A stretch of 64,000 nt of DNA from Opitutus sp. ER46 (GTDB lineage Bacteria; Verrucomicrobiota; Verrucomicrobiia; Opitutales; Opitutaceae): positions 310,001 through 374,000 of the forward strand of contig NZ_QAYX01000023.1 in NCBI RefSeq assembly GCF_003054705.1, given 5' to 3'. The notes under the pieces were generated by a model that was not told the origin of the DNA, searched no databases, and saw nothing but the letters and a program-made list of their open reading frames with translations. A program made the position numbers and the translations under genes. Positions within the stretch are counted from its first letter, which is position 1. Each line of letters starts with the position of its first letter. This document shows positions 1 to 64,000 of the stretch, piece by piece.

Positions 1-16
1 CCCGTCGCGTTCCAAC

Positions 17-919
17 ATGACGAATTACCATCTCGACCACCTCCAGCATCTCGAGACTGAAGCCATCCATGTAATGCGGGAGGTCGCCGGCGAGTTTGAG
101 CGCCCGGCCCTGCTGTTCTCCGGTGGCAAGGACTCCATCTGCCTTCTCCGTCTCGCGGAGAAGGCGTTTCGTCCCTCCGAGATTCCGATGCCGCTGCTCA
201 ACGTCGACACCGGTCATCACTTCCCGGAGTTGAACGAGTTTCGCGACCGCCGTGCCAAGGAACTTGGCGCCAAGCTCATCGTGCGTCGTGTCGAGGACGC
301 GATCGCGCAGGGGATCGCCCAGCCCGCGCCCGGCGAGATCAGCCGCAACCGGCTGCAGATCCCGACGCTGCTGGCGGCGATCGAGGAGTTTCGCTTCGAC
401 TGCTGCATCGGCGGCGCGCGCCGCGATGAGGAGAAGGCCCGCGCCAAGGAGCGCTTCTTCAGCTACCGCGACAGCTTCGGTCAGTGGGATCCCAAGAACC
501 AGCGGCCTGAGATCTGGAACCTCTACAACGGCCGGCTCCATCCCGGTGAAAACATGCGCGTGTTTCCGTTGAGCAACTGGACCGAGATGGACGTCTGGGA
601 GTACATCCAGCGCGAGCGGCTCGAAGTCCCGGGCATCTACTTCAGCCATCGGCGCGACTGCGTGCGCCGGGCCGGCCAATGGCTGCCGGTCAATACCCTC
701 GTGCCCCCGAAGCCCAGCGAGGAGGTGCGCGAACTCGTCGTCCGCGTGCGCACCATCGGCGACATCATCAGCACGGGTTGCGTCGAGTCGCCGGCCACCA
801 CCGTCGCCGACATCATCGCCGAGATCGCCGCCGCCCGCGTGACCGAGCGCGGCTCGCGCGCCGACGATAAGTCCTCCGAGGCCGCCATGGAGGACCGCAA
901 AAAGGCCGGTTACTTCTGA
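17..919 (+). CDS. cysD: Sulfate adenylyltransferase subunit 2 (CysD)
   Basis: Small, catalytic subunit of ATP sulfurylase, which makes adenosine 5'-phosphosulfate from sulfate and ATP in the cytoplasm, the first step of sulfate assimilation. The 300-residue length is normal for CysD. The PP-loop nucleotide-binding motif FSGGKDS lies near residues 34-40, and the typical CysD stretches GGARRDEEKARAKER (around residue 132) and RVFPLSNWTEMDVWEYI are present. The C-terminus ends in KKAGYF as in other CysD proteins. The ATG at 17 gives the standard N-terminus beginning with a YHLDHLQ-like helix. It is followed within about 100 bases by cysN, so the two are surely one operon. Upstream control elements lie outside the window. 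Confidence 0.97.
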   Translation: MTNYHLDHLQHLETEAIHVMREVAGEFERPALLFSGGKDSICLLRLAEKAFRPSEIPMPLLNVDTGHHFPELNEFRDRRAKELGAKLIVRRVEDAIAQGIAQPAPGEISRNRLQIPTLLAAIEEFRFDCCIGGARRDEEKARAKERFFSYRDSFGQWDPKNQRPEIWNLYNGRLHPGENMRVFPLSNWTEMDVWEYIQRERLEVPGIYFSHRRDCVRRAGQWLPVNTLVPPKPSEEVRELVVRVRTIGDIISTGCVESPATTVADIIAEIAAARVTERGSRADDKSSEAAMEDRKKAGYF

Positions 920-1023
920 CCCGCCGTGCGCGCGTGGCGCCGGCGCCCGTCGCCGCGCCTTCGCCGCGGCGAACCTCTTTCCACGCTCCCAACCTTTCAC
1001 GTTCCGCTCCTTTCGTCGCTTCC

Positions 1024-2358
1024 GTGACCTCCCTCACCGCCAGCACTCCTCCCGTTCCCGTCGACATCCTGCGCTTCAACACCTGCGGCAGCGTGGATGA
1101 CGGGAAATCTACGCTCATCGGCCGCCTGCTCTACGACTCGAAGTCGCTCATGGAGGACCAGCTCGAAGCGCTCGAACGTTCGGCCGACATCACGGGCGGC
1201 GGACAGATCAACCTGGCGAATCTCACCGACGGCCTGCGCGCCGAACGCGAGCAGGGGATCACCATTGATGTTGCGTACCGCTACTTCGCCACGCCGCGCC
1301 GCAAGTTCATCATCGCGGACACGCCCGGGCACGTGCAGTACACGCGCAACATGGTGACGGGCGCCTCGACGGCCAACCTCTCCATCGTGCTCGTCGATGC
1401 TCGCGCCGGCGTGATCGAGCAGAGCCGCCGCCACACGGCCATCGCTTCGCTCCTGCGCATCCCGCACCTGGTGGTCGCGGTCAACAAGATGGACCTCGTG
1501 GGCTGGAGCGAGCAGCGCTTCCTCGAGATTCGCGCACAGTTCGAGGAGTTCCTGCCCCGGCTCGACATCAAGGACGTGAAGTTCATCCCGCTGAGCGCGC
1601 TCAACGGCGACAACGTCGTCGACCCGTCGCCGCATACGCCGTGGTACACGGGGCCGACGCTGCTCGGCCATCTTGAGAGCGTGCACATCGCGAGCGACTG
1701 GAACCTGCAGGGACTTCGTTTCCCGGTGCAATGGGTCAACCGGCCGCATCACCCGACCGATCCCGCGCTGCATGATTTCCGCGGCTTCAGCGGGCAGATC
1801 GCCGGCGGCATCGTGCGCGTGGGCCAGAAGGTCCTCGCGCTCCCCGCCGGGCTCACCTCCACGGTGAAGCAGATCTGGACCTACGACGGCCCGGTCGAGG
1901 AAGCGTTCAGCCCGCAATCCGTCACGCTCGTGCTTGAGCACGACATCGACGTGAGCCGGGGCAGCACGATCATCGGACTCGAAACGCCGCTGCCTGGAAA
2001 CTCCGCGGACCTCCAGGCGGACGTGTGCTGGATGCACTCCCGGCCGCTGCAACCGGGCCGGAAGTACCTGCTCAAGCACACCACGCATACCGTCCAGGTC
2101 ATCGTCTCCGAATTGGTGAACCGGCTGACGATGGCCACGCTCGATTCTGAGCCTACTCCGGCGGAACTCGTCATGAACGACATCGGCCAGATCCGGCTGC
2201 GCGCCGCGCGGGCCGTCGTGTTCGATGCCTATGGCGTGAATCGGCTGACCGGCTCCTTCATCCTCATCGACCCGGCGAGCCACGCGACGGTCGCGGCGGG
2301 CATGCTCCTGCCGCCACGCGAACTGCTGAAGGTCGAGAACGGCGACTACGTCATCTAG
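1024..2358 (+). CDS. cysN: Sulfate adenylyltransferase subunit 1, GTPase (CysN)
   Basis: Large GTPase subunit of ATP sulfurylase; GTP hydrolysis drives APS formation by CysD. From a GTG start at 1024 the protein has 444 residues. It shows the GTPase motifs in order: GSVDDGKST (P-loop, residues 22-30), DTPGH (G3) and NKMD (G4), followed by two beta-barrel domains as in elongation factors. There is no C-terminal APS kinase (CysC) fusion. An earlier in-frame GTG at 934 would add 30 low-complexity residues, so the start at 1024 is preferred because it places the conserved LRFNTCGSVDDGKST stretch at the usual distance. No clear Shine-Dalgarno is visible before either start. Confidence 0.95.
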   Translation: MTSLTASTPPVPVDILRFNTCGSVDDGKSTLIGRLLYDSKSLMEDQLEALERSADITGGGQINLANLTDGLRAEREQGITIDVAYRYFATPRRKFIIADTPGHVQYTRNMVTGASTANLSIVLVDARAGVIEQSRRHTAIASLLRIPHLVVAVNKMDLVGWSEQRFLEIRAQFEEFLPRLDIKDVKFIPLSALNGDNVVDPSPHTPWYTGPTLLGHLESVHIASDWNLQGLRFPVQWVNRPHHPTDPALHDFRGFSGQIAGGIVRVGQKVLALPAGLTSTVKQIWTYDGPVEEAFSPQSVTLVLEHDIDVSRGSTIIGLETPLPGNSADLQADVCWMHSRPLQPGRKYLLKHTTHTVQVIVSELVNRLTMATLDSEPTPAELVMNDIGQIRLRAARAVVFDAYGVNRLTGSFILIDPASHATVAAGMLLPPRELLKVENGDYVI

Positions 2359-2424
2359 CGTCGTGCGGCGCAAAGATCCTGTGGACCCCGCCCGGAAGTT
2401 CCGGATAATGCCCGCTCCTTCCTC

Positions 2425-2838
2425 GTGAAAGTATCCGTCAAAGTTGATTACGCCTGCCGCGTCATGGCCGAGATGGCCCGCCTGCACGGCACCGGCGAGC
2501 TGGCCCAGATCGAGCGCCTCGCGCGCGTCGAGGCTGTGCCCGCGAACTTCCTTGCGCAGATCCTGCTCAAGCTCCGTGACCACAAGCTGATCACCAGCCG
2601 GCGCGGCAACCACGGCGGCTACTCGCTCGCGCGTCCGCCCGATGAGATCTCGCTGTTCGACATCATGACGGCGGTCGAGGGCCGGTGCCTCCAGCTCAGC
2701 GGCAACTTCGAGGGACAGAGTGGCAAGCGGCTGAAGAAAATCTGGGAAGAGATCAGCGCCGCCTTCGAGGAGAAGCTGAAGAGCTGCACCCTCGATCGCA
2801 TCGCGTCCAAGACTCCGGTCGAGATGTACTACATCTGA
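2425..2838 (+). CDS. Rrf2 family transcriptional regulator
   Basis: Small winged-helix repressor of 137 residues. The N-terminal helix KVDYACRVMAEMARLHG and the recognition/wing region with SRRGNHGGYSLARPPDEISLFDI are typical of Rrf2 proteins. The three clustered cysteines that ligate the Fe-S cluster in IscR and NsrR are not present; only scattered cysteines occur. It therefore resembles the CymR-type members that control cysteine and sulfur metabolism rather than Fe-S sensors. It follows cysN by 66 bases on the same strand, which supports a role in regulating sulfate assimilation. The start is a GTG at 2425. The link to sulfur control is inference from family and context. Confidence 0.85.
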   Translation: MKVSVKVDYACRVMAEMARLHGTGELAQIERLARVEAVPANFLAQILLKLRDHKLITSRRGNHGGYSLARPPDEISLFDIMTAVEGRCLQLSGNFEGQSGKRLKKIWEEISAAFEEKLKSCTLDRIASKTPVEMYYI

Positions 2839-2885
2839 GGGGGGCGTCGGGGGCTCGCCCTGCGGATTGGGCGGACGGCGCGCCA

Positions 2886-4670
2886 TCAGTACACGTCCCG
2901 GCAATAGCGCTTGGCCGCCCGCAGCGTCTGCACGTATTCGGCGGCCTGCTCGGTGGTCTTGCCGCCGGCCTGCGCGATGGCGGCGTGCAGCGCCGCGTCG
3001 ACATCGCGCGCCATCCGGCTGGCGTCGCCGCAAACATACAGGTGGGCGCCGTCTTCGAGCCAGGCGTACAACTCCGCCGCGTGTTCGAGCATCCGGGTCT
3101 GGACGTAGACCTTGTCCGACTGGTCGCGGGACCACGCCAGCGAGAGTCGGTTCAGGGCGCCCTCGGCCTGCAGCGTGAGCAGTTCCTCGCGATAAAGAAA
3201 ATCCGTGGCCGAGCGCTGGTCGCCGAAGAAAAGCCAGTTGCGGCCGTTCGCCCCGCTGCCCCGGCGCTCGTGCAGGAACGCGCGGAACGGGGCGATGCCC
3301 GTCCCCGGGCCGATCATGATGACGGGGCGACTCGCGTCGGCCGGCAGGCGGAACGCGGCGTTGGCGTGAACGTAGATGCCGGTGCGGGAGGTCCCGGGTA
3401 CGACGCGGTCCGCCAGGAAGGTTGAGCACACGCCCTTGCGCAGGCGCGCGCCGGCCTCGTAGCGCACCGCGCCAACCGTCAGGTGCACCTCTCCGGGGTG
3501 TGCGCGCGGCGACGATGAGATCGAGTACAGTCGCGGCTGCAGTCGCTTCAGCACCCGGACGAGGACCGCCGGCTTGGGGCGCACATCGGCGCGGGCGAGC
3601 AGCACATCGATCACGTGGGCCGTCGACGCGGCCGGAGCGGCCGTCGGTCCGCCGAAGAGTGCCAGCAGGTCGGGCGAAGGTTTGCCGAGATCGTAGAGCT
3701 CGGTGAGGGCATGGCGGAGCGAGGTCGTGCTGCCATCGGGCGCCGGCACGGCCTCTTCGCCGTCGCAGCGCAGGAGCGTCAGGATCTCGGCAACGAGTTC
3801 CGGGCAGTTGTGCGGGAACACGCCGAGCGCGTCGCCGGCCTCGTAGCGTAGCGCCGAGTCGCCTAGCGCGAAGGCGACGTGGTGTACCTGCTTGGCCGAG
3901 CCGTCGCCACTGAGGCGATGCGTCGCCAGCACTAGCGCGGAGTACGGGTGGTTTCGCCCATGGGCGACCGGGGCGGACGCTGGTTCCGTGCGTGGGGCTG
4001 CGACCACCGACACTGATGGCGCGCCGACTGCCGATGCCGCCGCGGCCGCGGCGAGGGCGGGCATCGTCGAGGTGAAGGCGGCGAGCGCCTGCTGCACCCA
4101 GGCGTCGAGCGCGGCGTCCTGGTCGAGATCGACGTCGATCCGGGCGGTGACGCGCGTGCCGCCGAGCCGCTCCAGGTGCGCGTCGAAGTCCTTCCCGCAT
4201 TGGCAGAATTGCACGTAGTTCGAGTCGCCCAGGGCGCACACGGCGAAGCGCAGGCCGCCGAGCAGTTGTCCGGTGGCCGCGCCGAGTGCCGCATGGAGGG
4301 CCTTGGCGTTGTCCGGAGGTTCGCCGTCGCCGTAGGTGCTCGTGATTAGGAGAACGGCGCGCTCATGGGCGAGGCGGGCGAGGTCCACCTGAGCGAGGTC
4401 GAGCACAACCGCGGCAAACCCGCGTTTGCCGGCTTCCTTCGCGGCGCGCTTGGCGCGGGCTTCGGCGGTACCGGTCTGGGACCCGAAGAGGATCGTGAGC
4501 GGCGCGAGCGGAGGTACGGTGGAGGCCGGGGCGGGGGCACTTGCGTTGACGCCGGCCGCGGAGTCGACCGGCCCGCGGGAGAAGAGCCCGGCGAGGTAGC
4601 CGTTGAGCCACGCACGTTGTTCGGCGGTAAATGGAGCGGTTTCTGGGAGGGTGGGGACGAGGGTCGTCAT
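2886..4670 (-). CDS. cysJ: Sulfite reductase-type flavoprotein (CysJ-like)
   Basis: Diflavin reductase of 594 residues that passes electrons from NADPH through FAD and FMN to a siroheme reductase. A flavodoxin domain is at residues 58-200, with FMN-binding loops at SQTGTAE (64-70) and STYGDGEPPD (111-120). The FAD-binding motif RLYSISSSP and the NADPH-binding motifs GPGTGIAPFRAF and YVCGDASRMARDV follow. The C-terminus ends in CRDVY, as in CysJ. The N-terminus carries a short helical motif (residues 13-31) that also appears at the N-terminus of the adjacent reductase. It lies downstream of the siroheme reductase and the FocA/NirC channel on the same strand, so its partner may reduce sulfite, nitrite or both. 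Confidence 0.92.
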   Translation of the reverse strand: MTTLVPTLPETAPFTAEQRAWLNGYLAGLFSRGPVDSAAGVNASAPAPASTVPPLAPLTILFGSQTGTAEARAKRAAKEAGKRGFAAVVLDLAQVDLARLAHERAVLLITSTYGDGEPPDNAKALHAALGAATGQLLGGLRFAVCALGDSNYVQFCQCGKDFDAHLERLGGTRVTARIDVDLDQDAALDAWVQQALAAFTSTMPALAAAAAASAVGAPSVSVVAAPRTEPASAPVAHGRNHPYSALVLATHRLSGDGSAKQVHHVAFALGDSALRYEAGDALGVFPHNCPELVAEILTLLRCDGEEAVPAPDGSTTSLRHALTELYDLGKPSPDLLALFGGPTAAPAASTAHVIDVLLARADVRPKPAVLVRVLKRLQPRLYSISSSPRAHPGEVHLTVGAVRYEAGARLRKGVCSTFLADRVVPGTSRTGIYVHANAAFRLPADASRPVIMIGPGTGIAPFRAFLHERRGSGANGRNWLFFGDQRSATDFLYREELLTLQAEGALNRLSLAWSRDQSDKVYVQTRMLEHAAELYAWLEDGAHLYVCGDASRMARDVDAALHAAIAQAGGKTTEQAAEYVQTLRAAKRYCRDVY

Positions 4671-4748
4671 CTGGGCGGGTGGGTTGGACGCCGTCGGGTG
4701 GGTTGGACGCCGTCGGGAAACGAACGACGTGGTTGGCGGGTGCGGGGC

Positions 4749-6548
4749 TCAGCGCTCGAGTTGCTCCTGCAACGCGCCGAGCGGGTGGCGTCGCACCCAG
4801 GCGACGAACGTCTCGCCCGACTGCCGCCGCGCCTCGTAGGTGCCGAGGATGTGCTCGACCAGGCCCGGTATCTCCTCGGCGGAGACGCCGCGGAACACCT
4901 CGCGGGCGATGCCCTGTTCGTCGCCCATGCCCCCGCCGAGGACCACGTGGTAGCCCTCGCGGCCGTCGGGCAGCTTGGCGCCGAGGAAACCGATGTCGCC
5001 GCAGTAATGCTGAGCGCAGGAGTGGGGACAGCCGGTGAAGTGGAGGTTGACGGGCGAACTTGGGCTCAGCCGACCGCCGAGTCGTTTGGCGAGGGCCAGC
5101 GCGTGGCCCTTCGTGTCGGTCGCGGCGTACTTGCAGCCCTTGTTGCCCGTGCAGGACACGATGCCGCTGGTGAGATTGTTTGCGTCCGTGGAGAGCCCGA
5201 GCCGCTGGATGCTCCGGCAAGCGGTCTCGACGTGGGCGTCGCGCACATACGGCAGGATGAGGTTCTCCCAGACCGTGAGCCGCAGTTCCCCCTGACCGTA
5301 GTGGGTCGCGAGGTCGGCGAGCGCGTGCATCTGCTTCGCGGACAGGCGGCCGACGGGTACGCCGATGCCGATCGCATTGAAGCCCCGCTGGGCCTGGCGG
5401 TACACGCCCGCCCAGCCGTGCTTTAGGAACGGTCGACGCGGTTCGCAGGCTTCGACCGGTAATCGAGCGAGCGGGAAAGCGAGCTTGCGCGCCGCCTCGT
5501 CGACAAAGCGCTCCACGCCCCACTGCTCGAGCAGGTATTTGAGTCGCGCCTTCTTCCGGTCGGTGCGGCAGCCGTGTTCGTTGAAGACGCGGACCATCGC
5601 GGCGGCGACGGCCACCACCTCGCCCGGCGCGACGAGCAGGCCGGCGTCGCGGGCGAAGTCCTTGTGTCCGGTGATCCCGCCGAGCTGCACGCGAAAATAG
5701 ATCCCGGGGGCGGGCACCGGTCCGGCCAGCGTGGCGCGCGCGAGACTCTGGGGCGTGACGCGCACGGCGATGAAACCGAGGTCGTTGGTGTCCGCGGCGG
5801 TGGAGAGTGCGCCGCCACTGTCGAACGCGATGTTGAACTTGCGCGGCAGGCCGAAGAGGTCGCGGTGGTTCAGGATGTAGTGATGCAACGCCTTCGCGTG
5901 GGGACGCACGTCGAGGAGCTCGTCGGGATCGAAGCCACTGTTGGGCGAGGCAGTGATGTTGCGGATGTTGTCGGCACCGGCGCCGCGCGACGTGAGCCCG
6001 AGTTCCTGGAGGCGGACGAGGACCTTGACGATGTGCGCCGGCGCGATCTCGCGCACCTGGAGGTTCGCGCGGGTGGTGATCTGGGCGTAGCCGCCGCCCC
6101 AGTCCGCGGCGAGATCGGCGATGCCGTGGAGCTGCGTGGCCGTGAGCTCGCCGGCGGGGATGCGGAGCCGGACCATGAAGCTGTCCTGCGCGGGCGCGAC
6201 GTAGAAAAGCCCGTGAAACTTGAAGCGAAACGTGTCGGGTTCGTCGGGGAAGCGGTTGCCGTCGGCGTGGGCGACGAGTTTCTCCCAGATGTCGAGCGGG
6301 TTCTCCTCGTGCTTCCAGCGCTCGGGTTTGCAGAGCTCGCTCAGCGGTGTGCCGAAGACAGTATCCTCGGGGGGAGGTTCGGCGAGATTGGGCGACTGCG
6401 CGGCGGCGGGCGTGGCGGTGAGCTGGCCCGAGGCGGTGGTGCCGACGAAAGGCGCGGCGGCGGCGACGGCGGCGAGGAAGCCCTCGAGGTACTGCTTCTG
6501 CTCCGGCGTGAATTCGCCAGTGGCGGGCGGAGGGGCGACGTTGGCCAT
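4749..6548 (-). CDS. nirA: NirA-type siroheme/4Fe-4S nitrite or sulfite reductase
   Basis: Assimilatory six-electron reductase of 599 residues with duplicated ferredoxin-like and siroheme-binding halves. The four cysteines that hold the [4Fe-4S] cluster and siroheme are C466-x5-C472 and C507-x3-C511. Conserved motifs such as ITTRANLQ, SRGAGADNIRN and GLPRKFNIAFD match the NirA (ferredoxin-nitrite reductase) branch more closely than CysI. The first 60 residues are an extension with a helical motif resembling that of the neighbouring CysJ-like protein. A FocA/NirC channel gene lies 12 bases upstream, favouring nitrite as substrate. The flanking cysDN and cysE genes keep sulfite possible. The substrate is not settled by sequence alone. 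Confidence 0.9.
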   Translation of the reverse strand: MANVAPPPATGEFTPEQKQYLEGFLAAVAAAAPFVGTTASGQLTATPAAAQSPNLAEPPPEDTVFGTPLSELCKPERWKHEENPLDIWEKLVAHADGNRFPDEPDTFRFKFHGLFYVAPAQDSFMVRLRIPAGELTATQLHGIADLAADWGGGYAQITTRANLQVREIAPAHIVKVLVRLQELGLTSRGAGADNIRNITASPNSGFDPDELLDVRPHAKALHHYILNHRDLFGLPRKFNIAFDSGGALSTAADTNDLGFIAVRVTPQSLARATLAGPVPAPGIYFRVQLGGITGHKDFARDAGLLVAPGEVVAVAAAMVRVFNEHGCRTDRKKARLKYLLEQWGVERFVDEAARKLAFPLARLPVEACEPRRPFLKHGWAGVYRQAQRGFNAIGIGVPVGRLSAKQMHALADLATHYGQGELRLTVWENLILPYVRDAHVETACRSIQRLGLSTDANNLTSGIVSCTGNKGCKYAATDTKGHALALAKRLGGRLSPSSPVNLHFTGCPHSCAQHYCGDIGFLGAKLPDGREGYHVVLGGGMGDEQGIAREVFRGVSAEEIPGLVEHILGTYEARRQSGETFVAWVRRHPLGALQEQLER

Positions 6549-6560
6549 GACGCGGCGGGG

Positions 6561-7421
6561 TCAGGCGCGCGCCGGTTCGGCGGCGGCGGGGCTGGATGGG
6601 GCGGTGGGAGCCGCGGCGGCAACGACGCCGGGCGTGGCAGCCGGACGGTAGGTCCAGTACAGGCTGAGTCCGACGAACAGGAAGCCGCCGACGAAGTTGC
6701 CGAGCGTCACAGGTATCTGGTTCCAGAGCCACCAGTCGCTCAGGGAGACGTTCGCGCCGAGCAGCATGCCGGTCGGGATGACAAACATGTTCACCACCGA
6801 GTGCTCGAAGCCCTGCGCGAAGAACGTGAGGACCGGCAGCCACATTGCCACGATCTTGCCCACGGTGGAATGGGAGGTGAGGGCCATGACGACGCCCATG
6901 CAGACCATCCAGTTGCACAGGATGGCCTTCGTCACGACGGTCGCCATGCCTGCAGTGCCGAGGGCCGCGTAGGCGGTGGTTTTGGCCTCGGCGATCTTGA
7001 CGATACTCGCGGCGATGCCTGCGGGGGCGCTCGCGCCGGCGTTGGTGAGGACGGCGTAGAGCAGCGCGCCGTACGCGAGGCTGCCCGCGAGGTTGGCGAG
7101 AAACACCCACCCGAGGTTTGTGAACACGGTGGCCCACGCGCGCCGGCCGGAAACGGCGGCGAGGGTCGTCACGGCGAAGCTGCCGGTCACGAGTTCCAGG
7201 CCGAGCAGCACGATCATCACGAAGCCGACGGGGAAAACCAGGGCGCCTACGAGAGGTGTCTGCGTCTGGCCAGTGGCGGTGAGCGCGAGACTGGTGGCGA
7301 AGCCCAGCAGTGCGCCGGAGAGAAAACCGCGCAGGAGGAGATCGCGGACGGAGAGGGCGGCCTTGGTTTCGCTGGCCGCGAGCATCGATTTCACGGCGTC
7401 GGCAGGTTTGATGAAGTCCAT
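6561..7421 (-). CDS. Formate/nitrite transporter family channel (FocA/NirC)
   Basis: Inner-membrane pentameric anion channel of 286 residues with six transmembrane helices, typical length for the family. The broken-helix signatures are visible: AILCNWMVCMGV in the middle of the protein and FEHSVVNMFVIPTGM with the conserved gating histidine. Its position directly upstream of the NirA-type reductase on the same strand indicates nitrite uptake or release, although the family also carries formate and hydrosulfide. The last ~25 residues are Ala/Pro-rich. The start ATG at 7421 gives a normal cytoplasmic amphipathic N-terminal helix. Confidence 0.93.
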   Translation of the reverse strand: MDFIKPADAVKSMLAASETKAALSVRDLLLRGFLSGALLGFATSLALTATGQTQTPLVGALVFPVGFVMIVLLGLELVTGSFAVTTLAAVSGRRAWATVFTNLGWVFLANLAGSLAYGALLYAVLTNAGASAPAGIAASIVKIAEAKTTAYAALGTAGMATVVTKAILCNWMVCMGVVMALTSHSTVGKIVAMWLPVLTFFAQGFEHSVVNMFVIPTGMLLGANVSLSDWWLWNQIPVTLGNFVGGFLFVGLSLYWTYRPAATPGVVAAAAPTAPSSPAAAEPARA

Positions 7422-7541
7422 GGTGGGAACGGAGGTGGTGGTTCGGCGGGCGGACTGCCCACGTTCACCGCAGCCTCAGCGGCGGTTGTGCCACGCCGCG
7501 CACGTTCACGCACAAATCCGGCTCAATCTGCTAATCGGAAA

Positions 7542-7558
7542 GATGAATACTTTTCATC
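7542..7558. promoter_or_regulatory. Short palindrome upstream of the channel-reductase operon
   Basis: GATGAA and TTCATC face each other across five bases, in a locally A+T-rich patch between the NasS-like gene and the channel gene. The palindrome overlaps the stop codon of the NasS-like gene and lies about 120 bases upstream of the channel start. The dyad suits binding by a dimeric regulator such as the nearby LysR protein. The regulator assignment is inference. Confidence 0.3.
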
Positions 7559-8633
7559 CGAGCTGGAGCGGAGTCGTGGCCCCGGATGAATCGGCGCGGG
7601 CCGCCGCATGCAGATCGGCGCGGAAGAGTTTCCCCGGGAGCTCCGGTGTGGCCGCGCCGGGCGCGAGCAGGCCGGCATCGACGAGCGCCGCCTGCACTGC
7701 GTTTGCTTTGGCGAGCGAGGGCAGGTTGGCGTCGTCGGCGTGGAACACGAGGAAGTCGGGCACAAGCTCGGTGGTTCCGGTGCCGGGGTCGAAGGCGCCG
7801 AGAAGCGCCGGCGCGATGACGGCGCGCGACTGGTTGAGATAGCGCGGTTGGCTCAGGAGCTCGGCGAGGGCGGGGCGGTTGTCCGGGCGGTCACACCACG
7901 CGGCCGCCTCCGTGACGGCCGCGATGAGCGCGGCGTGCTCGGCCGCGTGGCGGGTGGCGAACTCCTGGCGCACGAGCAGGACCTTCTCCGCGAGGCCGGG
8001 CTGGGCGCGCGCGCTGATGAGACGGCAGCTGCCGACGCCGGATTGGATTGCCACGGAGTTCCATGGTTCGCCGGCGCAGAAGCCATCGATCGTACCCGCG
8101 CTGAGGTTACGGCTCATCTGCGCGGGCGGGACGACGACGACGCGGACGTCGCGCTCGGGCTGCAGCCCGGCGGCCGTGAGCCAGGAACGCATGAGCAGAT
8201 GGTGGGACGAGTAGGGAAACACCACGCCGAAGGTGAGGGGACGGTGCCGCCGTCGTTCGCGGGCGATGCGGCGGAGGTCGGCGGGGTCAGCGATCGCCTC
8301 GGCCAACGGACGGGAGAGGGTCAGCGCGTTGCCGTGCAGATTGAGCACGACGCCCGTGAGGACCTCGGCGGCGGGACACGACAGCCCGAGGTGGATCGCC
8401 CAGAGCATCGGAGCGGGGGCGTGGGCGGCGTCGAGTTCGCCGTAGATGATCTTGTCGCGAATGGTGGCCCAGCCGATCTCGCGTTGGAGGACGACGTTGA
8501 GTCCATGCCGGGCAAAGCCGCCGCGGGCCTCCGCCGCAATGAGCGGGGCGGCGTCGGTGAGCGCGACGAAGCCGACGCGCAGCGGGCGCGACGGATCGGC
8601 AGCCTGAGTCGGAGCGGGGAGACGTGGTTTGAT
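7554..8633 (-). CDS. NrtA/CmpA/NasS-like nitrate-nitrite binding protein, start codon unclear
   Basis: Periplasmic-binding-protein fold of the NrtA/CmpA family. The reading frame runs from a stop at 8645 to 7554. Family similarity begins at LRVGFVALTDAAPL (first base at 8582), continues through GWATIRDKIIYGELDAAHAP, and includes FCAGEPWNSVA. No signal peptide precedes this, so the product should be cytoplasmic, like the nitrate/nitrite sensor NasS. No ATG, GTG or TTG exists between the upstream stop and ATG 8408, and starting at 8408 would delete about 58 conserved residues. Possible non-standard starts are ATC at 8633 (used here) or CTG at 8582. No ANTAR-domain NasT partner is in the window. 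The gene diverges from the LysR gene. Confidence 0.7.
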   Translation of the reverse strand: MKPRLPAPTQAADPSRPLRVGFVALTDAAPLIAAEARGGFARHGLNVVLQREIGWATIRDKIIYGELDAAHAPAPMLWAIHLGLSCPAAEVLTGVVLNLHGNALTLSRPLAEAIADPADLRRIARERRRHRPLTFGVVFPYSSHHLLMRSWLTAAGLQPERDVRVVVVPPAQMSRNLSAGTIDGFCAGEPWNSVAIQSGVGSCRLISARAQPGLAEKVLLVRQEFATRHAAEHAALIAAVTEAAAWCDRPDNRPALAELLSQPRYLNQSRAVIAPALLGAFDPGTGTTELVPDFLVFHADDANLPSLAKANAVQAALVDAGLLAPGAATPELPGKLFRADLHAAARADSSGATTPLQLG

Positions 8634-8709
8634 TGGTGAGCGTCAGCCAAAGGCGTGCCACACCGGAGAACGTGGCCCGGATGCTGCTAGGAGGGGATGC
8701 AACGCCGCC

Positions 8710-8715
8710 AGGAGG
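8710..8715 (+). promoter_or_regulatory. Ribosome binding site of the LysR gene
   Basis: A perfect AGGAGG lies 10 bases before the GTG at 8726. It decides the start of the LysR gene against an in-frame upstream alternative at 8633 that has no such site. Strong Shine-Dalgarno sites are rare in this window. Confidence 0.75.
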
Positions 8716-8725
8716 CGACCACATC

Positions 8726-9682
8726 GTGAAACCCACTCTCGACAGCCGACAGCTGCATGCCTTTGCGGCGCTTGCGCGGCGCGGCAGCTTTACGCTCGCC
8801 GCGAAGGACCTGTTCCTGACGCAGTCCGCGGTGAGCCATGCCATCAAGGCGCTCGAGGACGATGTCGGCTGCCGGCTGTTTGATCGCGTGGGCCGGCGGG
8901 TGATTCTCACGCAGGCCGGCGAGCAGTTCCTGCGTCACGTGGAGAAGATCCTGCGCGAGATGGAGCTGGCCCGGGCCGGGCTCGACACGCTGACGCGCTG
9001 GGGCCACGGGCGGCTGCGGGTGGGGGCGAGCACGACGGCGTGCCAGCATATCCTGCCGGCGGTGTTGCGGGAGTTTCGGCAGAGCTATCCCAAGTGCGTG
9101 ATTCGCATCGAGCCGGGCGATCACGGCCAGCAGCTTGAGTTGCTGCGGGGCGGGCACATCGATCTCGCGCTGATCATCGAGCCGCCGGTCACGGCGATGG
9201 CGGAGTTCGTCTTCATGCCCTTGTTCCAGGACGAGATGCGTTTCCTGGTCGCGCCGTTGCACCCTTGGGCGCGCGTGGGTCGTGCGCCGCGCGAGTCGAT
9301 CCAGAGCGAGACGCTCGTGCTCTATAACAAGGCGAGTCACACGTTCCGGCTCGTGAACGACTACTTCCGCGAGGAAAAGATCACGCTGACGAACGTGATC
9401 GAGCTCGGGAGCATGGAGGCGATCAAGGAGCTGGTGAAGACGGGCCTGGGCGCGGGCGTATTGGCGCCGTGGATCGCGCGCACCGAACTTGCGCAGGGTT
9501 CGCTGGTTTCGCTGCCGCTTGGTCCGCGGAAGCTGCGCCGCCGCTGGGGTGTGGCGCACCTGCGCGGGCGACGTCTCGCGCTCGGCGAGGAAACCTTTGT
9601 TGGGCTGTGCGCCGCGGCCTGCGAGAACCTCGGGCTGACGCTCTCGGAGCCGCCCGCGGTATCGGCGCGATCAGCGGGATGA
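8726..9682 (+). CDS. LysR family transcriptional regulator
   Basis: LysR-type regulator of 318 residues from the GTG at 8726. The N-terminal winged helix-turn-helix includes AARRGSFTLAAKDLFLTQSAVSHAIKAL-like residues, split here as GSFTLAAKDL and TQSAVSHAIKALE. A linker helix and a co-inducer-binding domain follow, with SMEAIKELVKTGLGAGVLA near residue 230. It is transcribed divergently from the NasS-like gene, and lies next to channel, NirA-type reductase and CysJ genes on one side and cysE on the other. LysR proteins commonly control divergent neighbours, so it probably governs nitrogen or sulfur assimilation here. Its ligand cannot be read from sequence. Confidence 0.9.
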   Translation: MKPTLDSRQLHAFAALARRGSFTLAAKDLFLTQSAVSHAIKALEDDVGCRLFDRVGRRVILTQAGEQFLRHVEKILREMELARAGLDTLTRWGHGRLRVGASTTACQHILPAVLREFRQSYPKCVIRIEPGDHGQQLELLRGGHIDLALIIEPPVTAMAEFVFMPLFQDEMRFLVAPLHPWARVGRAPRESIQSETLVLYNKASHTFRLVNDYFREEKITLTNVIELGSMEAIKELVKTGLGAGVLAPWIARTELAQGSLVSLPLGPRKLRRRWGVAHLRGRRLALGEETFVGLCAAACENLGLTLSEPPAVSARSAG

Positions 9683-9698
9683 AGCGCCGGCCACCCCG

Positions 9699-10634
9699 CT
9701 AGATCTCCCAGTCGTGCTCGTGCGTCGGCGCGGCGCCGCGCTCGACGAGCGACTCCTTCTTGCGGCGCGAGCGAATCACCAGGTTGTCGCCCTTGAAGTA
9801 CACCGCGGACTCGTCCGGCACGGATTTCATGAGCCACACGCTGGAGCCGATGATCGAGTTCGCGCCAATGTGCGTGTCGCCGCCGAGGATGGTGGCGTGG
9901 GCGTAGATCGTGACGTGGTCGCCGATGTCGGGATGGCGTTTCACGCCCTTGATCGGCCGGCCCTCGGCATCGAGCTCGAAGGACTTCGCGCCGAGAGTGA
10001 CGCCCTGATACAGCTTGACGTGCGAGCCGACGGTGGCGGTTTCGCCGATCACGACGCCGGTGCAATGGTCGATGAAGAAGTAGCTGCCGAGCCGGGCGCC
10101 GGGATGGATGTCGCAGCCGGTGCGCTCGTGGGCGTACTCCGTCAGCATGCGCGGCAGCAGCGGCACGCCGAGGTGGTAAAGCACGTGGGCGAGGCGCTGG
10201 ATGGAGATCACCAGCACGCACGGGTAGGCGAGGATGATCTCCTCGATGCTTCGCGCCGCCGGGTCGCCCTGATACGCGGCCTCGACATCGGTGCGGATGA
10301 GCTGCCGCAGCGAGGGAAACTGCTGGAGAAATGTATCCGCAAACTCCCGCGCCTTCGCATCGGCCGAGGGAATACCCGTGAAACGCAGGCACTTTGTCAC
10401 CTCGGTCGCGAGTCGGCGATCGACGCGGTCAAGCAGCCCGCGGATGTGGCCGGCCAGCTGGTCCTGCGTCAGCCCCGCCTCCTCGAAGTAGCCGGGAAAC
10501 AGCAGGTGCATGCAGTCGGCGGCGAGTTGGTTGACGGACTCCTGCGACGGCAGATTGCGGCCGTCGAGGTGATTGATGCCGCCGTCGCTCCGGTACGATC
10601 GGAGGAGGGCCTGGAGCGTGTCTTCGAGATGCAT
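9699..10634 (-). CDS. cysE: Serine O-acetyltransferase (CysE/EpsC type)
   Basis: Makes O-acetylserine from serine and acetyl-CoA, the carbon acceptor for sulfide in cysteine synthesis. The protein has 311 residues from the ATG at 10634. An N-terminal helical domain of about 150 residues precedes a left-handed beta-helix of hexapeptide repeats containing DIHPGARLG, FIDHCTGVVIGETA and GVTLGA, with the catalytic His-Asp region in IDHCTGVVIGE. The long N-terminal domain matches the EpsC-like or plant-like serine acetyltransferases rather than short E. coli CysE. An upstream in-frame start at 10823 would add 63 unlikely residues. With cysDN and the reductase genes it completes much of a sulfur assimilation block. 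Confidence 0.92.
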   Translation of the reverse strand: MHLEDTLQALLRSYRSDGGINHLDGRNLPSQESVNQLAADCMHLLFPGYFEEAGLTQDQLAGHIRGLLDRVDRRLATEVTKCLRFTGIPSADAKAREFADTFLQQFPSLRQLIRTDVEAAYQGDPAARSIEEIILAYPCVLVISIQRLAHVLYHLGVPLLPRMLTEYAHERTGCDIHPGARLGSYFFIDHCTGVVIGETATVGSHVKLYQGVTLGAKSFELDAEGRPIKGVKRHPDIGDHVTIYAHATILGGDTHIGANSIIGSSVWLMKSVPDESAVYFKGDNLVIRSRRKKESLVERGAAPTHEHDWEI

Positions 10635-10826
10635 GGGCGCGGGCGTGGGACAGGAGTGGTGAAACGCATGACCCGGGACGGCGCGAGCCTGAAGCGCCGG
10701 AGGTCGCGCGCCCTGTAACATGAATTTTACCTGGGACGCGTCGGGCACCACACGGTGAAAATGCGTTCTACGAGGAGTCCGGCATCGACAAAACCCAAGG
10801 TCGGTGCTCTCAGTGTTGCTCACAAG

Positions 10827-10835
10827 TTATCCACA
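10827..10835 (+). promoter_or_regulatory. Consensus DnaA box (TTATCCACA)
   Basis: One exact match to the DnaA 9-mer TTATCCACA, 11 bases before the phoH start, in the divergent cysE-phoH spacer. Only this single exact copy was noticed, so it does not indicate a replication origin. It could be a DnaA-responsive promoter element or chance. Confidence 0.3.
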
Positions 10836-10846
10836 ATCCCAAACCG

Positions 10847-12403
10847 ATGGAAAACCTGCGCGGGGCCCACGCCCCAATCTCGCGGATCAAGGTTTCGGCC
10901 AAGGTGAAGACCTTCGTACTGGATACGAACGTCCTGCTGCACGACCCTCATTCGATCTTCAAGTTTGAGGAGAACAACCTGGCCATCCCCGTCGAGGTCC
11001 TCGAGGAACTCGACGCGATCAAGGCAGAGCAATCCACCGAGCGCGGCCGCAATGCGCGGCGCGTGCACCGGATTCTCCAGGAGCTGCTGCCCGATGCCCG
11101 TTCGATGCACGAAGGCGTGGTGCTGTCCCACGGCGGCACGCTCTCGATCATCATCAACCCCTACCTGGCGGAGCCCGGCCGGCACTCGCCCGCGATGGAT
11201 CGGCTGCGGGCCATCCTGCCCGACCTGAGCAAGAAGGACAACCGCATCATCGCCGCGGCGTTGTATGTGCAGGAGCAATACCCGCCGCCCACGATCCTCG
11301 TGACGAAGGACGTCAACGTGCAGCTCAAGGCGCGCGCGGTGGGCCTCGAGTCGGAGGACTACCTGAACGACAAGGTCCCGGCCGACATCGACGAGGCGAG
11401 CTACCGCGAACTCCCGGTCAACGTGTACGAGCTGCAGCGCTTCTGCTCGGAGGGCGGGTTTGAGATCCGCGACACGCTCGCGCGGACGCTGTATGTGAAC
11501 GAGTACGTGCTGCTCCGGTCGGACGAGGGAAAGACGATGCCCGCGCGCTACTACGGCGAAGGCCTCGTGCGGCGGCTCAAGGTGCCGGACTACGTGAAGG
11601 CGCCGGGCGGCATTCCGATCCGGGCGCGCAACCTGGAACAGCAGTTTTTCATGGACGCGCTGCTCGACGATTCGATCAGCCTGCTCACGTGTTTCGGCAA
11701 GGCCGGCACGGGCAAGACGCTGCTGTCGACCGCGTGCGCGCTGCATCAGACGTACGACGAGACCTCCCGCTACGACGGGGTTTCGATCTCGCGGCCGGTG
11801 ATCTCACTGGGCAAGGACATGGGTTTCCTGCCGGGCTCGCTCGAGGAGAAGATGCGGCCGTGGCTGCAGCCGTACCACGACGCGCTCGAAGTCCTGATCC
11901 CGTCGAAGCCGCCGAAGGAGCCGCAATTCGCGGCGAAGAAGGTTTCGAAGAAGAAGTTCAAGCGGCGCGAGGAGCAGATGCTGGCGTCGATGACGCTCCC
12001 GCAGAACGGCTCGTACGGTCACAGCAACGGCAACGGCCATGCTGGCGGTGGCGGTCCCGGCCTGGTGAAGCCTTACGAGCGGCTGCTCAAGAGCGGACTG
12101 GTCGAGATCGAGGCGCTGGCGTTCATCCGCGGACGCTCGATCGCGCGCCGGTTCTTCATCCTGGACGAGGCGCAGCAACTGACACCGCACGAGGTGAAGA
12201 CCGTGATCACGCGTATCTCCGAAGGCTCGAAGATCGTGCTGATCGGCGATCCGGCGCAGATCGACAACCCGTATGTCGACTCCCGCAGCAATGGCCTCGT
12301 GTATTGTTTCAACCGGATGCGCGGGCAGCCGATCTCCGCGCACGTGAAGCTCACGAAAGGCGAACGCTCAAAGCTTGCCGAACTCGCCGCCGACCTCCTG
12401 TGA
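10847..12403 (+). CDS. PIN-PhoH fusion ATPase (PhoH2 type)
   Basis: Cytoplasmic protein of 518 residues combining an N-terminal PIN nuclease domain and a C-terminal PhoH helicase-like ATPase domain. The PIN domain starts at VKTFVLDTNVLLHDP (residues ~20-34), with acidic residues VEVLEELDAIK following. The PhoH domain has Walker A GKAGTGKT and Walker B FFILDEAQQL, then IGDPAQID. A Gly/Asn-rich stretch near residues 385-402 interrupts the ATPase domain. PIN-PhoH proteins are described as RNA-unwinding and RNA-cleaving enzymes. The gene is divergent from cysE and converges on the cobalamin adenosyltransferase gene. Its substrate here is unknown. Confidence 0.92.
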   Translation: MENLRGAHAPISRIKVSAKVKTFVLDTNVLLHDPHSIFKFEENNLAIPVEVLEELDAIKAEQSTERGRNARRVHRILQELLPDARSMHEGVVLSHGGTLSIIINPYLAEPGRHSPAMDRLRAILPDLSKKDNRIIAAALYVQEQYPPPTILVTKDVNVQLKARAVGLESEDYLNDKVPADIDEASYRELPVNVYELQRFCSEGGFEIRDTLARTLYVNEYVLLRSDEGKTMPARYYGEGLVRRLKVPDYVKAPGGIPIRARNLEQQFFMDALLDDSISLLTCFGKAGTGKTLLSTACALHQTYDETSRYDGVSISRPVISLGKDMGFLPGSLEEKMRPWLQPYHDALEVLIPSKPPKEPQFAAKKVSKKKFKRREEQMLASMTLPQNGSYGHSNGNGHAGGGGPGLVKPYERLLKSGLVEIEALAFIRGRSIARRFFILDEAQQLTPHEVKTVITRISEGSKIVLIGDPAQIDNPYVDSRSNGLVYCFNRMRGQPISAHVKLTKGERSKLAELAADLL

Positions 12404-12532
12404 AGGCAAATGCAGAATGAAGAATTAAGAATGTAGGAGGCCTGCCAATCGCGTTGCGGTCAGCAATCAGCGAGCGGGCGTCCGGGTTCAGAGAATTCTA
12501 CATTCTCCATTCTGCATTCTCCATTTGCCTTT
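12403..12532. repeat. Long inverted repeat built of heptamer units between converging genes
   Basis: The left arm (12403-12438) and the right arm (about 12497-12532) match in about 31 of 35 positions when one is reverse-complemented; about 58 bases separate them. Each arm begins AAGGCAAAT and then runs as 7-base units of the form TGNAGAA (for example TGCAGAA, TGAAGAA, TGTAGGA). The arms touch the stop codons of phoH and the adenosyltransferase gene. It could act as a bidirectional terminator or be a palindromic repeat element. It is much more A+T-rich than its surroundings. Confidence 0.8.
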
Positions 12533-13067
12533 ACTGCTCCGCTTCGCGGGCAAGGAGCCAGAGGAGGTCGGAGAGGCGGTTGACGAATCGCTGGAGTTCG
12601 GGGCGGACGCTCCGGCCGTGGGCGGGGAGGCTGGTGAGGCGGCGCTCGGCGCGGCGCGCCACGGAGCGGGCGAGGTCGAAGGACGCGGCCCGGGCGTTCG
12701 CGCCGGGCGTGGCCCAGCCGTCGAACTTGAGCCCGCGGGCTTCGAGGGCCGCCGCGGCGGTGTCGAGCCGCTGTACATCGGTCGCGGCGATCTTCTCGAA
12801 CTTGGAGGCGGCGTAGCGCGCGGCGTCGGCCTCGGCGCACACCACCTCGCCCATGAGGGCGATGAGGTTCTTCTGCACCTGGATGAGCTGGGTGCGGATT
12901 TCCTGATCGCGGGCCGACTCGCCGAGCAGCGGCTTGATCATGCCGATCGCGGCGTTCAGCTCGTCGAACGCGCCGACCGTTTCAATTTGCGGATGGTCCT
13001 TCGGCACGCGCTGCCCGTAAAGCAGGCCGCTGGTGCCGTCGTCGCCGGTGCGGGTGACAATGCTCAT
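12531..13067 (-). CDS. PduO-type ATP:cob(I)alamin adenosyltransferase
   Basis: Transfers the adenosyl group of ATP to cob(I)alamin to make coenzyme B12. The protein has 178 residues. The N-terminal ATP-binding signature SIVTRTGDDGTSGLLYGQRVPK is conserved (split in the family as TRTGDDGTSGL and GQRVPK), followed by QIETVGAFDELNAAIG. The C-terminal RFVNRLSDLLWLLARE helix is also typical. Its ATG shares four bases (ATGA) with the stop of the oxidoreductase gene upstream, so the two are translationally coupled. Why a B12 enzyme is coupled to a sugar-type oxidoreductase is not evident. Confidence 0.92.
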   Translation of the reverse strand: MSIVTRTGDDGTSGLLYGQRVPKDHPQIETVGAFDELNAAIGMIKPLLGESARDQEIRTQLIQVQKNLIALMGEVVCAEADAARYAASKFEKIAATDVQRLDTAAAALEARGLKFDGWATPGANARAASFDLARSVARRAERRLTSLPAHGRSVRPELQRFVNRLSDLLWLLAREAEQ

Positions 13068-14161
13068 GCGAAAGGGACGGGGGGCACGGCGATGCGCCGG
13101 GCGGCCAGTTGCGCGCGCAGGCAGAGCTCGGCCGCCTTGAACGCGTGCGCCTGCGTCATCGCGTGCTCCGTGCGGTTGAGGCAGTCGAGGATCAGTTGGC
13201 CGAAGAAGCGGAAGCCAACCTGGCCGGTGACGTTGAGCCGGTGCTCCCCCTTGGCATCGACGACGTACACGTTGTCGCCGGCCTTGTCTCGGCCGACGTC
13301 GATGTACTTGCGGAGCTCGAGGTAGCCGTCGGTGCCGAGGATGAACGTGCGGCCATCGCCCCAGGTGCCGAGGCCGTCGGGGTTGAACCAGTCGATGCGG
13401 ACGTAGTTCGACGTGCCGTTGTCGCCGAGGAGCGACGCCTCGCCGAAGTCCTCGAACTCCGGGTACTCGGGGTTGCCGAAGTTGGCGACGGCGGCCTGGG
13501 TGACCGAGGCATCCGTCGCGCCGCTGTAGGTGAGAAACTGCTCGAACTGGTGGCTCCCGATGTCGCACAGGATGCCGCCGTATTGCTCCTTCTCCCAGAA
13601 CCACGCGGGCCGGACGTTCTTGCTCAGGCGGTGCGGCCCGAGGCCCAGCACCTGGATCACGCGACCGATGCCACCGGCGGCGACAAAGTCGGTGGCGAAC
13701 ATCGCGGACTCCACGTGCAGCCGTTCCGAGTAATAGACCGCGTACTTGCGGCCGGTGCGGGCCACGGCCGCCTTCGCGGCGTCGAGCTGGCTGAGCGCCG
13801 TGAACGGCGTCTTGTCGGTGAAGTAGTCCTTGCCGGCTTCCATGACGCGCATGCCGATCTGGCCGCGCTCGGCCGGGATCGCGGCGGCCGCCACGAGCTT
13901 CACGTCGGCGTCGGCAAGGATTTCGTCGAACGAGCGCGCCACGCGCACGTCCGGGTACTTGGCGCGGAACGCGGCCACCTTCTGCGGATCCGGGTCGTAC
14001 ACCCAGCGCAGCGTCGCGCCGGCCTCGATCAAGCCGTTGCACTGGCCGTAGATGTGACCGTGCTCCAGAAAGGCGGCGGCGAAGACGAACTCGCCGGGGC
14101 CCACGACCGGGCCGGGTTTGGACGCGGGCAGGAACGGCTGGAGGGTGGAATCGGCGGCCAT
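13064..14161 (-). CDS. Gfo/Idh/MocA family oxidoreductase
   Basis: NAD(P)-dependent dehydrogenase-like protein of 365 residues. A Rossmann domain occupies the first ~150 residues, with HGHIYGQCNGLIEAGATL near residue 35 (split motif HGHIYGQ and GATLRWVYDPDP), and DYFTDKTPFTAL containing the conserved lysine. A C-terminal alpha/beta domain contains GGILCDIGSHQFEQFL, where GxHxxD-like residues usually act in catalysis. There is no Tat signal. Such proteins act on sugars, inositols or glycosides; the substrate cannot be assigned. It overlaps the adenosyltransferase gene downstream by four bases. Confidence 0.88.
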   Translation of the reverse strand: MAADSTLQPFLPASKPGPVVGPGEFVFAAAFLEHGHIYGQCNGLIEAGATLRWVYDPDPQKVAAFRAKYPDVRVARSFDEILADADVKLVAAAAIPAERGQIGMRVMEAGKDYFTDKTPFTALSQLDAAKAAVARTGRKYAVYYSERLHVESAMFATDFVAAGGIGRVIQVLGLGPHRLSKNVRPAWFWEKEQYGGILCDIGSHQFEQFLTYSGATDASVTQAAVANFGNPEYPEFEDFGEASLLGDNGTSNYVRIDWFNPDGLGTWGDGRTFILGTDGYLELRKYIDVGRDKAGDNVYVVDAKGEHRLNVTGQVGFRFFGQLILDCLNRTEHAMTQAHAFKAAELCLRAQLAARRIAVPPVPFA

Positions 14162-14231
14162 GGTGACCGGAAGCGTGGTCGGAACGTGCTGCGCCGCAAC
14201 CGGGAACCGGTTCGCCCGGCTCTGCCGCCCG

Positions 14232-14807
14232 CTACTTGCGCCGGCCGGTGGCGGCCTTCGTTTCCTTGGCGAGCGCTTTCACGGCGTCTTCCACGGACGC
14301 GTAGACCTTCTTGGCCATCCGATCGATGAAGAGGACGCCGTTGAGGTGATCGACCTCGTGCTGGATGCAGCGCGCGAGCAGGCCATCGCAGGTGAGGACG
14401 TGCGGCACGCCATGCTGGTCCTGGAACTTCACCGTGATCCGCTCCGGGCGCTTGATGTCGCCGCGAATCTTCGGAAACGAAAGGCAGCCTTCCTCGTAGT
14501 CCACCTCGGGCGTGCCCCGGGCCACCGACACCTCCGGGTTCACCAGGGCCATCGGCATGAACAGCTCGATCGGAGGACGCGCGCCATCGAACTCCCACTG
14601 GAAATCCGCGTCGGCTTCGCGCAGATCGACGACGCAAAGTTGCAGCGCCTGACCGACTTGCTGCGCCGCGAGCCCGATGCCACCGGCTTCGTGCATCGCC
14701 ACGACCATGTCCTCCGCGAGCTTCTCCAGCGCGGAATCGAACTTTTCAATTTTTACACCCTTTCGGTGCAAAACCGGCTCGTTGTAGTGAACAATTCGGA
14801 GGGACAT
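14232..14807 (-). CDS. def: Peptide deformylase
   Basis: Metalloenzyme that removes the formyl group from nascent protein N-termini. It has 191 residues with all three signatures: GIGLAA (43-48), EGCLS (106-110, metal-ligand cysteine) and QHEVDH (149-154, two metal-ligand histidines and the catalytic glutamate). A Lys-rich C-terminal tail extends beyond the catalytic core. The start ATG at 14807 gives the standard MSLRIVHYNEPVLHRKG N-terminus. The gene diverges from the membrane protein gene at 14874, leaving 66 bases for two promoters. The methionyl-tRNA formyltransferase gene often found next to def is absent here. Confidence 0.96.
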   Translation of the reverse strand: MSLRIVHYNEPVLHRKGVKIEKFDSALEKLAEDMVVAMHEAGGIGLAAQQVGQALQLCVVDLREADADFQWEFDGARPPIELFMPMALVNPEVSVARGTPEVDYEEGCLSFPKIRGDIKRPERITVKFQDQHGVPHVLTCDGLLARCIQHEVDHLNGVLFIDRMAKKVYASVEDAVKALAKETKAATGRRK

Positions 14808-14873
14808 CGGTCGGTGAGGCCCGCCAGCGTGGGTTTCGAAAATCCCGCGGGCAAACCAATAGTTCACCCGCTG

Positions 14874-16583
14874 ATGAGCGCTCCGGCTTCCCATCGTAGT
14901 AACGCCACCGCGACCGCGCCGCTCTGGGTGATCGTTGGGCTCGTGCTGGCCGTTGGCGCCTGGATGCTTCCGGTGAATCTCACCTCGGTGAGCCCGGCGT
15001 TGCTGCGCGCGGCGGGCAGCGGCACGGCGACGCTTGGCGGCTACGGCCGCGACCTCGTTGACATGGAGAAGATCGGGCCGGCGCAACTGGTGCTCGCCGC
15101 GGCGCGCGCGACCGACGATCCCCGTGCCCCGATGCTCGCGTCTGCCGTTCAACAGGCGCTGCAGGACCAGGCCACGCTTGTCCCGTGGGGCGGCTGGGAT
15201 CCGTTTCTCGATCCGCTTTTCAACCTGCGGAGCAACTCCGGCTACAAGGGCAGCACGCCCGTCCTCACGTTCTTCATCACCGAGAAGGCGCGCACCGCGC
15301 TCCGCGGCTACCTCAGCGGCTCCGGCTCCCAGGGCGTGCAGGCGTTGCTCAAGCTGCACCCGCTCACCAAGACCGGCCGCTTCGTGCCGGCGGCGCAGCC
15401 CGGCGGGCAGCCGCTCGATGCGCTCATCCTGCTGACGGGACTCCTCTATCAGGGCGAGCGGCTCTCCGCGCCGCTGCAGCGGGAGCTGCGGGCGCTCACC
15501 GACGTCGCGCTGCGGGAGAAGCAGTTGGGCGAGCTCGAACCCTTCTGCATCAACCTGCTGTCGCTCGGGCGGCGGCTTGACTGGACGCAGCTCTCCGAAC
15601 TGCTGCGGCGCACCGACAGCGTGAAGACAGTGGGCGAGTACGCGCACCTCGCGCGGGTGGCGCCCAACCAGCTCCCGCTCATCTACGCGGCCGCGCTGTT
15701 CTCCGATTCCTCGGACCGCGTCGCGTTGTACCTGATCACGTTCGGCAAGGCCGGCCTCGATGACCTGAAGGCGGCGCTCGGCTACGGCCAGGGCGCCGTG
15801 AAGCAGTTGCTCCTTCATCAGGTGCCGATCAATCGCACCGCCGGCGGCAGCTTTGGTTCCGCCGCGGAACTCGCGCTGAAATACCCGCAGCTGATGCTCG
15901 CGCTGAAGTACATCGGCTACTTTCTCGGCGTCTGGCTGGTGCTGCGCGGTCTCGACCGGTGGCTCGTTGCGCCGGGCGGCGCGCCGGGCATGCCCGCGGC
16001 CATGGGCCACATGAAGGCCGGCATGCTCGCGGTGCTGTTCGCCATGCTTCTGGTCGTGGTCACCGAGCCCTTTCTCTTGAAGGCCGCGCCGCCCTCGGAA
16101 TTCCAGCTCCGGCTCCCGGTCCTGGTTGCCATCTCGAACTCGCCCGTCGCCCCACCGTCTCAACCGCCACCCACCATGGATACTTCCACCCTGCTCTCGA
16201 TCGGGTTCTTCGCCGCCCTTCAGGTTGCGATGTACTTCATCTGCCTCCTGAAGATTCGCGAGGTGGCCCGCCAACCGCTGTCACCGCTGGTCAAACTACG
16301 GCTGATGGAGAACGAGGAGAACCTCTTCGACGGCGGCCTCTACGTCGGCATCGGCGGCACCGCCACGGCCCTCGTGTTGCAGGTGCTCGGCGTGATCGAG
16401 CCCAACCTCCTCGCCGCCTATTCCTCCAACCTCTTCGGCATCACGTGCGTGGCGCTCGTGAAGATCCGGCACGTGCGCCCCTACAAGCAGCAGCTGATCC
16501 TCGAAGGCCAGATCGGCGCCGCGCCGGTGCGCGAGCCGAATGAGCCCTCGCTGTCCTCGGGTCGAAGCTCGGCCGCGCTATGA
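14874..16583 (+). CDS. Membrane protein of unknown function
   Basis: Protein of 569 residues not matched to a known family by eye. It has an N-terminal transmembrane helix (about 16-33), a large extracytoplasmic helical region (about 34-340), and then five further predicted helices near 345-362, 380-402, 440-458, 488-508 and 514-532. The central soluble part has no recognised motif. The start ATG at 14874 places the first helix at a sensible distance; longer frames upstream run over the divergent def gene. Its last four bases overlap the start of the next gene, so the two products are probably partners in the envelope. Confidence 0.75.
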   Translation: MSAPASHRSNATATAPLWVIVGLVLAVGAWMLPVNLTSVSPALLRAAGSGTATLGGYGRDLVDMEKIGPAQLVLAAARATDDPRAPMLASAVQQALQDQATLVPWGGWDPFLDPLFNLRSNSGYKGSTPVLTFFITEKARTALRGYLSGSGSQGVQALLKLHPLTKTGRFVPAAQPGGQPLDALILLTGLLYQGERLSAPLQRELRALTDVALREKQLGELEPFCINLLSLGRRLDWTQLSELLRRTDSVKTVGEYAHLARVAPNQLPLIYAAALFSDSSDRVALYLITFGKAGLDDLKAALGYGQGAVKQLLLHQVPINRTAGGSFGSAAELALKYPQLMLALKYIGYFLGVWLVLRGLDRWLVAPGGAPGMPAAMGHMKAGMLAVLFAMLLVVVTEPFLLKAAPPSEFQLRLPVLVAISNSPVAPPSQPPPTMDTSTLLSIGFFAALQVAMYFICLLKIREVARQPLSPLVKLRLMENEENLFDGGLYVGIGGTATALVLQVLGVIEPNLLAAYSSNLFGITCVALVKIRHVRPYKQQLILEGQIGAAPVREPNEPSLSSGRSSAAL

Positions 16584-17992
16584 ACAAGACGCTGCTGCTG
16601 ATCCTCTGCGACTTCCTGCTCCTGAATCTCCTCGCGCTCACGCGCTGGGAGAAGGCGGAGCCGCCGCGGCCGCGTCAGCCGCCGGTGCCGGAGCTCGCGG
16701 CCAACGCCGTGACGAAGGACCAGGACCTCGTGGAAACCATGCGGCTGTCGCTCGCCGACCAGCAGGCCGCGCGGGACGAACTCGCCCAGAAACTGTCCGC
16801 CGCCGACGCGGCGCTCGCCGCGCGGGAACAGAGCCTGACGCAGCTTCAGACCGAGCGCGCCCGCCTGGCGCAGGAACGCGAGGCGGCCGCGACCGCGCTC
16901 ACCGCCACGCAGAAGACGGCGGAGGAACTCCAGCAAAAGGTGGCGGCCGCGAGCCAGGAGGCGACACTCACCCGGGAGCAGTTGGCGGAGCTGCAGCGCG
17001 ATCTGGCGCTAAAGCAGGCGGAGGCCGAGCGGCAGCGACGCGAACTCGAGGCGCTCAGCAAATCCCACGCTGATGCGCGCAAACAGATCGAGGGGCTCAC
17101 GATGGCGGTCGTCGTCGCGGAGCAGGAGAAGAAGAACCTGCGCGAGACGGCGGACGCCCTGAAGACGCAGGTCCAGGCGGAGCGCACCGAACGCATCAAG
17201 GTGCAGGAGGCCACGACGCAGCTCGCCCAAGGCGTGGGACAGTTGGCGGAGAAATCCGGCGAGCTTTCGAAGGAGATCCGCGAGAACCGCCCCATCAACG
17301 CCAACGTCCTCTTCAACGAGTTCCAATCGAACCGCGTCACGACGACGCTGACCGCCAGCCGGCGCGGCCTGCTTGGGCAGGTGAACCGGCAGAAGGAGGC
17401 GAACACGGTCCTGGTGACCAACGGGCAGCAAATTTACGCGCTGATGCATCTGGCCGACACGCCGTTCTCCCTGGTCGAGAACGGGGCCGACTGGGAGAAG
17501 CTGGGCATTCAACTGTCCCATCAGGGCGGCAACCGCGCCCGGGCCGCATCGATGATCTTCCTCGCGCAAGACCCGCGGGTCGTCGTGCTGCCGATTTCGG
17601 CGCCCGAGGCGGCGGCGCTGGGCGCGAAGGTCTATCCGCTCGCGGCGGATCCCTTCAAATTTCCCGAAGCGGTGCTCATCGACGGCGGCGGACGCGGCTA
17701 CGGCGAGGTTGGGTTCAAGCTCGATCCCACCCACGCCGGCTTCGTCCGCGTCGACAATCGCTTCTTCAAGCGCCTCTTTGGCGACTTCGCCCCGAAGCGC
17801 GGCGATCTCGTCTTCAGCAAGACGGGCGAGTTCCTGGGCGTCATGGTCAACAACGACTACTGCGCCCTCGTGAAGGACTTCACGCCGTTCCGGACGATCA
17901 CACCGGGCGACGACATCAAGGCGCAGGCGACCGGCGCCACGCTCGACGCGATCGGCAATCGCGTGCGCGGCCTGCCGCTCAATCTGCAGTGA
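16580..17992 (+). CDS. Membrane-anchored coiled-coil protein with C-terminal globular domain
   Basis: Protein of 470 residues, function unknown. The N-terminus is a signal anchor (residues 3-21, TLLLILCDFLLLNLLALT). Residues 50-240 form a long Ala/Glu/Gln-rich coiled coil. The last ~230 residues form a globular domain rich in beta strands, with a conserved-looking KRGDLVFSKTGEFLGVMVNN stretch reminiscent of trypsin-like or PDZ-associated folds, though no catalytic triad is recognisable. Its ATG overlaps the upstream stop (ATGA), implying coupled expression. The pair may span the periplasm; that is inference. Confidence 0.75.
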   Translation: MNKTLLLILCDFLLLNLLALTRWEKAEPPRPRQPPVPELAANAVTKDQDLVETMRLSLADQQAARDELAQKLSAADAALAAREQSLTQLQTERARLAQEREAAATALTATQKTAEELQQKVAAASQEATLTREQLAELQRDLALKQAEAERQRRELEALSKSHADARKQIEGLTMAVVVAEQEKKNLRETADALKTQVQAERTERIKVQEATTQLAQGVGQLAEKSGELSKEIRENRPINANVLFNEFQSNRVTTTLTASRRGLLGQVNRQKEANTVLVTNGQQIYALMHLADTPFSLVENGADWEKLGIQLSHQGGNRARAASMIFLAQDPRVVVLPISAPEAAALGAKVYPLAADPFKFPEAVLIDGGGRGYGEVGFKLDPTHAGFVRVDNRFFKRLFGDFAPKRGDLVFSKTGEFLGVMVNNDYCALVKDFTPFRTITPGDDIKAQATGATLDAIGNRVRGLPLNLQ

Positions 17993-18043
17993 GCGTGCGC
18001 CAGACGCCGCGTCGGCAGACGTTCGCCGATCGCGGCCCATCGC

Positions 18044-18685
18044 TCAGCGCGGCGCGCGGTACACGGCGCTGCGCAGCAGGCCGTGCTGAAAGGAGCGTGA
18101 GGCCTCGACATGCAGCCCGGCTGCGGTGAGTGCGGCTTCGGCGTCGGGCAACTGCCGCACGCGCAACCCGGTTTGCCAGCGAAAGAAGGCGTAGAGCAGT
18201 GTGAGCCACGCCGTTGCGCGCCAGCGTCTCCAGCCGCTCGCCGGTAGGTTGAAGTCACCCCAGAGCCACAGACCACCGGGCGCGAGGTGTTGGGCGAGCC
18301 GGCTAACGAGCGCCGACATCTCCTCCGGGAGCAGGCAGTCCAGGAAGAAGAACGTGACCACGCCGTCGTAGCCGCTCCGGCGCAGGGCGACCGTGCGCGC
18401 GTCCGCGCACGAGAACGTTACCCGGCGCCGGGCCTCGGCCGAGAGGCGTGCCTCCGCGCGGCGCAGCATCGCGGCGCTGAGGTCGACGCAGTCGATCGTC
18501 GCGTCCGGCGCGATCTCCAGCAGCCGCGCGAGGCAGCGACCGTCGCCTTCACCGAGCACGAGGATGCGACGCGCCCCCGCCAGCCGGTGGAGTTGGCAGA
18601 AACGCACTCGCTCCAGGTCGGCGCCGAAGGCGAGGAACTCGAGGGTGCGGTAGCTGCGGGCCAGCGGGTCGAAATCGGGTTTCAT
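18044..18685 (-). CDS. Class I SAM-dependent methyltransferase
   Basis: Protein of 213 residues with a Rossmann-like methyltransferase fold. Motif I is ILVLGEGDGRCLARLLE near residue 40, followed by the acidic ribose-binding residue in IDCVDLSAAML and a motif II-like DARTVALRRSGYDGVVTFF. The C-terminus holds a hydrophobic segment (WRATAWLTLLYAFF) often seen in methyltransferases of lipid-soluble substrates. The start at ATG 18685 is chosen because upstream frame residues are Ala/Arg-rich and overlap the next gene. It sits 29 bases downstream of a UbiA-like membrane protein gene on the same strand, hinting at a shared lipid or quinone-type pathway. Confidence 0.82.
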   Translation of the reverse strand: MKPDFDPLARSYRTLEFLAFGADLERVRFCQLHRLAGARRILVLGEGDGRCLARLLEIAPDATIDCVDLSAAMLRRAEARLSAEARRRVTFSCADARTVALRRSGYDGVVTFFFLDCLLPEEMSALVSRLAQHLAPGGLWLWGDFNLPASGWRRWRATAWLTLLYAFFRWQTGLRVRQLPDAEAALTAAGLHVEASRSFQHGLLRSAVYRAPR

Positions 18686-18714
18686 CGGCGGCGGTGCATG
18701 CGGAGCGGCCGACC

Positions 18715-19629
18715 TTACCGCGCGGCGCGCAGGAGCAGCGGCCACAGCGGCGTCAGCAGGGCAACATCCGCCCACACCCGCACTCGTTCCCAACCAAGGC
18801 GTGGAGCCGCGCGGTCGAGCAGTGCCAGCAGCAGGCTGCTGAGCGCCACGCAGTCAGCCGGGCCGGGACGCGGTCCCGGTGTGCGCGACGCGATCAGCCA
18901 GGCGAGCGCGGCCAGCAACCACGGCAGCGCGCGCAGCGCCGGGCGGCACCGGGGAAACTGGCGCGCCAGCGAGAGTTGCCCGTGCGCGGTGTCGACCGGC
19001 ACCTCCCACACGCAAATCAGCGCGACGTTGGTGAAACACACGGCGGCCAGGAGCCCGAGCGCGGGACCAATCACGGCCGAATCGATCCCGGGTGCGGCGA
19101 GCACGAACACCGCGGCGCCGCCCGTGATCAACAGGGCCACGATGATCTCCTTGGGCACGCGGCCGCGGGCCTCGCGATGCAGGAACTGGTGGGACAGCAC
19201 GTACAGCAGGACGGGGGCGAGCAGGACGAGGCCGGTCGTGAGTTCGCGCCGGTCCAGCTCGCGCAGCGCGAGGGCGACGTCGGCGACGAGCACCAACACC
19301 CACGCCACGACGACGGCTCGGCGATGGTCGGCGTAAAACCGGTGCCGTGGCGTCCGCAGTCGCGCGAGCGGCAGACGCGCCGCCTCGAGCCAGCGGTCGG
19401 CCGCGTAGGCGAGCCAGACCGACGCGCCGACCACCAGAGTCTCGGCCCAGCCGATCGCCACGCCGGCCGATGCGCCCAGGAGGGCCTGCCACGCCATCAC
19501 GACGGCGGGCGCGTCCAGCGAGAGCACCGTGGGCCATTGCCACCAGCGGGGATGCAGGGCGGCGCCGGGCGATCCAGCGGGCGGGCGAGAATCGTGTCGC
19601 GGACGCAATGGCGAGCGGTTAGCAGACAT
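18715..19629 (-). CDS. UbiA-like integral membrane protein
   Basis: Very hydrophobic protein of 304 residues with about eight transmembrane helices. Weak features recall UbiA-family prenyltransferases: an Asp-containing motif AYAADRWLEAARLP near residue 75, a following RHRFYADHRRA loop, and KEIIVALLI in the second half. The full NDxxDxxxD motif of true prenyltransferases is not present, so activity is uncertain. It is adjacent to a methyltransferase gene on the same strand, and prenylation plus methylation is a common pairing in isoprenoid quinone or lipid synthesis. This functional link is inference. Confidence 0.6.
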   Translation of the reverse strand: MSANRSPLRPRHDSRPPAGSPGAALHPRWWQWPTVLSLDAPAVVMAWQALLGASAGVAIGWAETLVVGASVWLAYAADRWLEAARLPLARLRTPRHRFYADHRRAVVVAWVLVLVADVALALRELDRRELTTGLVLLAPVLLYVLSHQFLHREARGRVPKEIIVALLITGGAAVFVLAAPGIDSAVIGPALGLLAAVCFTNVALICVWEVPVDTAHGQLSLARQFPRCRPALRALPWLLAALAWLIASRTPGPRPGPADCVALSSLLLALLDRAAPRLGWERVRVWADVALLTPLWPLLLRAAR

Positions 19630-19634
19630 CCCTC

Positions 19635-20351
19635 ATGGTGACGAAGCGCCGCAGTAATACCCCCTCTTGGCTCCTCCGCAACTGGACCGCGCTTTGGCGG
19701 CTGGCCGCGGCGGCGTTACTGGGCTCCGCCTTCCTGGGTGGCGCCGCCGGCGCCGCGGAGATCTGGCGGACCGATAACCTGCAGCGGGTGGGCGGCGAGC
19801 CGGTCAAGGTGGTGGGCGCGCCGGTGGTGGCGGGCGATGGCGGCACGACGGTGCTGGTCTTCGACGGCGTCGACGACGGGATCTTTCTCGACCGCATCCC
19901 GATCGCCGGGGCGTCGGCCTTCACGGTGGAGATGCTGTTCCTGCCCGCGGCAGACGGAAAGCCCGAGCAACGCTTCTTCCACATGCAGGATGAGCAAGGT
20001 CGTCGTGGCTTGCTGGAGCTGCGGAGCGACGAGCGCGGCTGGTGGCTCGATGCCTATCTGCGACACTCCCTCGACGCGGCGGATCGCGGACTCGTATTGA
20101 TCGACCCGAAGCAGCCCCATCCGCTCGGCCGCTGGTACTGGGTGGCGATGCGCTACGACGGGAAACGGCTCACCAGTTTCGTGGACGGCGTTAAGCAGCT
20201 CGAAGGTGCCTACGTCTTCGGGCCGATCGGGCAGGGCAAGGTCTCGCTCGGCGTGCGCCAGACGCTCGTCTCGTGGTTCAAGGGTTCGATCCGCGAGGTG
20301 CGCTTCCACCGCGAAGCGATCCCGGACAGCGCGCTCCAACGCGCCCGCTGA
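19635..20351 (+). CDS. Secreted LamG/concanavalin-like domain protein
   Basis: Protein of 238 residues with an N-terminal signal peptide (hydrophobic core around residues 22-38, cleavage likely after GAAGA). The rest is one LamG-like beta-sandwich: LVFDGVDDGIFLD, AFTVEMLFLP, YWVAMRYDGKRLTSFVDG and SIREVRFHREAIPDSAL are the recurring strands of this fold. Such domains bind glycans or decorate surface enzymes. No catalytic residues are apparent. The gene converges with the giant LamG-containing gene at 20391, which has a similar domain, suggesting both act on the cell surface in carbohydrate use. Confidence 0.78.
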   Translation: MVTKRRSNTPSWLLRNWTALWRLAAAALLGSAFLGGAAGAAEIWRTDNLQRVGGEPVKVVGAPVVAGDGGTTVLVFDGVDDGIFLDRIPIAGASAFTVEMLFLPAADGKPEQRFFHMQDEQGRRGLLELRSDERGWWLDAYLRHSLDAADRGLVLIDPKQPHPLGRWYWVAMRYDGKRLTSFVDGVKQLEGAYVFGPIGQGKVSLGVRQTLVSWFKGSIREVRFHREAIPDSALQRAR

Positions 20352-20387
20352 GTCGGGCGCCCTGGGGCGACGGTCCCGCCGCGGGAC
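20341..20387. terminator. Pair of GC-rich hairpins between converging genes
   Basis: Two hairpins lie end to end: GCGCCCG/CGGGCGC (7 bp, six-base loop, 20341-20360, overlapping the LamG stop) and GTCCCG/CGGGAC (6 bp, three-base loop, 20373-20387). The position between convergent genes suits a bidirectional terminator, but there is no T-tract. Confidence 0.4.
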
Positions 20388-20390
20388 GCA

Positions 20391-23300
20391 TCAGTTGTCG
20401 CCCGGCAAGGGCGCGCGGTTGTTCAACTCGGTGATTTCGTCGAGCTGCTGATCGGGATCGATCTCGACCTGTGCGCCCGCGAGCGCCGCGTTGGTGGGGA
20501 GCGGCAGGCTCACCGTCACGGTCCTGGGCTGCAGATCCAGCGGCGCGGGAATCGCGGGGACTGCGGCCGAGGCGAGAACGGCGCCGCGCGCATCGCGCAG
20601 CGCGAGGGTCGTGGCGGGCGAGGGGACCGAACCGAGCCCGTGAACCCTCACCTGGAGCGTGCGGTCGCGGATGCTCACGTCCTCCGGATCCAGGCCGAGG
20701 TCGGGGCGTTCCCAGTACGGCGTGCCCGGCGTCCGCAGGGCGAGGGTGAGGACCGTGGTGGCGCGCGGGGGCAGCGTGAGCTCGATGGCTTCGCTGCGAC
20801 CAAAGTGGACGGACCGAGCGGCGACCTCGCCGTCGGCGCGGTCATCGTTGTTGGTGTCGACCCCTTGGGTGATCTCCCACGTGCCGGGGGCGACGTCCCA
20901 GCCGGTGAGCGTCGCGCGCACCGCGCTCGTCTCCAAATTGTACGCGACGATCTGCAGGGCGGTCGGGGTGGCGCGCGGGATCAGGATGCCGACGCTCTGC
21001 GCGGTAGCGGGAGCGGCGAACGTCCAGCTCACGGCATGGCCGGGGAAGACGCCATTGCGCACGAGCGCCACGCCGCCGAGGCGGGCGCGCTGCAGCTCGA
21101 CGGTGGGAACGTTCACGCGGTCGATCCAGAGACTGCCCTCCGTGTTGATGTATTCGAGCAGGGTGCACTGTTCCCACTGCTGCGCATAGAGCTCCTCCAG
21201 GAGGGTTTTGTCGCCGGTGACCTGCCAGGCGAAATGGCCGCCTTGCGAGATGCGGAAGTTGAGCTGGCCGGTGCGCGAACTGCGGCGGGTGGCGTCGCGC
21301 TTGGTCTCGATGGAGGCGGCGCGTTCGCCCTCGCGCCAGCGGCGCTCGAACTCGGCCCGCAGACCGATCTGGTCGAGGAGGTTGGCATTCGTGAACGACA
21401 GCGCGGTGACGGGATCGGCGCGGAACGGGGCGAGGTAACGTTCGTCGTGGGTGAAGCGGTAGGCGGCCCAGAACACGTGCGCCGGGAAGTAGCCTCGGCC
21501 GGCCTCGGCCGTGCGGTCCGAGGTGAAGTGGATCGACGGCACGCCGATGGTCTTCGCGGCCGGGTCGCGGTGGGCGAGGAGGCCGTCGGCGAGCTCGAGC
21601 AGGTACTGGCGCGTATGCGGCTGGCCGTTGTAGTCGACGAGCAGCTGCGGCACCTGCAGCAGCAGGTAGGAGTAGGGCTTCGCGTAGCCCCAAGGGTCCT
21701 CGGTCGCGACCTTCGTGCCGCTGAAATACGACGAGCGGATGTGCCGGTGGCCGGCGGCATTGATGCCGGTGATCAACTCGATGCCCCGGGCGGTCTCCAT
21801 CGCGCGCTCAAGCAGGCGCGGGCTGCCGGGGGCGAGAATGAGAGCCTGGCCGAGCGTGTTGATGCCTTCCTCGTAACAGTGCAGTTCGTCGGTCTGGATC
21901 GCGGGGAGCCCGCGGGCGAACATGCCGTTGCGGTACGCGGCGTCGAGGAGCGCGAGCACGGACTGTTTCACCGCTTCGGGCCGGCAGCCCATCAGGGCAA
22001 CCCCGGGCCAGGTGTTCAGCAGATCGGTGTCGTCGGAGATGCCGCCGCCGAAATCGCCGTAGGTGGACTGGCGGCGATCGATGTACCAATCGACGAACGC
22101 CTGCACGCGTTCGAGGAGCTTCACCTGGCGAAACGCCCAGAGCGGCACGCCTGGCGGCGGGGTCGGCAGGGTGAATTTTGGGCGTGGGGCGCCGGGCAGC
22201 GCGACGGCGGCATACTGCCGGCCGAGCGCATGGTGGGGGTCGACGCGGAGCAAGTCCTCGAGGTCGCCCTTGAAGCGGTTCCACAGGTCGAGGCGCGGAT
22301 CGTGCGGGTGCTCCTCGACCAGCATGGCGTAGGCGTCGCGCATCTGGGTGAAGCGATCCGCCACGTGCTCGGCCTGACCCTCCGCGCGGGGCTTGAAGAC
22401 CAGCCGCACGGCCGGGCCAGGTGGAAAACGCGCCGGGAAGGCCGGGCTGGCGCAGGCGATCGTGATCCAGAGCGGCCGCCCCCGGGGCAGGAGCCGGTCG
22501 CGCAGGTCGAGCCAGAGCGTGCGTGGACTGTCGGGCCTCACGCTGAACGAGAAGTCGAGCATCACGCGTGCGGGCCAGAGCGGGTCATGCACCTGCACGT
22601 TGAGCGGGATGAGAGTGCCGTGCGTCGGTGCGCCGGGGATCGCGGGGATATCGAGGGCGATGCCGTCGAGGGCCTGGTCAAGGTCGTCCCAGGTATCCGG
22701 GATCACGATATGCTTGATGGGCAGCCGGGGGCTGGCCGGGACCGACCACGGGGCGGGCTTATCACCGCGCCGGTACGGCATGGCGGTGAGCATCTCGGCC
22801 TCATCCGCCGGGTGCCGGCCGATGATGTACGAGACGAGCGGCGGCAGGTCGGCACCGCCGGGCACTCCGGGTTGCGGTCCGACCCAGTAGGCGAGCGTGG
22901 TGCGTCCCCGGGGCTCGGCGCCGGCGGCGACGTAGTACGCGCCCAGCTCGCCGATCGGCTGCTCCGCCTCGAAGCTGGTGAACCGGATCAGTCCGTGTCG
23001 CAGCGGGGTCGCAAGGTGATGGACGGTGCGTTCCTGGCCCGCTGGCCGCTCAAAGAGCTGAGCCGCCGTGGTCGCGTTGCGGGCTCGGCGCAGGTCGGCG
23101 CCGGGCGCCAGCAGGTCCATGCGCCCCGGGGCGGCACCGGAGATCTCGACGTGGTTGCACGGTTCATCGGGCAGGGCAAAGGAGATGACCCGGCCGGACT
23201 CGACATAGCAGTCCCAGTCCGGGAGCTGAAAATAGTCGTTGCGGCCAGGCAGGCGGGAGCGGTTGTACACACCGGGCCACGTGGTCTCGCGAATGCCGTC

Positions 23301-24299
23301 GTTGGCTTTCCACCACCAGCGCCGCAGGTCGTAGGCGTTGTGGATCTCGACCTTGCGCACGGTGATGACGTGGCCGGGTGGCAACTCGGGCGGCGGCTCC
23401 CGGTTCCACCCGTAGCGGAAATACCATTCCGCGCGCACCGCCTCGTGGTTCCAGCCGTATCGGGCGGTCCAGGCGTCGTGCGGCGGCGCGGTCAGCGCCA
23501 GGGTGCGGCCGTAGGGATCGTCGCCGGGACCGGGTCGCGCGGGGACGTGCAGGCGCGCCGGCGATCGGCGCGCGCCGCGGCTCAACCCGGCGATGTCCTC
23601 GGCGTCGAGCATGTGGTCGTAGATGCGCAGTTCATCCAGGTCGCCGCCGCGCACGAAGTTGTAGTCGCTCTGGACCTGATACGGGCTGATCACGCGCGAG
23701 TGCGGCCCGAACTGATCGAGGCCGGCATCGTAGCGCGCGCGGCGGTCGAGGCTCCCGGCGAGTTTGCCGTTCACGTAAAGGCGCAGGCCGACGTTTTCGT
23801 CCCAGGCCACGGCCAGGTGCGTCCACACGTGCGGCGCGGGGAACGGGGAGAGCGGCACCGAAACGCGCGTGCGGCTCAGGCTCGCGTCGGTGACGAATGC
23901 ATCGAAGCCGCCGCCGTTGTAGTCGACGCGCAGGAACACCATGTCCCAGCTCGAGTGGTCGGAGTAGCCGACGCGGAAGATGGGGAAGGCGGTCGGCCCG
24001 ACGGGGTAGCGCGAACGCCAGTAGAAGGAGAGCGTGCCGCGCTGGGCAAAGATGTTGCCCGGGGCGCGCCAGGCGAGGAGCTGCTCGTTGCCACATTGCA
24101 GCGCGCCGTTCTGCGCGCCGTCGGGGATGGTCGTGACGTCCGCGACGTACGTCGGGTCGGGCCGGCCGGCCGCGGAGTAATCGGCCTTCGGCCCCTGGTC
24201 ACCGGAAACGTGGAAGAGCAGGTCGGCCTCGGCGACCGGAGCGGCGGCGGCGACCGTCGCGCAGGCGGCCGCGAGCAGGAAGGTGGGGAAGGGGTTCAT
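20391..24299 (-). CDS. Giant secreted LamG protein with barrel-like helical core
   Basis: Protein of 1302 residues with a signal peptide (residues 1-20). Residues about 25-235 form a LamG domain (GTLSFYWRSRYP, WTHLAVAWDENVGLRLYVNG, LDELRIYDHMLDAEDIAGL). A beta-rich region follows to about 640. Residues about 640-1040 look like an alpha/alpha toroid similar to glycoside hydrolases or polysaccharide lyases (DWYIDRRQSTYGDFGGGISDD, YFPAHVFWAAYRF). The C-terminal ~130 residues resemble a CARDB-type beta domain ending DEITELNNRAPLPGDN. It does not match a CAZy family that I can name. It is 62 bases downstream of an MGH1-like hydrolase gene and probably co-transcribed with it. Confidence 0.75.
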   Translation of the reverse strand: MNPFPTFLLAAACATVAAAAPVAEADLLFHVSGDQGPKADYSAAGRPDPTYVADVTTIPDGAQNGALQCGNEQLLAWRAPGNIFAQRGTLSFYWRSRYPVGPTAFPIFRVGYSDHSSWDMVFLRVDYNGGGFDAFVTDASLSRTRVSVPLSPFPAPHVWTHLAVAWDENVGLRLYVNGKLAGSLDRRARYDAGLDQFGPHSRVISPYQVQSDYNFVRGGDLDELRIYDHMLDAEDIAGLSRGARRSPARLHVPARPGPGDDPYGRTLALTAPPHDAWTARYGWNHEAVRAEWYFRYGWNREPPPELPPGHVITVRKVEIHNAYDLRRWWWKANDGIRETTWPGVYNRSRLPGRNDYFQLPDWDCYVESGRVISFALPDEPCNHVEISGAAPGRMDLLAPGADLRRARNATTAAQLFERPAGQERTVHHLATPLRHGLIRFTSFEAEQPIGELGAYYVAAGAEPRGRTTLAYWVGPQPGVPGGADLPPLVSYIIGRHPADEAEMLTAMPYRRGDKPAPWSVPASPRLPIKHIVIPDTWDDLDQALDGIALDIPAIPGAPTHGTLIPLNVQVHDPLWPARVMLDFSFSVRPDSPRTLWLDLRDRLLPRGRPLWITIACASPAFPARFPPGPAVRLVFKPRAEGQAEHVADRFTQMRDAYAMLVEEHPHDPRLDLWNRFKGDLEDLLRVDPHHALGRQYAAVALPGAPRPKFTLPTPPPGVPLWAFRQVKLLERVQAFVDWYIDRRQSTYGDFGGGISDDTDLLNTWPGVALMGCRPEAVKQSVLALLDAAYRNGMFARGLPAIQTDELHCYEEGINTLGQALILAPGSPRLLERAMETARGIELITGINAAGHRHIRSSYFSGTKVATEDPWGYAKPYSYLLLQVPQLLVDYNGQPHTRQYLLELADGLLAHRDPAAKTIGVPSIHFTSDRTAEAGRGYFPAHVFWAAYRFTHDERYLAPFRADPVTALSFTNANLLDQIGLRAEFERRWREGERAASIETKRDATRRSSRTGQLNFRISQGGHFAWQVTGDKTLLEELYAQQWEQCTLLEYINTEGSLWIDRVNVPTVELQRARLGGVALVRNGVFPGHAVSWTFAAPATAQSVGILIPRATPTALQIVAYNLETSAVRATLTGWDVAPGTWEITQGVDTNNDDRADGEVAARSVHFGRSEAIELTLPPRATTVLTLALRTPGTPYWERPDLGLDPEDVSIRDRTLQVRVHGLGSVPSPATTLALRDARGAVLASAAVPAIPAPLDLQPRTVTVSLPLPTNAALAGAQVEIDPDQQLDEITELNNRAPLPGDN

Positions 24300-24361
24300 G
24301 GGGCGGAGGGGCGGACGGCGGCGGACGCGAAGCCGGCACGTCCGCCGGGAAAAGCGGGCGG

Positions 24362-26053
24362 CTACGGCAGCTTGCCGGTGACGCGTTGGAGCGTGGGCGA
24401 ACGGGCGATGACGAGGTTGTTCGCCAGGATCGTGAGGCCGGCGCCGCGGCCGAAGCGCTGGCCGGTGCGATCCCAGACGATCGTCAGGATGCGGCCGTGA
24501 TAGCCGACGCCGTCGAGGCAGAACCAGTCCCAGGTGTCGGCCGGCAGCGTGGGCGCGACCTCCACCGTATCATCGGCGCGGGGACGCAGGCCGACGAGGC
24601 CGTTGATGAGGAGGTCGGCGTAGGTGGAGTGGTGGTAGTAGCGGCTGCGCTCGGGGCGCTTCACCTTGATCCACGCGCCGGTCTTTTCGTCCTGGTACTC
24701 GCCGATGTACGGCTTGCCCTCGGCGTCGCGGTGGGCGCGCGTATAAGTGAAGAACGCGTCGGCCCAGTCGCGGGCGGTGAACGGGGCGTCGGGATAGTCG
24801 CGCAGGACGTTGAGTGCGGCGGTGAGCGTCTGGGCGGAGGCGTAGGGCCAGATCGCGCCGTCCCATTCGCAGGTGCCGGTGCCGTGGGAGCGAAACCGCG
24901 GGTGACGCCGCTCGGCGGTGGTGAGGCCGAAGGGAGCGTGGAAGCCCTGGTCATCGGTGAACTGGCGCCAGGCGGCTTCGAAGCCGCGGCCGGGCTCGGG
25001 CAGGTTGAAATACCACGGGATGAAGCCGATCGCTTCGCGCACGTCGGCGAGCGTGGTGTAGTACGGGCCGGGCGGAGGCGGCGGCGCGGCGGGCGCCGGG
25101 GTGCCCTTGGCGGCGGCGGCCTTGGCGGCGCGGGCGTGGGTGGAAGCCGCCTGCTCCGCGGCCGCGGCGTGCTCCGGCAGGACCTCGAGGCGGACCTTGA
25201 AGAACTTCGCCTCCGGATCCCACAGCGAGGTCTGCACCAGCTCGCGGAGCCGGGTCGCCTTGGCGTCGTAGGCGCGGGCCACGTCGGCGCGGCCGGCGAG
25301 CCGGGCGATGGCGGCGATCGCGCGCGCGTTGCCGTACATGTAGCTGTTGAGCGGCGGGCGGACGTGCTTCAGCCAACGCGAGCCGCTGATGGACTCCTCC
25401 ATCGCGTCGCGCACGTCGTACTGCCAGAAGAGGCCGCTCGGCAGGGCCTTCTCCTTTTCCCAGAGCTCGAAGTCGCGGATCAGGTCGTCGAGCGAGCCCG
25501 TGAGGTAGGCCGTGTCGCCATTAACCAGATACCGTTCGTAGAGGGCGTAGGCCAGCCACTCGCTGTAGTTGTGCAGCCGCGGGTGGATGGCGCCGTCGGG
25601 GCCGCCGCGCAGCCAGTAGCGGGCGTAGTCGTCGATGAACTGCGGATCGCGCAGCCACCGGCCCTCGCGCACGTGGTGGCCGACGGCGCTGCTGATCGGG
25701 TCGTTGCGCTGGAGAAACTCGGTGAACGCGAAGCCTGACGGCGTGCGGATGAGGTGCTTCCGCATCGACCACCAGCGGAAGTAGTAAATCTCCTCCACGC
25801 TCTGGTCGGGGCACGAGAACAGTGGAATGTTGGCGGCGAGCCAGTCCCATGCCTGCGCATCGGGGACGGCGTTTACGACCGTCTCGGCCGTCATGGCGTT
25901 GAGCCGCTGGATATGCGGTGCGAAGTCGGCGGGACGCAGGACCTGGAACGGCGAGCGAGCCGGGGCGGCCGGGTCCGGGGCCAGTGTCGGCGCGGCGGCC
26001 AGCAGGGAGGAACAGAGGGCCAGGAACGGGAGGGCGAAGCGGAGGGGACGCAT
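24362..26053 (-). CDS. Secreted MGH1/GH63-like glycoside hydrolase
   Basis: Protein of 563 residues with a signal peptide (residues 1-20). The body is an (alpha/alpha)6-toroid resembling MGH1-like and GH63 C-terminal hydrolases. Visible landmarks are EIYYFRWWSMRKHLI near residue 88, FLQRNDPISSAVGHHVREGRWLRD, SGLFWQYDVRDAMEESISGSR, TGTCEWDGAIWPYASAQT and SRYYHHSTYADLLINGLVGLRP. An Ala/Pro-rich insert at about 295-330 is likely a surface loop. The WDG...WP and EWDG stretches carry acidic residues typical of catalysis in this fold. Substrate is unknown; context suggests an acidic or sulfated polysaccharide. Confidence 0.82.
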   Translation of the reverse strand: MRPLRFALPFLALCSSLLAAAPTLAPDPAAPARSPFQVLRPADFAPHIQRLNAMTAETVVNAVPDAQAWDWLAANIPLFSCPDQSVEEIYYFRWWSMRKHLIRTPSGFAFTEFLQRNDPISSAVGHHVREGRWLRDPQFIDDYARYWLRGGPDGAIHPRLHNYSEWLAYALYERYLVNGDTAYLTGSLDDLIRDFELWEKEKALPSGLFWQYDVRDAMEESISGSRWLKHVRPPLNSYMYGNARAIAAIARLAGRADVARAYDAKATRLRELVQTSLWDPEAKFFKVRLEVLPEHAAAAEQAASTHARAAKAAAAKGTPAPAAPPPPPGPYYTTLADVREAIGFIPWYFNLPEPGRGFEAAWRQFTDDQGFHAPFGLTTAERRHPRFRSHGTGTCEWDGAIWPYASAQTLTAALNVLRDYPDAPFTARDWADAFFTYTRAHRDAEGKPYIGEYQDEKTGAWIKVKRPERSRYYHHSTYADLLINGLVGLRPRADDTVEVAPTLPADTWDWFCLDGVGYHGRILTIVWDRTGQRFGRGAGLTILANNLVIARSPTLQRVTGKLP

Positions 26054-26133
26054 GAGCAGAATGCTCCACGGCGGAGCGCGGAAAAGGTGACGCAGAAACT
26101 GGCCGGGCGGCTCGGGAGCAGCGACCCCAAAAC

Positions 26134-26286
26134 GGAAGCCAGAAGCCGGAGGACGGAGGCCAGAAGCCGGAGGCCAGAAGCCGGAGGCCGGAGGCCGGCA
26201 CCAGATGTCAGAGGTCGGATGTCAGATGTCAGAAGGCGGAGGCTGGAGGCCGGAAGCCAGATGTCAGAAGCCGGAGGCCAGAAACA
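26134..26286. repeat. Degenerate heptamer tandem array, family RGARGYC
   Basis: A 153-base block that divides without remainder into 21 units of 7 bases and one of 6. The consensus is RGA(A/G/T)G(C/T)C, with common units GGAGGCC, AGAAGCC, AGATGTC and GGAAGCC. It is purine-biased on the + strand and contains a subsection of GTC-ending units at 26203-26230. It fills about half of the 299-base divergent spacer between the hydrolase gene and the sulfatase-fold gene. It is not translated in any plausible gene. The same unit type recurs at 49216-49352. Confidence 0.9.
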
Positions 26287-26352
26287 AGTGGGCGAACGTT
26301 CGGCCGTTTTTCGGCGTGAGGCCGGGCGGGAGGGCGGCCATGGTGGCGCGCA

Positions 26353-27573
26353 ATGCCAAAGCCGCCGAACATCCTCTGGGTTGTGACCACGCAATGGCGT
26401 GCCCAGGCGTGCGGTTACGCGGGCGATCTGAATGCGCGGACGCCGACGCTCGACGCGTTGGCGCGCGCAGGGGCTGATTTTCGGCACGCGGTGACGCCGC
26501 ATCCGTTCGGGCCGTTCGCGCGCGCGGCGCTGCTGACGGGCCGACGCTCGCCGGAGAACGGCGTCGTAGATTACTACGATCCGCTGCCGGCCGGGGCGGA
26601 AACGATCGCGCATCGGCTCGCGGCGCGCGGGTACGCGACCGCCTATTTTGGCAAGTGGCACCTGGCGGAACGCGATCGTGAGGCGCCGCTGGTCGGGGAG
26701 GCGCACGCGCGGATGGTGGTGCCGTCGGAGCGGCGCGGCGGCTTTGGGTGGTGGGAAGGCTTTGAAGGCGGGTTCCTGCTGAACGACCCTTGGCTGCATG
26801 GCTCGGGGCTGCCGGAGCCGCGACGCGTGCCCGGTTACCAGAGCGACGTCGTCGGGGCGCGCGCGGCGGCGTGGATCGCCAGGGCGGACGAGGCGGCGGA
26901 GCGTCCCTGGTTTTGCGTCGTCAGCGTGGAGCCCCCGCATCCGCCGTATGGGGCGCCGGCCGGCGCGGTGGCGCCGCGCGATCCCGCGCAGATCGTGCTG
27001 GCGCCAAATGTGCCGCGCGACGGCGAGGTGGAGCGGAGGGCGCGGCGGGAACTCGCCGGCTATTACGCGCACATCGAGGCGACCGACGCGGCGATCGGCC
27101 GGTTGCTGGAGTCAGTCGACCGGCGCACGACGGTGGTGGTGGTGACCAGCGTGCATGGCGACATGCACGGGGCGCACGGGCTTTTCCGGAAAGGCTGGCC
27201 GTACGAGGAGAGCGTGCGCGTGCCGCTGCTGGTGAGCGTGCCGCCGGCGCTGGCGGGCGCAGGCTGGCGCGGCGCGAGCGACGCACTCGTTTCGCTGCTC
27301 GATCTGCCGCGGTGGGCGGAGAGCTGGGCCGACGGAGTGGTGCCGGAGAACCACGCGGCCGCGCAGGAAATCTCGATGCCGAGCATCGTCGCGTTGCCGC
27401 ACCAGTGCGACCGCGCGTGGCGGGCGGTGCGAACCGGTTCAAGGAAGCGCGTGTGGATGACGACGGCGGCGGAGGGGCAGGGAAGCGCCGGGCGGCCGTG
27501 GCTGGACTTTGACCTCGAGCGGGACCCGCTGGAGCTGCACAACCACGCTGCCGCGGCGGGCGCGAACGCCTGA
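26353..27573 (+). CDS. Sulfatase-fold protein lacking catalytic residues
   Basis: Protein of 406 residues with the alkaline-phosphatase/sulfatase fold: NILWVVTTQWR at the N-terminus, YFGKWHLAERD (KWH, 101-103), PPHPPYGAP, HGDMHGAHGLFRKGWPYEES and a short C-terminal domain. The metal and catalytic positions are changed. The formylglycine cysteine of the C-x-P-S-R signature is Gly53 in FGPFARAALLTG. The metal-binding Asp pair after the first strand is Thr12-Thr13. The Asp of the later Asp-His motif is Val267. There is no signal peptide. It may be a binding protein or regulator rather than an enzyme. It sits across a heptamer-repeat spacer from the secreted hydrolase gene. Confidence 0.85.
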   Translation: MPKPPNILWVVTTQWRAQACGYAGDLNARTPTLDALARAGADFRHAVTPHPFGPFARAALLTGRRSPENGVVDYYDPLPAGAETIAHRLAARGYATAYFGKWHLAERDREAPLVGEAHARMVVPSERRGGFGWWEGFEGGFLLNDPWLHGSGLPEPRRVPGYQSDVVGARAAAWIARADEAAERPWFCVVSVEPPHPPYGAPAGAVAPRDPAQIVLAPNVPRDGEVERRARRELAGYYAHIEATDAAIGRLLESVDRRTTVVVVTSVHGDMHGAHGLFRKGWPYEESVRVPLLVSVPPALAGAGWRGASDALVSLLDLPRWAESWADGVVPENHAAAQEISMPSIVALPHQCDRAWRAVRTGSRKRVWMTTAAEGQGSAGRPWLDFDLERDPLELHNHAAAAGANA

Positions 27574-27663
27574 CCCGGTCTTCGTCGGTGGCTCGCGGCG
27601 AGCCAAGGACGAGGAGGGAAGGAGGGCTGCAATTATAAAAGCCCTACCCGCAACGGGAAACGG

Positions 27664-27702
27664 GATAATGTCCAGATACTCCGGCGATAATGTCCGGATA
27701 GT
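27664..27702. repeat. Two 17-base direct repeats, 22-base period
   Basis: GATAATGTCCAGATACT (27664-27680) and GATAATGTCCGGATAGT (27686-27702) match in 15 of 17 positions, offset by 22 bases, about two helical turns. They may be paired protein-binding sites or part of an insertion-sequence end. Confidence 0.6.
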
Positions 27703-27751
27703 GGGCCTCACAGGCAGGAGGCGTTAGGCGTCGGAGACTCAGGGTCGGGAG

Positions 27752-27818
27752 CCGAGATAACCCGCCAGATTTGGCGTGTTATCTCGGTTAACACGCCAAA
27801 TCTGGCGGGTTATCTCGG
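27752..27818. repeat. Perfect 30-bp inverted repeat with 7-base loop
   Basis: Arms 27752-27781 and 27789-27818 are exact reverse complements, separated by TCTCGGT. Each arm also contains smaller palindromes: CGCCA/TGGCG inside the arm, and CCGAGATAA pairing with TTATCTCGG at three places. The whole can fold as one long hairpin or as two adjacent shorter ones sharing the centre. It is followed by no T-tract. It resembles a miniature palindromic element or fused insertion-sequence ends. Confidence 0.85.
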
Positions 27819-28043
27819 CCGAGGCCGATGGCCGGACGGCATCCCCGTATGGGCGGCGTCGCGGTGGGAACGGACGCCCTGCCCGCCAGCGCGGTGGGGC
27901 GAACGGTGGCGGGCGGGCCGCGATCGCGACCTGTGTTACGATGACGCAACGGGCGCGTGTTCAGCCTTTCGTTTCGGCACGGGCGCCGCCTAGGCTCGTG
28001 GCACCCGCTTCAGCCACGAACGTTCGTGCGAGACCTCCACCCC

Positions 28044-29231
28044 ATGCGCGCGCTTATCGCCCTCGACAAGTTCAAGGACGCGCTGTCGGCGCGGGAGGCG
28101 TGTGCGGTGGTGGACGAGGCGCTCGGCGCGGCGCAGCCGGGAGGCGCGCGCGACGTGTGTCCGCTGACGGACGGTGGGGAAGGCTTTGCCGAGATTCTCA
28201 CGGCGGCGGCGGGCGGGCGTTGCGAAGTGCGGGCGGTCGCGGATGCGCGGGGCCATCGCGTTGAGGCGAAACTGGGCTTCGTGGCGTGGCGGCAGGTGCC
28301 GATCGCGGCGCGGCGGTTGCTGGCGCTCGGGACGCTGCGCGAAAACGACCTGCTCGGCGTGGTGGGCATGGCGGAGGCGAGCGGGCTCGCGTTGTTGCCA
28401 GCGGGCCTGCGCGATCCGTGGCAGACGGCGTCGGTCGGCACGGGCGAACTGTTGCGCCGCGCGGCGGACGCCGGGGTGAAGGCGATCGTGCTCGGGGTGG
28501 GAGGCAGTGCGACGCACGATCTCGGGTTCGGCGCGCTGGCGGCGCTCGGGTGGCAGTTTTATCGCAACGCGGTCGACACGGTGGCGGCGCCGAGTCCGGC
28601 GACGTGGCCGCAGATCGTGGCGATCGTGCCGCCGACCGGGGGTCGGCTGCCGCCGATCCGGATCGCGTGCGACGTCCAGAACCCGCTCGTCGGCGAGCGC
28701 GGGGCGGCGCGCGTGTACGCGCCGCAGAAGGGCTGTCGCGCGGAGGACGTCGCGGCGCTCGAGGCCGGGACGCTGCGCATGGCGGAGATGCTGGCGGAGG
28801 CGGCGCAGGCGCCGACCGATCTCTGGTTGCGACCCGGCATGGGCGCAGCGGGCGGCATGGCATACGGGCTGGCTGCGGCGACCGGGGCGTTGCTGGTGCC
28901 GGGGGCGGAACTCGTTTCGGCGTGGCTGGCGCTGGACGCGCGGATCGACGCCGCGGACATCGTGCTGACGGGCGAGGGGCGCTTTGACGCGAGTTCGCTC
29001 GAGGGCAAGGGGCCGGGCGCGCTGGTGGCGCAGGCGCGGGCGCGCGGGAAGGCGGTGCATTTCTTTGCGGGGGCGGTGGCGATCGCGGCGCCCGTGGGCG
29101 TGACGCTGCACGTGATCACGCCAACGGGGCAGCGCATGCCGGAAGCGTTGGCGGCGTGCCGGGAAAACCTGGGCGCGGCGGTGCAGGCGGCGTTCGCGCC
29201 GGCGCTCGTGAGTGGCTGTGGGCGCGGGTGA
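28044..29231 (+). CDS. Glycerate kinase (type I)
   Basis: Phosphorylates D-glycerate with ATP, feeding it into glycolysis. The protein has 395 residues from ATG 28044, the usual length. Family motifs include ALDKFKDALSAREA at the N-terminus, PLTDGGEGFAEIL, VLGVGGSATHDLGFG, RPGMGAAGGMAYGLAA and TGEGRFDASSLEGKGP. The gene is not in an obvious operon; the sulfatase-fold gene lies 470 bases upstream across the repeat region. The product is cytoplasmic. Confidence 0.93.
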   Translation: MRALIALDKFKDALSAREACAVVDEALGAAQPGGARDVCPLTDGGEGFAEILTAAAGGRCEVRAVADARGHRVEAKLGFVAWRQVPIAARRLLALGTLRENDLLGVVGMAEASGLALLPAGLRDPWQTASVGTGELLRRAADAGVKAIVLGVGGSATHDLGFGALAALGWQFYRNAVDTVAAPSPATWPQIVAIVPPTGGRLPPIRIACDVQNPLVGERGAARVYAPQKGCRAEDVAALEAGTLRMAEMLAEAAQAPTDLWLRPGMGAAGGMAYGLAAATGALLVPGAELVSAWLALDARIDAADIVLTGEGRFDASSLEGKGPGALVAQARARGKAVHFFAGAVAIAAPVGVTLHVITPTGQRMPEALAACRENLGAAVQAAFAPALVSGCGRG

Positions 29232-29260
29232 CCGGCCGCTGAAGCCTCGCGCGCGGCCGG
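29232..29260 (+). terminator. GC-rich hairpin after glycerate kinase
   Basis: CCGGCCGC (29232-29239) pairs with GCGGCCGG (29253-29260) directly after the stop codon. There is no T-tract, so intrinsic termination is uncertain. Confidence 0.35.
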
Positions 29261-29419
29261 ATGACGGGTGCCGCGTGCGGCGCGGCGGCGCGGGTGACGG
29301 GGTGCGCGTGGTCGGCGCGGACGCATGCGATGCACGCTGGCTGATCCGACGCGAGCCGAGGCGGCGGCGACGAAACCGACGCCTGGCGCGAGCGGCGCCG
29401 TGCCGCGCGGGCCGGTCGC

Positions 29420-30373
29420 TCAGGAGGCAGGCGTGGGAGCCAGCAGCCCGGCAACGATCACGCGCGTGATTGCGGGGATGATCTCGGTGGCGGAGGCGTG
29501 GCCGACGGTGAAGATCACGAGGACGTACCGGTGGCCGTTGGGCAACTCGACGAGGGTGGCGTCGTGGCGCGTCTGGCTCGTCCAGCCGGCCTTCGACCAA
29601 AGCTGCGAGCCGGCGGGGAGCGCGGCGGCGCTGAAGCGCGCTTGTTCGTCCGGCGTCTTGAGGTCGCGGGCGAGGAGCTGGCGCATCTGTTCGCTGCGGG
29701 CGGGCGAGACGCACGCGCCGGTGGCGATCTCGGTGAGGAGGCGCGCGGTGGCGTCGGTCGTAAGCGCGTTGCGCTTGGGCTCGAAGAGCCGCGTGGCCTG
29801 CGTCTCGCGGCCGTAGGGTCCGTCGCCCCACGGCTTCTTGTTCACGTTGATGCCGGTGTATCCGAGGGCGGCGAAGTGGCGGTTGACGGCGTTGCGGCGG
29901 TCGAACCAGGCGCGGAGTTCGGGCTCGGGTAGTTCGGGGCCGCTGGTGGTGCCGGTGAGGAGGTCGACGATGTAGCCGGTGGCGTCGTTGGAGGAGTCTA
30001 CGATCATGTCGCGCAGGGCACGTCTCAGCTCAGGGGTGTCCTCGAGTTTGCCGTCCTCGAGCCAGCGGTGGGTGGCGGCGAGGTAGAACAACTTGACGAC
30101 GCTCGCCGGGTAGATCGGCGCGTCGCCGTGAAAGCTCCCGCGCGCCGGATGCGCCGGATTGCGCAGATCGATCAGCGTGATCGCGAGTTGGTCAGCCGTG
30201 AGCTGGATGCCCTTGAACTGTGCGAGCGCGTCCGCCGCCGCGCGATCAACCAGCGCCTGGGTGGCGGGGGCGGGGGGCGAGACTGGCGTTGGCGCCGTCC
30301 CGGCTGACGACCGAATTGCGAGCAGAACCGAGGTAATGATCACCGCCACCAGCCGAAGACGCACGTGAGTCAT
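29420..30373 (-). CDS. Class A beta-lactamase-like serine hydrolase
   Basis: Exported protein of 317 residues with a signal peptide (residues 1-24, LRLVAVIITSVLLAI core). The penicillin-binding/beta-lactamase fold is shown by S91-V-V-K94 (catalytic serine and lysine), an SSND motif at 127-130 in place of SDN, and K261-A-G in place of KTG. A long acidic-Tyr-Gly-rich segment between them carries FEPKRNALTTDATARLL, typical of class A. The relaxed KAG motif suggests a peptidoglycan hydrolase or esterase-like role rather than true antibiotic resistance. The start at 30373 gives a standard signal peptide; the longer upstream frame adds only Arg/Pro-rich residues. Confidence 0.85.
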   Translation of the reverse strand: MTHVRLRLVAVIITSVLLAIRSSAGTAPTPVSPPAPATQALVDRAAADALAQFKGIQLTADQLAITLIDLRNPAHPARGSFHGDAPIYPASVVKLFYLAATHRWLEDGKLEDTPELRRALRDMIVDSSNDATGYIVDLLTGTTSGPELPEPELRAWFDRRNAVNRHFAALGYTGINVNKKPWGDGPYGRETQATRLFEPKRNALTTDATARLLTEIATGACVSPARSEQMRQLLARDLKTPDEQARFSAAALPAGSQLWSKAGWTSQTRHDATLVELPNGHRYVLVIFTVGHASATEIIPAITRVIVAGLLAPTPAS

Positions 30374-30441
30374 GGCCGGAAGGCAAACGCGCGACCGGCC
30401 CGGCGGCAATGCTCGCGGCGGCCGCAGAGCAGACCGAGCCA

Positions 30442-30721
30442 CTAGAATGTGGTGGAGTAAATCGCTGTCAGTCCGGGGTAGCCCGCCATGGTGAACGTCC
30501 TTTGGTGTCGCATGCCGAGTGCTTCGAGGATCCTCACCGAAGCCAGGTTTGAGGGTTCGACCAGACCGTTCAGGGCTTTGATGCCGAGTTTGCCCCGTGC
30601 ATATCCGACCATTCCCTGCGCGGCCTCAAGCGCGTACCCTTGGCGTCGCGCGCTCGGCAACAGTGCGTAGCCGCTCGGACATCTGGCGGGCACGGAGCCG
30701 CTGGGTTTCGAAAAGATACAT
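30442..30721 (-). pseudogene. GNAT acetyltransferase remnant with internal deletion
   Basis: The start of a GNAT gene, MYLFETQRLRARQMSE, is read from ATG 30721, but this frame soon hits a stop. The C-terminal half is in another frame: GYALLPSARRQGYALEAAQG (acetyl-CoA-binding motif A), then GLVEPSNLASVRILEALGM. Strands between residue ~16 and motif A, about 70 codons in intact relatives, are missing. An internal deletion that also shifted the frame explains both facts. It ends 68 bases from the start of the beta-lactamase-like gene. Confidence 0.75.
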
Positions 30722-30965
30722 GGCGTGATCGTTGTGGTCTGTGCCGGCCGGCGGGCCATATTTCCATTTTTCAGACTTGATGGAAATAAGCATCCTGCTC
30801 GAAGCGCCCGCACGCCTCGTGCCGGAACCGCCCGCCACGAAGCGCCGGGCCACCCGAGACTGATGGACTCCGCGCCGCCGTCACGTCAGCAGCGCTTGGA
30901 AGAGTTGCAGGAAAAGCTCGCCGCACTCGCGGCTGAGACGGCCCAAGTATAGTGTTCGACGGAAG

Positions 30966-32084
30966 ATGATGAAGACGTCCATCCCTCGGCAGATTTCTGT
31001 TATCTGCAGCTTCGCGCTGACGATAGGCTCGCAACCGCGTCAGGCCGCATCCGATGCAAAGGGGCGGGAGGCCCGAATTGACCGATCGCCCGAAACGGTC
31101 GTGGAGGCGAAACCTTCGCGGGTATCCCTCCGGTTCACCTCCGGGATTCGCTCGATTTTTGAGGATAGCCAGGGGCGCTTCTGGTTCGGAAGCCACAATG
31201 AGGGCGTGAGTCGTTGGGATGGGCACGCGTTTGCCTACTACACGGTGGCCGACGGCTTGAGCGGAAATCAGGTTCGAACGATCCAGGAGGATGCGGCCGG
31301 AAACCTGTGGTTCGGGACCGAACACGGGATCAGCCGTTTCGATGGCAAATCGTTCACGACCCAAGTCGGACGAAATCAGGACGAGGGGAACGCCGCCCTG
31401 GGACATACCTGGCGCCAGGACGCCGGTGATCTCTGGTTTATCGGCGACAGCGGAAAACCAGCTGCCCAGTTCGATGGCCAGGGGGTGTATCGCTTTGATG
31501 GCCGGAGGCTGGAGTTTCTGCCCTTCCCAGTGTCGGCTGAGGTCGCCACCCGTGGCGACTACCGCGTCACCGCCATCAGCCGCGGGCGCAACGGGATGAT
31601 CTGGTTCGGGACGTATCCGGCGGTGTTTGGATATGACGGCCGAAACTTCACGATCCTAGACGGCCGAACCTTGGGCCTCGCGGCGGAAGAGGAGCCGTTT
31701 CACGTCCGCAGTGTTTTCGAAGACAGCCGCGGAGTGCTGTGGATCGGCAACAACGGCCTCGGCGTGCTGCGGTATGATGGTCGATCCCTGTCCAACTTCA
31801 CCCAACAGCAGGGCCTCGATCTCAAGCACAAGGGTGCGTCGGAGTCCTTGAGTCGGGTGTTCTCCATCGCCGAAGACGCGGCCGGCCACCTGTGGTTCGG
31901 CACCCGCGACAGCGGGGTGTGGCGCTACGACGGTGAGCGGCTGACTCACTTCACCCCACGCGACGGACTGACCGGCTCCATGGTGTGGACCATCTATCGC
32001 GACCGACGAGACCGGCTCTGGTTCGGCCTGGGCGACGGCAGTGTCTTCCGGTTCAACGGCACGTCCTTCGACAAGGTCTATTAA
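30966..32084 (+). CDS. Exported seven-repeat Reg_prop beta-propeller protein
   Basis: Protein of 372 residues with a likely signal peptide (residues 1-28). Seven repeats of the two-component-regulator propeller type follow, each with a core like EDxxGxLWFGT...GVxRYDG (for example NLWFGTEHGISRFDG and HLWFGTRDSGVWRYDG). This fits a complete seven-bladed propeller. In most relatives the propeller is the periplasmic sensor of a hybrid histidine kinase; here the protein ends after the last blade, with no membrane helix or kinase. It may be a stand-alone ligand-binding or signalling partner. Two adjacent ATGs (30966, 30969) are possible starts. Confidence 0.8.
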   Translation: MMKTSIPRQISVICSFALTIGSQPRQAASDAKGREARIDRSPETVVEAKPSRVSLRFTSGIRSIFEDSQGRFWFGSHNEGVSRWDGHAFAYYTVADGLSGNQVRTIQEDAAGNLWFGTEHGISRFDGKSFTTQVGRNQDEGNAALGHTWRQDAGDLWFIGDSGKPAAQFDGQGVYRFDGRRLEFLPFPVSAEVATRGDYRVTAISRGRNGMIWFGTYPAVFGYDGRNFTILDGRTLGLAAEEEPFHVRSVFEDSRGVLWIGNNGLGVLRYDGRSLSNFTQQQGLDLKHKGASESLSRVFSIAEDAAGHLWFGTRDSGVWRYDGERLTHFTPRDGLTGSMVWTIYRDRRDRLWFGLGDGSVFRFNGTSFDKVY

Positions 32085-32413
32085 TCACCCGCGGCGCGAG
32101 TATTTGGTCTTCATTCCTATTGTTTCTCGCCGGTCGAATCCTGACCAAGAAGGCCGATTCGCAGCCTCGCGGGATTGGCTGAGCGCATGAAGATGCTTCA
32201 GGTCACCTTGAATCAACGCTTCCTCTTTTGCGCGCGACCAGCGCTTCAATGAGCTTCGCGAGACCGAGCGTCAGAAAATGTCGGGTAGACATCGAGCCTC
32301 AGGAACGAAACCGGTGGATCCAAGTGCGTTGTACGACCCGCTTGGCCGGAAAGGTGATTCGCGAATCTTGGCCGCAGGCCATGAGCAAGCGGTGCCTCGC
32401 ACCGCGCGTCGAA
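32085..32413. other. 329-base region between propeller gene and tRNA-Gln
   Basis: No gene, repeat or strong hairpin was recognised here. Local base composition is less GC-rich than most of the window. It lies on the 3' side of tRNA-Gln, where integrating elements often insert, but no integrase or duplicated tRNA end was seen. Confidence 0.5.
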
Positions 32414-32487
32414 TGGCTGCCCGGCCTGGATTCGAACCAGGACTAGGCGAGTCAAAGTCGCCTGTGCTGCCATTACACCACCAGGCA
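32414..32487 (-). tRNA. tRNA-Gln (anticodon UUG)
   Basis: On the minus strand the 74 bases fold into a complete cloverleaf: acceptor stem TGCCTGG/CCGGGCA with one G-U pair, anticodon stem GGCGA/TCGCC around the loop CTTTGAC (anticodon TTG), a T-loop with GGTTCGAATCC, discriminator G, and an encoded CCA end. The TGGTGTAATGGCAGCAC D-arm region matches bacterial tRNA-Gln. Confidence 0.95.
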
Positions 32488-32725
32488 ATGAAGGTGAGGG
32501 GAGAACCCTGCGGCGCCCCACTTCCCCGTCAAGGCCGGAAACTCCCCTCGGATTCGCGGGCGGGCTGCAAGCCCACGGCGAATGGGCGGGAGTAGACGGA
32601 CAACGTACGCGGTTCCGCTAAGGGCAAAGTGACTGTTCGGTAATTATCTGCGGTGCACCGGGATTGGGCTCGACTACGCCGGCGCGGGCGGTTCGTTCGA
32701 CCGCCGACCCCAGCCCCTGAAAGTC

Positions 32726-33253
32726 GTGCCGCCCGATCACTCCGAGAACGGTCAATGGTTTGCCAGCGAGGTGCAGATCCACCACGGCGCCCTGCGCGCG
32801 TGGTTGCGGGGCCGGTTTCCCGCCGTCGTCGACGTCGAGAACATCATCCACGAGGCGTTCGCCCGCGTGTGGCGGGCCCGCAACCACGGCGAGGTCAAGT
32901 CACCCAAGGCCTTCCTCTTCGCCACGGCGCAGAATCTCGCGATCGACCAGGCCCGTCGCTACCGCGTCGCCCAGATCGACCCCGTAGCGGAAATGTCCGG
33001 CCTGAACGTCTATGAAGAGCGGCCGACGCCTGCGGAGGCAGCAGCGCGCAGCCAGGAACTCGACCTCTTGACGCAAGCCATCCAGTCCCTCCCTGACCGT
33101 TGCCGGCAGGTGCTCACGCTGCGGAAAATCTACGGCCTTTCGCAGAAGGAGATCGCGCGCGAACTCGGCATCAGCGAGCACACCGTGGAGGCTCAGGTCG
33201 CCAACGGCATGCGGCGTTGCGCCGCCTTCTTTCGCGAGCGGGGAGTCGCCTGA
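32726..33253 (+). CDS. ECF sigma factor (FecI-like)
   Basis: Alternative sigma factor of 175 residues. Region 2 is visible as NIIHEAFARVWRARN and PKAFLFATAQNLAIDQARR; region 4 as LPDRCRQVLTLRKIYGLSQ and ISEHTVEAQVANGMRRC. It is followed after three bases by a FecR gene and then a TonB-dependent receptor gene, the standard layout of cell-surface signalling. The sigma factor probably drives the receptor and glycoside hydrolase genes downstream when the receptor is occupied. The start is a GTG at 32726. Confidence 0.93.
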   Translation: MPPDHSENGQWFASEVQIHHGALRAWLRGRFPAVVDVENIIHEAFARVWRARNHGEVKSPKAFLFATAQNLAIDQARRYRVAQIDPVAEMSGLNVYEERPTPAEAAARSQELDLLTQAIQSLPDRCRQVLTLRKIYGLSQKEIARELGISEHTVEAQVANGMRRCAAFFRERGVA

Positions 33254-33256
33254 GCC

Positions 33257-34291
33257 GTGGACTTCGAGCCTGACAACGCCGATCCGATCTCGGCCGAGGC
33301 CTCGCGCTGGCTGGCCCGCCGCGATCGCGGTTTGTCCGCCGCCGAGCAGGACCGCTACCTCGAGTGGCTGCAGCGCGATCCGCGCCACCGCGAGGCGGTG
33401 GCCGAGCTTGAGAACGGCTGGACGGCGCTCGACCGGCTGAAGGAGTGGCGGCCTTCGGACAGCCACCACCCGAACCCCGACCTGCTCGCGCCTCGGCGCG
33501 CCCGGTGGCCGTATTGGCTTTCACCGCTGGCGGCGGCCGCCGCGATCCTGCTCGGCATTCATCTTTACGTCGCGGCACCGTCCACCCCCGCGTCCCCCCC
33601 GCAGCAGGCGATCCTGCATCCGGCGGCGGAGTGCCTGGTGCTCGAGGATGGGTCGACGGTGAAGCTTAACGCCGGGGCGCAGGTCAAGGTGGAGTACACG
33701 GCGACTGAGCGCCGCGTCGTGCTGGTGCGCGGCGAGGGCCTCTTCACCGTCGCCAAGAATCCCGACCGCCCCTTCATCGTCGCGGCCGATTGCGTGGCGG
33801 TGCGGGCGTTGGGCACCACGTTTGCGGTCGCGCTGAAACCGAGCGCCGTCTCCGTGCTGGTCACCGAGGGCAAGGTCCGCGTCGACGAGACGCCCGACGC
33901 CGGCGCGAGCGTGCCGGCCGGCGGCCGCGAACTGTCGCACATCGTCGCCGGCCAGCAGGCGGTGATCGCGCGGCCCGACGCGGCGGCCAGCCGCGCGGCG
34001 GAGCCCGATCTCCAGTTGCGGGACGTGACGCCGGCCGACATCGAGCGCGCGCTCGCGTGGCAGAACCTGCGCCTCGAATTTGTCGACATGCCGCTGCGCC
34101 AGGTCGTGACGGAGTTCAACCGCTACAATGTGCGGAAGCTCGCCGTGGCGGATGATGCCACCGGCGCCATTGTGATCGGTGGCAGCTTCCGCGCGGACCA
34201 GGTGGAGTCCTTCGTCCGCCTCCTGGCGACGGGCTTTGGCGTGAGCTCCAGCCCGCGCGGCGACGAGATCGTGCTGCGCAAGGAGCCGTAG
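33257..34291 (+). CDS. FecR family anti-sigma regulator
   Basis: Inner-membrane regulator of 344 residues. The cytoplasmic N-terminus has the DUF4880-type sigma-binding motif (ASRWLARRDRGLSAAEQDRY, residues 15-34, and DPRHREAVAEL). One transmembrane helix is at about 89-108 (WLSPLAAAAAILLGIHLYV). The FecR domain (LEDGSTVKLNAGAQVKV, VRGEGLFTVAKNPDRPFIV, VRALGTTFAV) is periplasmic, and the C-terminus (AWQNLRLEFVDMPLRQVV, EFNRYN) resembles the DUF4974/STN-type module that contacts the receptor. It sits between the sigma factor and TonB receptor genes. The start is GTG 33257. Confidence 0.92.
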   Translation: MDFEPDNADPISAEASRWLARRDRGLSAAEQDRYLEWLQRDPRHREAVAELENGWTALDRLKEWRPSDSHHPNPDLLAPRRARWPYWLSPLAAAAAILLGIHLYVAAPSTPASPPQQAILHPAAECLVLEDGSTVKLNAGAQVKVEYTATERRVVLVRGEGLFTVAKNPDRPFIVAADCVAVRALGTTFAVALKPSAVSVLVTEGKVRVDETPDAGASVPAGGRELSHIVAGQQAVIARPDAAASRAAEPDLQLRDVTPADIERALAWQNLRLEFVDMPLRQVVTEFNRYNVRKLAVADDATGAIVIGGSFRADQVESFVRLLATGFGVSSSPRGDEIVLRKEP

Positions 34292-34386
34292 CCGTATCGA
34301 CCGCGCCAAGACAGTAGCGCGGATTTTTTCCTCCGCCCGTAGCGGAAGTCTCCGGGCCCCCCGTCTCTCCCTTTGAGACGCCTATC

Positions 34387-37356
34387 ATGCACACCCCAAA
34401 GAACTGGTTTTCCTCCCCCCTCCGCCTGTGCCGCTGGACGCTGTGGTTGCTCCTGCCGGCCTGGTGCTCGCTCGCGCTGGCGGCAGGCGCACGGCAGAAC
34501 TTCAACCTGCCGGCCGGTGACGCCGTGCGGACACTGCGACAGTTCACCGAGCAGTCCGGTGAACAGATCGTTTACCCGATCGACCTGGTCCGCGGGATCC
34601 AGACCAACGCGGTGAGCGGCGAGCGTACCGCGCGCGAGGCCCTCGATGCGATGCTCAGCGGTACCGGGCTCGCCGTGGTGCAGGACCAGACGAACGGGGC
34701 CCTGGCCGTCACCAAGGCCGGACCCGCGGCGGCGCCGGAGACGTCGCCCGCGGCCGGTCCGCGGCCCCCGCGCGCCAACCCGGCGGCGCAGCCGGTGGGC
34801 GAGGACGTCGTGAAACTCGACACCTACATCGTGAACGGCATGACCGCGGCCATGGCGAAGGCGCAGCAGATCAAGCGCGACAGCGGTCAGGTGGTGGAGG
34901 CGATCGTCGCTGACGACGTCAACAAGCTGCCCGACCTCAGCGTGACCGAGGCCCTGCAGCGCGTCACCGGCATCTCCATCACCCGCGAACTCGGCGAAGG
35001 CGCGACGGTCGCGCTGCGCGGTCTCACCGATGTCACCGCCACGCTCAACGGCCAGGAAGTCTTCAGCCCGCAGGTGGTGACCGGCGAGGCCCGCGTGATG
35101 AACCTGCAGACCGTGCCCTCGGAAATGATCTCCGCGATCAACGTCATCAAGACGCCGACGGCCGACATGATTGAAGGCGGCATCGCCGGCACGATCGACA
35201 TCCGGCTGCGCCGCCCGCTCGATTTCGACGGCAAGCTGAACGGCTCGCTGACGACGCGCATGGAGTACAGCGAAGGCGCGGAATCGTCGAAGTTCCAATA
35301 CTCGGGCGTGCTCACCGACACCTGGAAGGTGGGGCACGGCAAGCTCGGTGCCCTCGCGACGTACACGAAGCAGGAGCGCGATATCCGCCAGGACCTCAAC
35401 TCGACCGGCAAGCCGGTGATCTTCAACGCGCCGACCAATCCGGTGGTCGGCTCCGACGGTTCGTACGAGCCGCGCATCGTGGCGAATCGCCAGCGCGAGG
35501 GCGCGTCGGCCGTGCTGCAGTGGGAGCCCTTCTCGGGGCTGCGGATGTTCGCGGAGTACGACTATTCGGAGCAGGTCACGATCCAGGACTCCTTTGCGCC
35601 GACGTACAACACGCCGACGACGCTCGCCACCCGGTTGGGCGACGCCGTGAGCGTCTATTCCGGCGCGACCGTCATGGCTGACCACGACGGCAACGCGGCC
35701 ACGCCGCTGGTGGCGCTGCCCGTCGTGAAGTCGATCCACGTCCTGAACTCGAGCTTCTCCTCGACCTCGACGACGCGCGACTGGACGGAGCGCACGCACC
35801 AGTTCACCGCGGGCGCCACCTGGCGCCGGGACCGCCTCACGCTCCAGGCGGAGCTGGCCCGGATGCAGTCGCGGTCGGATTTTGACAACATGGGCGCCGC
35901 CGCCTCGGTGTCGGGCATCTCCTACACCCTGAACACCGACCGCGATATTCCCTCCGCCATCGCGGACGACCCCTCGCTCCTGACGGTGAAGAACATCGCG
36001 AATTGGAACTGGGCGTACTGGTACTACAATTACATCGTGAACAAGAACGACTCGACCACGGCGTCGTTCGACCTGACCCAGCGCCTGGATTCGAACGGAT
36101 TTTTCCGCCGCCTGAAGTTCGGCGCGCGCGGCTCGGACCGCAACGGCCGCAATCACCGCATCAGCGCCTCGGGCGCCTTTGCTTCGAGCAAGGTGAGCGA
36201 CTACCCGGCGCTGTATCGGCCGGCGACCGTGACGGGCTTCTTCGATGGCGAGGCCGGCAAGATCAACGATTACGTCGAGATCGCGACGGGCCCGATGCGC
36301 GGCTACGCGAAGTTCATGAACCTGATCGGCGGCAACCCGACGTTGCCGGCCCCCAGCCCGGGCAATCTCTTCGACATCACCGAGCGGACCTGGGCGGCGT
36401 ACGGGATGACCGACTTCGGGATGCGGGCGCCGGTGCCGTTCGACGGCAATGTCGGCGTCCGTGTCATCGGCACGAACGTGACCAGCGACGGCTATCGCCG
36501 GCTGAACAACGTCTGGTCCACCATCGTCGAGAAAGGCGAGTACGTCGACGTGCTGCCGAGCCTGAACACCCGCTGGTTCCTCCAGGACGACTTCTTCCTC
36601 CGGCTTTCCGTTTCGAAGCAGCTTTCGCGGCAGAGCTTCGGCAAGCTGAATCCCAACGTGCGTCTCACTCCGCCGACCGTGGCCGGAGCCCGCGGCACCG
36701 GCACCGCCGGCAACCCGGACCTGAAGCCGCTGCGGACGCAGCAGTTCGACGTGTCGCTGGAGAAGTATTTCAACGAGTCCACGTCGCTGTACGTCTCGGG
36801 CTACTACAAGAAGATCGACGGTTACACGCAGACAGGGGTGACGGTGGAGAACTGGGACGGCATCGAGTACGACATTTCGCGTCCGTATGCGGTGGATGAC
36901 GCGACGGTGAAGGGCGTCGAAGTGGGCTACCAGCAGTTCTTCAGCTTCCTGCCGGGACCGTTCAGCGGGCTGGGCCTGCTGGCGAACTACACGTATGTGG
37001 ACGCGCGCAACCCGTCGGGCGACTCGCTGACGAACCTCTCGAAGAACGGCTACAACGTGATCCTCATGTACGAGAAGTACGGCTGGACCGCCCGCCTGGC
37101 GTACAACTGGCGCGACGAGTTCTCGCGCAGCACGGGCACGGCGACGGCGCTCGGTTCGACCACGATCTACGATCCGGCGTTCGGCTGGCTCGATGGTTCG
37201 CTCAGCTACAAGGTCAATGCGCACCTGAAGCTCTCGTTCGACGTGTCGAACGCGCTGCGGACGAAGCGCACCTCATATTGGCAGGAAAAGCTGCTGCAGC
37301 ACGAGGACGTGCTGGAGGACCGGCAGTTCTACCTCAGCGCCACCTGGAGTCTTTGA
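34387..37356 (+). CDS. TonB-dependent receptor with N-terminal signalling domain
   Basis: Outer-membrane active transporter of 989 residues. A signal peptide (about 1-33) is followed by an STN signalling domain (FNLPAGDAVRTLRQFTEQSG, VSGERTAREALDAMLSGTGL), which talks to FecR. A Pro-rich linker and a TonB-box-like region (EDVVKLDTYIVNG) lead to the plug (NKLPDLSVTEALQRVTGISI, ALRGL) and a long beta-barrel ending WSL. Residues such as VQSRSDFDNM and many aromatic-terminated strands fit a barrel. The receptor is the first gene after sigma and FecR, and is followed by a GH106 gene, so it likely imports rhamnose-containing oligosaccharides. Confidence 0.92.
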   Translation: MHTPKNWFSSPLRLCRWTLWLLLPAWCSLALAAGARQNFNLPAGDAVRTLRQFTEQSGEQIVYPIDLVRGIQTNAVSGERTAREALDAMLSGTGLAVVQDQTNGALAVTKAGPAAAPETSPAAGPRPPRANPAAQPVGEDVVKLDTYIVNGMTAAMAKAQQIKRDSGQVVEAIVADDVNKLPDLSVTEALQRVTGISITRELGEGATVALRGLTDVTATLNGQEVFSPQVVTGEARVMNLQTVPSEMISAINVIKTPTADMIEGGIAGTIDIRLRRPLDFDGKLNGSLTTRMEYSEGAESSKFQYSGVLTDTWKVGHGKLGALATYTKQERDIRQDLNSTGKPVIFNAPTNPVVGSDGSYEPRIVANRQREGASAVLQWEPFSGLRMFAEYDYSEQVTIQDSFAPTYNTPTTLATRLGDAVSVYSGATVMADHDGNAATPLVALPVVKSIHVLNSSFSSTSTTRDWTERTHQFTAGATWRRDRLTLQAELARMQSRSDFDNMGAAASVSGISYTLNTDRDIPSAIADDPSLLTVKNIANWNWAYWYYNYIVNKNDSTTASFDLTQRLDSNGFFRRLKFGARGSDRNGRNHRISASGAFASSKVSDYPALYRPATVTGFFDGEAGKINDYVEIATGPMRGYAKFMNLIGGNPTLPAPSPGNLFDITERTWAAYGMTDFGMRAPVPFDGNVGVRVIGTNVTSDGYRRLNNVWSTIVEKGEYVDVLPSLNTRWFLQDDFFLRLSVSKQLSRQSFGKLNPNVRLTPPTVAGARGTGTAGNPDLKPLRTQQFDVSLEKYFNESTSLYVSGYYKKIDGYTQTGVTVENWDGIEYDISRPYAVDDATVKGVEVGYQQFFSFLPGPFSGLGLLANYTYVDARNPSGDSLTNLSKNGYNVILMYEKYGWTARLAYNWRDEFSRSTGTATALGSTTIYDPAFGWLDGSLSYKVNAHLKLSFDVSNALRTKRTSYWQEKLLQHEDVLEDRQFYLSATWSL

Positions 37357-37374
37357 TCAGGGATAGTCTGGTGC

Positions 37375-37416
37375 GCAGGCCGGCGTGGAGGTGTTGCCCG
37401 CCGGCCTGCTTCTTTT
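37375..37416 (+). terminator. Intrinsic terminator after the TonB receptor gene
   Basis: An 11-bp perfect stem GCAGGCCGGCG/CGCCGGCCTGC with a 13-base loop is followed by TTCTTTT (37410-37416). It lies between the receptor stop and the ATG at 37418, so it could terminate or attenuate transcription into the hydrolase gene. Confidence 0.75.
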
Positions 37417-37417
37417 C

Positions 37418-40400
37418 ATGTCCGACTTCGCTTTTCGATTGGGGCGCGGGCTCAGGCTGACGTGGCTGGCCACGCTGGCGACGGTCGTCACCGTCGCAAC
37501 CGGAACCCCGCCGGGAGCTGATCCGCTGGCGAGCGGTTTCCGGCAGCCCGAGGCGGCGGCGCGACCGCTGACGCTCTGGTTCTGGATGAACGGCAACGTC
37601 AGCCGCGACGGCATCACGCGCGACCTCGAGGCGATGAAACGCGTGGGGATCGGCGGCGCGATCGTGTTCGATGGGGGCACGTATCAGCCAGCCGGGGCGG
37701 TTGACTATCTCAGCCGGAGCTGGCGGGAGGCGATCTTGCACGCAGCCAAGGAGGCGGAGCGGCTGGGGCTCACGCTCGGGATGCACAACAGTCCGGGCTG
37801 GTCGAGTTCGGGCGGCCCGTGGATCACGCCGGAGCTGTCGATGAAGCAGTTGGTGTGGACGGAGACGACCGTGGTCGGGCCGCAGAAGCTCGACGCCAAC
37901 CTGCGGGCGCCCCGGACGCAGCTCGGCTTTTATCGCGACGCCTTCGTGGTTGCGTTTCCGGCACCCGCGGCCGAGGCCGAGGCGGAACCAGAAATGCGGG
38001 CAAGCCTGCGGTCGGGGCTACGGGTGGAAAGCGCGGTGCTGACGGACGATGATGTGCAGACGGCGGTGAAATGGGAGGCCGCGGACGCGCTGGAGCTGAC
38101 GTTCGCCCGTCCGATCACGGTGATGGCGCTGACGGCGGAGGCGCGGACCGGCAGTCCGGCGGTGCCGCTGCGGATCGAGGTGGCGGAGGACGGGAGGAGT
38201 TTTCGGGAGTTGGCCGACGTCACGCTGGCGGCGCCCGCGGGGATTCGGCCGCCGGCGGTGGCGAGCTTCCCGGCGGTGACGGCGCGGCACTTTCGCATCC
38301 GGTCGACGAGCGCGGTGGAGCTGGGAGAGTTTCGGCTGCACCGGACGGCGCGGTTGCCCGGCTGGACCTACCAGGCGAACCAGGCGTATCGCTTCGGCAC
38401 GCCGGGCCGTTCGCCGATGTCAGACACGGCGGTGGCGGCGTCGCAAATCACGCCGGACGCCGTGTTGAATCTGACCTCGCAGCTCGACGCGAATGGCCGA
38501 CTCAAATGGGAGGTGCCGCCCGGCGCGTGGATCGTGATGCGGTTTGGCTACACCTCGACCGGGATGCGCAACACCTCGGCGTCGGCGTCCGGCACCGGAC
38601 TGGAGTGCGACAAGCTGGGCCGCGAAGGCGTCGAAGCGCACTTTGAGGCGGTGCAGGCGCGGCTGCGCCAGGAACTGGGCCCGGCGCTGTCGCGGGTGGT
38701 CAGCACGGTGACGATCGATAGCTACGAGGCGGGGATGCAGAACTGGACGGCCTCGTTTCCCGGGGAGTTCCGACGGCGGATGGGGTACGACCTCGTGCGG
38801 TACCTGCCGGCGATGACGGGGCGGATCGTGGGCGACGCCGCGGTGACCGAGCAGTTCCTCTTCGACGTGCGCACGGTGCAGGCGGCGATGGTGGCGGAGA
38901 ATTACTATGGCCGGATGGCCGAGCTCTGTCGCGAACGCGGACTCACGCTGTTCGTCGAAGGCTACGGTTCCGGGATGTTCGATGAACTGGAGGTGTCCGG
39001 AGTCGCCGACGTGCCGATGGGGGAGTTCTGGACGCGCACGCCGTGGAGCCCGAACCGGAACATGAAGATGGTCGCGTCGGCGGCGCACTTGCACGACCGC
39101 CGCATCGTGGCGGCGGAGGCCTTCACGGGAGAGCAGGACACCTCGCGCTGGCTCGACTACCCGTACGCCTTGAAGGTCGTCGGCGACGACATGTTCGCGC
39201 TGGGCGTGAACCAGTTGGTGTTCCACCGCTTCGTGCACCAGCCGCATCCCGACGCGTTGCCGGGCATGGCAATGGGGCCGTGGGGCTTTCACTTTGACCG
39301 GACGAACACGTGGTTCGACCAGAGCGCGGCCTGGGTGAACTACCTGGCGCGTTGCCAGCACCTGCTGCGGCAAGGACGGGCCGTGGCGGACGTGCTCTAT
39401 TTCGTGGGCGAGCGACCGCCAAATCCCGCGCAAATGGTGATCCCGGCGCTGCCGCGAGGTTACACCTTTGATCACATCGATGCGGCGACGCTGATCGCGC
39501 GGGCGCGGGTGCGCGACGGCGCGATCGAGGTGGCGGAAGGGACGCGTTATCGGGTGTTGGTGCTGCCGCCGGATCTCGAGGCGATGACGCCGGAGACGCT
39601 GCGCAAGCTCGCCGCCCTGGTGCGGGACGGGGCGGTGGTGGCGGGGCCGGCGCCGCGGTATTCGCCGAGCCTGCGCGGGTATCCGGCGAGTGATGATGAG
39701 ATGCGTCGTCTGGCGGACGAACTCTGGGCCAAGGGGCAGACGGGTGCGGGGCGGGTCATCGCCGACCGGCCGCTCGCGGCGGTGCTGACGGAACTCGGCG
39801 TGGAGCCAGACCTGAAGTGGACGGGCCGGCAGTCGGATGCGGCGTTGTCGTGGCACCATCGCACGCTGGCCGACGGTGATTTGTACTTCATCTCAAACCG
39901 GCAACGGCGGGTGGAGGAGGTGCTCGTGTCCTTTCGCGTCACCGGCCGGCAGCCTGAAATCTGGAACGCGGAGGACGGAACGCAGGGGGACGCGACGGTG
40001 TTCGCGCAGGAAAACGGACGCACGCAGTTGCCGTTGCGGCTGGAACCGGCGCAGTCGGTTTTCGTGCTGTTTCGGCGTCGGACGGAAGGGGCGGCGCCGG
40101 CGCGGCTGCGGCGCGGCGAGACGGTGTTGGTTGACACGCGGACGCCGACACCGGGCGAGGCGACGGACGCGACGGGCGATTTCACGATGGCGGTGTGGGC
40201 CAAGCCCGACACGGATCTCCGCCTGATGCCGGAGGAGTCGACGAGTGGACGCGTGGATGAGACGGGCAAGTTTTACGTGATCGGGGCGGACGAGCGCGAC
40301 GTGCGGTTCGGCGCGGGGCATGCGACGGCGGGCGTGGCCGTGGGGCGAAACGGCGTGTTCGTGATCGAACGGGCGAGTGACCAGGCGCCGGCGGTGCTGG

Positions 40401-41464
40401 TAGCGACGTTGCCGATCTCGGGATGGGCGCATGTGGCGGTGACCTATCAAGGGGGCGTACCCTCGCTGTATGTGAATGGACGGCTGGTGCGCCGCGGACT
40501 GCGCTCGGGACGCGTGGTGCATCCAGGCATCGGGGCGCCGCTGCCGGCGCCGGACTCGGTGCTGCATTTTGCGGGGCTGGACCAAGTGATGGGCGCGGCC
40601 GGCCTCGCGTCACCGCCCGCGCAAGGGCGGGCTTTCCATTTCGAAGGCAACGCGACGGCGCCGGAGCTGCTGGCCCCAGCGCTGACGGCCGACGCGATCG
40701 CGGAGCGTTACGAGCGCGGGCTGCCCGCGCCGGGGGCGCCACCCCTGATCGAGTTGAAGGCGACGGAAGGCGGCGGAGTCCGGGGACTCGCGTGGGAGTC
40801 GGGGCGTTACGAGTTGGACGGCGTGGGCGTGGCGGTGGCGGACGTGGCGCCGGCGTTGACGTTGGGCGGGCCGTGGAAGGTCCGGTTTCCCGCGGGTCGC
40901 GGTGCACCGGCCGCCATCGAGTTGCCGGCGCTGCAGCCGCTGGAGCGGCATGAGCAGGCCGGGGTGAGGTTTTTCTCCGGAACGATGACGTATGCGCGGC
41001 GGATTCGCGTGGCCGAGGAATGGCTGGGCCGAGGCCGGCGGGTGGTCCTGGACCTTGGCCGCGTGGAGGTGCTGGCGGAGGTGCGGGTGAACGGGCGCGA
41101 TCTCGGCGTGTTGTGGAAGGAACCCTATCGGGTGGACATCACCGCGGCGGTGCAGCCGGGGCAGAACGCGCTGGAGGTGCGCGTGACGAACCTGCTCGCG
41201 AACCGGATGATCGGCGACGAGCAACTGCCGCCGGAAAACGAGTATGGCGCAGGGGCTGAGCGCGGGATCCGCCGGTTCCCCGACTGGTACGCGCGCGGGC
41301 AACCGAAACCGCGCGGCGGGCGGGTGACGTTCACGACCTGGAAGTTCTTCGAGCGCGACGATCCCTTGCCGGCATCCGGCCTCCTCGGCCCCGTGCGGCT
41401 GCTGAACCCAGTCGAGGTGGAGTTCAGGGCTGAGGCCGGTGCCCAAGCGCACCAGCCTCAGTAG
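37418..41464 (+). CDS. GH106-type alpha-L-rhamnosidase with inserted LamG domain
   Basis: Secreted protein of 1348 residues from ATG 37418, with a signal peptide. The N-terminal barrel carries GH106 landmarks: RPLTLWFWMNGNVSRDGITR, DLEAMKRVGIGGAIVFDGG, MHNSPGWSSSGGPWITPELS. A LamG-type domain is inserted around residues 921-1075 (FTMAVWAKPD, HVAVTYQGGVPSLYVNG). The C-terminus is a jelly-roll domain (YARRIRVAEEWLGRGRRVVLDLG, LGVLWKEPYRVDITAA, NALEVRVTNLLANRMIGDE). Alpha-L-rhamnosidases of this family cut rhamnose from pectin or ulvan-like glycans. It follows the sigma/FecR/TonB receptor set. Confidence 0.88.
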   Translation: MSDFAFRLGRGLRLTWLATLATVVTVATGTPPGADPLASGFRQPEAAARPLTLWFWMNGNVSRDGITRDLEAMKRVGIGGAIVFDGGTYQPAGAVDYLSRSWREAILHAAKEAERLGLTLGMHNSPGWSSSGGPWITPELSMKQLVWTETTVVGPQKLDANLRAPRTQLGFYRDAFVVAFPAPAAEAEAEPEMRASLRSGLRVESAVLTDDDVQTAVKWEAADALELTFARPITVMALTAEARTGSPAVPLRIEVAEDGRSFRELADVTLAAPAGIRPPAVASFPAVTARHFRIRSTSAVELGEFRLHRTARLPGWTYQANQAYRFGTPGRSPMSDTAVAASQITPDAVLNLTSQLDANGRLKWEVPPGAWIVMRFGYTSTGMRNTSASASGTGLECDKLGREGVEAHFEAVQARLRQELGPALSRVVSTVTIDSYEAGMQNWTASFPGEFRRRMGYDLVRYLPAMTGRIVGDAAVTEQFLFDVRTVQAAMVAENYYGRMAELCRERGLTLFVEGYGSGMFDELEVSGVADVPMGEFWTRTPWSPNRNMKMVASAAHLHDRRIVAAEAFTGEQDTSRWLDYPYALKVVGDDMFALGVNQLVFHRFVHQPHPDALPGMAMGPWGFHFDRTNTWFDQSAAWVNYLARCQHLLRQGRAVADVLYFVGERPPNPAQMVIPALPRGYTFDHIDAATLIARARVRDGAIEVAEGTRYRVLVLPPDLEAMTPETLRKLAALVRDGAVVAGPAPRYSPSLRGYPASDDEMRRLADELWAKGQTGAGRVIADRPLAAVLTELGVEPDLKWTGRQSDAALSWHHRTLADGDLYFISNRQRRVEEVLVSFRVTGRQPEIWNAEDGTQGDATVFAQENGRTQLPLRLEPAQSVFVLFRRRTEGAAPARLRRGETVLVDTRTPTPGEATDATGDFTMAVWAKPDTDLRLMPEESTSGRVDETGKFYVIGADERDVRFGAGHATAGVAVGRNGVFVIERASDQAPAVLVATLPISGWAHVAVTYQGGVPSLYVNGRLVRRGLRSGRVVHPGIGAPLPAPDSVLHFAGLDQVMGAAGLASPPAQGRAFHFEGNATAPELLAPALTADAIAERYERGLPAPGAPPLIELKATEGGGVRGLAWESGRYELDGVGVAVADVAPALTLGGPWKVRFPAGRGAPAAIELPALQPLERHEQAGVRFFSGTMTYARRIRVAEEWLGRGRRVVLDLGRVEVLAEVRVNGRDLGVLWKEPYRVDITAAVQPGQNALEVRVTNLLANRMIGDEQLPPENEYGAGAERGIRRFPDWYARGQPKPRGGRVTFTTWKFFERDDPLPASGLLGPVRLLNPVEVEFRAEAGAQAHQPQ

Positions 41465-41560
41465 TGCCGGCGCGGCCCATTGGGGCCGGAGGCGGTGGAA
41501 TGCGGGTTGACGGGCGACGGCGAGCTTGAGGCGAGCCGAGCCGACGGGATACTCAGGCGC

Positions 41561-43798
41561 ATGTGGCGAATCGTGGCATGTGTGGCCGTGGCATTCCTGG
41601 CCGGAAGCACGGTGGTGGCGCAGGACAGCGGCGTCCTGGTCGATATGGAGGCGGGGGTACGATTCGATGCGAAGGAGGCGCTGCGCGCGGCGGTGGCCCG
41701 AGTTGATCGGATCACGGTCACGCCGTCGGACGGCGGGTTCTTCGAGGTGGTAGACGGTCGGACCGTGCCGATGCGGGGCGCCGATGACGTGCTTTGGGAG
41801 ATCAGCGGTCATGCAGCGGTGGTTGGCTTGGTTGACGCTGTGGAGTTCAAAACCGGGTTGGCCATGCCGTGTCGATGCTATGGAACCCACCGACTGCACT
41901 TCTACTCCGGCGCGTATCGGAAGTTTACGCTGAGCTTTCATCACTGGAGTCGGCTGCGTGGAGAGTATGGCGGCCCCTGGAGATCCGACTCGGAGCTTAC
42001 AGAGGCTGGAGTCGAGCGGATGTTACAGTGGTTTTCGGATCACGGCTTCAACGCGTTCAGCCTCGGACGAGCAAAGGCGGAGGCGGAAGAAAGGGACCGA
42101 CAACGCCGGCGCGACCAGCTTGCGGAGTTGTTTCCGGCGTCCGCGCGAAGTTGGATACCAGCACTTGATATCAACCCGTCATGGGACCCCGAGATCACCG
42201 CGCGCGCGGCTGACTTGGCGGCGCTCTACCCGGACAAGTCGAAGCTGCTGTTGGATTGCTGGCGCGCATTCGGGATCATGTGTGATTGGCCCGACCACCG
42301 GAGGCTGCCGCTGCACGGCGAGCCGGGCTCATTTCTCTTGCAGGCGGCGGCGGAAGCGTCGGCAACAGACTTCGAGCACGCCTTCCGAGGGCTCACCGCG
42401 GCTGATACTACGGTCCGCCGGGGCGCGTTCGCCCATCTGGCCGCTGTCGCGTATAAGCCAGAAGCACTGGCGAAATGGGGGCCAAAATGGCCGGTGCAAT
42501 TGGCGGAAGCGCGTTTCACCAGCGATCCGGTAACGTATGCCGCCGACGCGGTCAGCATGCTCACTAACTTGAACACGCCGTCTGCCAATGAACTCCTGCT
42601 GAAAATTGGGCGGTCGTTCGCGCCAAAGGCGGATTCGCTTGCCAAGGGCGCGAATGAGCCGGCCCGCGAGGCACTCGCGCCCGGAGCAGAGGCGCTGATG
42701 GTGCTCGCGAAACGCCGCGTGCCGGCGGCTCGGGACCTTCTCGGAGACAAGTTGCGGGCCGCGACGGGGGCGGAACGAACGGTCCTCGAGATTGCCATGG
42801 CGTGTTACGAGGAGCGGCCGATCATCGAGCCGAGGCATGTTCTGTGCGCTGTTGGGAATGGCGAACCCGCTGAACTCGCGTGGCGAATGTTGCTCGCGCA
42901 CGACGCTGAGATCGCCGCTTCCTGGCTGGTCACGGCGGCGCATTCGCCGAGCTACAAAGTAAAGTCAGAGGCGAAAGAGAAACTCGCGGCGATGGGACTG
43001 CAATTGCTTCAGCCGCCGGTTGTGGAGGTGGATCCGTATGAGGAGACATTGCGGCGCCGGCACCTCGATCCCGCGACCGAAATCGCGAAAACGACCGAAG
43101 CTCTCCTCAAGGGGGCCAGTGCCGTGGAGGAGGAACCATTGCGGTCTCGCCGCGCGTGGGCGTATCTCGCGCAAGGGGAATATGCCGCCGCGATCGAGGA
43201 CCTTAATCGCCTGCGGGCACAGGACGGGTACGAGCGCGCGTTTGCACGATTCTGCTTGGGAGATGATGACGACGCGCACCGCGTCCTTTATTCGGCAACT
43301 CGACGAGAGAAGGAGGTCGGCCCGCTGTACCGACTGCGCGGGTGCATCGAGTATTTCCACGAGGACTTCGAGGACGCCGCGGACTATTTCACGGTCGCGT
43401 CGAAGACTAGAGGCGGGATCTCGGCAGAGGTCTTCCGGCACTTCGCGATGCTGCACCTGAAGAGCAAGGATCCGTCTCCGCTCGGCCGCGGGTTGCCCGA
43501 GCCGGACACGCACAAAGACGACTGGCCGAATGCGCTGGTGCACTTCCTCCTCGGACACATCGGCGAACGCGAGATGCTCGCCGCCGCGGAACGGGCAGAG
43601 GCGCGCGAGCAGCGCTACGACCTGAGCCTGGCGCACTGGGTGCTGGCGGAGCTGGCGCGGTTGAGAGCCGACACCGGCGAGGAACGCAGGCACCTCGATG
43701 CTTGCCTGGCGCAAAAGGCGTTCGACGCCGAAACCCACGCGCTCGCGCTGAGGCGCACTGCCGTGCTGGACGAACAGGTTCGCGAACTGATCCCGTAG
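41561..43798 (+). CDS. Secreted protein of unknown function with helical repeats
   Basis: Protein of 745 residues from ATG 41561, which opens a signal peptide (IVACVAVAFLAGSTVVA, cleavage near residue 21). I recognise no family. The middle (about 250-480) is helical with HEAT-like character, and the last 230 residues have TPR-like segments (SRRAWAYLAQGEYAAAIEDL, DAADYFTVASKTRGG). Cys residues are few. It is in the same direction 96 bases after the GH106 gene, but whether it belongs to that locus is unclear. Its base composition is lower in GC than neighbouring genes. Confidence 0.65.
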   Translation: MWRIVACVAVAFLAGSTVVAQDSGVLVDMEAGVRFDAKEALRAAVARVDRITVTPSDGGFFEVVDGRTVPMRGADDVLWEISGHAAVVGLVDAVEFKTGLAMPCRCYGTHRLHFYSGAYRKFTLSFHHWSRLRGEYGGPWRSDSELTEAGVERMLQWFSDHGFNAFSLGRAKAEAEERDRQRRRDQLAELFPASARSWIPALDINPSWDPEITARAADLAALYPDKSKLLLDCWRAFGIMCDWPDHRRLPLHGEPGSFLLQAAAEASATDFEHAFRGLTAADTTVRRGAFAHLAAVAYKPEALAKWGPKWPVQLAEARFTSDPVTYAADAVSMLTNLNTPSANELLLKIGRSFAPKADSLAKGANEPAREALAPGAEALMVLAKRRVPAARDLLGDKLRAATGAERTVLEIAMACYEERPIIEPRHVLCAVGNGEPAELAWRMLLAHDAEIAASWLVTAAHSPSYKVKSEAKEKLAAMGLQLLQPPVVEVDPYEETLRRRHLDPATEIAKTTEALLKGASAVEEEPLRSRRAWAYLAQGEYAAAIEDLNRLRAQDGYERAFARFCLGDDDDAHRVLYSATRREKEVGPLYRLRGCIEYFHEDFEDAADYFTVASKTRGGISAEVFRHFAMLHLKSKDPSPLGRGLPEPDTHKDDWPNALVHFLLGHIGEREMLAAAERAEAREQRYDLSLAHWVLAELARLRADTGEERRHLDACLAQKAFDAETHALALRRTAVLDEQVRELIP

Positions 43799-43997
43799 CA
43801 GGGGAGGCTGGGTCAGATGCCCCAAGGCAGCGGTTTCGCGGGGCAGGGCATTCCAACACGCGGCGGACGGGTTTGGCGCGACGGGCGACGGCGGTGACGC
43901 CGGTTTGAAGTCATGCGGAACGTGTAGGTGTTTTCCGTACAGATCGATCCGGGAAACCCGTTTGCGTTGGTTGGGCGATGCGCAGAATCCGGGGCGT

Positions 43998-46505
43998 ATG
44001 GGCGAAACACCCCAGATGCCGCCTGCCCCCGGCGCTTCCCAGCCACTGCCTTCCAGCCGTTCCTTCGCCGTGCGCGTGTCCCTCTTCGCGGGGACAATTG
44101 CGGTGGTCGTGACCCTGGCCGGGCTGGGCTATTACCGCAACGAGCGGGCCGAGCTGCGTGGCGCCAGCTGGCGTGAACTCGGAGCGGTGGCCGACCTGAA
44201 GGTGCGTCAGGTCACGGAGTGGCGGACGGAACGGATGAACGACGCGCGGTTTCTGCGGCGCACGCCCGCGGTGGGGGAGGCGGTGGCCGCTGTGCTGGCG
44301 CAGCCGAATTCGGCGGCGGCGCGAACGGCGCTCTCCGAACTGCTCGAGCCCATCAAGGGCGGGGACCGCTACGAGAGCATTATCGTCGTGGACCGGCAGG
44401 GTGGCGTCTGCCTGGCGATCCCGGCCGATACGAATCCGCCCGGACGAATACTGACGACGGCGGTGCAGGCGGTGCTGGCCGGCGGCGAGGTGGTCATGAC
44501 GGACCTGCACCGCCGCACCCCGCTGGCGCCGGCACACCTGGAGGTGATCGCGCCGATCTTCGCGCCGGTTCGCGATCGCGGGAACGCCGCGCGCGAGCCG
44601 ATTGCGGCCATCGTCCTGCGGATCGATCCCGCGCAGTATCTGTTCCCGCTGATCGACACCTGGCCGACGCCCAGTGCGACGGCCTCGTCGTTGCTCGTCC
44701 GACGCGAGGCGGCGGATCGGGTGGTCTTCCATGACGTTCGGCAACGTTCGGAGATTTCGGTGGCGGGTGCCGCGGCGCCCTTCGCCCTGCCTCAGGATAT
44801 CCGCCGGGTGACGCCCGGCGTGCGGGAGGGGCCGGACCACCGGGGCGTGCCTGTGCTGGCGGAAGCGCGACCGGTGGCGGACTCCGGGTGGGTCCTGGTG
44901 GCGAAGATCGACCAGGCGGAGGCGTATGCTCCCATCCGATACACCGCGTGGAAGGTGGCGGGGACGGTGGTCGTGGTGCTCCTGGCCGTGGCGGGCGTGG
45001 TGGCGTATCTGTGGCGCATGCGCAACGAGCAGGCGTTGCGCCGTACGCTGCAGGCCGAGCGCAAGGCGCGGGTGCTGGCGGAGCGGGTGGCGATGCTCAT
45101 GCGGCACGCCAACGACATCGTCCTGCTGGCCGACCACGATCTGCGCATCCTGGAAGCCAACGACCGCGCCCTGGCGGCTTACGGGTACGCGCAGGACGAG
45201 TTGCAGCGGAGGCGCGTGCCGGATCTCCGGCCCCCGCGCGGTGCGGCGACGCCGGATGAGGCCATGGAGCATCGACCCGTCGATGGCGCGGTTTTCGAAA
45301 CGGTGCACCAGCGCAAGGACGGACGCACCTTCCCCGTCGAGGTTAGTTGCCGGCTCGTCTCGCTCGACGACCGGAAGTACCTGCTCGAGATCGTGCGCGA
45401 CATCACGGAGCGAAAGCGCGCGGAGCAGGAGATCGTGCGGACGAGCCGCGCCTTGCGGACGATCAGTCGCTGCAACCAGACCCTGGTGCGGGCGCAGAAT
45501 GAGTCCGACCTGCTCGAGGCGATCTGCCTGCTGGTCGTGGAGCACGGCGGCTATCGCATGGCCTGGGTGGGGTATGTGGAGCAGGACGCGGGGCTCTCGG
45601 TCCGGCCGGTCGCGCAGGTAAGGAGCGAACCGGAGCATCCGGAGTTCGGGCCCTTTGCGTGGGGCGAAGAGGCGCGCGGATCCAATCCCGCCGAGACCTG
45701 CGCGCGCACGGGCACCGTGGTCGTGTGCCGGGACACGCAGCACGATCCGGCGTTTGCTCCCTGGCAGGCCGATGCCGCCCGGCGCGGGTACGCGTCACTC
45801 ATCGCCCTGCCGCTGCGTTCTGTGGCGGGGCCGTTGGGGGCATTGGTGATCTTTTCGGGGGAGGTGGATGGGTTTGACCCGAGCCAGGTGGCGCTGCTCG
45901 GCGAACTGGCCGACGACCTTGCCTATGGTATCGCGAATCTGCGTGGGCAGATGGAGCGGCGGAGGACCGAGGCGTCGCGGCGGGAGAGCGAAGCGCGGTT
46001 CGCCCGGCTGTTCGAACTGAGCGTCGACGCGATCCTCGAGTCGGAGCCGGGCGGTCACCTGCTGGCGGCGAATCCCGCGGCGTGCGCGTTGTTTGGCCGG
46101 ACGGAGGAGGAGCTCCGCCGCTGCCATCGAAACGAGTTGTTCGACCCGGCGGATCCGCGGACTGAGGCGTTGTGGGAAGAGCGCGACCGGCGTGGCTGCG
46201 TCAAGGCGGAGGTGACGTTGCGGCGCGGGGATGGCGCCTCGCTGGAGGCGGAGGTGTCGACGACGTTGTACACGGACGCGGCGGGCCGGCGCCGCTGCAG
46301 CATGATCATTCGCGACGTCACGGGCCGGAAGCAGGGAGAGCAGGCGCTCGCGGCGCAGTTGGTCGAGCTGCAGCGCTGGCATGCGGTGACGCTGGGGCGG
46401 GAGCAGCGCATCCTGGAGCTGAAGACGGAGATCAACCGGCTGCTCGTTGCCGCCGGCCAGCCGGCGCGCTACGCCGGCGTGGACCCGGCGGCGCCCTCCT
46501 CTTGA
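43998..46505 (+). CDS. Membrane PAS/GAF sensor without output domain
   Basis: Protein of 835 residues from ATG 43998. A first transmembrane helix (about 25-45) and a second (about 316-335) bracket a periplasmic Cache-like sensor. Cytoplasmic regions follow in order: a PAS domain (DIVLLADHDLRILEANDRAL), a GAF domain (SRCNQTLVRAQNESDLLEAI), a second PAS domain (FELSVDAILESEPGG), and a short C-terminal helix (RILELKTEINRLL). This helix usually links to a kinase or other output domain, but the gene ends there. No frame downstream continues the protein. It may signal by binding a partner. Confidence 0.82.
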   Translation: MGETPQMPPAPGASQPLPSSRSFAVRVSLFAGTIAVVVTLAGLGYYRNERAELRGASWRELGAVADLKVRQVTEWRTERMNDARFLRRTPAVGEAVAAVLAQPNSAAARTALSELLEPIKGGDRYESIIVVDRQGGVCLAIPADTNPPGRILTTAVQAVLAGGEVVMTDLHRRTPLAPAHLEVIAPIFAPVRDRGNAAREPIAAIVLRIDPAQYLFPLIDTWPTPSATASSLLVRREAADRVVFHDVRQRSEISVAGAAAPFALPQDIRRVTPGVREGPDHRGVPVLAEARPVADSGWVLVAKIDQAEAYAPIRYTAWKVAGTVVVVLLAVAGVVAYLWRMRNEQALRRTLQAERKARVLAERVAMLMRHANDIVLLADHDLRILEANDRALAAYGYAQDELQRRRVPDLRPPRGAATPDEAMEHRPVDGAVFETVHQRKDGRTFPVEVSCRLVSLDDRKYLLEIVRDITERKRAEQEIVRTSRALRTISRCNQTLVRAQNESDLLEAICLLVVEHGGYRMAWVGYVEQDAGLSVRPVAQVRSEPEHPEFGPFAWGEEARGSNPAETCARTGTVVVCRDTQHDPAFAPWQADAARRGYASLIALPLRSVAGPLGALVIFSGEVDGFDPSQVALLGELADDLAYGIANLRGQMERRRTEASRRESEARFARLFELSVDAILESEPGGHLLAANPAACALFGRTEEELRRCHRNELFDPADPRTEALWEERDRRGCVKAEVTLRRGDGASLEAEVSTTLYTDAAGRRRCSMIIRDVTGRKQGEQALAAQLVELQRWHAVTLGREQRILELKTEINRLLVAAGQPARYAGVDPAAPSS

Positions 46506-46639
46506 GCGCACCGCCCCGGGCGGTTCCCGGTGGAGGTAGGCCGGGGTGAGGTGGCGGCCGCGCGCGATGGATCCGCGTCGGCCGGAGGCAGTCCGCGCCG
46601 GCGGGCGCGCCGGCAGCCCTGGATCCTGGGGCGGAGACA

Positions 46640-46672
46640 TAAAAAACGCGCGGGGCCGAAGCCGCCGCGCGT
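46640..46672 (-). terminator. Intrinsic terminator of the symporter operon
   Basis: On the minus strand ACGCGCGG and CCGCGCGT (8 bp) flank an 11-base loop with a CTTCGG core, followed by TTTTTTAT. It lies 24 bases after the stop of the small membrane protein gene. Confidence 0.8.
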
Positions 46673-46696
46673 GGAGGACGAAGTGCGGTGAGCGGA

Positions 46697-46903
46697 TCAG
46701 CCCTGGCCCTTGCCGCGGCTGCGGAGGGCGGGGATCAGCATCACGAGGCCGAAGGCGATCAGGCCCAGGCCCCAGTAGAGGTTGATGTTGATGTCGAGCG
46801 AGCGCTTGAGCTCCTCGGGGCTGACGGTGAAGCCCGCGATGACGAGCAGCACGCCGACGAGCGAGAACATCAGGCCGATGGGCAGGCGGATATCGAGTCC
46901 CAT
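46697..46903 (-). CDS. Small two-helix membrane protein
   Basis: Protein of 68 residues with two transmembrane helices (about 9-27 and 42-60) joined by a polar loop (SPEELKRSLDININLYWG). It is not a recognised family. It starts 22 bases downstream of the sodium:solute symporter gene and ends just before a strong terminator, so it is the last gene of that transcript. Its size and position suggest a small subunit or regulator of the symporter, which is inference from context. The ATG at 46903 has only a weak Shine-Dalgarno-like AGGA. Confidence 0.75.
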   Translation of the reverse strand: MGLDIRLPIGLMFSLVGVLLVIAGFTVSPEELKRSLDININLYWGLGLIAFGLVMLIPALRSRGKGQG

Positions 46904-46925
46904 AAAAGAGTCCTAGGTTTGGAGG

Positions 46926-48860
46926 TTACCAGAAGAGGATGTTGATGACGACGCAGCAGGCCAGCAGCACGGTGCCGGAAACCGCCGGGCGGAGGTACCA
47001 GGCTTCGTGCGAGTCGACCAGCTTGGGCGTGAGCGAGTAGACCAGGCCCTTGAGCTCGTCGTCGGACTTCGTGCGCGACGTGGCCAGCGAGATGCCGGCG
47101 GTGAGCAGGAAGCAGACGCCGAAGGCGAACGAGGCGAGCCAGAAGTTCTGGGCCATCTCGCTCGGGAGGGTGGCGAGGACGCCGAGGTAGCCGCCCTTGA
47201 CGCCCGGCGCGTTGCCCGCGGCGATCGTCAGGGAGTGGAACAAGGCGGAGGTGAGGGTGCCGGCGAGCAGGCCGTAGAAGGCGCCATGCGAGGTGGTGCG
47301 CTTCCAGAACATGCCGAGCAGGAAGGTGGCGAACAGCGGCGCGTTCACGAAGCCGAACACCAGCTGGATGATGTCCATCGCGTTGTTGTAGTTACTCGCG
47401 AAATACGCGGCAGCGATGCTGAGGAGCACGCCGACGACGGTGACCGCGCGGCCCATCCACATGTAGTGGTCGTCGCTCTTGTTGGGGGCGAGGTAGGCCT
47501 GGTACAGGTCGTAGGTCCACACCGTGTTGAAGGCGGTGACGTTGCCGGCCATGCCGGACATGAACGAGGCGAGGAGGGCGGTGAGGGCCAGGCCGAGCAG
47601 GCCGGTCGGGCAGTACTTCTTCACCAGCGAGAGGATGACGCCGTCGTAGTCGTTCTCGACCACGGCGTCCTGCAGGCGGGCCTTGAGGGCGGGCTCGTCG
47701 AGGGTGGACGAAGCCTTGACCAGGGCGGTGACCTTGGCCGGGTTGAGCTTCATGCCGACCGCCTTGGCGACGCTGGCCACGGTGGCGGCTTCATCGGCGG
47801 GCTGGGCGGCGGCCTGCTTCACGACCGGGATGGCCTGCGCGTAGACGGCTTCGGAGATCGGCTTGGGCGGGAGGCGATAGCCGTCCTTGGCGTTGAAGGC
47901 CAGGCCGGCGGCGATCATGCCGGGGAGGATGACGAGGATCGGGAAGATCATCTTCGGGATCGCGGCGATGATCGGGGTGCGGCGGGCGGCGCCCATGTTC
48001 TTCGCGGCCATGGCGCGCTGCACGACGAGGAAGTTGGTGCACCAGTAGCCGAAGGAGAGGACGAACCCGAGGCCGAACACCATGGCGAAGATATCGACGC
48101 CCATGGGGTTGGCGGAGGGCCCGCCGAGGAGAGGCTGCCAGGCGCTGGTCCAGGCGTTGGATTCGAAGCTCTTGGAGTTGAGCTCGAGGGCGGCGGGGTT
48201 CTGCGCGACGTGGCCGAGGGTTTCCTTGAGTTTGCCCCAGCCACCGACGTCCTTGAGGCCCAGATACACGACCGGGGCGAAGCCGAGGACGATCATGAAG
48301 AACTGCAGCACCTCGGTGTAGATGGCGGAAGTGAGGCCGCCCTTCAGCACGTACACGAGCACGACCGCCGAGCAGATCCAGAGGCTGAGGTTGTAGTCCC
48401 AGCCGAGGAGGAGGTTGAGGAGCTTCGCGAGGGCGTTCATCGAGATGCCCGAGGCGAAGACGGTCATCACGGCGAAGGTGAGGGAGTTGAAGCAGCGCGT
48501 GCGCTCGTCGAAGCGCATCTTGAGGTACTCGGGCACGGAGCGCGCCTTGGAGCCGTAGTAGAACGGCATCATGAACACGGCGAGGAACACCATGGCCGGG
48601 ATGGCGCCCACCCAGTAAAAGTGGCAGGTCGCGATGCCGTACTTGGCGCCGCTGGCGGCCATGCCGACGAGTTCAAGCGCGCCGAGGTTGGCGGAGATGA
48701 ACGCGAGGCCGGTGACCCAGGCCGGGATGGAGCGGCCGGACGTGAGGTAGTCCGACGAGCTCTTCATGTAGCGCTTCAGGGCGAAGCCGATGCCGATGAC
48801 GAACGCGGTGTACGAGGCAAGGATCGCGTAATCGATCCAGCCGAGTTGGATATTCTCCAT
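46926..48860 (-). CDS. Sodium:solute symporter (SSS family, SglT-like)
   Basis: Inner-membrane sodium-coupled symporter of 644 residues with about 14 helices. Family signatures include TSGRSIPAWVTGLAFISANLGALELVGMAASG near residue 40 (as RSIPAWVTGLAFIS) and YWCTNFLVVQRAMAAKN in the second half. Substrates of this branch are sugars or related small solutes. A loop between helices around residues 318-416 is about 100 residues long and rich in Ala, Lys and Asp, much longer than in typical relatives. The downstream 68-residue protein is probably co-expressed. The start at 48860 gives a normal N-terminal helix. Confidence 0.9.
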   Translation of the reverse strand: MENIQLGWIDYAILASYTAFVIGIGFALKRYMKSSSDYLTSGRSIPAWVTGLAFISANLGALELVGMAASGAKYGIATCHFYWVGAIPAMVFLAVFMMPFYYGSKARSVPEYLKMRFDERTRCFNSLTFAVMTVFASGISMNALAKLLNLLLGWDYNLSLWICSAVVLVYVLKGGLTSAIYTEVLQFFMIVLGFAPVVYLGLKDVGGWGKLKETLGHVAQNPAALELNSKSFESNAWTSAWQPLLGGPSANPMGVDIFAMVFGLGFVLSFGYWCTNFLVVQRAMAAKNMGAARRTPIIAAIPKMIFPILVILPGMIAAGLAFNAKDGYRLPPKPISEAVYAQAIPVVKQAAAQPADEAATVASVAKAVGMKLNPAKVTALVKASSTLDEPALKARLQDAVVENDYDGVILSLVKKYCPTGLLGLALTALLASFMSGMAGNVTAFNTVWTYDLYQAYLAPNKSDDHYMWMGRAVTVVGVLLSIAAAYFASNYNNAMDIIQLVFGFVNAPLFATFLLGMFWKRTTSHGAFYGLLAGTLTSALFHSLTIAAGNAPGVKGGYLGVLATLPSEMAQNFWLASFAFGVCFLLTAGISLATSRTKSDDELKGLVYSLTPKLVDSHEAWYLRPAVSGTVLLACCVVINILFW

Positions 48861-49040
48861 GGTGCGACGGGTGGTAGTTGTTGGTTAGGGCTGCCCCAGC
48901 AGGTGCAGGACTACTGGATTGGTGGGTGGAAAGGAGACGGTTGGGCGCGCGTTTCGGGTCATGACGCGACGCCGCGGAAGCGAAGGGCGAAGGCGGCGGG
49001 ACTCCGGTTCATGCGGCCAGGGCGGGCGCGTCGGCGCGCG

Positions 49041-49055
49041 GCGAACGATGTTCGC
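49041..49055. promoter_or_regulatory. Operator-like palindrome GCGAAC-GAT-GTTCGC
   Basis: Perfect 6-bp inverted arms around a 3-base spacer, in the control region upstream of the symporter gene. The arm sequence resembles LexA-type sites, but the spacer length does not fit the known Bacillus or Verrucomicrobium LexA motifs. The bound regulator is unknown. Confidence 0.35.
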
Positions 49056-49215
49056 ACGCGGAAAGGAAAAAGCCTGCGCGGGGACTGGACTCCGCTGGCG
49101 GAGGGGAGGCACGCATTGAGGTAGTCGAAAACCGGGTTCGCTTAAGCCATAAACCCCGGCCGAACGAAAGCCTTTCTTTGGCGTTGGCGGGCCGAAGCCG
49201 GATGGCCGAATGGCC

Positions 49216-49352
49216 AGAGGCCGGAGGCCGGAAGCCGGAAGCCGGAGGACGGAAGCCTGAAGCTGACGCCGGAGGACGGAGGCCTGAAGCCAGAAGTCAG
49301 AAGCTTGAAAACGGAACACGGAAGTCGGAGGATGGTTTCAATGTCGGAGGTC
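49216..49352. repeat. Degenerate heptamer tandem array, family RGARGYC
   Basis: About 20 units, almost all 7 bases long (one of 6 at 49265-49270 and one of 5 at 49341-49345). Typical units are GGAAGCC, GGAGGCC, GGAGGAC, AGAAGTC and TGAAGCC. It is purine-biased on the + strand. It has the same unit type as the array at 26134, and again lies in a divergent spacer. The flanking DNA does not resemble the flanks of the other copy. Confidence 0.88.
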
Positions 49353-49462
49353 AGGCCGGTGGTGCTCAGAGCATCTCTGTGAACTCCTCCGGTCTCAGTG
49401 CGCTGGATCGGCGGCCAGATGTCGCTTGCGAGGCCCCGCGGCGGCGCATTGGCTCGCCGCCC

Positions 49463-50611
49463 ATGGCCGCCGCCGCCGAAACCCCGAGCCAGCCGCCGGT
49501 CGCATCGCATGATGAACCGGGGACGCTTTCGTATTGGGGCCTGATCCGGCGGCGCTTTGGGCAGCACCGGCTGGCGGTGGCGTCACTGTTCCTGCTGGCC
49601 TTCTTCTACGTGCTGGCGGCGGGGGCGGAGTTTTTCGCGCCGTATTCGCGGCAATGGCGCGATCTGGCGCACTCGTATTGTCCGCCGCAGTTGCCGCGCT
49701 GGTCGTGGCGTGACGGCTTCCACGTGCCGGCGGTGCGCGTCGCCATCGATCCGGTCACCTACAAACGCACGTACGTGGAGATGGAGGCGGAGCGGATCGC
49801 GCTGGGGTTTTTCGTGCGGGGCGAACGGTGGCGGCTGTGCGGGCTGGTGACGACGGACCGGCACTTTTTCGGACCGCTGAATCCCGTGGGGACGCGGGCG
49901 GACGGCACGCGCCACACGTTCTACTTTCTCGGGGCGGACAAGTACGGCCGGGATATCTTCAGCCGGCTGGTGTACGGCGCGCGCATCAGCCTCTCCGTGG
50001 GACTGATCTCGATCGCGATCACGTTCGTGCTGGGCGTGGTGATCGGCGGCATCTCCGGCTATGTCGGGGGCGCGGTGGATACGGCGATCCAGCGGCTGAT
50101 CGAGGTGGTGAACGCGTTCCCGCACATTCCGCTCTGGCTCGCGCTCGGGGCGGTGATCCCCGTCGGCTGGCCGCCGCTCTTCACCTATTTTGCGATCACG
50201 CTGGTGCTGAGCCTGCTGAACTGGACCGGGCTGGCGCGGGTGGTGCGCGGCAAGATCCTGGCGCTCCGGGAGGAGGACTATGCCACGGCGGCGCGGCTCC
50301 TCGGCGCGAGTCCCGGGCGCATCCTGTTCCGGCACCTGCTGCCGGGTTTCACGAGCCACATCATCGTCGTGCTGACGATGGGCGTACCGGCGATGATCCT
50401 GGGCGAGACCTCACTGTCCTTCCTCGGCTTCGGCCTGCATGCCCCGATCGTGAGCTGGGGCGTGATGCTGCAGGACTGCCTCAATCTCCAGACGGTGGCC
50501 AACTATCCGTGGCTGCTGATGCCGGTGGCTTTCATCGTGCTGACCGTGCTTGGTTTCAACTTCCTCGGCGACGGGCTGCGCGACGCGGCCGATCCGTACG
50601 GCGGGCGGTGA
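49463..50611 (+). CDS. Oligopeptide ABC transporter permease (OppC/YejE-like)
   Basis: Inner-membrane permease of 382 residues from ATG 49463. An N-terminal helix (RLAVASLFLLAFFYVLAAG, about 36-54) is followed by a large extracytoplasmic region (to ~165) and five C-terminal helices. The BPD signature is present: ARLLGASPGRILFRHLLPGF. The long first loop resembles YejE or peptide permeases of the OppC group. Two ATPase genes follow, but no OppB-type permease or substrate-binding protein gene is in the window, which is unusual for this transporter type. The start at 49463 is preferred over 49178, which would translate the heptamer array. Confidence 0.88.
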   Translation: MAAAAETPSQPPVASHDEPGTLSYWGLIRRRFGQHRLAVASLFLLAFFYVLAAGAEFFAPYSRQWRDLAHSYCPPQLPRWSWRDGFHVPAVRVAIDPVTYKRTYVEMEAERIALGFFVRGERWRLCGLVTTDRHFFGPLNPVGTRADGTRHTFYFLGADKYGRDIFSRLVYGARISLSVGLISIAITFVLGVVIGGISGYVGGAVDTAIQRLIEVVNAFPHIPLWLALGAVIPVGWPPLFTYFAITLVLSLLNWTGLARVVRGKILALREEDYATAARLLGASPGRILFRHLLPGFTSHIIVVLTMGVPAMILGETSLSFLGFGLHAPIVSWGVMLQDCLNLQTVANYPWLLMPVAFIVLTVLGFNFLGDGLRDAADPYGGR

Positions 50612-50613
50612 CG

Positions 50614-50636
50614 CCGCCCGGCCGGGGGCCGGGCGG
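50614..50636 (+). terminator. Strong GC hairpin after OppC-like gene
   Basis: CCGCCCGGCC (50614-50623) and GGCCGGGCGG (50627-50636) form a 10-bp stem with loop GGG, three bases after the stop. No T-tract follows; it may pause or stabilise RNA rather than terminate. Confidence 0.5.
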
Positions 50637-50725
50637 AGTTGAAAGTGGAAAAGTTGAAAGTGGGAAAGTTGCAGGTTGGAAAGGCGGAGGTTGGAAGGTT
50701 GCAGGTTGCATAGTTGCAGGTGGCG
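50637..50725. repeat. GTTG-type short tandem array, 7-9 base units
   Basis: About 12 units beginning GTTG or GTGG, such as GTTGAAA, GTTGCAG (three copies) and GTTGGAAG. Unit length is usually 7 but sometimes 8 or 9. Like the other arrays it is purine-rich on the + strand and intergenic, but its unit is different. A few more GGTTGC/GGTTGA words occur at 50780-50815. Confidence 0.75.
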
Positions 50726-50931
50726 AACCGCGGAGGGTGGGAACCGCGAAAGGCGCGAACGGACGCGAAAACGGAGACGAGGTTGCGGGACGGAAGGTCG
50801 CAGGTTGAGAACGGTGGAGGGGGCTCGGCGGAGCGGCAAAACGCGCGTTGCGCTTGGACGGGGGCGCGTATTGTGTCCGCCCGAGTTTTCCGACCGTTGC
50901 TGTTTTGCCCCTCGCGATTGTCGCGCCCCTG

Positions 50932-51804
50932 ATGCCCTCCGTCCCTCCCTTTGCCTCCGGCGACCGGTTCGCCCCCGCAGCGCCGCTGCTGGAGGTGCGG
51001 AACCTGCGCGTGGCGCTGCCGGCGGCGGGGGGCTTGGTGGGTGCGGTGCAGAACGTGTCCTTCGCGCTGGAGCGGGGGCGAACGCTGGCGCTCGTGGGAG
51101 AATCGGGCAGCGGCAAGACGATGACGGCGCTGTCGCTGCTGCGGATCCAGCCGCCGGGCAGCCAGACGAGCGGTCAGATCCTCCTGCGGTCGCGGCGGGA
51201 AGGAGACATCGACCTCGGGCACCTCGATGAAAAGTCGGGCCTCCTGTACAAGGTCCGCGGCGGGCTGATCAGCATCATCTTCCAGGAGCCGATGACGGCG
51301 CTGTCGCCGGTGCACACGATCGGGCGGCAGATCGACGAGGCGATTCTCCTGCACTACGACGTCAGTCCGGCGGCGGCGCAGCGGCGCACGCTGGAGATGC
51401 TGGCGAAGGTGGGCATCACCAACGCGGACGAGCGGTATCACCAATTTCCGCACGAGCTTTCGGGCGGGTTGCGCCAGCGGGCGGTCGTGGCGATGGCGCT
51501 GGTCGGCCGGCCGGAGCTGCTGATCGCGGACGAGCCGACGACCGCGTTGGACATGACCATGCAGGCGCAGATCCTGGGGCTGATCAAAGGACTGCAGCGG
51601 GAGATCGGCTGCGCGGTGCTGCTGATCACGCACGATTTCGGCGTGGTGGCGCAGATGGCCGACCAGGTGGCGGTGATGCACCACGGCGAGATCGTGGAGC
51701 GCGGCGATGTGCGCACGGTGCTCCGGCAGCCCCAGCATCCGCACACGCGGGCGTTGCTGCATGCGCTGCCCGGGCAACGCCGGCGGCGGGGGGCGGGCGT
51801 GTGA
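50932..51804 (+). CDS. Peptide ABC transporter ATPase (OppD-like)
   Basis: ATP-binding subunit of 290 residues from ATG 50932. Walker A is GESGSGKT, the Q-loop is IIFQEPMTALSPVHT, the signature is LSGGLRQRA, Walker B is LLIADEPTTALD, and the switch His is in ITHDFGVVAQM. The C-terminal oligopeptide-transporter helix HPHTRALLHALPG is present. Its last bases overlap the next ATPase gene (GTGA). It energises transport with the downstream ATPase and an OppC-type permease. Confidence 0.92.
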   Translation: MPSVPPFASGDRFAPAAPLLEVRNLRVALPAAGGLVGAVQNVSFALERGRTLALVGESGSGKTMTALSLLRIQPPGSQTSGQILLRSRREGDIDLGHLDEKSGLLYKVRGGLISIIFQEPMTALSPVHTIGRQIDEAILLHYDVSPAAAQRRTLEMLAKVGITNADERYHQFPHELSGGLRQRAVVAMALVGRPELLIADEPTTALDMTMQAQILGLIKGLQREIGCAVLLITHDFGVVAQMADQVAVMHHGEIVERGDVRTVLRQPQHPHTRALLHALPGQRRRRGAGV

Positions 51805-52697
51805 AGGCGCCCGGCGAAATGCGCGCGCCGAAGGCGCCGCTGCTGGACGTCCGCGGGCTGTCGAAGCATTTCCCGGTGCCGGCGCGCGGGCTGCGGGCGC
51901 GGGTGGCGGGAGTGGTGAAGGCGGTGGACGACGTGAGCTTCGCGCTCGCGCCGGGCGAATCGCTCGGGCTCGTCGGCGAGAGCGGCTGCGGCAAGACCAC
52001 GGTGGCGCGGTGCATCCTGCGGGCGATGCACGCGACGGCGGGCGAGGTGTGGTTCCGGTTGCCGGACGGGCGGACGGTGGACCTCGCGCGGCTCAGCGAG
52101 CGCGAACTGATCGGCGTGCGCCCGCACGCGCAGATGGTGTTCCAGGATCCCTTTTCCTCGCTCAACCCGCGCATGACGGTGCGCGACATCGTGGCGGAGC
52201 CGCTGGTGATCCATCGCCTCGCCCGCGGCCGGGAGCTCGACGACCGCGTGGCGGAGATGCTGCGGCGCGTGGGGCTGAGTCCGGACGTCGGTCCGCGCTA
52301 TCCGCACGCGTTCAGCGGCGGGCAGCGGCAGCGCATCAGCATTGCGCGGGCGCTGATCATGCGGCCCGCGCTGGTGGTGTGCGACGAGGCGACGTCGGCG
52401 CTGGACGTCTCGGTGCAGGCGCAGGTGCTCGATCTGCTGCTCGAGCTGCAGCAGGAGTTCGGGCTGACGTATCTGTTTGTCGCGCACAACCTGAGCGTCG
52501 TGCACGATTTCTGCGACCGGGTGGCGGTGATGCGTCGCGGCCGGATCGTGGAGGAGGCGCCCACGCCCGAGCTCTTTGCGGCGCCGCGGCATCCGTATAC
52601 CAGGCTGCTGCTCTCGGCGGTGCCGTCGGCGGATCCGGACGTGCCGATGAATCTCCACATCGGCGACGAGCTGGCGCGGCTTGACGCGGAAGCCTGA
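51801..52697 (+). CDS. Peptide ABC transporter ATPase (OppF-like)
   Basis: Second ATP-binding subunit, 298 residues from a GTG at 51801. Walker A GESGCGKTT, Q-loop MVFQDPFSSLNPRMTV, signature FSGGQRQRISIARAL and Walker B LVVCDEATSALD are all intact, followed by FVAHNLSVVHDFCDR. The C-terminus has HPYTRLLLSAVPSADPD, typical of OppF/DppF. The four-base overlap with the OppD-like gene indicates coupled synthesis of a heterodimeric ATPase. Confidence 0.93.
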   Translation: MKAPGEMRAPKAPLLDVRGLSKHFPVPARGLRARVAGVVKAVDDVSFALAPGESLGLVGESGCGKTTVARCILRAMHATAGEVWFRLPDGRTVDLARLSERELIGVRPHAQMVFQDPFSSLNPRMTVRDIVAEPLVIHRLARGRELDDRVAEMLRRVGLSPDVGPRYPHAFSGGQRQRISIARALIMRPALVVCDEATSALDVSVQAQVLDLLLELQQEFGLTYLFVAHNLSVVHDFCDRVAVMRRGRIVEEAPTPELFAAPRHPYTRLLLSAVPSADPDVPMNLHIGDELARLDAEA

Positions 52698-52753
52698 CGG
52701 GCGACGCCGCGGACCCGACGCGTGAGGCTCGACGTGGGGGCGCGTCGGCCGGG

Positions 52754-54040
52754 TCAGGCGCGTTTCACGACCTCGCGGGCGGCGGTGTCGACGGGGCCGG
52801 GGGCGGAGAGATCCTTCGTGCCCTTGGCGCCGAGGTCGGCGAGCTTGCGGGCGCCGGGCAGGAGCATGCCCTCGAAGGAGCCGACGGCGGTGTTGTACGC
52901 CTTGGTGGCGGTCTCGAGACCGCGGCCGACCTTCTCGAGGCTGTCGGCGAAGTTGGCGACGCGGTCGTACACCGCGCGGCCGAGCGAGCTGATCTCCTCG
53001 GCGTTGCGGGAGACCGCCTCCTGGCGCCAGCCGTAGGCGGCGGCCTTGAGCAGCGCGATGAGCGTGGTGGGCGTGGCGAGGAGGACGCGGCGGGCGAGGG
53101 CGCGGTCGAGCAGGAGCGGGTCGGCCTGGAGCGCGGCGCTGAGGAAATGGTCGCCGGGGAGGAAGAGCACGACGAACTCCGGCGCGGGCTGAAACTGCTC
53201 CCAGTAGTTCTTGGCGCCGAGGGCGTCGATGTGGCCGCGCACCTTCTGCGCATGCTCCAGCATGCGGGCGGCGCGGACGGCTTCGTCGGCGGCCTCATGC
53301 GCGGCGCGGAACGACTCGATGGGCGCCTTGGCGTCGACGACGATGCGCTGGCCGCCGGGGAGGCGGACGACGAGGTCGGCGCGCAGGCTGCCGGCGGTCT
53401 CCTGTTCGCTGAAATCGCAGTACGGCAGCATCTCGGCCATCTCGACGACGCGGCGGAGCTGCAGTTCGCCCCAGCTCCCGGCGTAGGTGGTGGAACGCAG
53501 CGCGGTGGAGAGGCGGGCGGCCTCGGTCTGCAACTGGGTTTGCGCGACGCCGAGGGCCTTGAGCTGTTCGCCCAGCGCGCCATAGGCCCCGGCGCGGGCC
53601 TGCTCGATCTCGCCGATCTTCTGGTCGACCTTCGCGAGCGATTCGCGAATGGGCGACACCAGCGCCTCGACGGCCTGGCGCCGCTGCTCGAGATCGCCGA
53701 GCGATTGTTGCTGCAGGTGACTGAAGGCCTGGCGCGCCTGCTCGAGAAAATCCGCGCGGTTCATGCGCAACGCATCGGCGGAAAGCGCCTTGAACTCGGT
53801 GACGAGCCGTTCATGCGCGGCGCGCTCGGCCGAGAGTTGCGTGTTGGCCTCGGCGCTCGCGGCGGCCAGGCGCGTCACCTCGGCACGCGCGACCGCCAGC
53901 TCGGCGGCCAGGCGGGCGTTCTCCTCGTCGCGGGCGCGCCCGCGTTCGCGGAGGGCGGCTTCGCGCGAGCGGAGTACCAGCCAGGCAAGCACCGCGCCCG
54001 CGGCGGCGGAGACGAGAAGGAACACCACCGAAATTTCCAC
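52754..54040 (-). CDS. rmuC: DNA recombination protein RmuC
   Basis: Protein of 428 residues from GTG 54040. It has an N-terminal membrane anchor (about 3-22, VVFLLVSAAAGAVLAWLVL), a coiled coil (about 25-150) and a C-terminal PD-(D/E)XK-type nuclease-like RmuC domain (WGELQLRRVVEMAEM, RLPGGQRIVVDAKAPIES, PEFVVLFLPGDHFLSAAL, LLATPTTLIALLKAAAYGW). RmuC limits inversion at short inverted repeats; notably, this window is rich in repeats. The start at 54040 is preferred to 54097 because it begins just before the membrane helix. It is divergent from the signalling operon that follows. Confidence 0.93.
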   Translation of the reverse strand: MEISVVFLLVSAAAGAVLAWLVLRSREAALRERGRARDEENARLAAELAVARAEVTRLAAASAEANTQLSAERAAHERLVTEFKALSADALRMNRADFLEQARQAFSHLQQQSLGDLEQRRQAVEALVSPIRESLAKVDQKIGEIEQARAGAYGALGEQLKALGVAQTQLQTEAARLSTALRSTTYAGSWGELQLRRVVEMAEMLPYCDFSEQETAGSLRADLVVRLPGGQRIVVDAKAPIESFRAAHEAADEAVRAARMLEHAQKVRGHIDALGAKNYWEQFQPAPEFVVLFLPGDHFLSAALQADPLLLDRALARRVLLATPTTLIALLKAAAYGWRQEAVSRNAEEISSLGRAVYDRVANFADSLEKVGRGLETATKAYNTAVGSFEGMLLPGARKLADLGAKGTKDLSAPGPVDTAAREVVKRA

Positions 54041-54171
54041 GCAACCACCCCTACGGCAGCCCTCGGGCGAGGCAACCTCTGATGCGTGCCTTGACACTCA
54101 AAACCTCGACCTGCAAACAGCTAAGGCTTCCGCCAGCTTCAACGGACCCCGCCTATCTGTCCTTCGCCTGC

Positions 54172-55311
54172 ATGTTGACCGAGAAATCACCTGCTGCCGT
54201 GGTCGAAAAACCGCTGGTCCTCGTCGTGGACGACGAGTACGGACCGCGTGAATCCATCGCCTTCTCCCTGTCGGCGGAGTTTGCCGTGGATACGGCCGGA
54301 CGGGCGCGGGAGGCGCTGGCGAAGGTGAACGAGCGGGCATACGCGGTGATCGTATTGGATATCCGGATGCCGGAGATGGATGGCATTCGCACGCTGCAGG
54401 AACTGCGGAAGGTGGATCCGCACGTTGCGGTGATCATGCTCACCGGCTATGGGACGCTGCAGACGGCGCAGGACGCGATTCTCGCCGGCGCCAACCAGTA
54501 TCTGCGCAAGCCGCCGGATATTCCCGAGTTGCTGGAGGGGGTGCGGCGTCAGGCGCAGGGCACGCGGCTGCGCCGCGCGCAGGCGCAGGCCATGAAGGAT
54601 GCGCAGGAGATGAACGTGGCGCTGAAGCGCGAGATCCAGCAGAACGAGCCGCAGATCTGGCAGGCGCGGGCCTCGGTCGAACTCGTCCACGATCTCAACA
54701 ATCCGCTCACCGTGGTGATCGGCTATGCCGGCCTGCTGGCGGAGGAGGCGCGGCCGCTGACGCAGCGCGATCCGACGCTTGCCAAGAAGCTGCTGGAGTA
54801 CTCCGGCATGGTCGAGAAGGCGGCCGAATATTGCCACCACCTGTCGGAGAACTGGCGCTTTGCCTCCAAGCAGGTGCCGCAGTTCACGACGGTGGACCTG
54901 GTCCAGATCGCGCAGGAGGTGCGGCAGGTGATCTTCTTCGGGAACGCGGCCATTGAACTGGGCGGCGACGCGCGCGCGCGGGTGCGGGGCTCGAAGTTCG
55001 AGCTGATGCGCGTGTTTCAGAACCTCTTCAAGAACGCGCTGGAGGCGGGGGCGTCCCGGCTGGCGGTGACGTTCACCGCGCTGGGCTCGCAGATCGAGGT
55101 GACGATTGCGGACAACGGCCCGGGCATGGACGCGGAGCAGTTGAAGCGGGCGATGCACGGCGGGTTCAGCAGCAAGGCCACCGGCACGGGCCTCGGCCTG
55201 AGCATCTGCCGGCACCTGGTGGGCACCCACGGCGCGACGTTTGCGCTGGAGTCGATGCCCGGCAAGGGGACGACCGCGCGCCTGGTATTCCCGATGGCGG
55301 CCCCGGAATGA
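54172..55311 (+). CDS. Receiver-histidine kinase protein, first gene of overlapping operon
   Basis: Cytoplasmic protein of 379 residues with a receiver domain at the N-terminus: D20-D21, phosphoacceptor D63 in VLDIRMPEMDG, T91 and K113. A coiled-coil linker precedes a HisKA-type dimerisation helix with phosphoacceptor H173 (VHDLNNPLTVVIGYAGLL). The ATPase domain is complete: N box (FQNLFKNALEAG), G1 (DNGPGMD) and G2 (GTGLGLSICRHLVGTHG). There is no membrane sensor. Its stop overlaps the next start (ATGA). It may act as a phosphorelay node receiving from another kinase of the operon. Confidence 0.9.
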   Translation: MLTEKSPAAVVEKPLVLVVDDEYGPRESIAFSLSAEFAVDTAGRAREALAKVNERAYAVIVLDIRMPEMDGIRTLQELRKVDPHVAVIMLTGYGTLQTAQDAILAGANQYLRKPPDIPELLEGVRRQAQGTRLRRAQAQAMKDAQEMNVALKREIQQNEPQIWQARASVELVHDLNNPLTVVIGYAGLLAEEARPLTQRDPTLAKKLLEYSGMVEKAAEYCHHLSENWRFASKQVPQFTTVDLVQIAQEVRQVIFFGNAAIELGGDARARVRGSKFELMRVFQNLFKNALEAGASRLAVTFTALGSQIEVTIADNGPGMDAEQLKRAMHGGFSSKATGTGLGLSICRHLVGTHGATFALESMPGKGTTARLVFPMAAPE

Positions 55312-56510
55312 AGCGGCGCCGCGTCAAGATCACCGGCATCGGCCCGGTCACGCCGGCCGGCATAGGGCGGGAATCTTTCTGGCGGGGCATCCTGGAGCCG
55401 GTGAGCCGCGTGCGCGTGGCGGCCTCGATTCCGCCGGAGGACGGCACGTTCGTCGCCGCGGAGGTGCCGGATTTCCAGCTCGAGCGCCACGTGCCGGGCG
55501 TGTCGGGGAAGCGGATGGCGCGGCACACGCAGCTGGCGATCGCGGCGGCGCAGCTGGCGCTGCAGGACGCGGGGCTGAGCCTGGCGGCGCTGCGCGGGGT
55601 GAACCCGCTCGTGGTGGTGGGCGCGTCGCTCATGGACTTTGGGGCGATCAACCGCGGGATGGACATGATCATGCAGGTGGGGCGCATGACGGGGATTCCG
55701 GCCTCGGTCTTCTCGGCCTCGGTGAGCACCATCGGCGGCACGCTGGGCGAGATCATCGGCGGCACGCCGCGGGTCATGGCGCTGCAGAGCGCGTGCTGCT
55801 CGGGGCTCGATGCCATCGGCCACGCGATGCAGCGGATTGCCGAAGGCGAGGCGGAACTGGCGATCTGCGGCGGCACGGAGGCGCCCCTGTATCTGCACCC
55901 GATGCTCGAATTGTGCATGGCGGGGTTCTCGCCGGAAAACCTGGAGAACCCGCAGGCGCAATGCCGGCCATTTGACCGCTGGCGGACGACGGGGGTGATC
56001 GGCGAAGGCGCGTGCCTGCTCGTGCTGGAGCCGGAAGAGAGCCCGCGGCCGGGTTATGCTTTCGTCGACGGCTACGCCTTTGTGTCGGACCCGGTGGGGG
56101 CGCTGGCGGAGGGGCTGCGCGAGTCGATTCGCCTGGCGCTGGCGAATGCGCGGTTGCGGCCGGCGGAGATCGAGAGCGTGAGCGCCTGGGGGCCGGGGCA
56201 CCGGGCGGTGGATGCGGCGGAAGCGCGGGCGTTGCGCGAAATTTTCGGCGCCGGGCTGGCCGACCTCCCCGTGACCTCGATCAAGGGGGCGATCGGCAAT
56301 CCGCTCGGGGCGGCGGGGGCAATTCAGACGGCGGCGGCGGCACTGGGGCTGCGCGACGCCATGCTGCCGCCGACGGTGAACTGGAAGTATCCCGATCCCG
56401 CGTGCGCGCTTAACCTGAGTGCCCAGCCCCGGCACGTGACGCATCGCACCGCGCTCATCAACTCACACGGCCTGTCCGGCACGAACGCATGTCTGGTATT
56501 GGCAGCGTAA
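55308..56510 (+). CDS. Ketosynthase-fold protein with altered active site
   Basis: Protein of 400 residues with the FabF-like thiolase fold. The nucleophile region is kept: SACCSGLDAIG with Cys163 as the expected nucleophile. Both catalytic histidines of KAS I/II are replaced: HGTG-like His is Trp294 (SAWGPGHRAVD) and the GH-LLGAAG His is Asn331 (GAIGNPLGAAG). Lys326 and the glycine-rich end NSHGLSGTNACLVL remain. It should not condense normally and may bind an acyl group or acyl-carrier protein. It lies between two histidine kinase genes, overlapping the first by 4 bases and the second by 22. Confidence 0.85.
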   Translation: MKRRRVKITGIGPVTPAGIGRESFWRGILEPVSRVRVAASIPPEDGTFVAAEVPDFQLERHVPGVSGKRMARHTQLAIAAAQLALQDAGLSLAALRGVNPLVVVGASLMDFGAINRGMDMIMQVGRMTGIPASVFSASVSTIGGTLGEIIGGTPRVMALQSACCSGLDAIGHAMQRIAEGEAELAICGGTEAPLYLHPMLELCMAGFSPENLENPQAQCRPFDRWRTTGVIGEGACLLVLEPEESPRPGYAFVDGYAFVSDPVGALAEGLRESIRLALANARLRPAEIESVSAWGPGHRAVDAAEARALREIFGAGLADLPVTSIKGAIGNPLGAAGAIQTAAAALGLRDAMLPPTVNWKYPDPACALNLSAQPRHVTHRTALINSHGLSGTNACLVLAA

Positions 56511-58501
56511 TCTTCAATCCGACGCTCACCGCGGCCGCGGCGGCGCTGGGCGTGGGCTTTGCCGCGGTGTGGGCCAACCCCCGGCGGCCGGTGAACCGGG
56601 CGTTCTTCCTGGCCTCGGCGCACGTCGCGACGTGGCTGACCCTCTTCTACCTGACGGTGCGGATGGAGGAAGGGCTGCCCTGGCTGCGGGCCACGACCGC
56701 GGTGGGGGCGTTCTTCCCGCTGCAGCTCTGGCTGGTGCGCGACGCGATCTGCGATCCCGGCCCGCTGCGGACGTTCTTGCTGCGCCGGTGGTACTGGGTG
56801 GCGCTGGTGACCGCGCTGGGCATGCTGCCCTTCACCTACTGGTTCATCCCGGCCCATTCGACGGCGGAGCAGGAGGTGTATGGGAGCGGGTATTACGTCT
56901 ACATGCTCGGCATCGTTTCGGCATACGTGGCGGTGGCGGCGGCGACGGTGCAGGCGGTGCGGGTGCAGACCGGCGTGAAGCGTCTGGAGCTGCGCATCCT
57001 CCTCATCGGCGGCTGCATCGCGGCGATCGTCATCGTGGCGCTGATGGTGGGGCGCACGGTTTCCGGCGTGCGGTGGCTGGTCGGGCTGCAGCCGCTGGTC
57101 ATCCTCGTGTTCTACGTCGGCATGGTGGTGGCGATCACGACGGGCCGGGTGTTTGATGCGCGGCAGATCCTGCTGCTCGCGCTGAAGCGGGTGGTGCTGG
57201 TGGGCGTGGTCTCGCTTGCCGCCTACCTGCTGGACCGGCTGTTGACCTTCTGGCTGAACGATTACCTGGCGCTGTACGTGACGGTGGGACTCGCCCTGTG
57301 GTTTGCCGCCGAGGTGGGCTGGCGGCTTGACCGGTGGATGCAGTTCTATCCCGAGGCGGAGGTGGCGCGTCAGGCGGCGCACGCGGTGGCGCTGCGGGAG
57401 AACCGGGTGGAGCGTCTGGAACGGGGTTTCGCCGATGTACTGAAAGGCTGGGGGCAGACCGACCTGGCGATCGTGCTGTATCAGGTGCGTGGGGACTCCC
57501 CGGGGCGGTTTGCCGCGGGGACGACGAACGATCCGGTGTGGGAGGCGATGCGGGACCTTGGCTGGGCCACGCCTGAGCGGCTGGCGCGCGAGCGCACCAG
57601 CCCGGCGCGGGTGGTGGTGGATGCCTTCCTGCAGGAGCGGCGGCTCGGCGCGCTCGCGTACGCGGACGGCCCGGCGATCGCGGTGCTGGTGGGCGTCGGG
57701 CAGGCGGCCTCGCGCCGGCCGTTCACCTATCCGCAGGTGACACAGTTGATGGAGCTGGCGACGATCATCGAGGGCGCCTTCGAGCGCGCGCAGCTCTTCG
57801 CGAAGGTTCAGCATGCCGAACAACTCGCGACGGTGGGCCTGCTGGGGGCGAGCCTGGCGCATGAAATCCGCAACCCGCTCGTCACGATCAAAACCTTCGT
57901 CCAGCTGCTGCCGGCGCATTACCAGGACGCGGCGTTTCGCGAGAAGTTCTTCCGGCTGATCGCCGACGAGGTGAACCGGATCGACCGCCTGACCGAGCAG
58001 TTGCTGGACCTGGCGGCGCCGCGAACCTATGCGGCGACGGTGGTGCACCTGCATCCGATCCTGCGGGCGAGCCTGGATCTCGTGGCGACGAAGGCCGCGC
58101 ACCGGAACGTGCAACTGGTGGCGGATTTCGCGGCCGAGCCCGACGTGGTGTACACGGATGCCGCGGCGGCGAAGCAGGTGATGCTGAACCTTTGCTTCAA
58201 TGCGATCCAGGCGCTGGAGACGCAGGACGAGCGGCCGCGGTGCGTGTGGGTGACCACGCGCAAACTGCCGAACAGCGTCGAGGTGGCGGTGACGGATACG
58301 GGGCCGGGCATCGCCCCCGAGGTGCTGCCGCGATTGTTCAAGCCGTTCCAGACCACCAAGTCGTCGGGTTTCGGACTAGGCCTTGCGATTTGCAGTGATA
58401 TCCTCACGAATCTGAACGCCAGCATCTCGGTCGACCCGCCTGCTCCCGGGCGAGGGGCGACCTTTCGCGTCATCTTCCCATGCCAACCCTCGTCATCCTA
58501 G
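56489..58501 (+). CDS. Seven-helix membrane histidine kinase
   Basis: Protein of 670 residues. The N-terminal ~280 residues contain about seven to eight transmembrane helices, a membrane-embedded sensor. A GAF-like region follows (about 300-430; LKGWGQTDLAIVLYQVRGD). The kinase core has phosphoacceptor H458 (SLAHEIRNPLVTIKTFVQLL), N box (VMLNLCFNAIQALE), G1 (DTGPGIAP) and G2 (GFGLGLAICSDIL). It resembles PrsK-type kinases that have multi-helix N-termini. Its start is inside the upstream ketosynthase-like gene (22-base overlap) and its end is inside the next gene (22 bases). Confidence 0.9.
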   Translation: MSGIGSVIFNPTLTAAAAALGVGFAAVWANPRRPVNRAFFLASAHVATWLTLFYLTVRMEEGLPWLRATTAVGAFFPLQLWLVRDAICDPGPLRTFLLRRWYWVALVTALGMLPFTYWFIPAHSTAEQEVYGSGYYVYMLGIVSAYVAVAAATVQAVRVQTGVKRLELRILLIGGCIAAIVIVALMVGRTVSGVRWLVGLQPLVILVFYVGMVVAITTGRVFDARQILLLALKRVVLVGVVSLAAYLLDRLLTFWLNDYLALYVTVGLALWFAAEVGWRLDRWMQFYPEAEVARQAAHAVALRENRVERLERGFADVLKGWGQTDLAIVLYQVRGDSPGRFAAGTTNDPVWEAMRDLGWATPERLARERTSPARVVVDAFLQERRLGALAYADGPAIAVLVGVGQAASRRPFTYPQVTQLMELATIIEGAFERAQLFAKVQHAEQLATVGLLGASLAHEIRNPLVTIKTFVQLLPAHYQDAAFREKFFRLIADEVNRIDRLTEQLLDLAAPRTYAATVVHLHPILRASLDLVATKAAHRNVQLVADFAAEPDVVYTDAAAAKQVMLNLCFNAIQALETQDERPRCVWVTTRKLPNSVEVAVTDTGPGIAPEVLPRLFKPFQTTKSSGFGLGLAICSDILTNLNASISVDPPAPGRGATFRVIFPCQPSSS

Positions 58502-60258
58502 CTACACCGGACACGGCGTTGGCGGATGCTTGGGAACGGCAACTACCTCCGGGACGCATCGCTCTCCGCCTCGCGGCGCAGAGTTTTCCCGCGGGCACGG
58601 CGCCGGGCTTTGCGGCGGTGGTGGTCCTCGACGCGGTGGCCGAAAGCACGCTGCCGGCGTCGCTGGCGCGTTGTCCAACGATCTTCGTGGGCGAACCGCG
58701 GAGCCTGCCGTTCGAGCAGGCGCGGATGGCGGGCCGGGCGCGGGCGTACCTGTCGTATGACGAGAGTGCCACGCGGCTGCGGGAGCTGCTGCCGCTGGTG
58801 GAGGAACTTGCGGAGAAGCAGACGCTGGTCGAGATGCTGGTCGACAAGGCGCGGCGGGCGGATCCGCCGCGACCGCTGGCGCGGCCGGGCCCGGTGGATT
58901 CGGCGGAGCTGTGGGACTTTCTCGAGGCGGCGGTGGAGAACCTAGAGTCGCGCGAGCGGCTGATGGCGGAGTTTCGCCGGGCCTCGCGGCATCTCCTGCG
59001 GGCTTCCCACGCGGTCTTCTTCCTGCGCGAGACCGACGGTTTTCGGGCGGATCGCGGCACGTCGTTCTTCGCGGTCGACGACCCGATGGTGGCGTTCTTC
59101 GAGACGCATCCGGCGGTGATCGACGGCAACAACTGGGATGGGCCGGCCGATCCCGTGGCCGAGCTGGCGGTGCGCAATCGCCTCGCGCTCTGGGGGGCGC
59201 GGCTGCTGGTGCCGGTGCACGACAACGGCCGGCTGCTCGGGCTGATCGCGCTGGGCGTGCGCGATGACGGTCAGGCGTACGACGAGAACGACCGGGTGCG
59301 TGCGGTGTTCTATGCGCGGCTGCTGCGGCATTTCCTGACGAAATCGGTCCAGTTCAGCCGCCTCAATGCGGTGGCGGATCAGGCCGGGCTGGGGGCCAAG
59401 TACCTGCCGGGCACGCTGGTGCTCGGGCCGAACGAGAACGCGCCGCGGCATGTGCCGCTCGTGGTGCGCGACCTGATCGGGCAGGTGCGGCGGACGCGGG
59501 AAGTCTGCCGCGTGGCGCCCTCGCCGGAGCAGCCCTTCCGGGCCTGCGCGGGCATGGTCGTCGAGACCGGAGGCGTGTGGGCTTTCTGGCAGGAAGCGAG
59601 CAGCGAGGTGCACGAGAACGAAATGCGCGAGCGGCTGGGCCGCCGCGCGCTGCTGCGGGATCTGGCGTTGACGCTGAGCCACGAGCTGGGGAACGCGCTC
59701 GTCTCGCTGGCGACGTTCCGCCACGCGAAGCCCGGCGAGACGGTGCCGCTGGCGCTGGTGGAGACGGTGCGGTCCGACATCGCGAAGCTGCAGGCGCTGA
59801 ATGACCATCTGGCGCTGATGCAGACGCTGCACGAGATCGAGCCGGGCGAGGTGGACGTGCGCGAGGTGGCCCAGACCCTGGCCGAGTCGCTCGGCGTGCG
59901 GGTCGAGGTTGGCCCGGATCCGGTGGTGCTGAAGGCGAGCCGGAAGCTGCTGGAGTTTGCGCTGACGGCGCTCGTCCGGACCGTGGGCGAGAATCGGCCG
60001 GACCACGGCCTGCGGGAGCTGGCGTTGAAGGTACGCTCCACCGGAACCGGTCCGGAGTTGACCGCGCTGCTTTCGCTGAAGGGCAAGAACCTCGAACTCG
60101 AGGGCATCCTGCCCGAGCCGGTGAACGGCGCGGTGCCGAACCAGGGCCGCATCGGGGTGTTTCTCGCGAAGGAGATTCTCCGGCTGCACAACGGCGAGAT
60201 CCACGCGGGGCCGGGACTGGAGGGGACGGAAATCCTCATTACGATCCGGAAATGGTGA
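58480..60258 (+). CDS. Receiver-like/GAF/kinase-like protein with degraded ATPase
   Basis: Protein of 592 residues. Residues 1-115 resemble a receiver fold (LVILATPD, VVVLDAVAES, TIFVGEP) but lack the acidic pair. Residues about 150-290 form a GAF domain (LLVPVHDNGRLLGLIALGV). A HisKA-like helix contains H401 (LTLSHELGNALVSLATF). The ATPase part is degraded: no DxGxG motif is present, and only a G2-like GRIGVFLAKEILRLHNGEI remains. It could accept or hold a phosphate without ATP use, like a phosphotransfer protein. It overlaps both neighbours (22 and 7 bases). Confidence 0.75.
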   Translation: MPTLVILATPDTALADAWERQLPPGRIALRLAAQSFPAGTAPGFAAVVVLDAVAESTLPASLARCPTIFVGEPRSLPFEQARMAGRARAYLSYDESATRLRELLPLVEELAEKQTLVEMLVDKARRADPPRPLARPGPVDSAELWDFLEAAVENLESRERLMAEFRRASRHLLRASHAVFFLRETDGFRADRGTSFFAVDDPMVAFFETHPAVIDGNNWDGPADPVAELAVRNRLALWGARLLVPVHDNGRLLGLIALGVRDDGQAYDENDRVRAVFYARLLRHFLTKSVQFSRLNAVADQAGLGAKYLPGTLVLGPNENAPRHVPLVVRDLIGQVRRTREVCRVAPSPEQPFRACAGMVVETGGVWAFWQEASSEVHENEMRERLGRRALLRDLALTLSHELGNALVSLATFRHAKPGETVPLALVETVRSDIAKLQALNDHLALMQTLHEIEPGEVDVREVAQTLAESLGVRVEVGPDPVVLKASRKLLEFALTALVRTVGENRPDHGLRELALKVRSTGTGPELTALLSLKGKNLELEGILPEPVNGAVPNQGRIGVFLAKEILRLHNGEIHAGPGLEGTEILITIRKW

Positions 60259-61202
60259 CGTCGGACACGCTGGGTGATCGGGTGCAGCGCTGGGCGGAAG
60301 GCGAGCGAAGGGTGGCGGCGTTGGTGCTGATTGGTTCACGGGCGCGGGCCACGCCGGATCCGCGCCTCGCGGCGGACAAGTATTCCGACTGGGATTATCA
60401 TCTCATCACTTCGGCGCCGGAGATGCTGCGGACACCCGACTGGATGGCGGCGGCGGGACTGCCGGCGCCGACGGTGTACGTGCTCCGGCTGGGCCGACTC
60501 GGTGCGGCGACGAAGGTGACGACGGTGGTGGCCGGCACGCTGATGGACCTGGTCGTGATTCCGACCGGCCGAATCCGTCTCCTGCGCTGGGCGTGGCGTC
60601 TGGGTTACGCGGCCCGAAATCCGCGGCTCTGGGAAACGCTGCAAGGACTCGCGGTGGTGCTCGCAGCGGGGCATCGCGTGGTGAAGGGCGGAGCGGAGTG
60701 GGTGAATTTCTACGCCCAGCTCGCCCGGGAGGTGCCGCCACCGCGGCTGGATGATGCGGCGGTCCGCCGGCTCGCGGACGGGTTTTACTGCGACTACTTG
60801 TCGACCCGGCAGAAGATCGCCCGCGGAGAACTCATCGCGGCGCAGCGCTGGCTGCACCACACCCTTGCCGACGTGCTCTTTCAGCTCCTGCACGAGCGGC
60901 GGCTGCGTCAGCGGGAAGTGTCGATGCCGGATGCGCGGCGGATGGAGCGCCTCGCGGATGCCGACACGCTGGCGGCCGCCCGGATCGAGGCGCGGCTGGA
61001 CGCCCGGGAACTGACGGCGGCCGTCGATACGGCGGCGCAGGCGCTGACCCGCGTGACCCGGGATCTGCTGGGCCCCGCGTGGCAGTGGCCGGAGGACCGG
61101 GTGTTCGAGGCCGGTGACGTCAGGCGTGAAGGCGCAGACGTGCGGGCGGCCCCCAGTTGCGGTGCTTCCTCTGGCGGCAAAGCGGCTTCGGAAGCTTCCT
61201 AA
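60252..61202 (+). CDS. Nucleotidyltransferase-domain protein
   Basis: Protein of 316 residues with a Pol-beta-type nucleotidyltransferase head: G28-S29-R-A and D46-x-D48 (KYSDWDYHLI) are the catalytic signature. The rest resembles aminoglycoside 6-adenylyltransferase-like proteins, with a helical C-terminal domain (about 180-270). It is the last gene of the overlapping signalling operon (7-base overlap). It could modify a small molecule or a protein of the system by adding a nucleotide; no substrate is visible. The C-terminal 30 residues are low complexity. Confidence 0.8.
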   Translation: MVTSDTLGDRVQRWAEGERRVAALVLIGSRARATPDPRLAADKYSDWDYHLITSAPEMLRTPDWMAAAGLPAPTVYVLRLGRLGAATKVTTVVAGTLMDLVVIPTGRIRLLRWAWRLGYAARNPRLWETLQGLAVVLAAGHRVVKGGAEWVNFYAQLAREVPPPRLDDAAVRRLADGFYCDYLSTRQKIARGELIAAQRWLHHTLADVLFQLLHERRLRQREVSMPDARRMERLADADTLAAARIEARLDARELTAAVDTAAQALTRVTRDLLGPAWQWPEDRVFEAGDVRREGADVRAAPSCGASSGGKAASEAS

Positions 61203-61448
61203 GCGGCGATTCGGGTGAGATTTGGGCTTAAGAGAAAGACGCGATGGCCGACCGGCGGAGCCAGCCTGAGATGTTGATGTAAAGGGTTTTAGACTTGGCG
61301 CAGCGTTGCGGGCGGGCATGCTTCGCGCAGCCAGCCCGTGCGCTTTCCCGTCGTAAATCCAGTTGCCTTTTGGCTCCGTGCGCCGCGTCCAGTCGTGGAT
61401 GCGTGCCGTGGTGTCGCCATTGCCTGGCGGGAGGGCGCCGCCCGATAG
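61203..61448. other. 246-base spacer before the last kinase-like gene
   Basis: I see no gene, repeat or strong hairpin. A minus-strand frame shows a short protein-like stretch (GNWIYDGKAHGL) that I cannot match; it may be chance or a decayed gene. Confidence 0.4.
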
Positions 61449-63443
61449 ATGCGCGTCCTCGTGGTCACAATCGAGCCCGCCTGGGTGGAGGCGTTGAAGT
61501 CGTGCCTGTCGGCCACGGATTCGGTCGTTGCGGCCGACGTGCGGCAGATTGCGCAGAACCCGGCGTTCGCGGGGGCGTGCGATGCGTGTTTCGTGGCGGA
61601 GGCGGCGGGCTCGACGTGGACCGTGGAGACGCTGAAGCAACTGAGCGCGGTGACGGATACGCCGCTCTTCGTGCTCACCGACGGGGCGCGGGGGCAGGGC
61701 GAGGAAACGATGCTCTTTGCGGGGGCGCAGCAGGTCTTCCGGCGCCCGCTGCGTGGCGCGATGATCCAGCTCGCCATCACGCGTTGCCCGCGCCGTGGGC
61801 CGGAATGGACGCCGCCGTCGCCCTCAGCGGCGGGCGTGGGGCGGGCGAGCGAGCTGGCCGAGCCGAACGCGGCGCTGCTGCGCTGGCGTGATTTCTCGCG
61901 GTTGCTGCGGCACGCCGCGACGCCGGAGCGGCTGGTCGACGAGTATGTGCGCAGCCTGCGGGACGTGCTGCGCTGCAGCCGGCTGTTCCTGTATGTGCTC
62001 GAAGCGGGCGCGAACGAACGGGTCTTCCGGTGCGCCTGCGCGCATGGCGTCGAGGCGCGGGAGTTCGAAGGTTTTCATCTGAACCAGCGAACCGGCGTGG
62101 CGCAGGTGGCCGCGGAGCGGGCGACCGTGGTGTGGCGGCACCAGTTGCGGCCGGATGCGGCGCGCGAGGCGATGGCCGCGCGGGAGCTGCAGGCGTTCGG
62201 CGCGGAGCTGGCGATCCCGGTGATGGGCCGCGAAGGGGTGACGGCACTCCTGCTCGTGGGGCCGCGGATTTCGGGCGACGCCTACAGCGACGACGAGGTG
62301 ACGCTGGTTTACCACGCGATCGAGGGCTTGGCGCCGGTGCTCGGGCGGCCGGCGGAGACCCGCGCCGGGACGGAGACGCCCGGGCTGGAGCCGGGCATGG
62401 TGCTCCAGGGAATCCCGATGGCCGCGGCCCTGGTCAGCCCCTCGCTCCGGCTGATGGAGGTGAACGCGGCGTTCCGGTCGCTGCTGGGACGCACGGAGGC
62501 GTGCGAAGTGAAATTTGATGAACTGCCGCCGAGCTGGACGGGGCCGATCACGGCCGCGGTGCAGAACGGAGCGGATTCGGCGCGCGTGGAGCTGGAGCAT
62601 CGGACGCTGGGCGGGCCGCGCAAGCTGCGCCTCGGCGTGCGACGCCTGGGCGCCGGCGCGCAGCCGGGCGGGTTCCTGGTGACGTTGGAGGAGGCGCTGC
62701 CGGCGCTGTTGGCCGCGCAGGAGGCCGACGCCCACAACATGCACAATCTGCTGCAGCGGGTGGGTGAGCAGCTCTCCAACGAATTTCGCAATGCGCTCAC
62801 GCCGGTGGACATCATGGTCCAGCTCTCGCGCGACACGTCGACAAGTCGGGACGAACTCGAGCGGCTCGGCACGCAGGTGGACACGGCGATCCACCGGTTG
62901 CGCCGCCGCATCGACGACCTCGCCTACCTGACGAAGAACGCGATTATTCCCGAGCCGACGTCGGTCGGTGAGGTGATGCGCTTCACGCGCGAGCGGCTGG
63001 ATGACTGGCTCGAGCCGCGGCACCTCAAACGCATCGTCTGGCTGAACGAATTCTCGCCCACGGCGTTGATGGCTGACGGGCGCGCCCTCGCGCTGGCGGT
63101 GGCCGAACTCGTGATGAATGCGATCGAAGCTTCGGAAGGCCGGCAGGTGACGGTGACGGCGGAGGATAGTTCCGACGTGGTCAGTATTCGCGTGCGCAAT
63201 TCCGGCACCTGGGCGCCACCGCCGGAGTCGAGCGGCTTCCGGCATCGGCCGTTTATCTCCAACAAGTCGACCGGCGTCGGTCTGGGCATCGAGGTGGCGA
63301 GCCGGGTGGCGGAGAATCACGGTGGCCGGCTCGCGATCGGGCCCGTCTCCGCTGATGTCGTCGAAGCGATTCTGCGCGTGCCGCGGAGTTCCACGGCGGC
63401 CGGGCCGCGCGAGGTGCGGCCGGCGACGAAGCAGGAAGCCTAG
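61449..63443 (+). CDS. Receiver-like/GAF/PAS kinase-like protein lacking the phosphoacceptor histidine
   Basis: Protein of 664 residues. The N-terminus (1-115) has a receiver-like fold, but the phosphoacceptor strand reads CFVAEAAG, without Asp. A GAF domain (about 150-300) and a PAS-like domain (about 315-410; MAAALVSPSLRLMEVNAAFR) follow. In the dimerisation helix the phosphoacceptor position is Asn444 (QLSNEFRNALTPVDIM). The ATPase retains an N box (VAELVMNAIEASEG) and a G2 box (GVGLGIEVASRVAENHGG), while G1 is NSGTW. It probably binds ATP weakly or not at all and works as a sensor scaffold. It has the same architecture as the 58480 gene product. Confidence 0.8.
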   Translation: MRVLVVTIEPAWVEALKSCLSATDSVVAADVRQIAQNPAFAGACDACFVAEAAGSTWTVETLKQLSAVTDTPLFVLTDGARGQGEETMLFAGAQQVFRRPLRGAMIQLAITRCPRRGPEWTPPSPSAAGVGRASELAEPNAALLRWRDFSRLLRHAATPERLVDEYVRSLRDVLRCSRLFLYVLEAGANERVFRCACAHGVEAREFEGFHLNQRTGVAQVAAERATVVWRHQLRPDAAREAMAARELQAFGAELAIPVMGREGVTALLLVGPRISGDAYSDDEVTLVYHAIEGLAPVLGRPAETRAGTETPGLEPGMVLQGIPMAAALVSPSLRLMEVNAAFRSLLGRTEACEVKFDELPPSWTGPITAAVQNGADSARVELEHRTLGGPRKLRLGVRRLGAGAQPGGFLVTLEEALPALLAAQEADAHNMHNLLQRVGEQLSNEFRNALTPVDIMVQLSRDTSTSRDELERLGTQVDTAIHRLRRRIDDLAYLTKNAIIPEPTSVGEVMRFTRERLDDWLEPRHLKRIVWLNEFSPTALMADGRALALAVAELVMNAIEASEGRQVTVTAEDSSDVVSIRVRNSGTWAPPPESSGFRHRPFISNKSTGVGLGIEVASRVAENHGGRLAIGPVSADVVEAILRVPRSSTAAGPREVRPATKQEA

Positions 63444-63492
63444 CCGTCGGTGGGCGATTGAGCCGGCGCGGGGCCGACGCGCGCCCGCGAGC

Positions 63493-64000
63493 TTACTTAC
63501 CGGCCTTGAATAACTCGGCGATCACTTCCTCGAGGGGAATCTCCTCGATGGTGATGTCGGCGACGGGGCCGGTGCTGAGAATTTCCTGGGAGACGGCGAC
63601 GACATGCTCGGCGGGAACACGCAACGTGAACTTGCCATCCTCGGTGCGCGTGGTGGCGGCATAACGGGACTGCCAGGCATCCGGGAACGATCCCGCGCCG
63701 GCGGTGGTGGCCGGGACGAACGTGATCGTCTTCCGGCGCGCGCCGCCGGAGCTCTCGAGCCGGTCGAGGGCACCGTCGTAGATCTTGCGGCCGTGATCGA
63801 TGACGACCACGCGTTCGCACAGTTCCTTGATGTCGGCCATGTAGTGGCTCGTGAGCAGGATGGTGACGCGCCGCCGACGGTTGTAGTCCCGGAGAAAGTG
63901 TCGGACCGCCTTCTGCGACACGACGTCGAGTCCGATGGTGGGCTCGTCGAGGAAGAGCACGCGCGGCCGATGCAGCAGCGCGGCGATGAGCTCCATCTTC
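63493..64000 (-). CDS. ABC-2 type transporter ATP-binding protein (partial)
   Basis: C-terminal part of an ABC transporter ATPase cut by the window end; the start lies beyond 64000. Visible are the helix after the signature motif (MELIAALLHRPRVLFLDEPT), Walker B (VLFLDEPTIGLD), the D-loop and the switch histidine (ILLTSHYMADIKELCERV), followed by a ~90-residue C-terminal domain. The style matches NatA/ABC-2 ATPases for drug, polysaccharide or sodium export. It converges on the preceding kinase-like gene. Confidence 0.88.
   Translation of the reverse strand, partial: KMELIAALLHRPRVLFLDEPTIGLDVVSQKAVRHFLRDYNRRRRVTILLTSHYMADIKELCERVVVIDHGRKIYDGALDRLESSGGARRKTITFVPATTAGAGSFPDAWQSRYAATTRTEDGKFTLRVPAEHVVAVSQEILSTGPVADITIEEIPLEEVIAELFKAGK

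Follow-up and report, generated by a model that had tools for sequence, protein, structure and literature searches.

What might five tightly packed genes do together when they encode histidine kinases, a ketosynthase (KS) and a nucleotidyltransferase? The question is raised by a locus in a 64,000-nt stretch of Opitutus sp. ER46 (GCF_003054705.1, contig NZ_QAYX01000023.1, positions 310,001 to 374,000 of the forward strand). This whole stretch is referred to here as the window, and all gene coordinates are positions within it (Table 1). The open reading frames of P1 to P5, all on the plus strand, reproduce each of the overlaps of 4, 22, 22 and 7 bases given in the original prediction. The reading frame of P1 is open from position 54082, and start 54172 agrees better with the relatives, an agreement that weighs little because the relatives' start codons were picked nearest to the expected place. 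The truncated gene at the right boundary has a full-length relative (locus L039) that matches ABC_tran at 4.6e-26.

Table 1. Features of the P1-P5 operon and its surroundings (positions within the window).
Feature	Position	Strand	Description
rmuC	52754..54097	-	divergent left boundary; Pfam RmuC 9.3e-92
P1	54172..55311	+	receiver (REC) + HisKA + HATPase, intact; PhcR-like layout
P2	55308..56510	+	FabF-like ketosynthase (KS)
P3	56489..58501	+	sensor histidine kinase
P4	58480..60258	+	pseudo-receiver + GAF + sensor-like domain + DHp + strongly diverged ATPase domain
P5	60252..61202	+	LinB/ANT(6)-like nucleotidyltransferase
P6	61449..63443	+	pREC-GAF-PAS-HK, F2 type; outside conserved operon
ABC-transporter ATPase	63493..63999	-	convergent right boundary; window edge cuts gene

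An operon of these genes would be called into question if relatives carried them scattered, and we therefore consider the 37 orthologous loci found among Opitutaceae relatives (36 distinct gene-4 proteins, as loci L053 and L057 are one copy). All five genes were present in identical order and strand in 29/37 loci. Gene 5 was inverted and placed between genes 1 and 2 in two loci, genes 2 and 5 were absent from two, and contig ends cut four. The overlap between genes 3 and 4 was present in 32 of the 35 loci with both genes placed, and measured exactly 22 bases in 23 of them, counts in which the duplicate copy is included twice. Since order and overlaps recur in the relatives, the arrangement exceeds what chance would give, the objection from scattering fails, and the conserved unit with coupled junctions that had been predicted is borne out. 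Two starts were placed wrongly, in L043 for gene 3 and in L073 for gene 1, and the alignments of P1-P5 used below exclude identical rows and short fragments. At the boundaries, rmuC was present at 31 and the ABC ATPase at 24 of the 37 loci. A survey of 200 genomes, assumed from equal tallies to be the same set across the P2, P4 and P5 searches, gave a similar picture. All three proteins were held by 62 of the 81 genomes carrying any of them, and lay within 9 kb on one contig in 59 of these 62; the remaining 19, which have one or two of the proteins, are counted without individual checks of their contig ends. The contig of G054 ends within gene 3. In G004 and G034, both well assembled, P2 and P5 are jointly missing while P1, P3 and P4 are retained.

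Pfam and residue checks agree with the predicted products (a REC-kinase, a KS without two His residues, a histidine kinase, a GAF protein and a nucleotidyltransferase) and with the claim that P1-P5 encode no DNA-binding output. P1 matched REC (4.6e-26), HATPase (1.3e-22) and HisKA (1.5e-06), and no DNA-binding domain was found in it by Pfam; residues D20, D21, D63, K113 and H173 are each present in 33/33 orthologues, and its profile aligned over its full length with an outgroup REC-HK (E 4e-92). P3 has a hydrophobic N-terminus followed by HisKA (7.1e-12) and HATPase (2.1e-21) matches. P3 itself gave no Pfam match to HisKA_7TM, but its profile aligned with an outgroup kinase that carries this domain (E 1.3e-102, columns 8-669), and by this comparison the N-terminal region of P3 is homologous to outgroup HisKA_7TM kinases. 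Assignment of P3 as PrsK of the XrtA/PEP-CTERM PrsK-PrsR system was rejected (84.1 bits against a cut-off of 300, in the kinase part only).

P4 gave no Pfam match to HisKA or HATPase, and fold matches covered residues 137-297 (GAF) and 376-592 (DHp/CA). The DHp histidine, His401, is retained in 35/35 sequences. No sequence has Asn at the place that aligns with the N-box Asn, where 29/35 have Thr or Ser, but a conserved Asn505 (34/35) lies nearby and makes the N-box call alignment-dependent; loss of ATP binding by P4 is for this reason regarded as likely, not as proven. The P4 profile aligned with the outgroup kinase F2 (E 2.4e-34, columns 3-591), a link that consists of a profile-profile comparison only. 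At 1e-20, the P4 profile found neither F2 nor members of the P4 family beyond Opitutaceae among the best four or fewer candidates per genome in 288 genomes of the phylum. In 132 genomes of the order, matches outside Opitutaceae were confined to the C-terminal part (8e-25 to 1e-21) and to five genomes of one family. Downstream of the operon, P6 has its H-box His replaced by Asn. It was discarded as a sixth operon gene, as no separate match above 60 bits was present in the 37 relatives' loci. The attractive idea that P6, with its His lost, and P4, with its diverged ATPase, are complementary halves of a split kinase was likewise rejected, because of the 28/150 family genomes with P6 relatives a single one, that of the window, also appears in the P4 list. 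P6 is probably a remnant of the sister module described below.

P2 matched both ketosynthase domains of Pfam, N-terminal (PF00109, 5e-30) and C-terminal (PF02801, 9.3e-20), and scored 230 bits against NCBIfam fabF, below the cut-off of 493.75. In common with FabF (KAS II) it has both domains, the nucleophilic Cys163 and the Lys of the KxxxG motif; it differs in that His303 and His340 are replaced and a His stands at the Phe400 gate, so that only the Cys of the Cys-His-His catalytic triad is left. These features are uniform in the 31 orthologues: Cys163 is retained in all, the His303 position is always Trp (Trp294 in P2), the His340 position is Asn, Ser or Thr (Asn331 in P2), the gate position is His (His387 in P2), and both a new His298 and Lys326 of the KxxxG motif are invariant. 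According to the available text of PMC7138838, the FabF oxyanion hole is formed by the backbone amides of Cys163 and Phe400. Basic residues near FabF K65/K69 are, judged by eye, only partly retained in P2. In a KS tree the operon KSs form a single clade (100/100) that groups with outgroup KSs and is separate from six ordinary FabFs of the window's genome, controls that omit two of its nine KS matches.

The original prediction had labelled this KS dead, which would fit a catalytically inactive scaffold for protein contact. Both catalytic His residues are indeed absent in 31/31, and a Cys by itself is no proof of activity. The label is nevertheless unsupported, since the catalytic Cys is kept in 31/31 and a new invariant His occupies the gate. 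None of Cys163, Lys326, Trp294, His298 and His387 varies among the 31 operon KSs, and the outgroup KSs (Cys163 in 29/29, gate His in 27/29) point to strong constraint around the nucleophile, which makes a mere scaffold very unlikely. In a chain-length factor (KS-beta) the active-site Cys is replaced by Gln, and this assignment is excluded by the Cys in 31/31. P2 is better read as a rewired acyl-enzyme for which malonyl condensation is probably impossible.

Profile alignments of P1, P3 and P4 and the KS tree show P1-P4 to be homologous along their length to an outgroup REC-kinase, KS, 7TM-type kinase and pREC-GAF-kinase, respectively, and on this basis the Opitutaceae operon derives from a locus with a wider distribution in Verrucomicrobiota. 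Its KS/7TM-kinase core is present in 16 verrucomicrobial families besides Opitutaceae. Because ordinary FabFs in 184/194 genomes were likewise retrieved by the A9 KS profile at 1e-100, the best 31 module-type KS matches were compared with the kinase positions; of the 35 genomes with the 7TM kinase, 29 carry a KS immediately upstream of it, spread over the 16 families. G303 has no KS adjoining its 7TM kinase, and at L118 a KS was overlooked by ORF picking though the similarity search places one there. Both canonical His residues occur together in 0/29 outgroup KSs, a sample biased toward the shared site because 20 of the 29 had been retrieved through their resemblance to the operon KS. A FadL-family porin adjoins 13/16 outgroup loci (Pfam-confirmed in both loci scanned, 2e-63 and 9.3e-50), and a sigma-54 response regulator is present in 8/16 (first batch). 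An outgroup FadL query found no match in the window, in the window's genome or at the 37 operon loci, and matches to the sigma-54 regulator in the window and at those loci were to the receiver only. The Opitutaceae operon loci examined thus lack both FadL and the sigma-54 regulator; their third kinase is strongly diverged, and a LinB/ANT-like nucleotidyltransferase has been gained.

Other Opitutaceae carry a sister module, mostly also adjoining rmuC, in which a LuxD-like acyltransferase-methyltransferase replaces the KS. This fusion was found in 11/12 sister loci, and at L159 the enzyme is an ordinary Cys-His-His KS; the third gene (472 aa) is not P4-like. The LuxD-methyltransferase had no match in the window or at the 37 operon loci, being found at sister loci only. 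In a plasmid collection neither P1 nor P2 had a close relative, and the LuxD fusion protein had one partial match.

These sister loci bear on the main rival explanation, that P2 is an intracellular gauge which is acylated by acyl-ACP and, read by contact with P3 or P4, reports fatty-acid synthesis to the kinases with no diffusible signal. Loss of both His residues together with the constant Cys and the gate-loop His would suit a loaded, non-condensing protein, the KS gene directly adjoins a kinase gene, and the kinases contain GAF/PAS-type domains. Synthesis is favored over gauging because catalytic enzymes occupy the enzyme position in the sister loci, and FadL adjoining the locus elsewhere hints at an extracellular side; we consider the gauge rather unlikely.

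P5 adopts, over its whole chain, a LinB/ANT-like fold with the acidic residues (GS..DxD..D) intact, and scored 18.4 bits against PF04439, under the curated cut-off of 22. Identity to the LinB lincosamide and ANT(6) aminoglycoside nucleotidyltransferases is 15% and 11%, and unlike these P5 sits in a signalling operon. Such a full-length enzyme, and its joint absence with P2 from G004 and G034 while the kinases stay, would also fit a regulated biosynthetic unit, in which P2 and P5 make or tag an envelope lipid by acyl transfer and then nucleotidylation, timed by P1, P3 and P4. We find this unlikely: the five genes include no regulator able to switch genes, the conserved neighbors examined (rmuC and the ABC ATPase) are not lipid enzymes, and no P5 match was present at 28 outgroup loci.

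Full-text literature searches gave no description of this gene set. The original remark that no described system with this set was known nevertheless calls for qualification: the layout is near that of the Phc quorum-sensing operon (available text of PMC8578825, PMC6989110 and PMC11960443), and the locus derives from the wider verrucomicrobial one with a sigma-54 regulator in some families. According to the available text of PMC8578825, the Ralstonia phcB-phcS-phcR-phcQ operon encodes an acyl-signal enzyme, a sensor kinase and two receiver proteins, one of them the REC-kinase PhcR, which has no DNA-binding domain. Provided that P2 is a signal enzyme, the window would have the same layout of enzyme, sensor kinase and receiver-kinase lacking DNA binding; the likeness is one of gene layout. 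The window differs in having a KS instead of a PhcB-type methyltransferase (none among P1-P5 by Pfam), an added nucleotidyltransferase and a diverged third kinase. A secreted fatty-acid methyl ester, as in Phc, would be in keeping with the LuxD-methyltransferase found in the sister module. KSs are known as signal makers or acylating enzymes, and the diffusible photopyrones (made by PpyS) and dialkylresorcinols parallel the role proposed for P2 (both from the available text of PMC4578411). PpyS has a Cys-His-Asn triad and a LuxR-type receptor, whereas the window combines a FabF-type KS with sensor kinases. The signalling kinases RetS and DivL, in which kinase function has been lost or altered, are also among the nearest known systems.

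Tentatively, we consider it close to an even chance that the operon is an Opitutaceae cassette of an acyl-signal synthase and its sensors laid out like PhcB-PhcS-PhcR, with a putative signal; the acyl-linked signalling originally proposed is upheld as a theme. Counted in its favor are the conserved order, the co-occurrence and the joint P2/P5 loss in G004 and G034; the outgroup profile matches of P1, P3 and P4, the KS tree and the KS-7TM kinase adjacency; and FadL adjacency, the LuxD-like sister enzymes, the outgroup KS residues, the oxyanion-hole amides of FabF, the known KS signal makers and the precedent of PhcR. P2 would be loaded at Cys163 with the acyl chain of an acyl-ACP and, without the two His residues used with malonyl-ACP, pass this chain to another acceptor to give an acyl-derived signal. 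P3 would detect this product and phosphorylate the P1 receiver, and P1, with its own kinase, would exchange phosphate with His401 of P4, which, its ATPase function probably lost, may act as relay or brake. P5 would nucleotidylate either this acyl product or one of the partner proteins, substituting for the absent transcriptional output. Counted against this acyl-signal reading are the absence of FadL, LuxD-methyltransferase and a full sigma-54 regulator from the 37 operon loci, the partly kept K65/K69 region, the ordinary KS of L159, G303 without adjoining KS, the profile-profile nature of the P4-F2 link and the 20/29 outgroup KSs selected by similarity.

A broader reading, doubtful though with some chance of being right, is that Verrucomicrobiota possess a wide and so far undescribed acyl-signal family in which enzymes (altered FabF-type KSs, ordinary KSs and LuxD-methyltransferase fusions) would be swapped into a 7TM-kinase/REC-kinase chassis that takes up its signal through FadL. 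In Opitutaceae, where the KS would use a new Cys-His site for transfer instead of condensation, transcriptional output would have been abandoned, and P5 would provide the output by modifying the acyl signal or a protein.

We know of no worked-out acyl-signal system in Verrucomicrobiota. If the acyl-signal reading is true, signal synthase, receptor kinase and relay would be identified together in one locus, with a natural KS whose two catalytic His residues are replaced while its Cys is under strong constraint, and with a nucleotidyltransferase of antibiotic-modifying fold placed within a signalling operon.

The original prediction of five overlapping genes was confirmed: the ORFs lie where predicted, and overlap by 4, 22, 22 and 7 bases. 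They encode a receiver-kinase (P1), a FabF-like ketosynthase (KS, P2), a sensor kinase (P3), a pREC-GAF-kinase (P4) and a LinB/ANT-like nucleotidyltransferase (P5). The window is a portion of a 5.7 Mb genome. Conservation of gene order, a check proposed with that prediction, was borne out in relatives, P1-P2-P3-P4-P5 being collinear on one strand in 29 of 37 loci. These comprise 20 fetched stretches and loci from 17 named relatives, which were recovered with P4 and are MAGs carrying the label Opitutaceae, Opitutae, Opitutia, Verrucomicrobiia or Verrucomicrobia; two of the 37 are the same copy. P5 is inverted and placed between P1 and P2 in two loci, two others (genomes G004 and G034) have P1-P3-P4 only, and contig ends interrupt four. 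An overlap between genes 3 and 4 is present in 32 of 35 loci. The left flank is rmuC in 31 of the 37 loci and the right flank an ABC ATPase in 24. In the operon copies of one genus (L070, L071) gene 4 is broken, and these copies are perhaps decaying. Neighboring features are listed in the table.

Coordinates of the operon and of associated features
Feature	Location	Strand	Description
P1-P5	54172-61202	+	five-gene operon
P6	61449-63443	+	pREC-GAF-PAS kinase; ATPase motifs kept, H-box His lost
Transporter set	49178-52697	+	upstream of rmuC; oligopeptide-type ABC transporter, permease and two ATPases (by eye)
Additional kinase and receiver protein	L051:489-3821	-	near operon, also in L039, L047 and L050; C-terminal half of the receiver protein without assignment
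Fusion protein	L158:9393-11096	+	LuxD-like acyltransferase-methyltransferase adjoining 7TM-type kinase
472-aa protein	L158:13111-14529	+	3′ of sister 7TM kinase; C-terminus like a degenerate receiver (by eye)

Among 200 Opitutaceae genomes, P2, P4 and P5 were present in 67, 73 and 74, respectively. All three occurred in 62 of the 81 genomes having any, and inside 9 kb in 59 of these 62; a smaller family search gave a match in 28 of 80 genomes. Outside the family, sampling 132 genomes from the order and 288 from the phylum gave no full-length match to P4, and C-terminal matches came from five genomes, all of one other family. P5 had no match in 28 outgroup loci.

The operon-KS profile at 1e-85 matched 28 of 194 phylum genomes, eight within the family and 20 outside. 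The surroundings fetched for 16 of these 20 contained a 7TM-type kinase (15/16), a pREC-GAF-PAS-kinase (14/16), a FadL-type porin (13/16), a REC-kinase (11/16) and a sigma-54 regulator (8/16); Pfam was applied to two of these loci. P3, P4 and P1 aligned along their length with the outgroup 7TM kinase (E 1.3e-102), pREC-GAF-PAS-kinase (2.4e-34) and REC-kinase (4e-92), while the control, P4 against the 7TM kinase, gave 4.6e-17 with partial coverage. A profile of the 7TM kinase matched 35 of the 194 genomes with E no higher than 1e-120, and a KS lay directly upstream in 29, representing 16 families. Five of the other six were examined, G359 being the sixth: in G219, G308, G312 and G355 the kinase match lies at most 550 bases from a contig end, with a partial KS visible in G308, and in G303 there is no KS nearby. 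An acyl-handling enzyme, a kinase of membrane type and a receiver-kinase that lacks a DNA-binding domain form a recurring unit.

The operon KS form a single clade (100/100), and together with the outgroup KS are separated from the genome's own FabFs (100/100) in an unrooted tree with one long FabF branch. Among 29 outgroup KS (20 found via similarity to the operon KS, nine via position beside the kinase), Cys is present in all and the gate residue is His in 27 and Arg in two; none has both canonical His residues and 27 have one. Three, from one family (L139, L140, L144), retain His340 and have Asn at His303, the reverse of most others. This indicates that the two His were lost by differing routes, with Cys and mostly the gate His retained.

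Of 150 family genomes, 28 have a P6 relative (22-29% identity); the window's genome is among them and is the only one of the 28 in the P4 or P2 lists. Surroundings fetched for 12 of the other 27 contained rmuC (9/12), a REC-kinase (11/12), a FadL-like porin (10/12) and a LuxD-like acyltransferase fused to a methyltransferase and adjoining a 7TM-type kinase (11/12; L158, L160-L169, whose host Opitutaceae are absent from the operon list). In the remaining locus, L159, the kinase is preceded by an ordinary Cys-His-His KS. One fusion protein matched Pfam Acyl_transf_2 (2.2e-21) and a methyltransferase (2.3e-13), NCBIfam LuxD (5.3e-21; 75 bits, far below the equivalog cut-off of 420), and the solved thioesterase 1tht, the LuxD product (6.3e-18). 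The fusion is a candidate fatty-acid methyl ester synthase. The 472-aa protein of L158 had no Pfam match, and its comparison with P4 was negative. The P6 H-box residue is Asn in the window and His in 12 of 12 aligned relatives; P4 has kept the His and its ATPase has diverged. The window's P6 seems to be a relic of the sister version. Together, the sister loci indicate that Opitutaceae have two module versions, both mostly beside rmuC, with the acyl enzyme as the exchangeable part.

Layouts of this kind are known. Accounts of Ralstonia (PMC8578825, PMC6989110, PMC11960443) describe a PhcB methyltransferase, a PhcS kinase, a PhcR receiver-kinase without DNA-binding domain and a PhcQ receiver, a set that produces and detects 3-hydroxy fatty-acid methyl esters; acyl enzyme, kinase and such a receiver-kinase are arranged as in the verrucomicrobial unit. 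Published accounts also report signal-making KS and KS with acylating activity (PMC4578411) and, in rhizobia, a FadL protein that modulates long-chain acyl-homoserine lactones outside the cell (PMC9938287). Searches of open-licence literature for such gene sets gave no description of this form of the KS, of an enzyme position open to exchange or of the nucleotidyltransferase.

Several observations count against an acyl signal. The 37 operon loci gave no match to FadL, the LuxD-methyltransferase or, beyond its receiver, the sigma-54 regulator; FadL had no match in the window's genome; of six family genomes tested, three gave only weak matches and three none. The ACP-facing basic residues of P2 are kept only partly (by eye). 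The recurring unit, the Phc layout, the KS precedents and rhizobial FadL together lead us to favor acyl signaling. Beyond the observed layout, homology and residue state, we infer acylation, a signal, phosphate flow and a P5 substrate: P2 would be an acyl-signal synthase, P3 the sensor of the signal it makes, P1 and P4 the relay, and P5 an added nucleotidyltransferase that may act as output or signal modifier.
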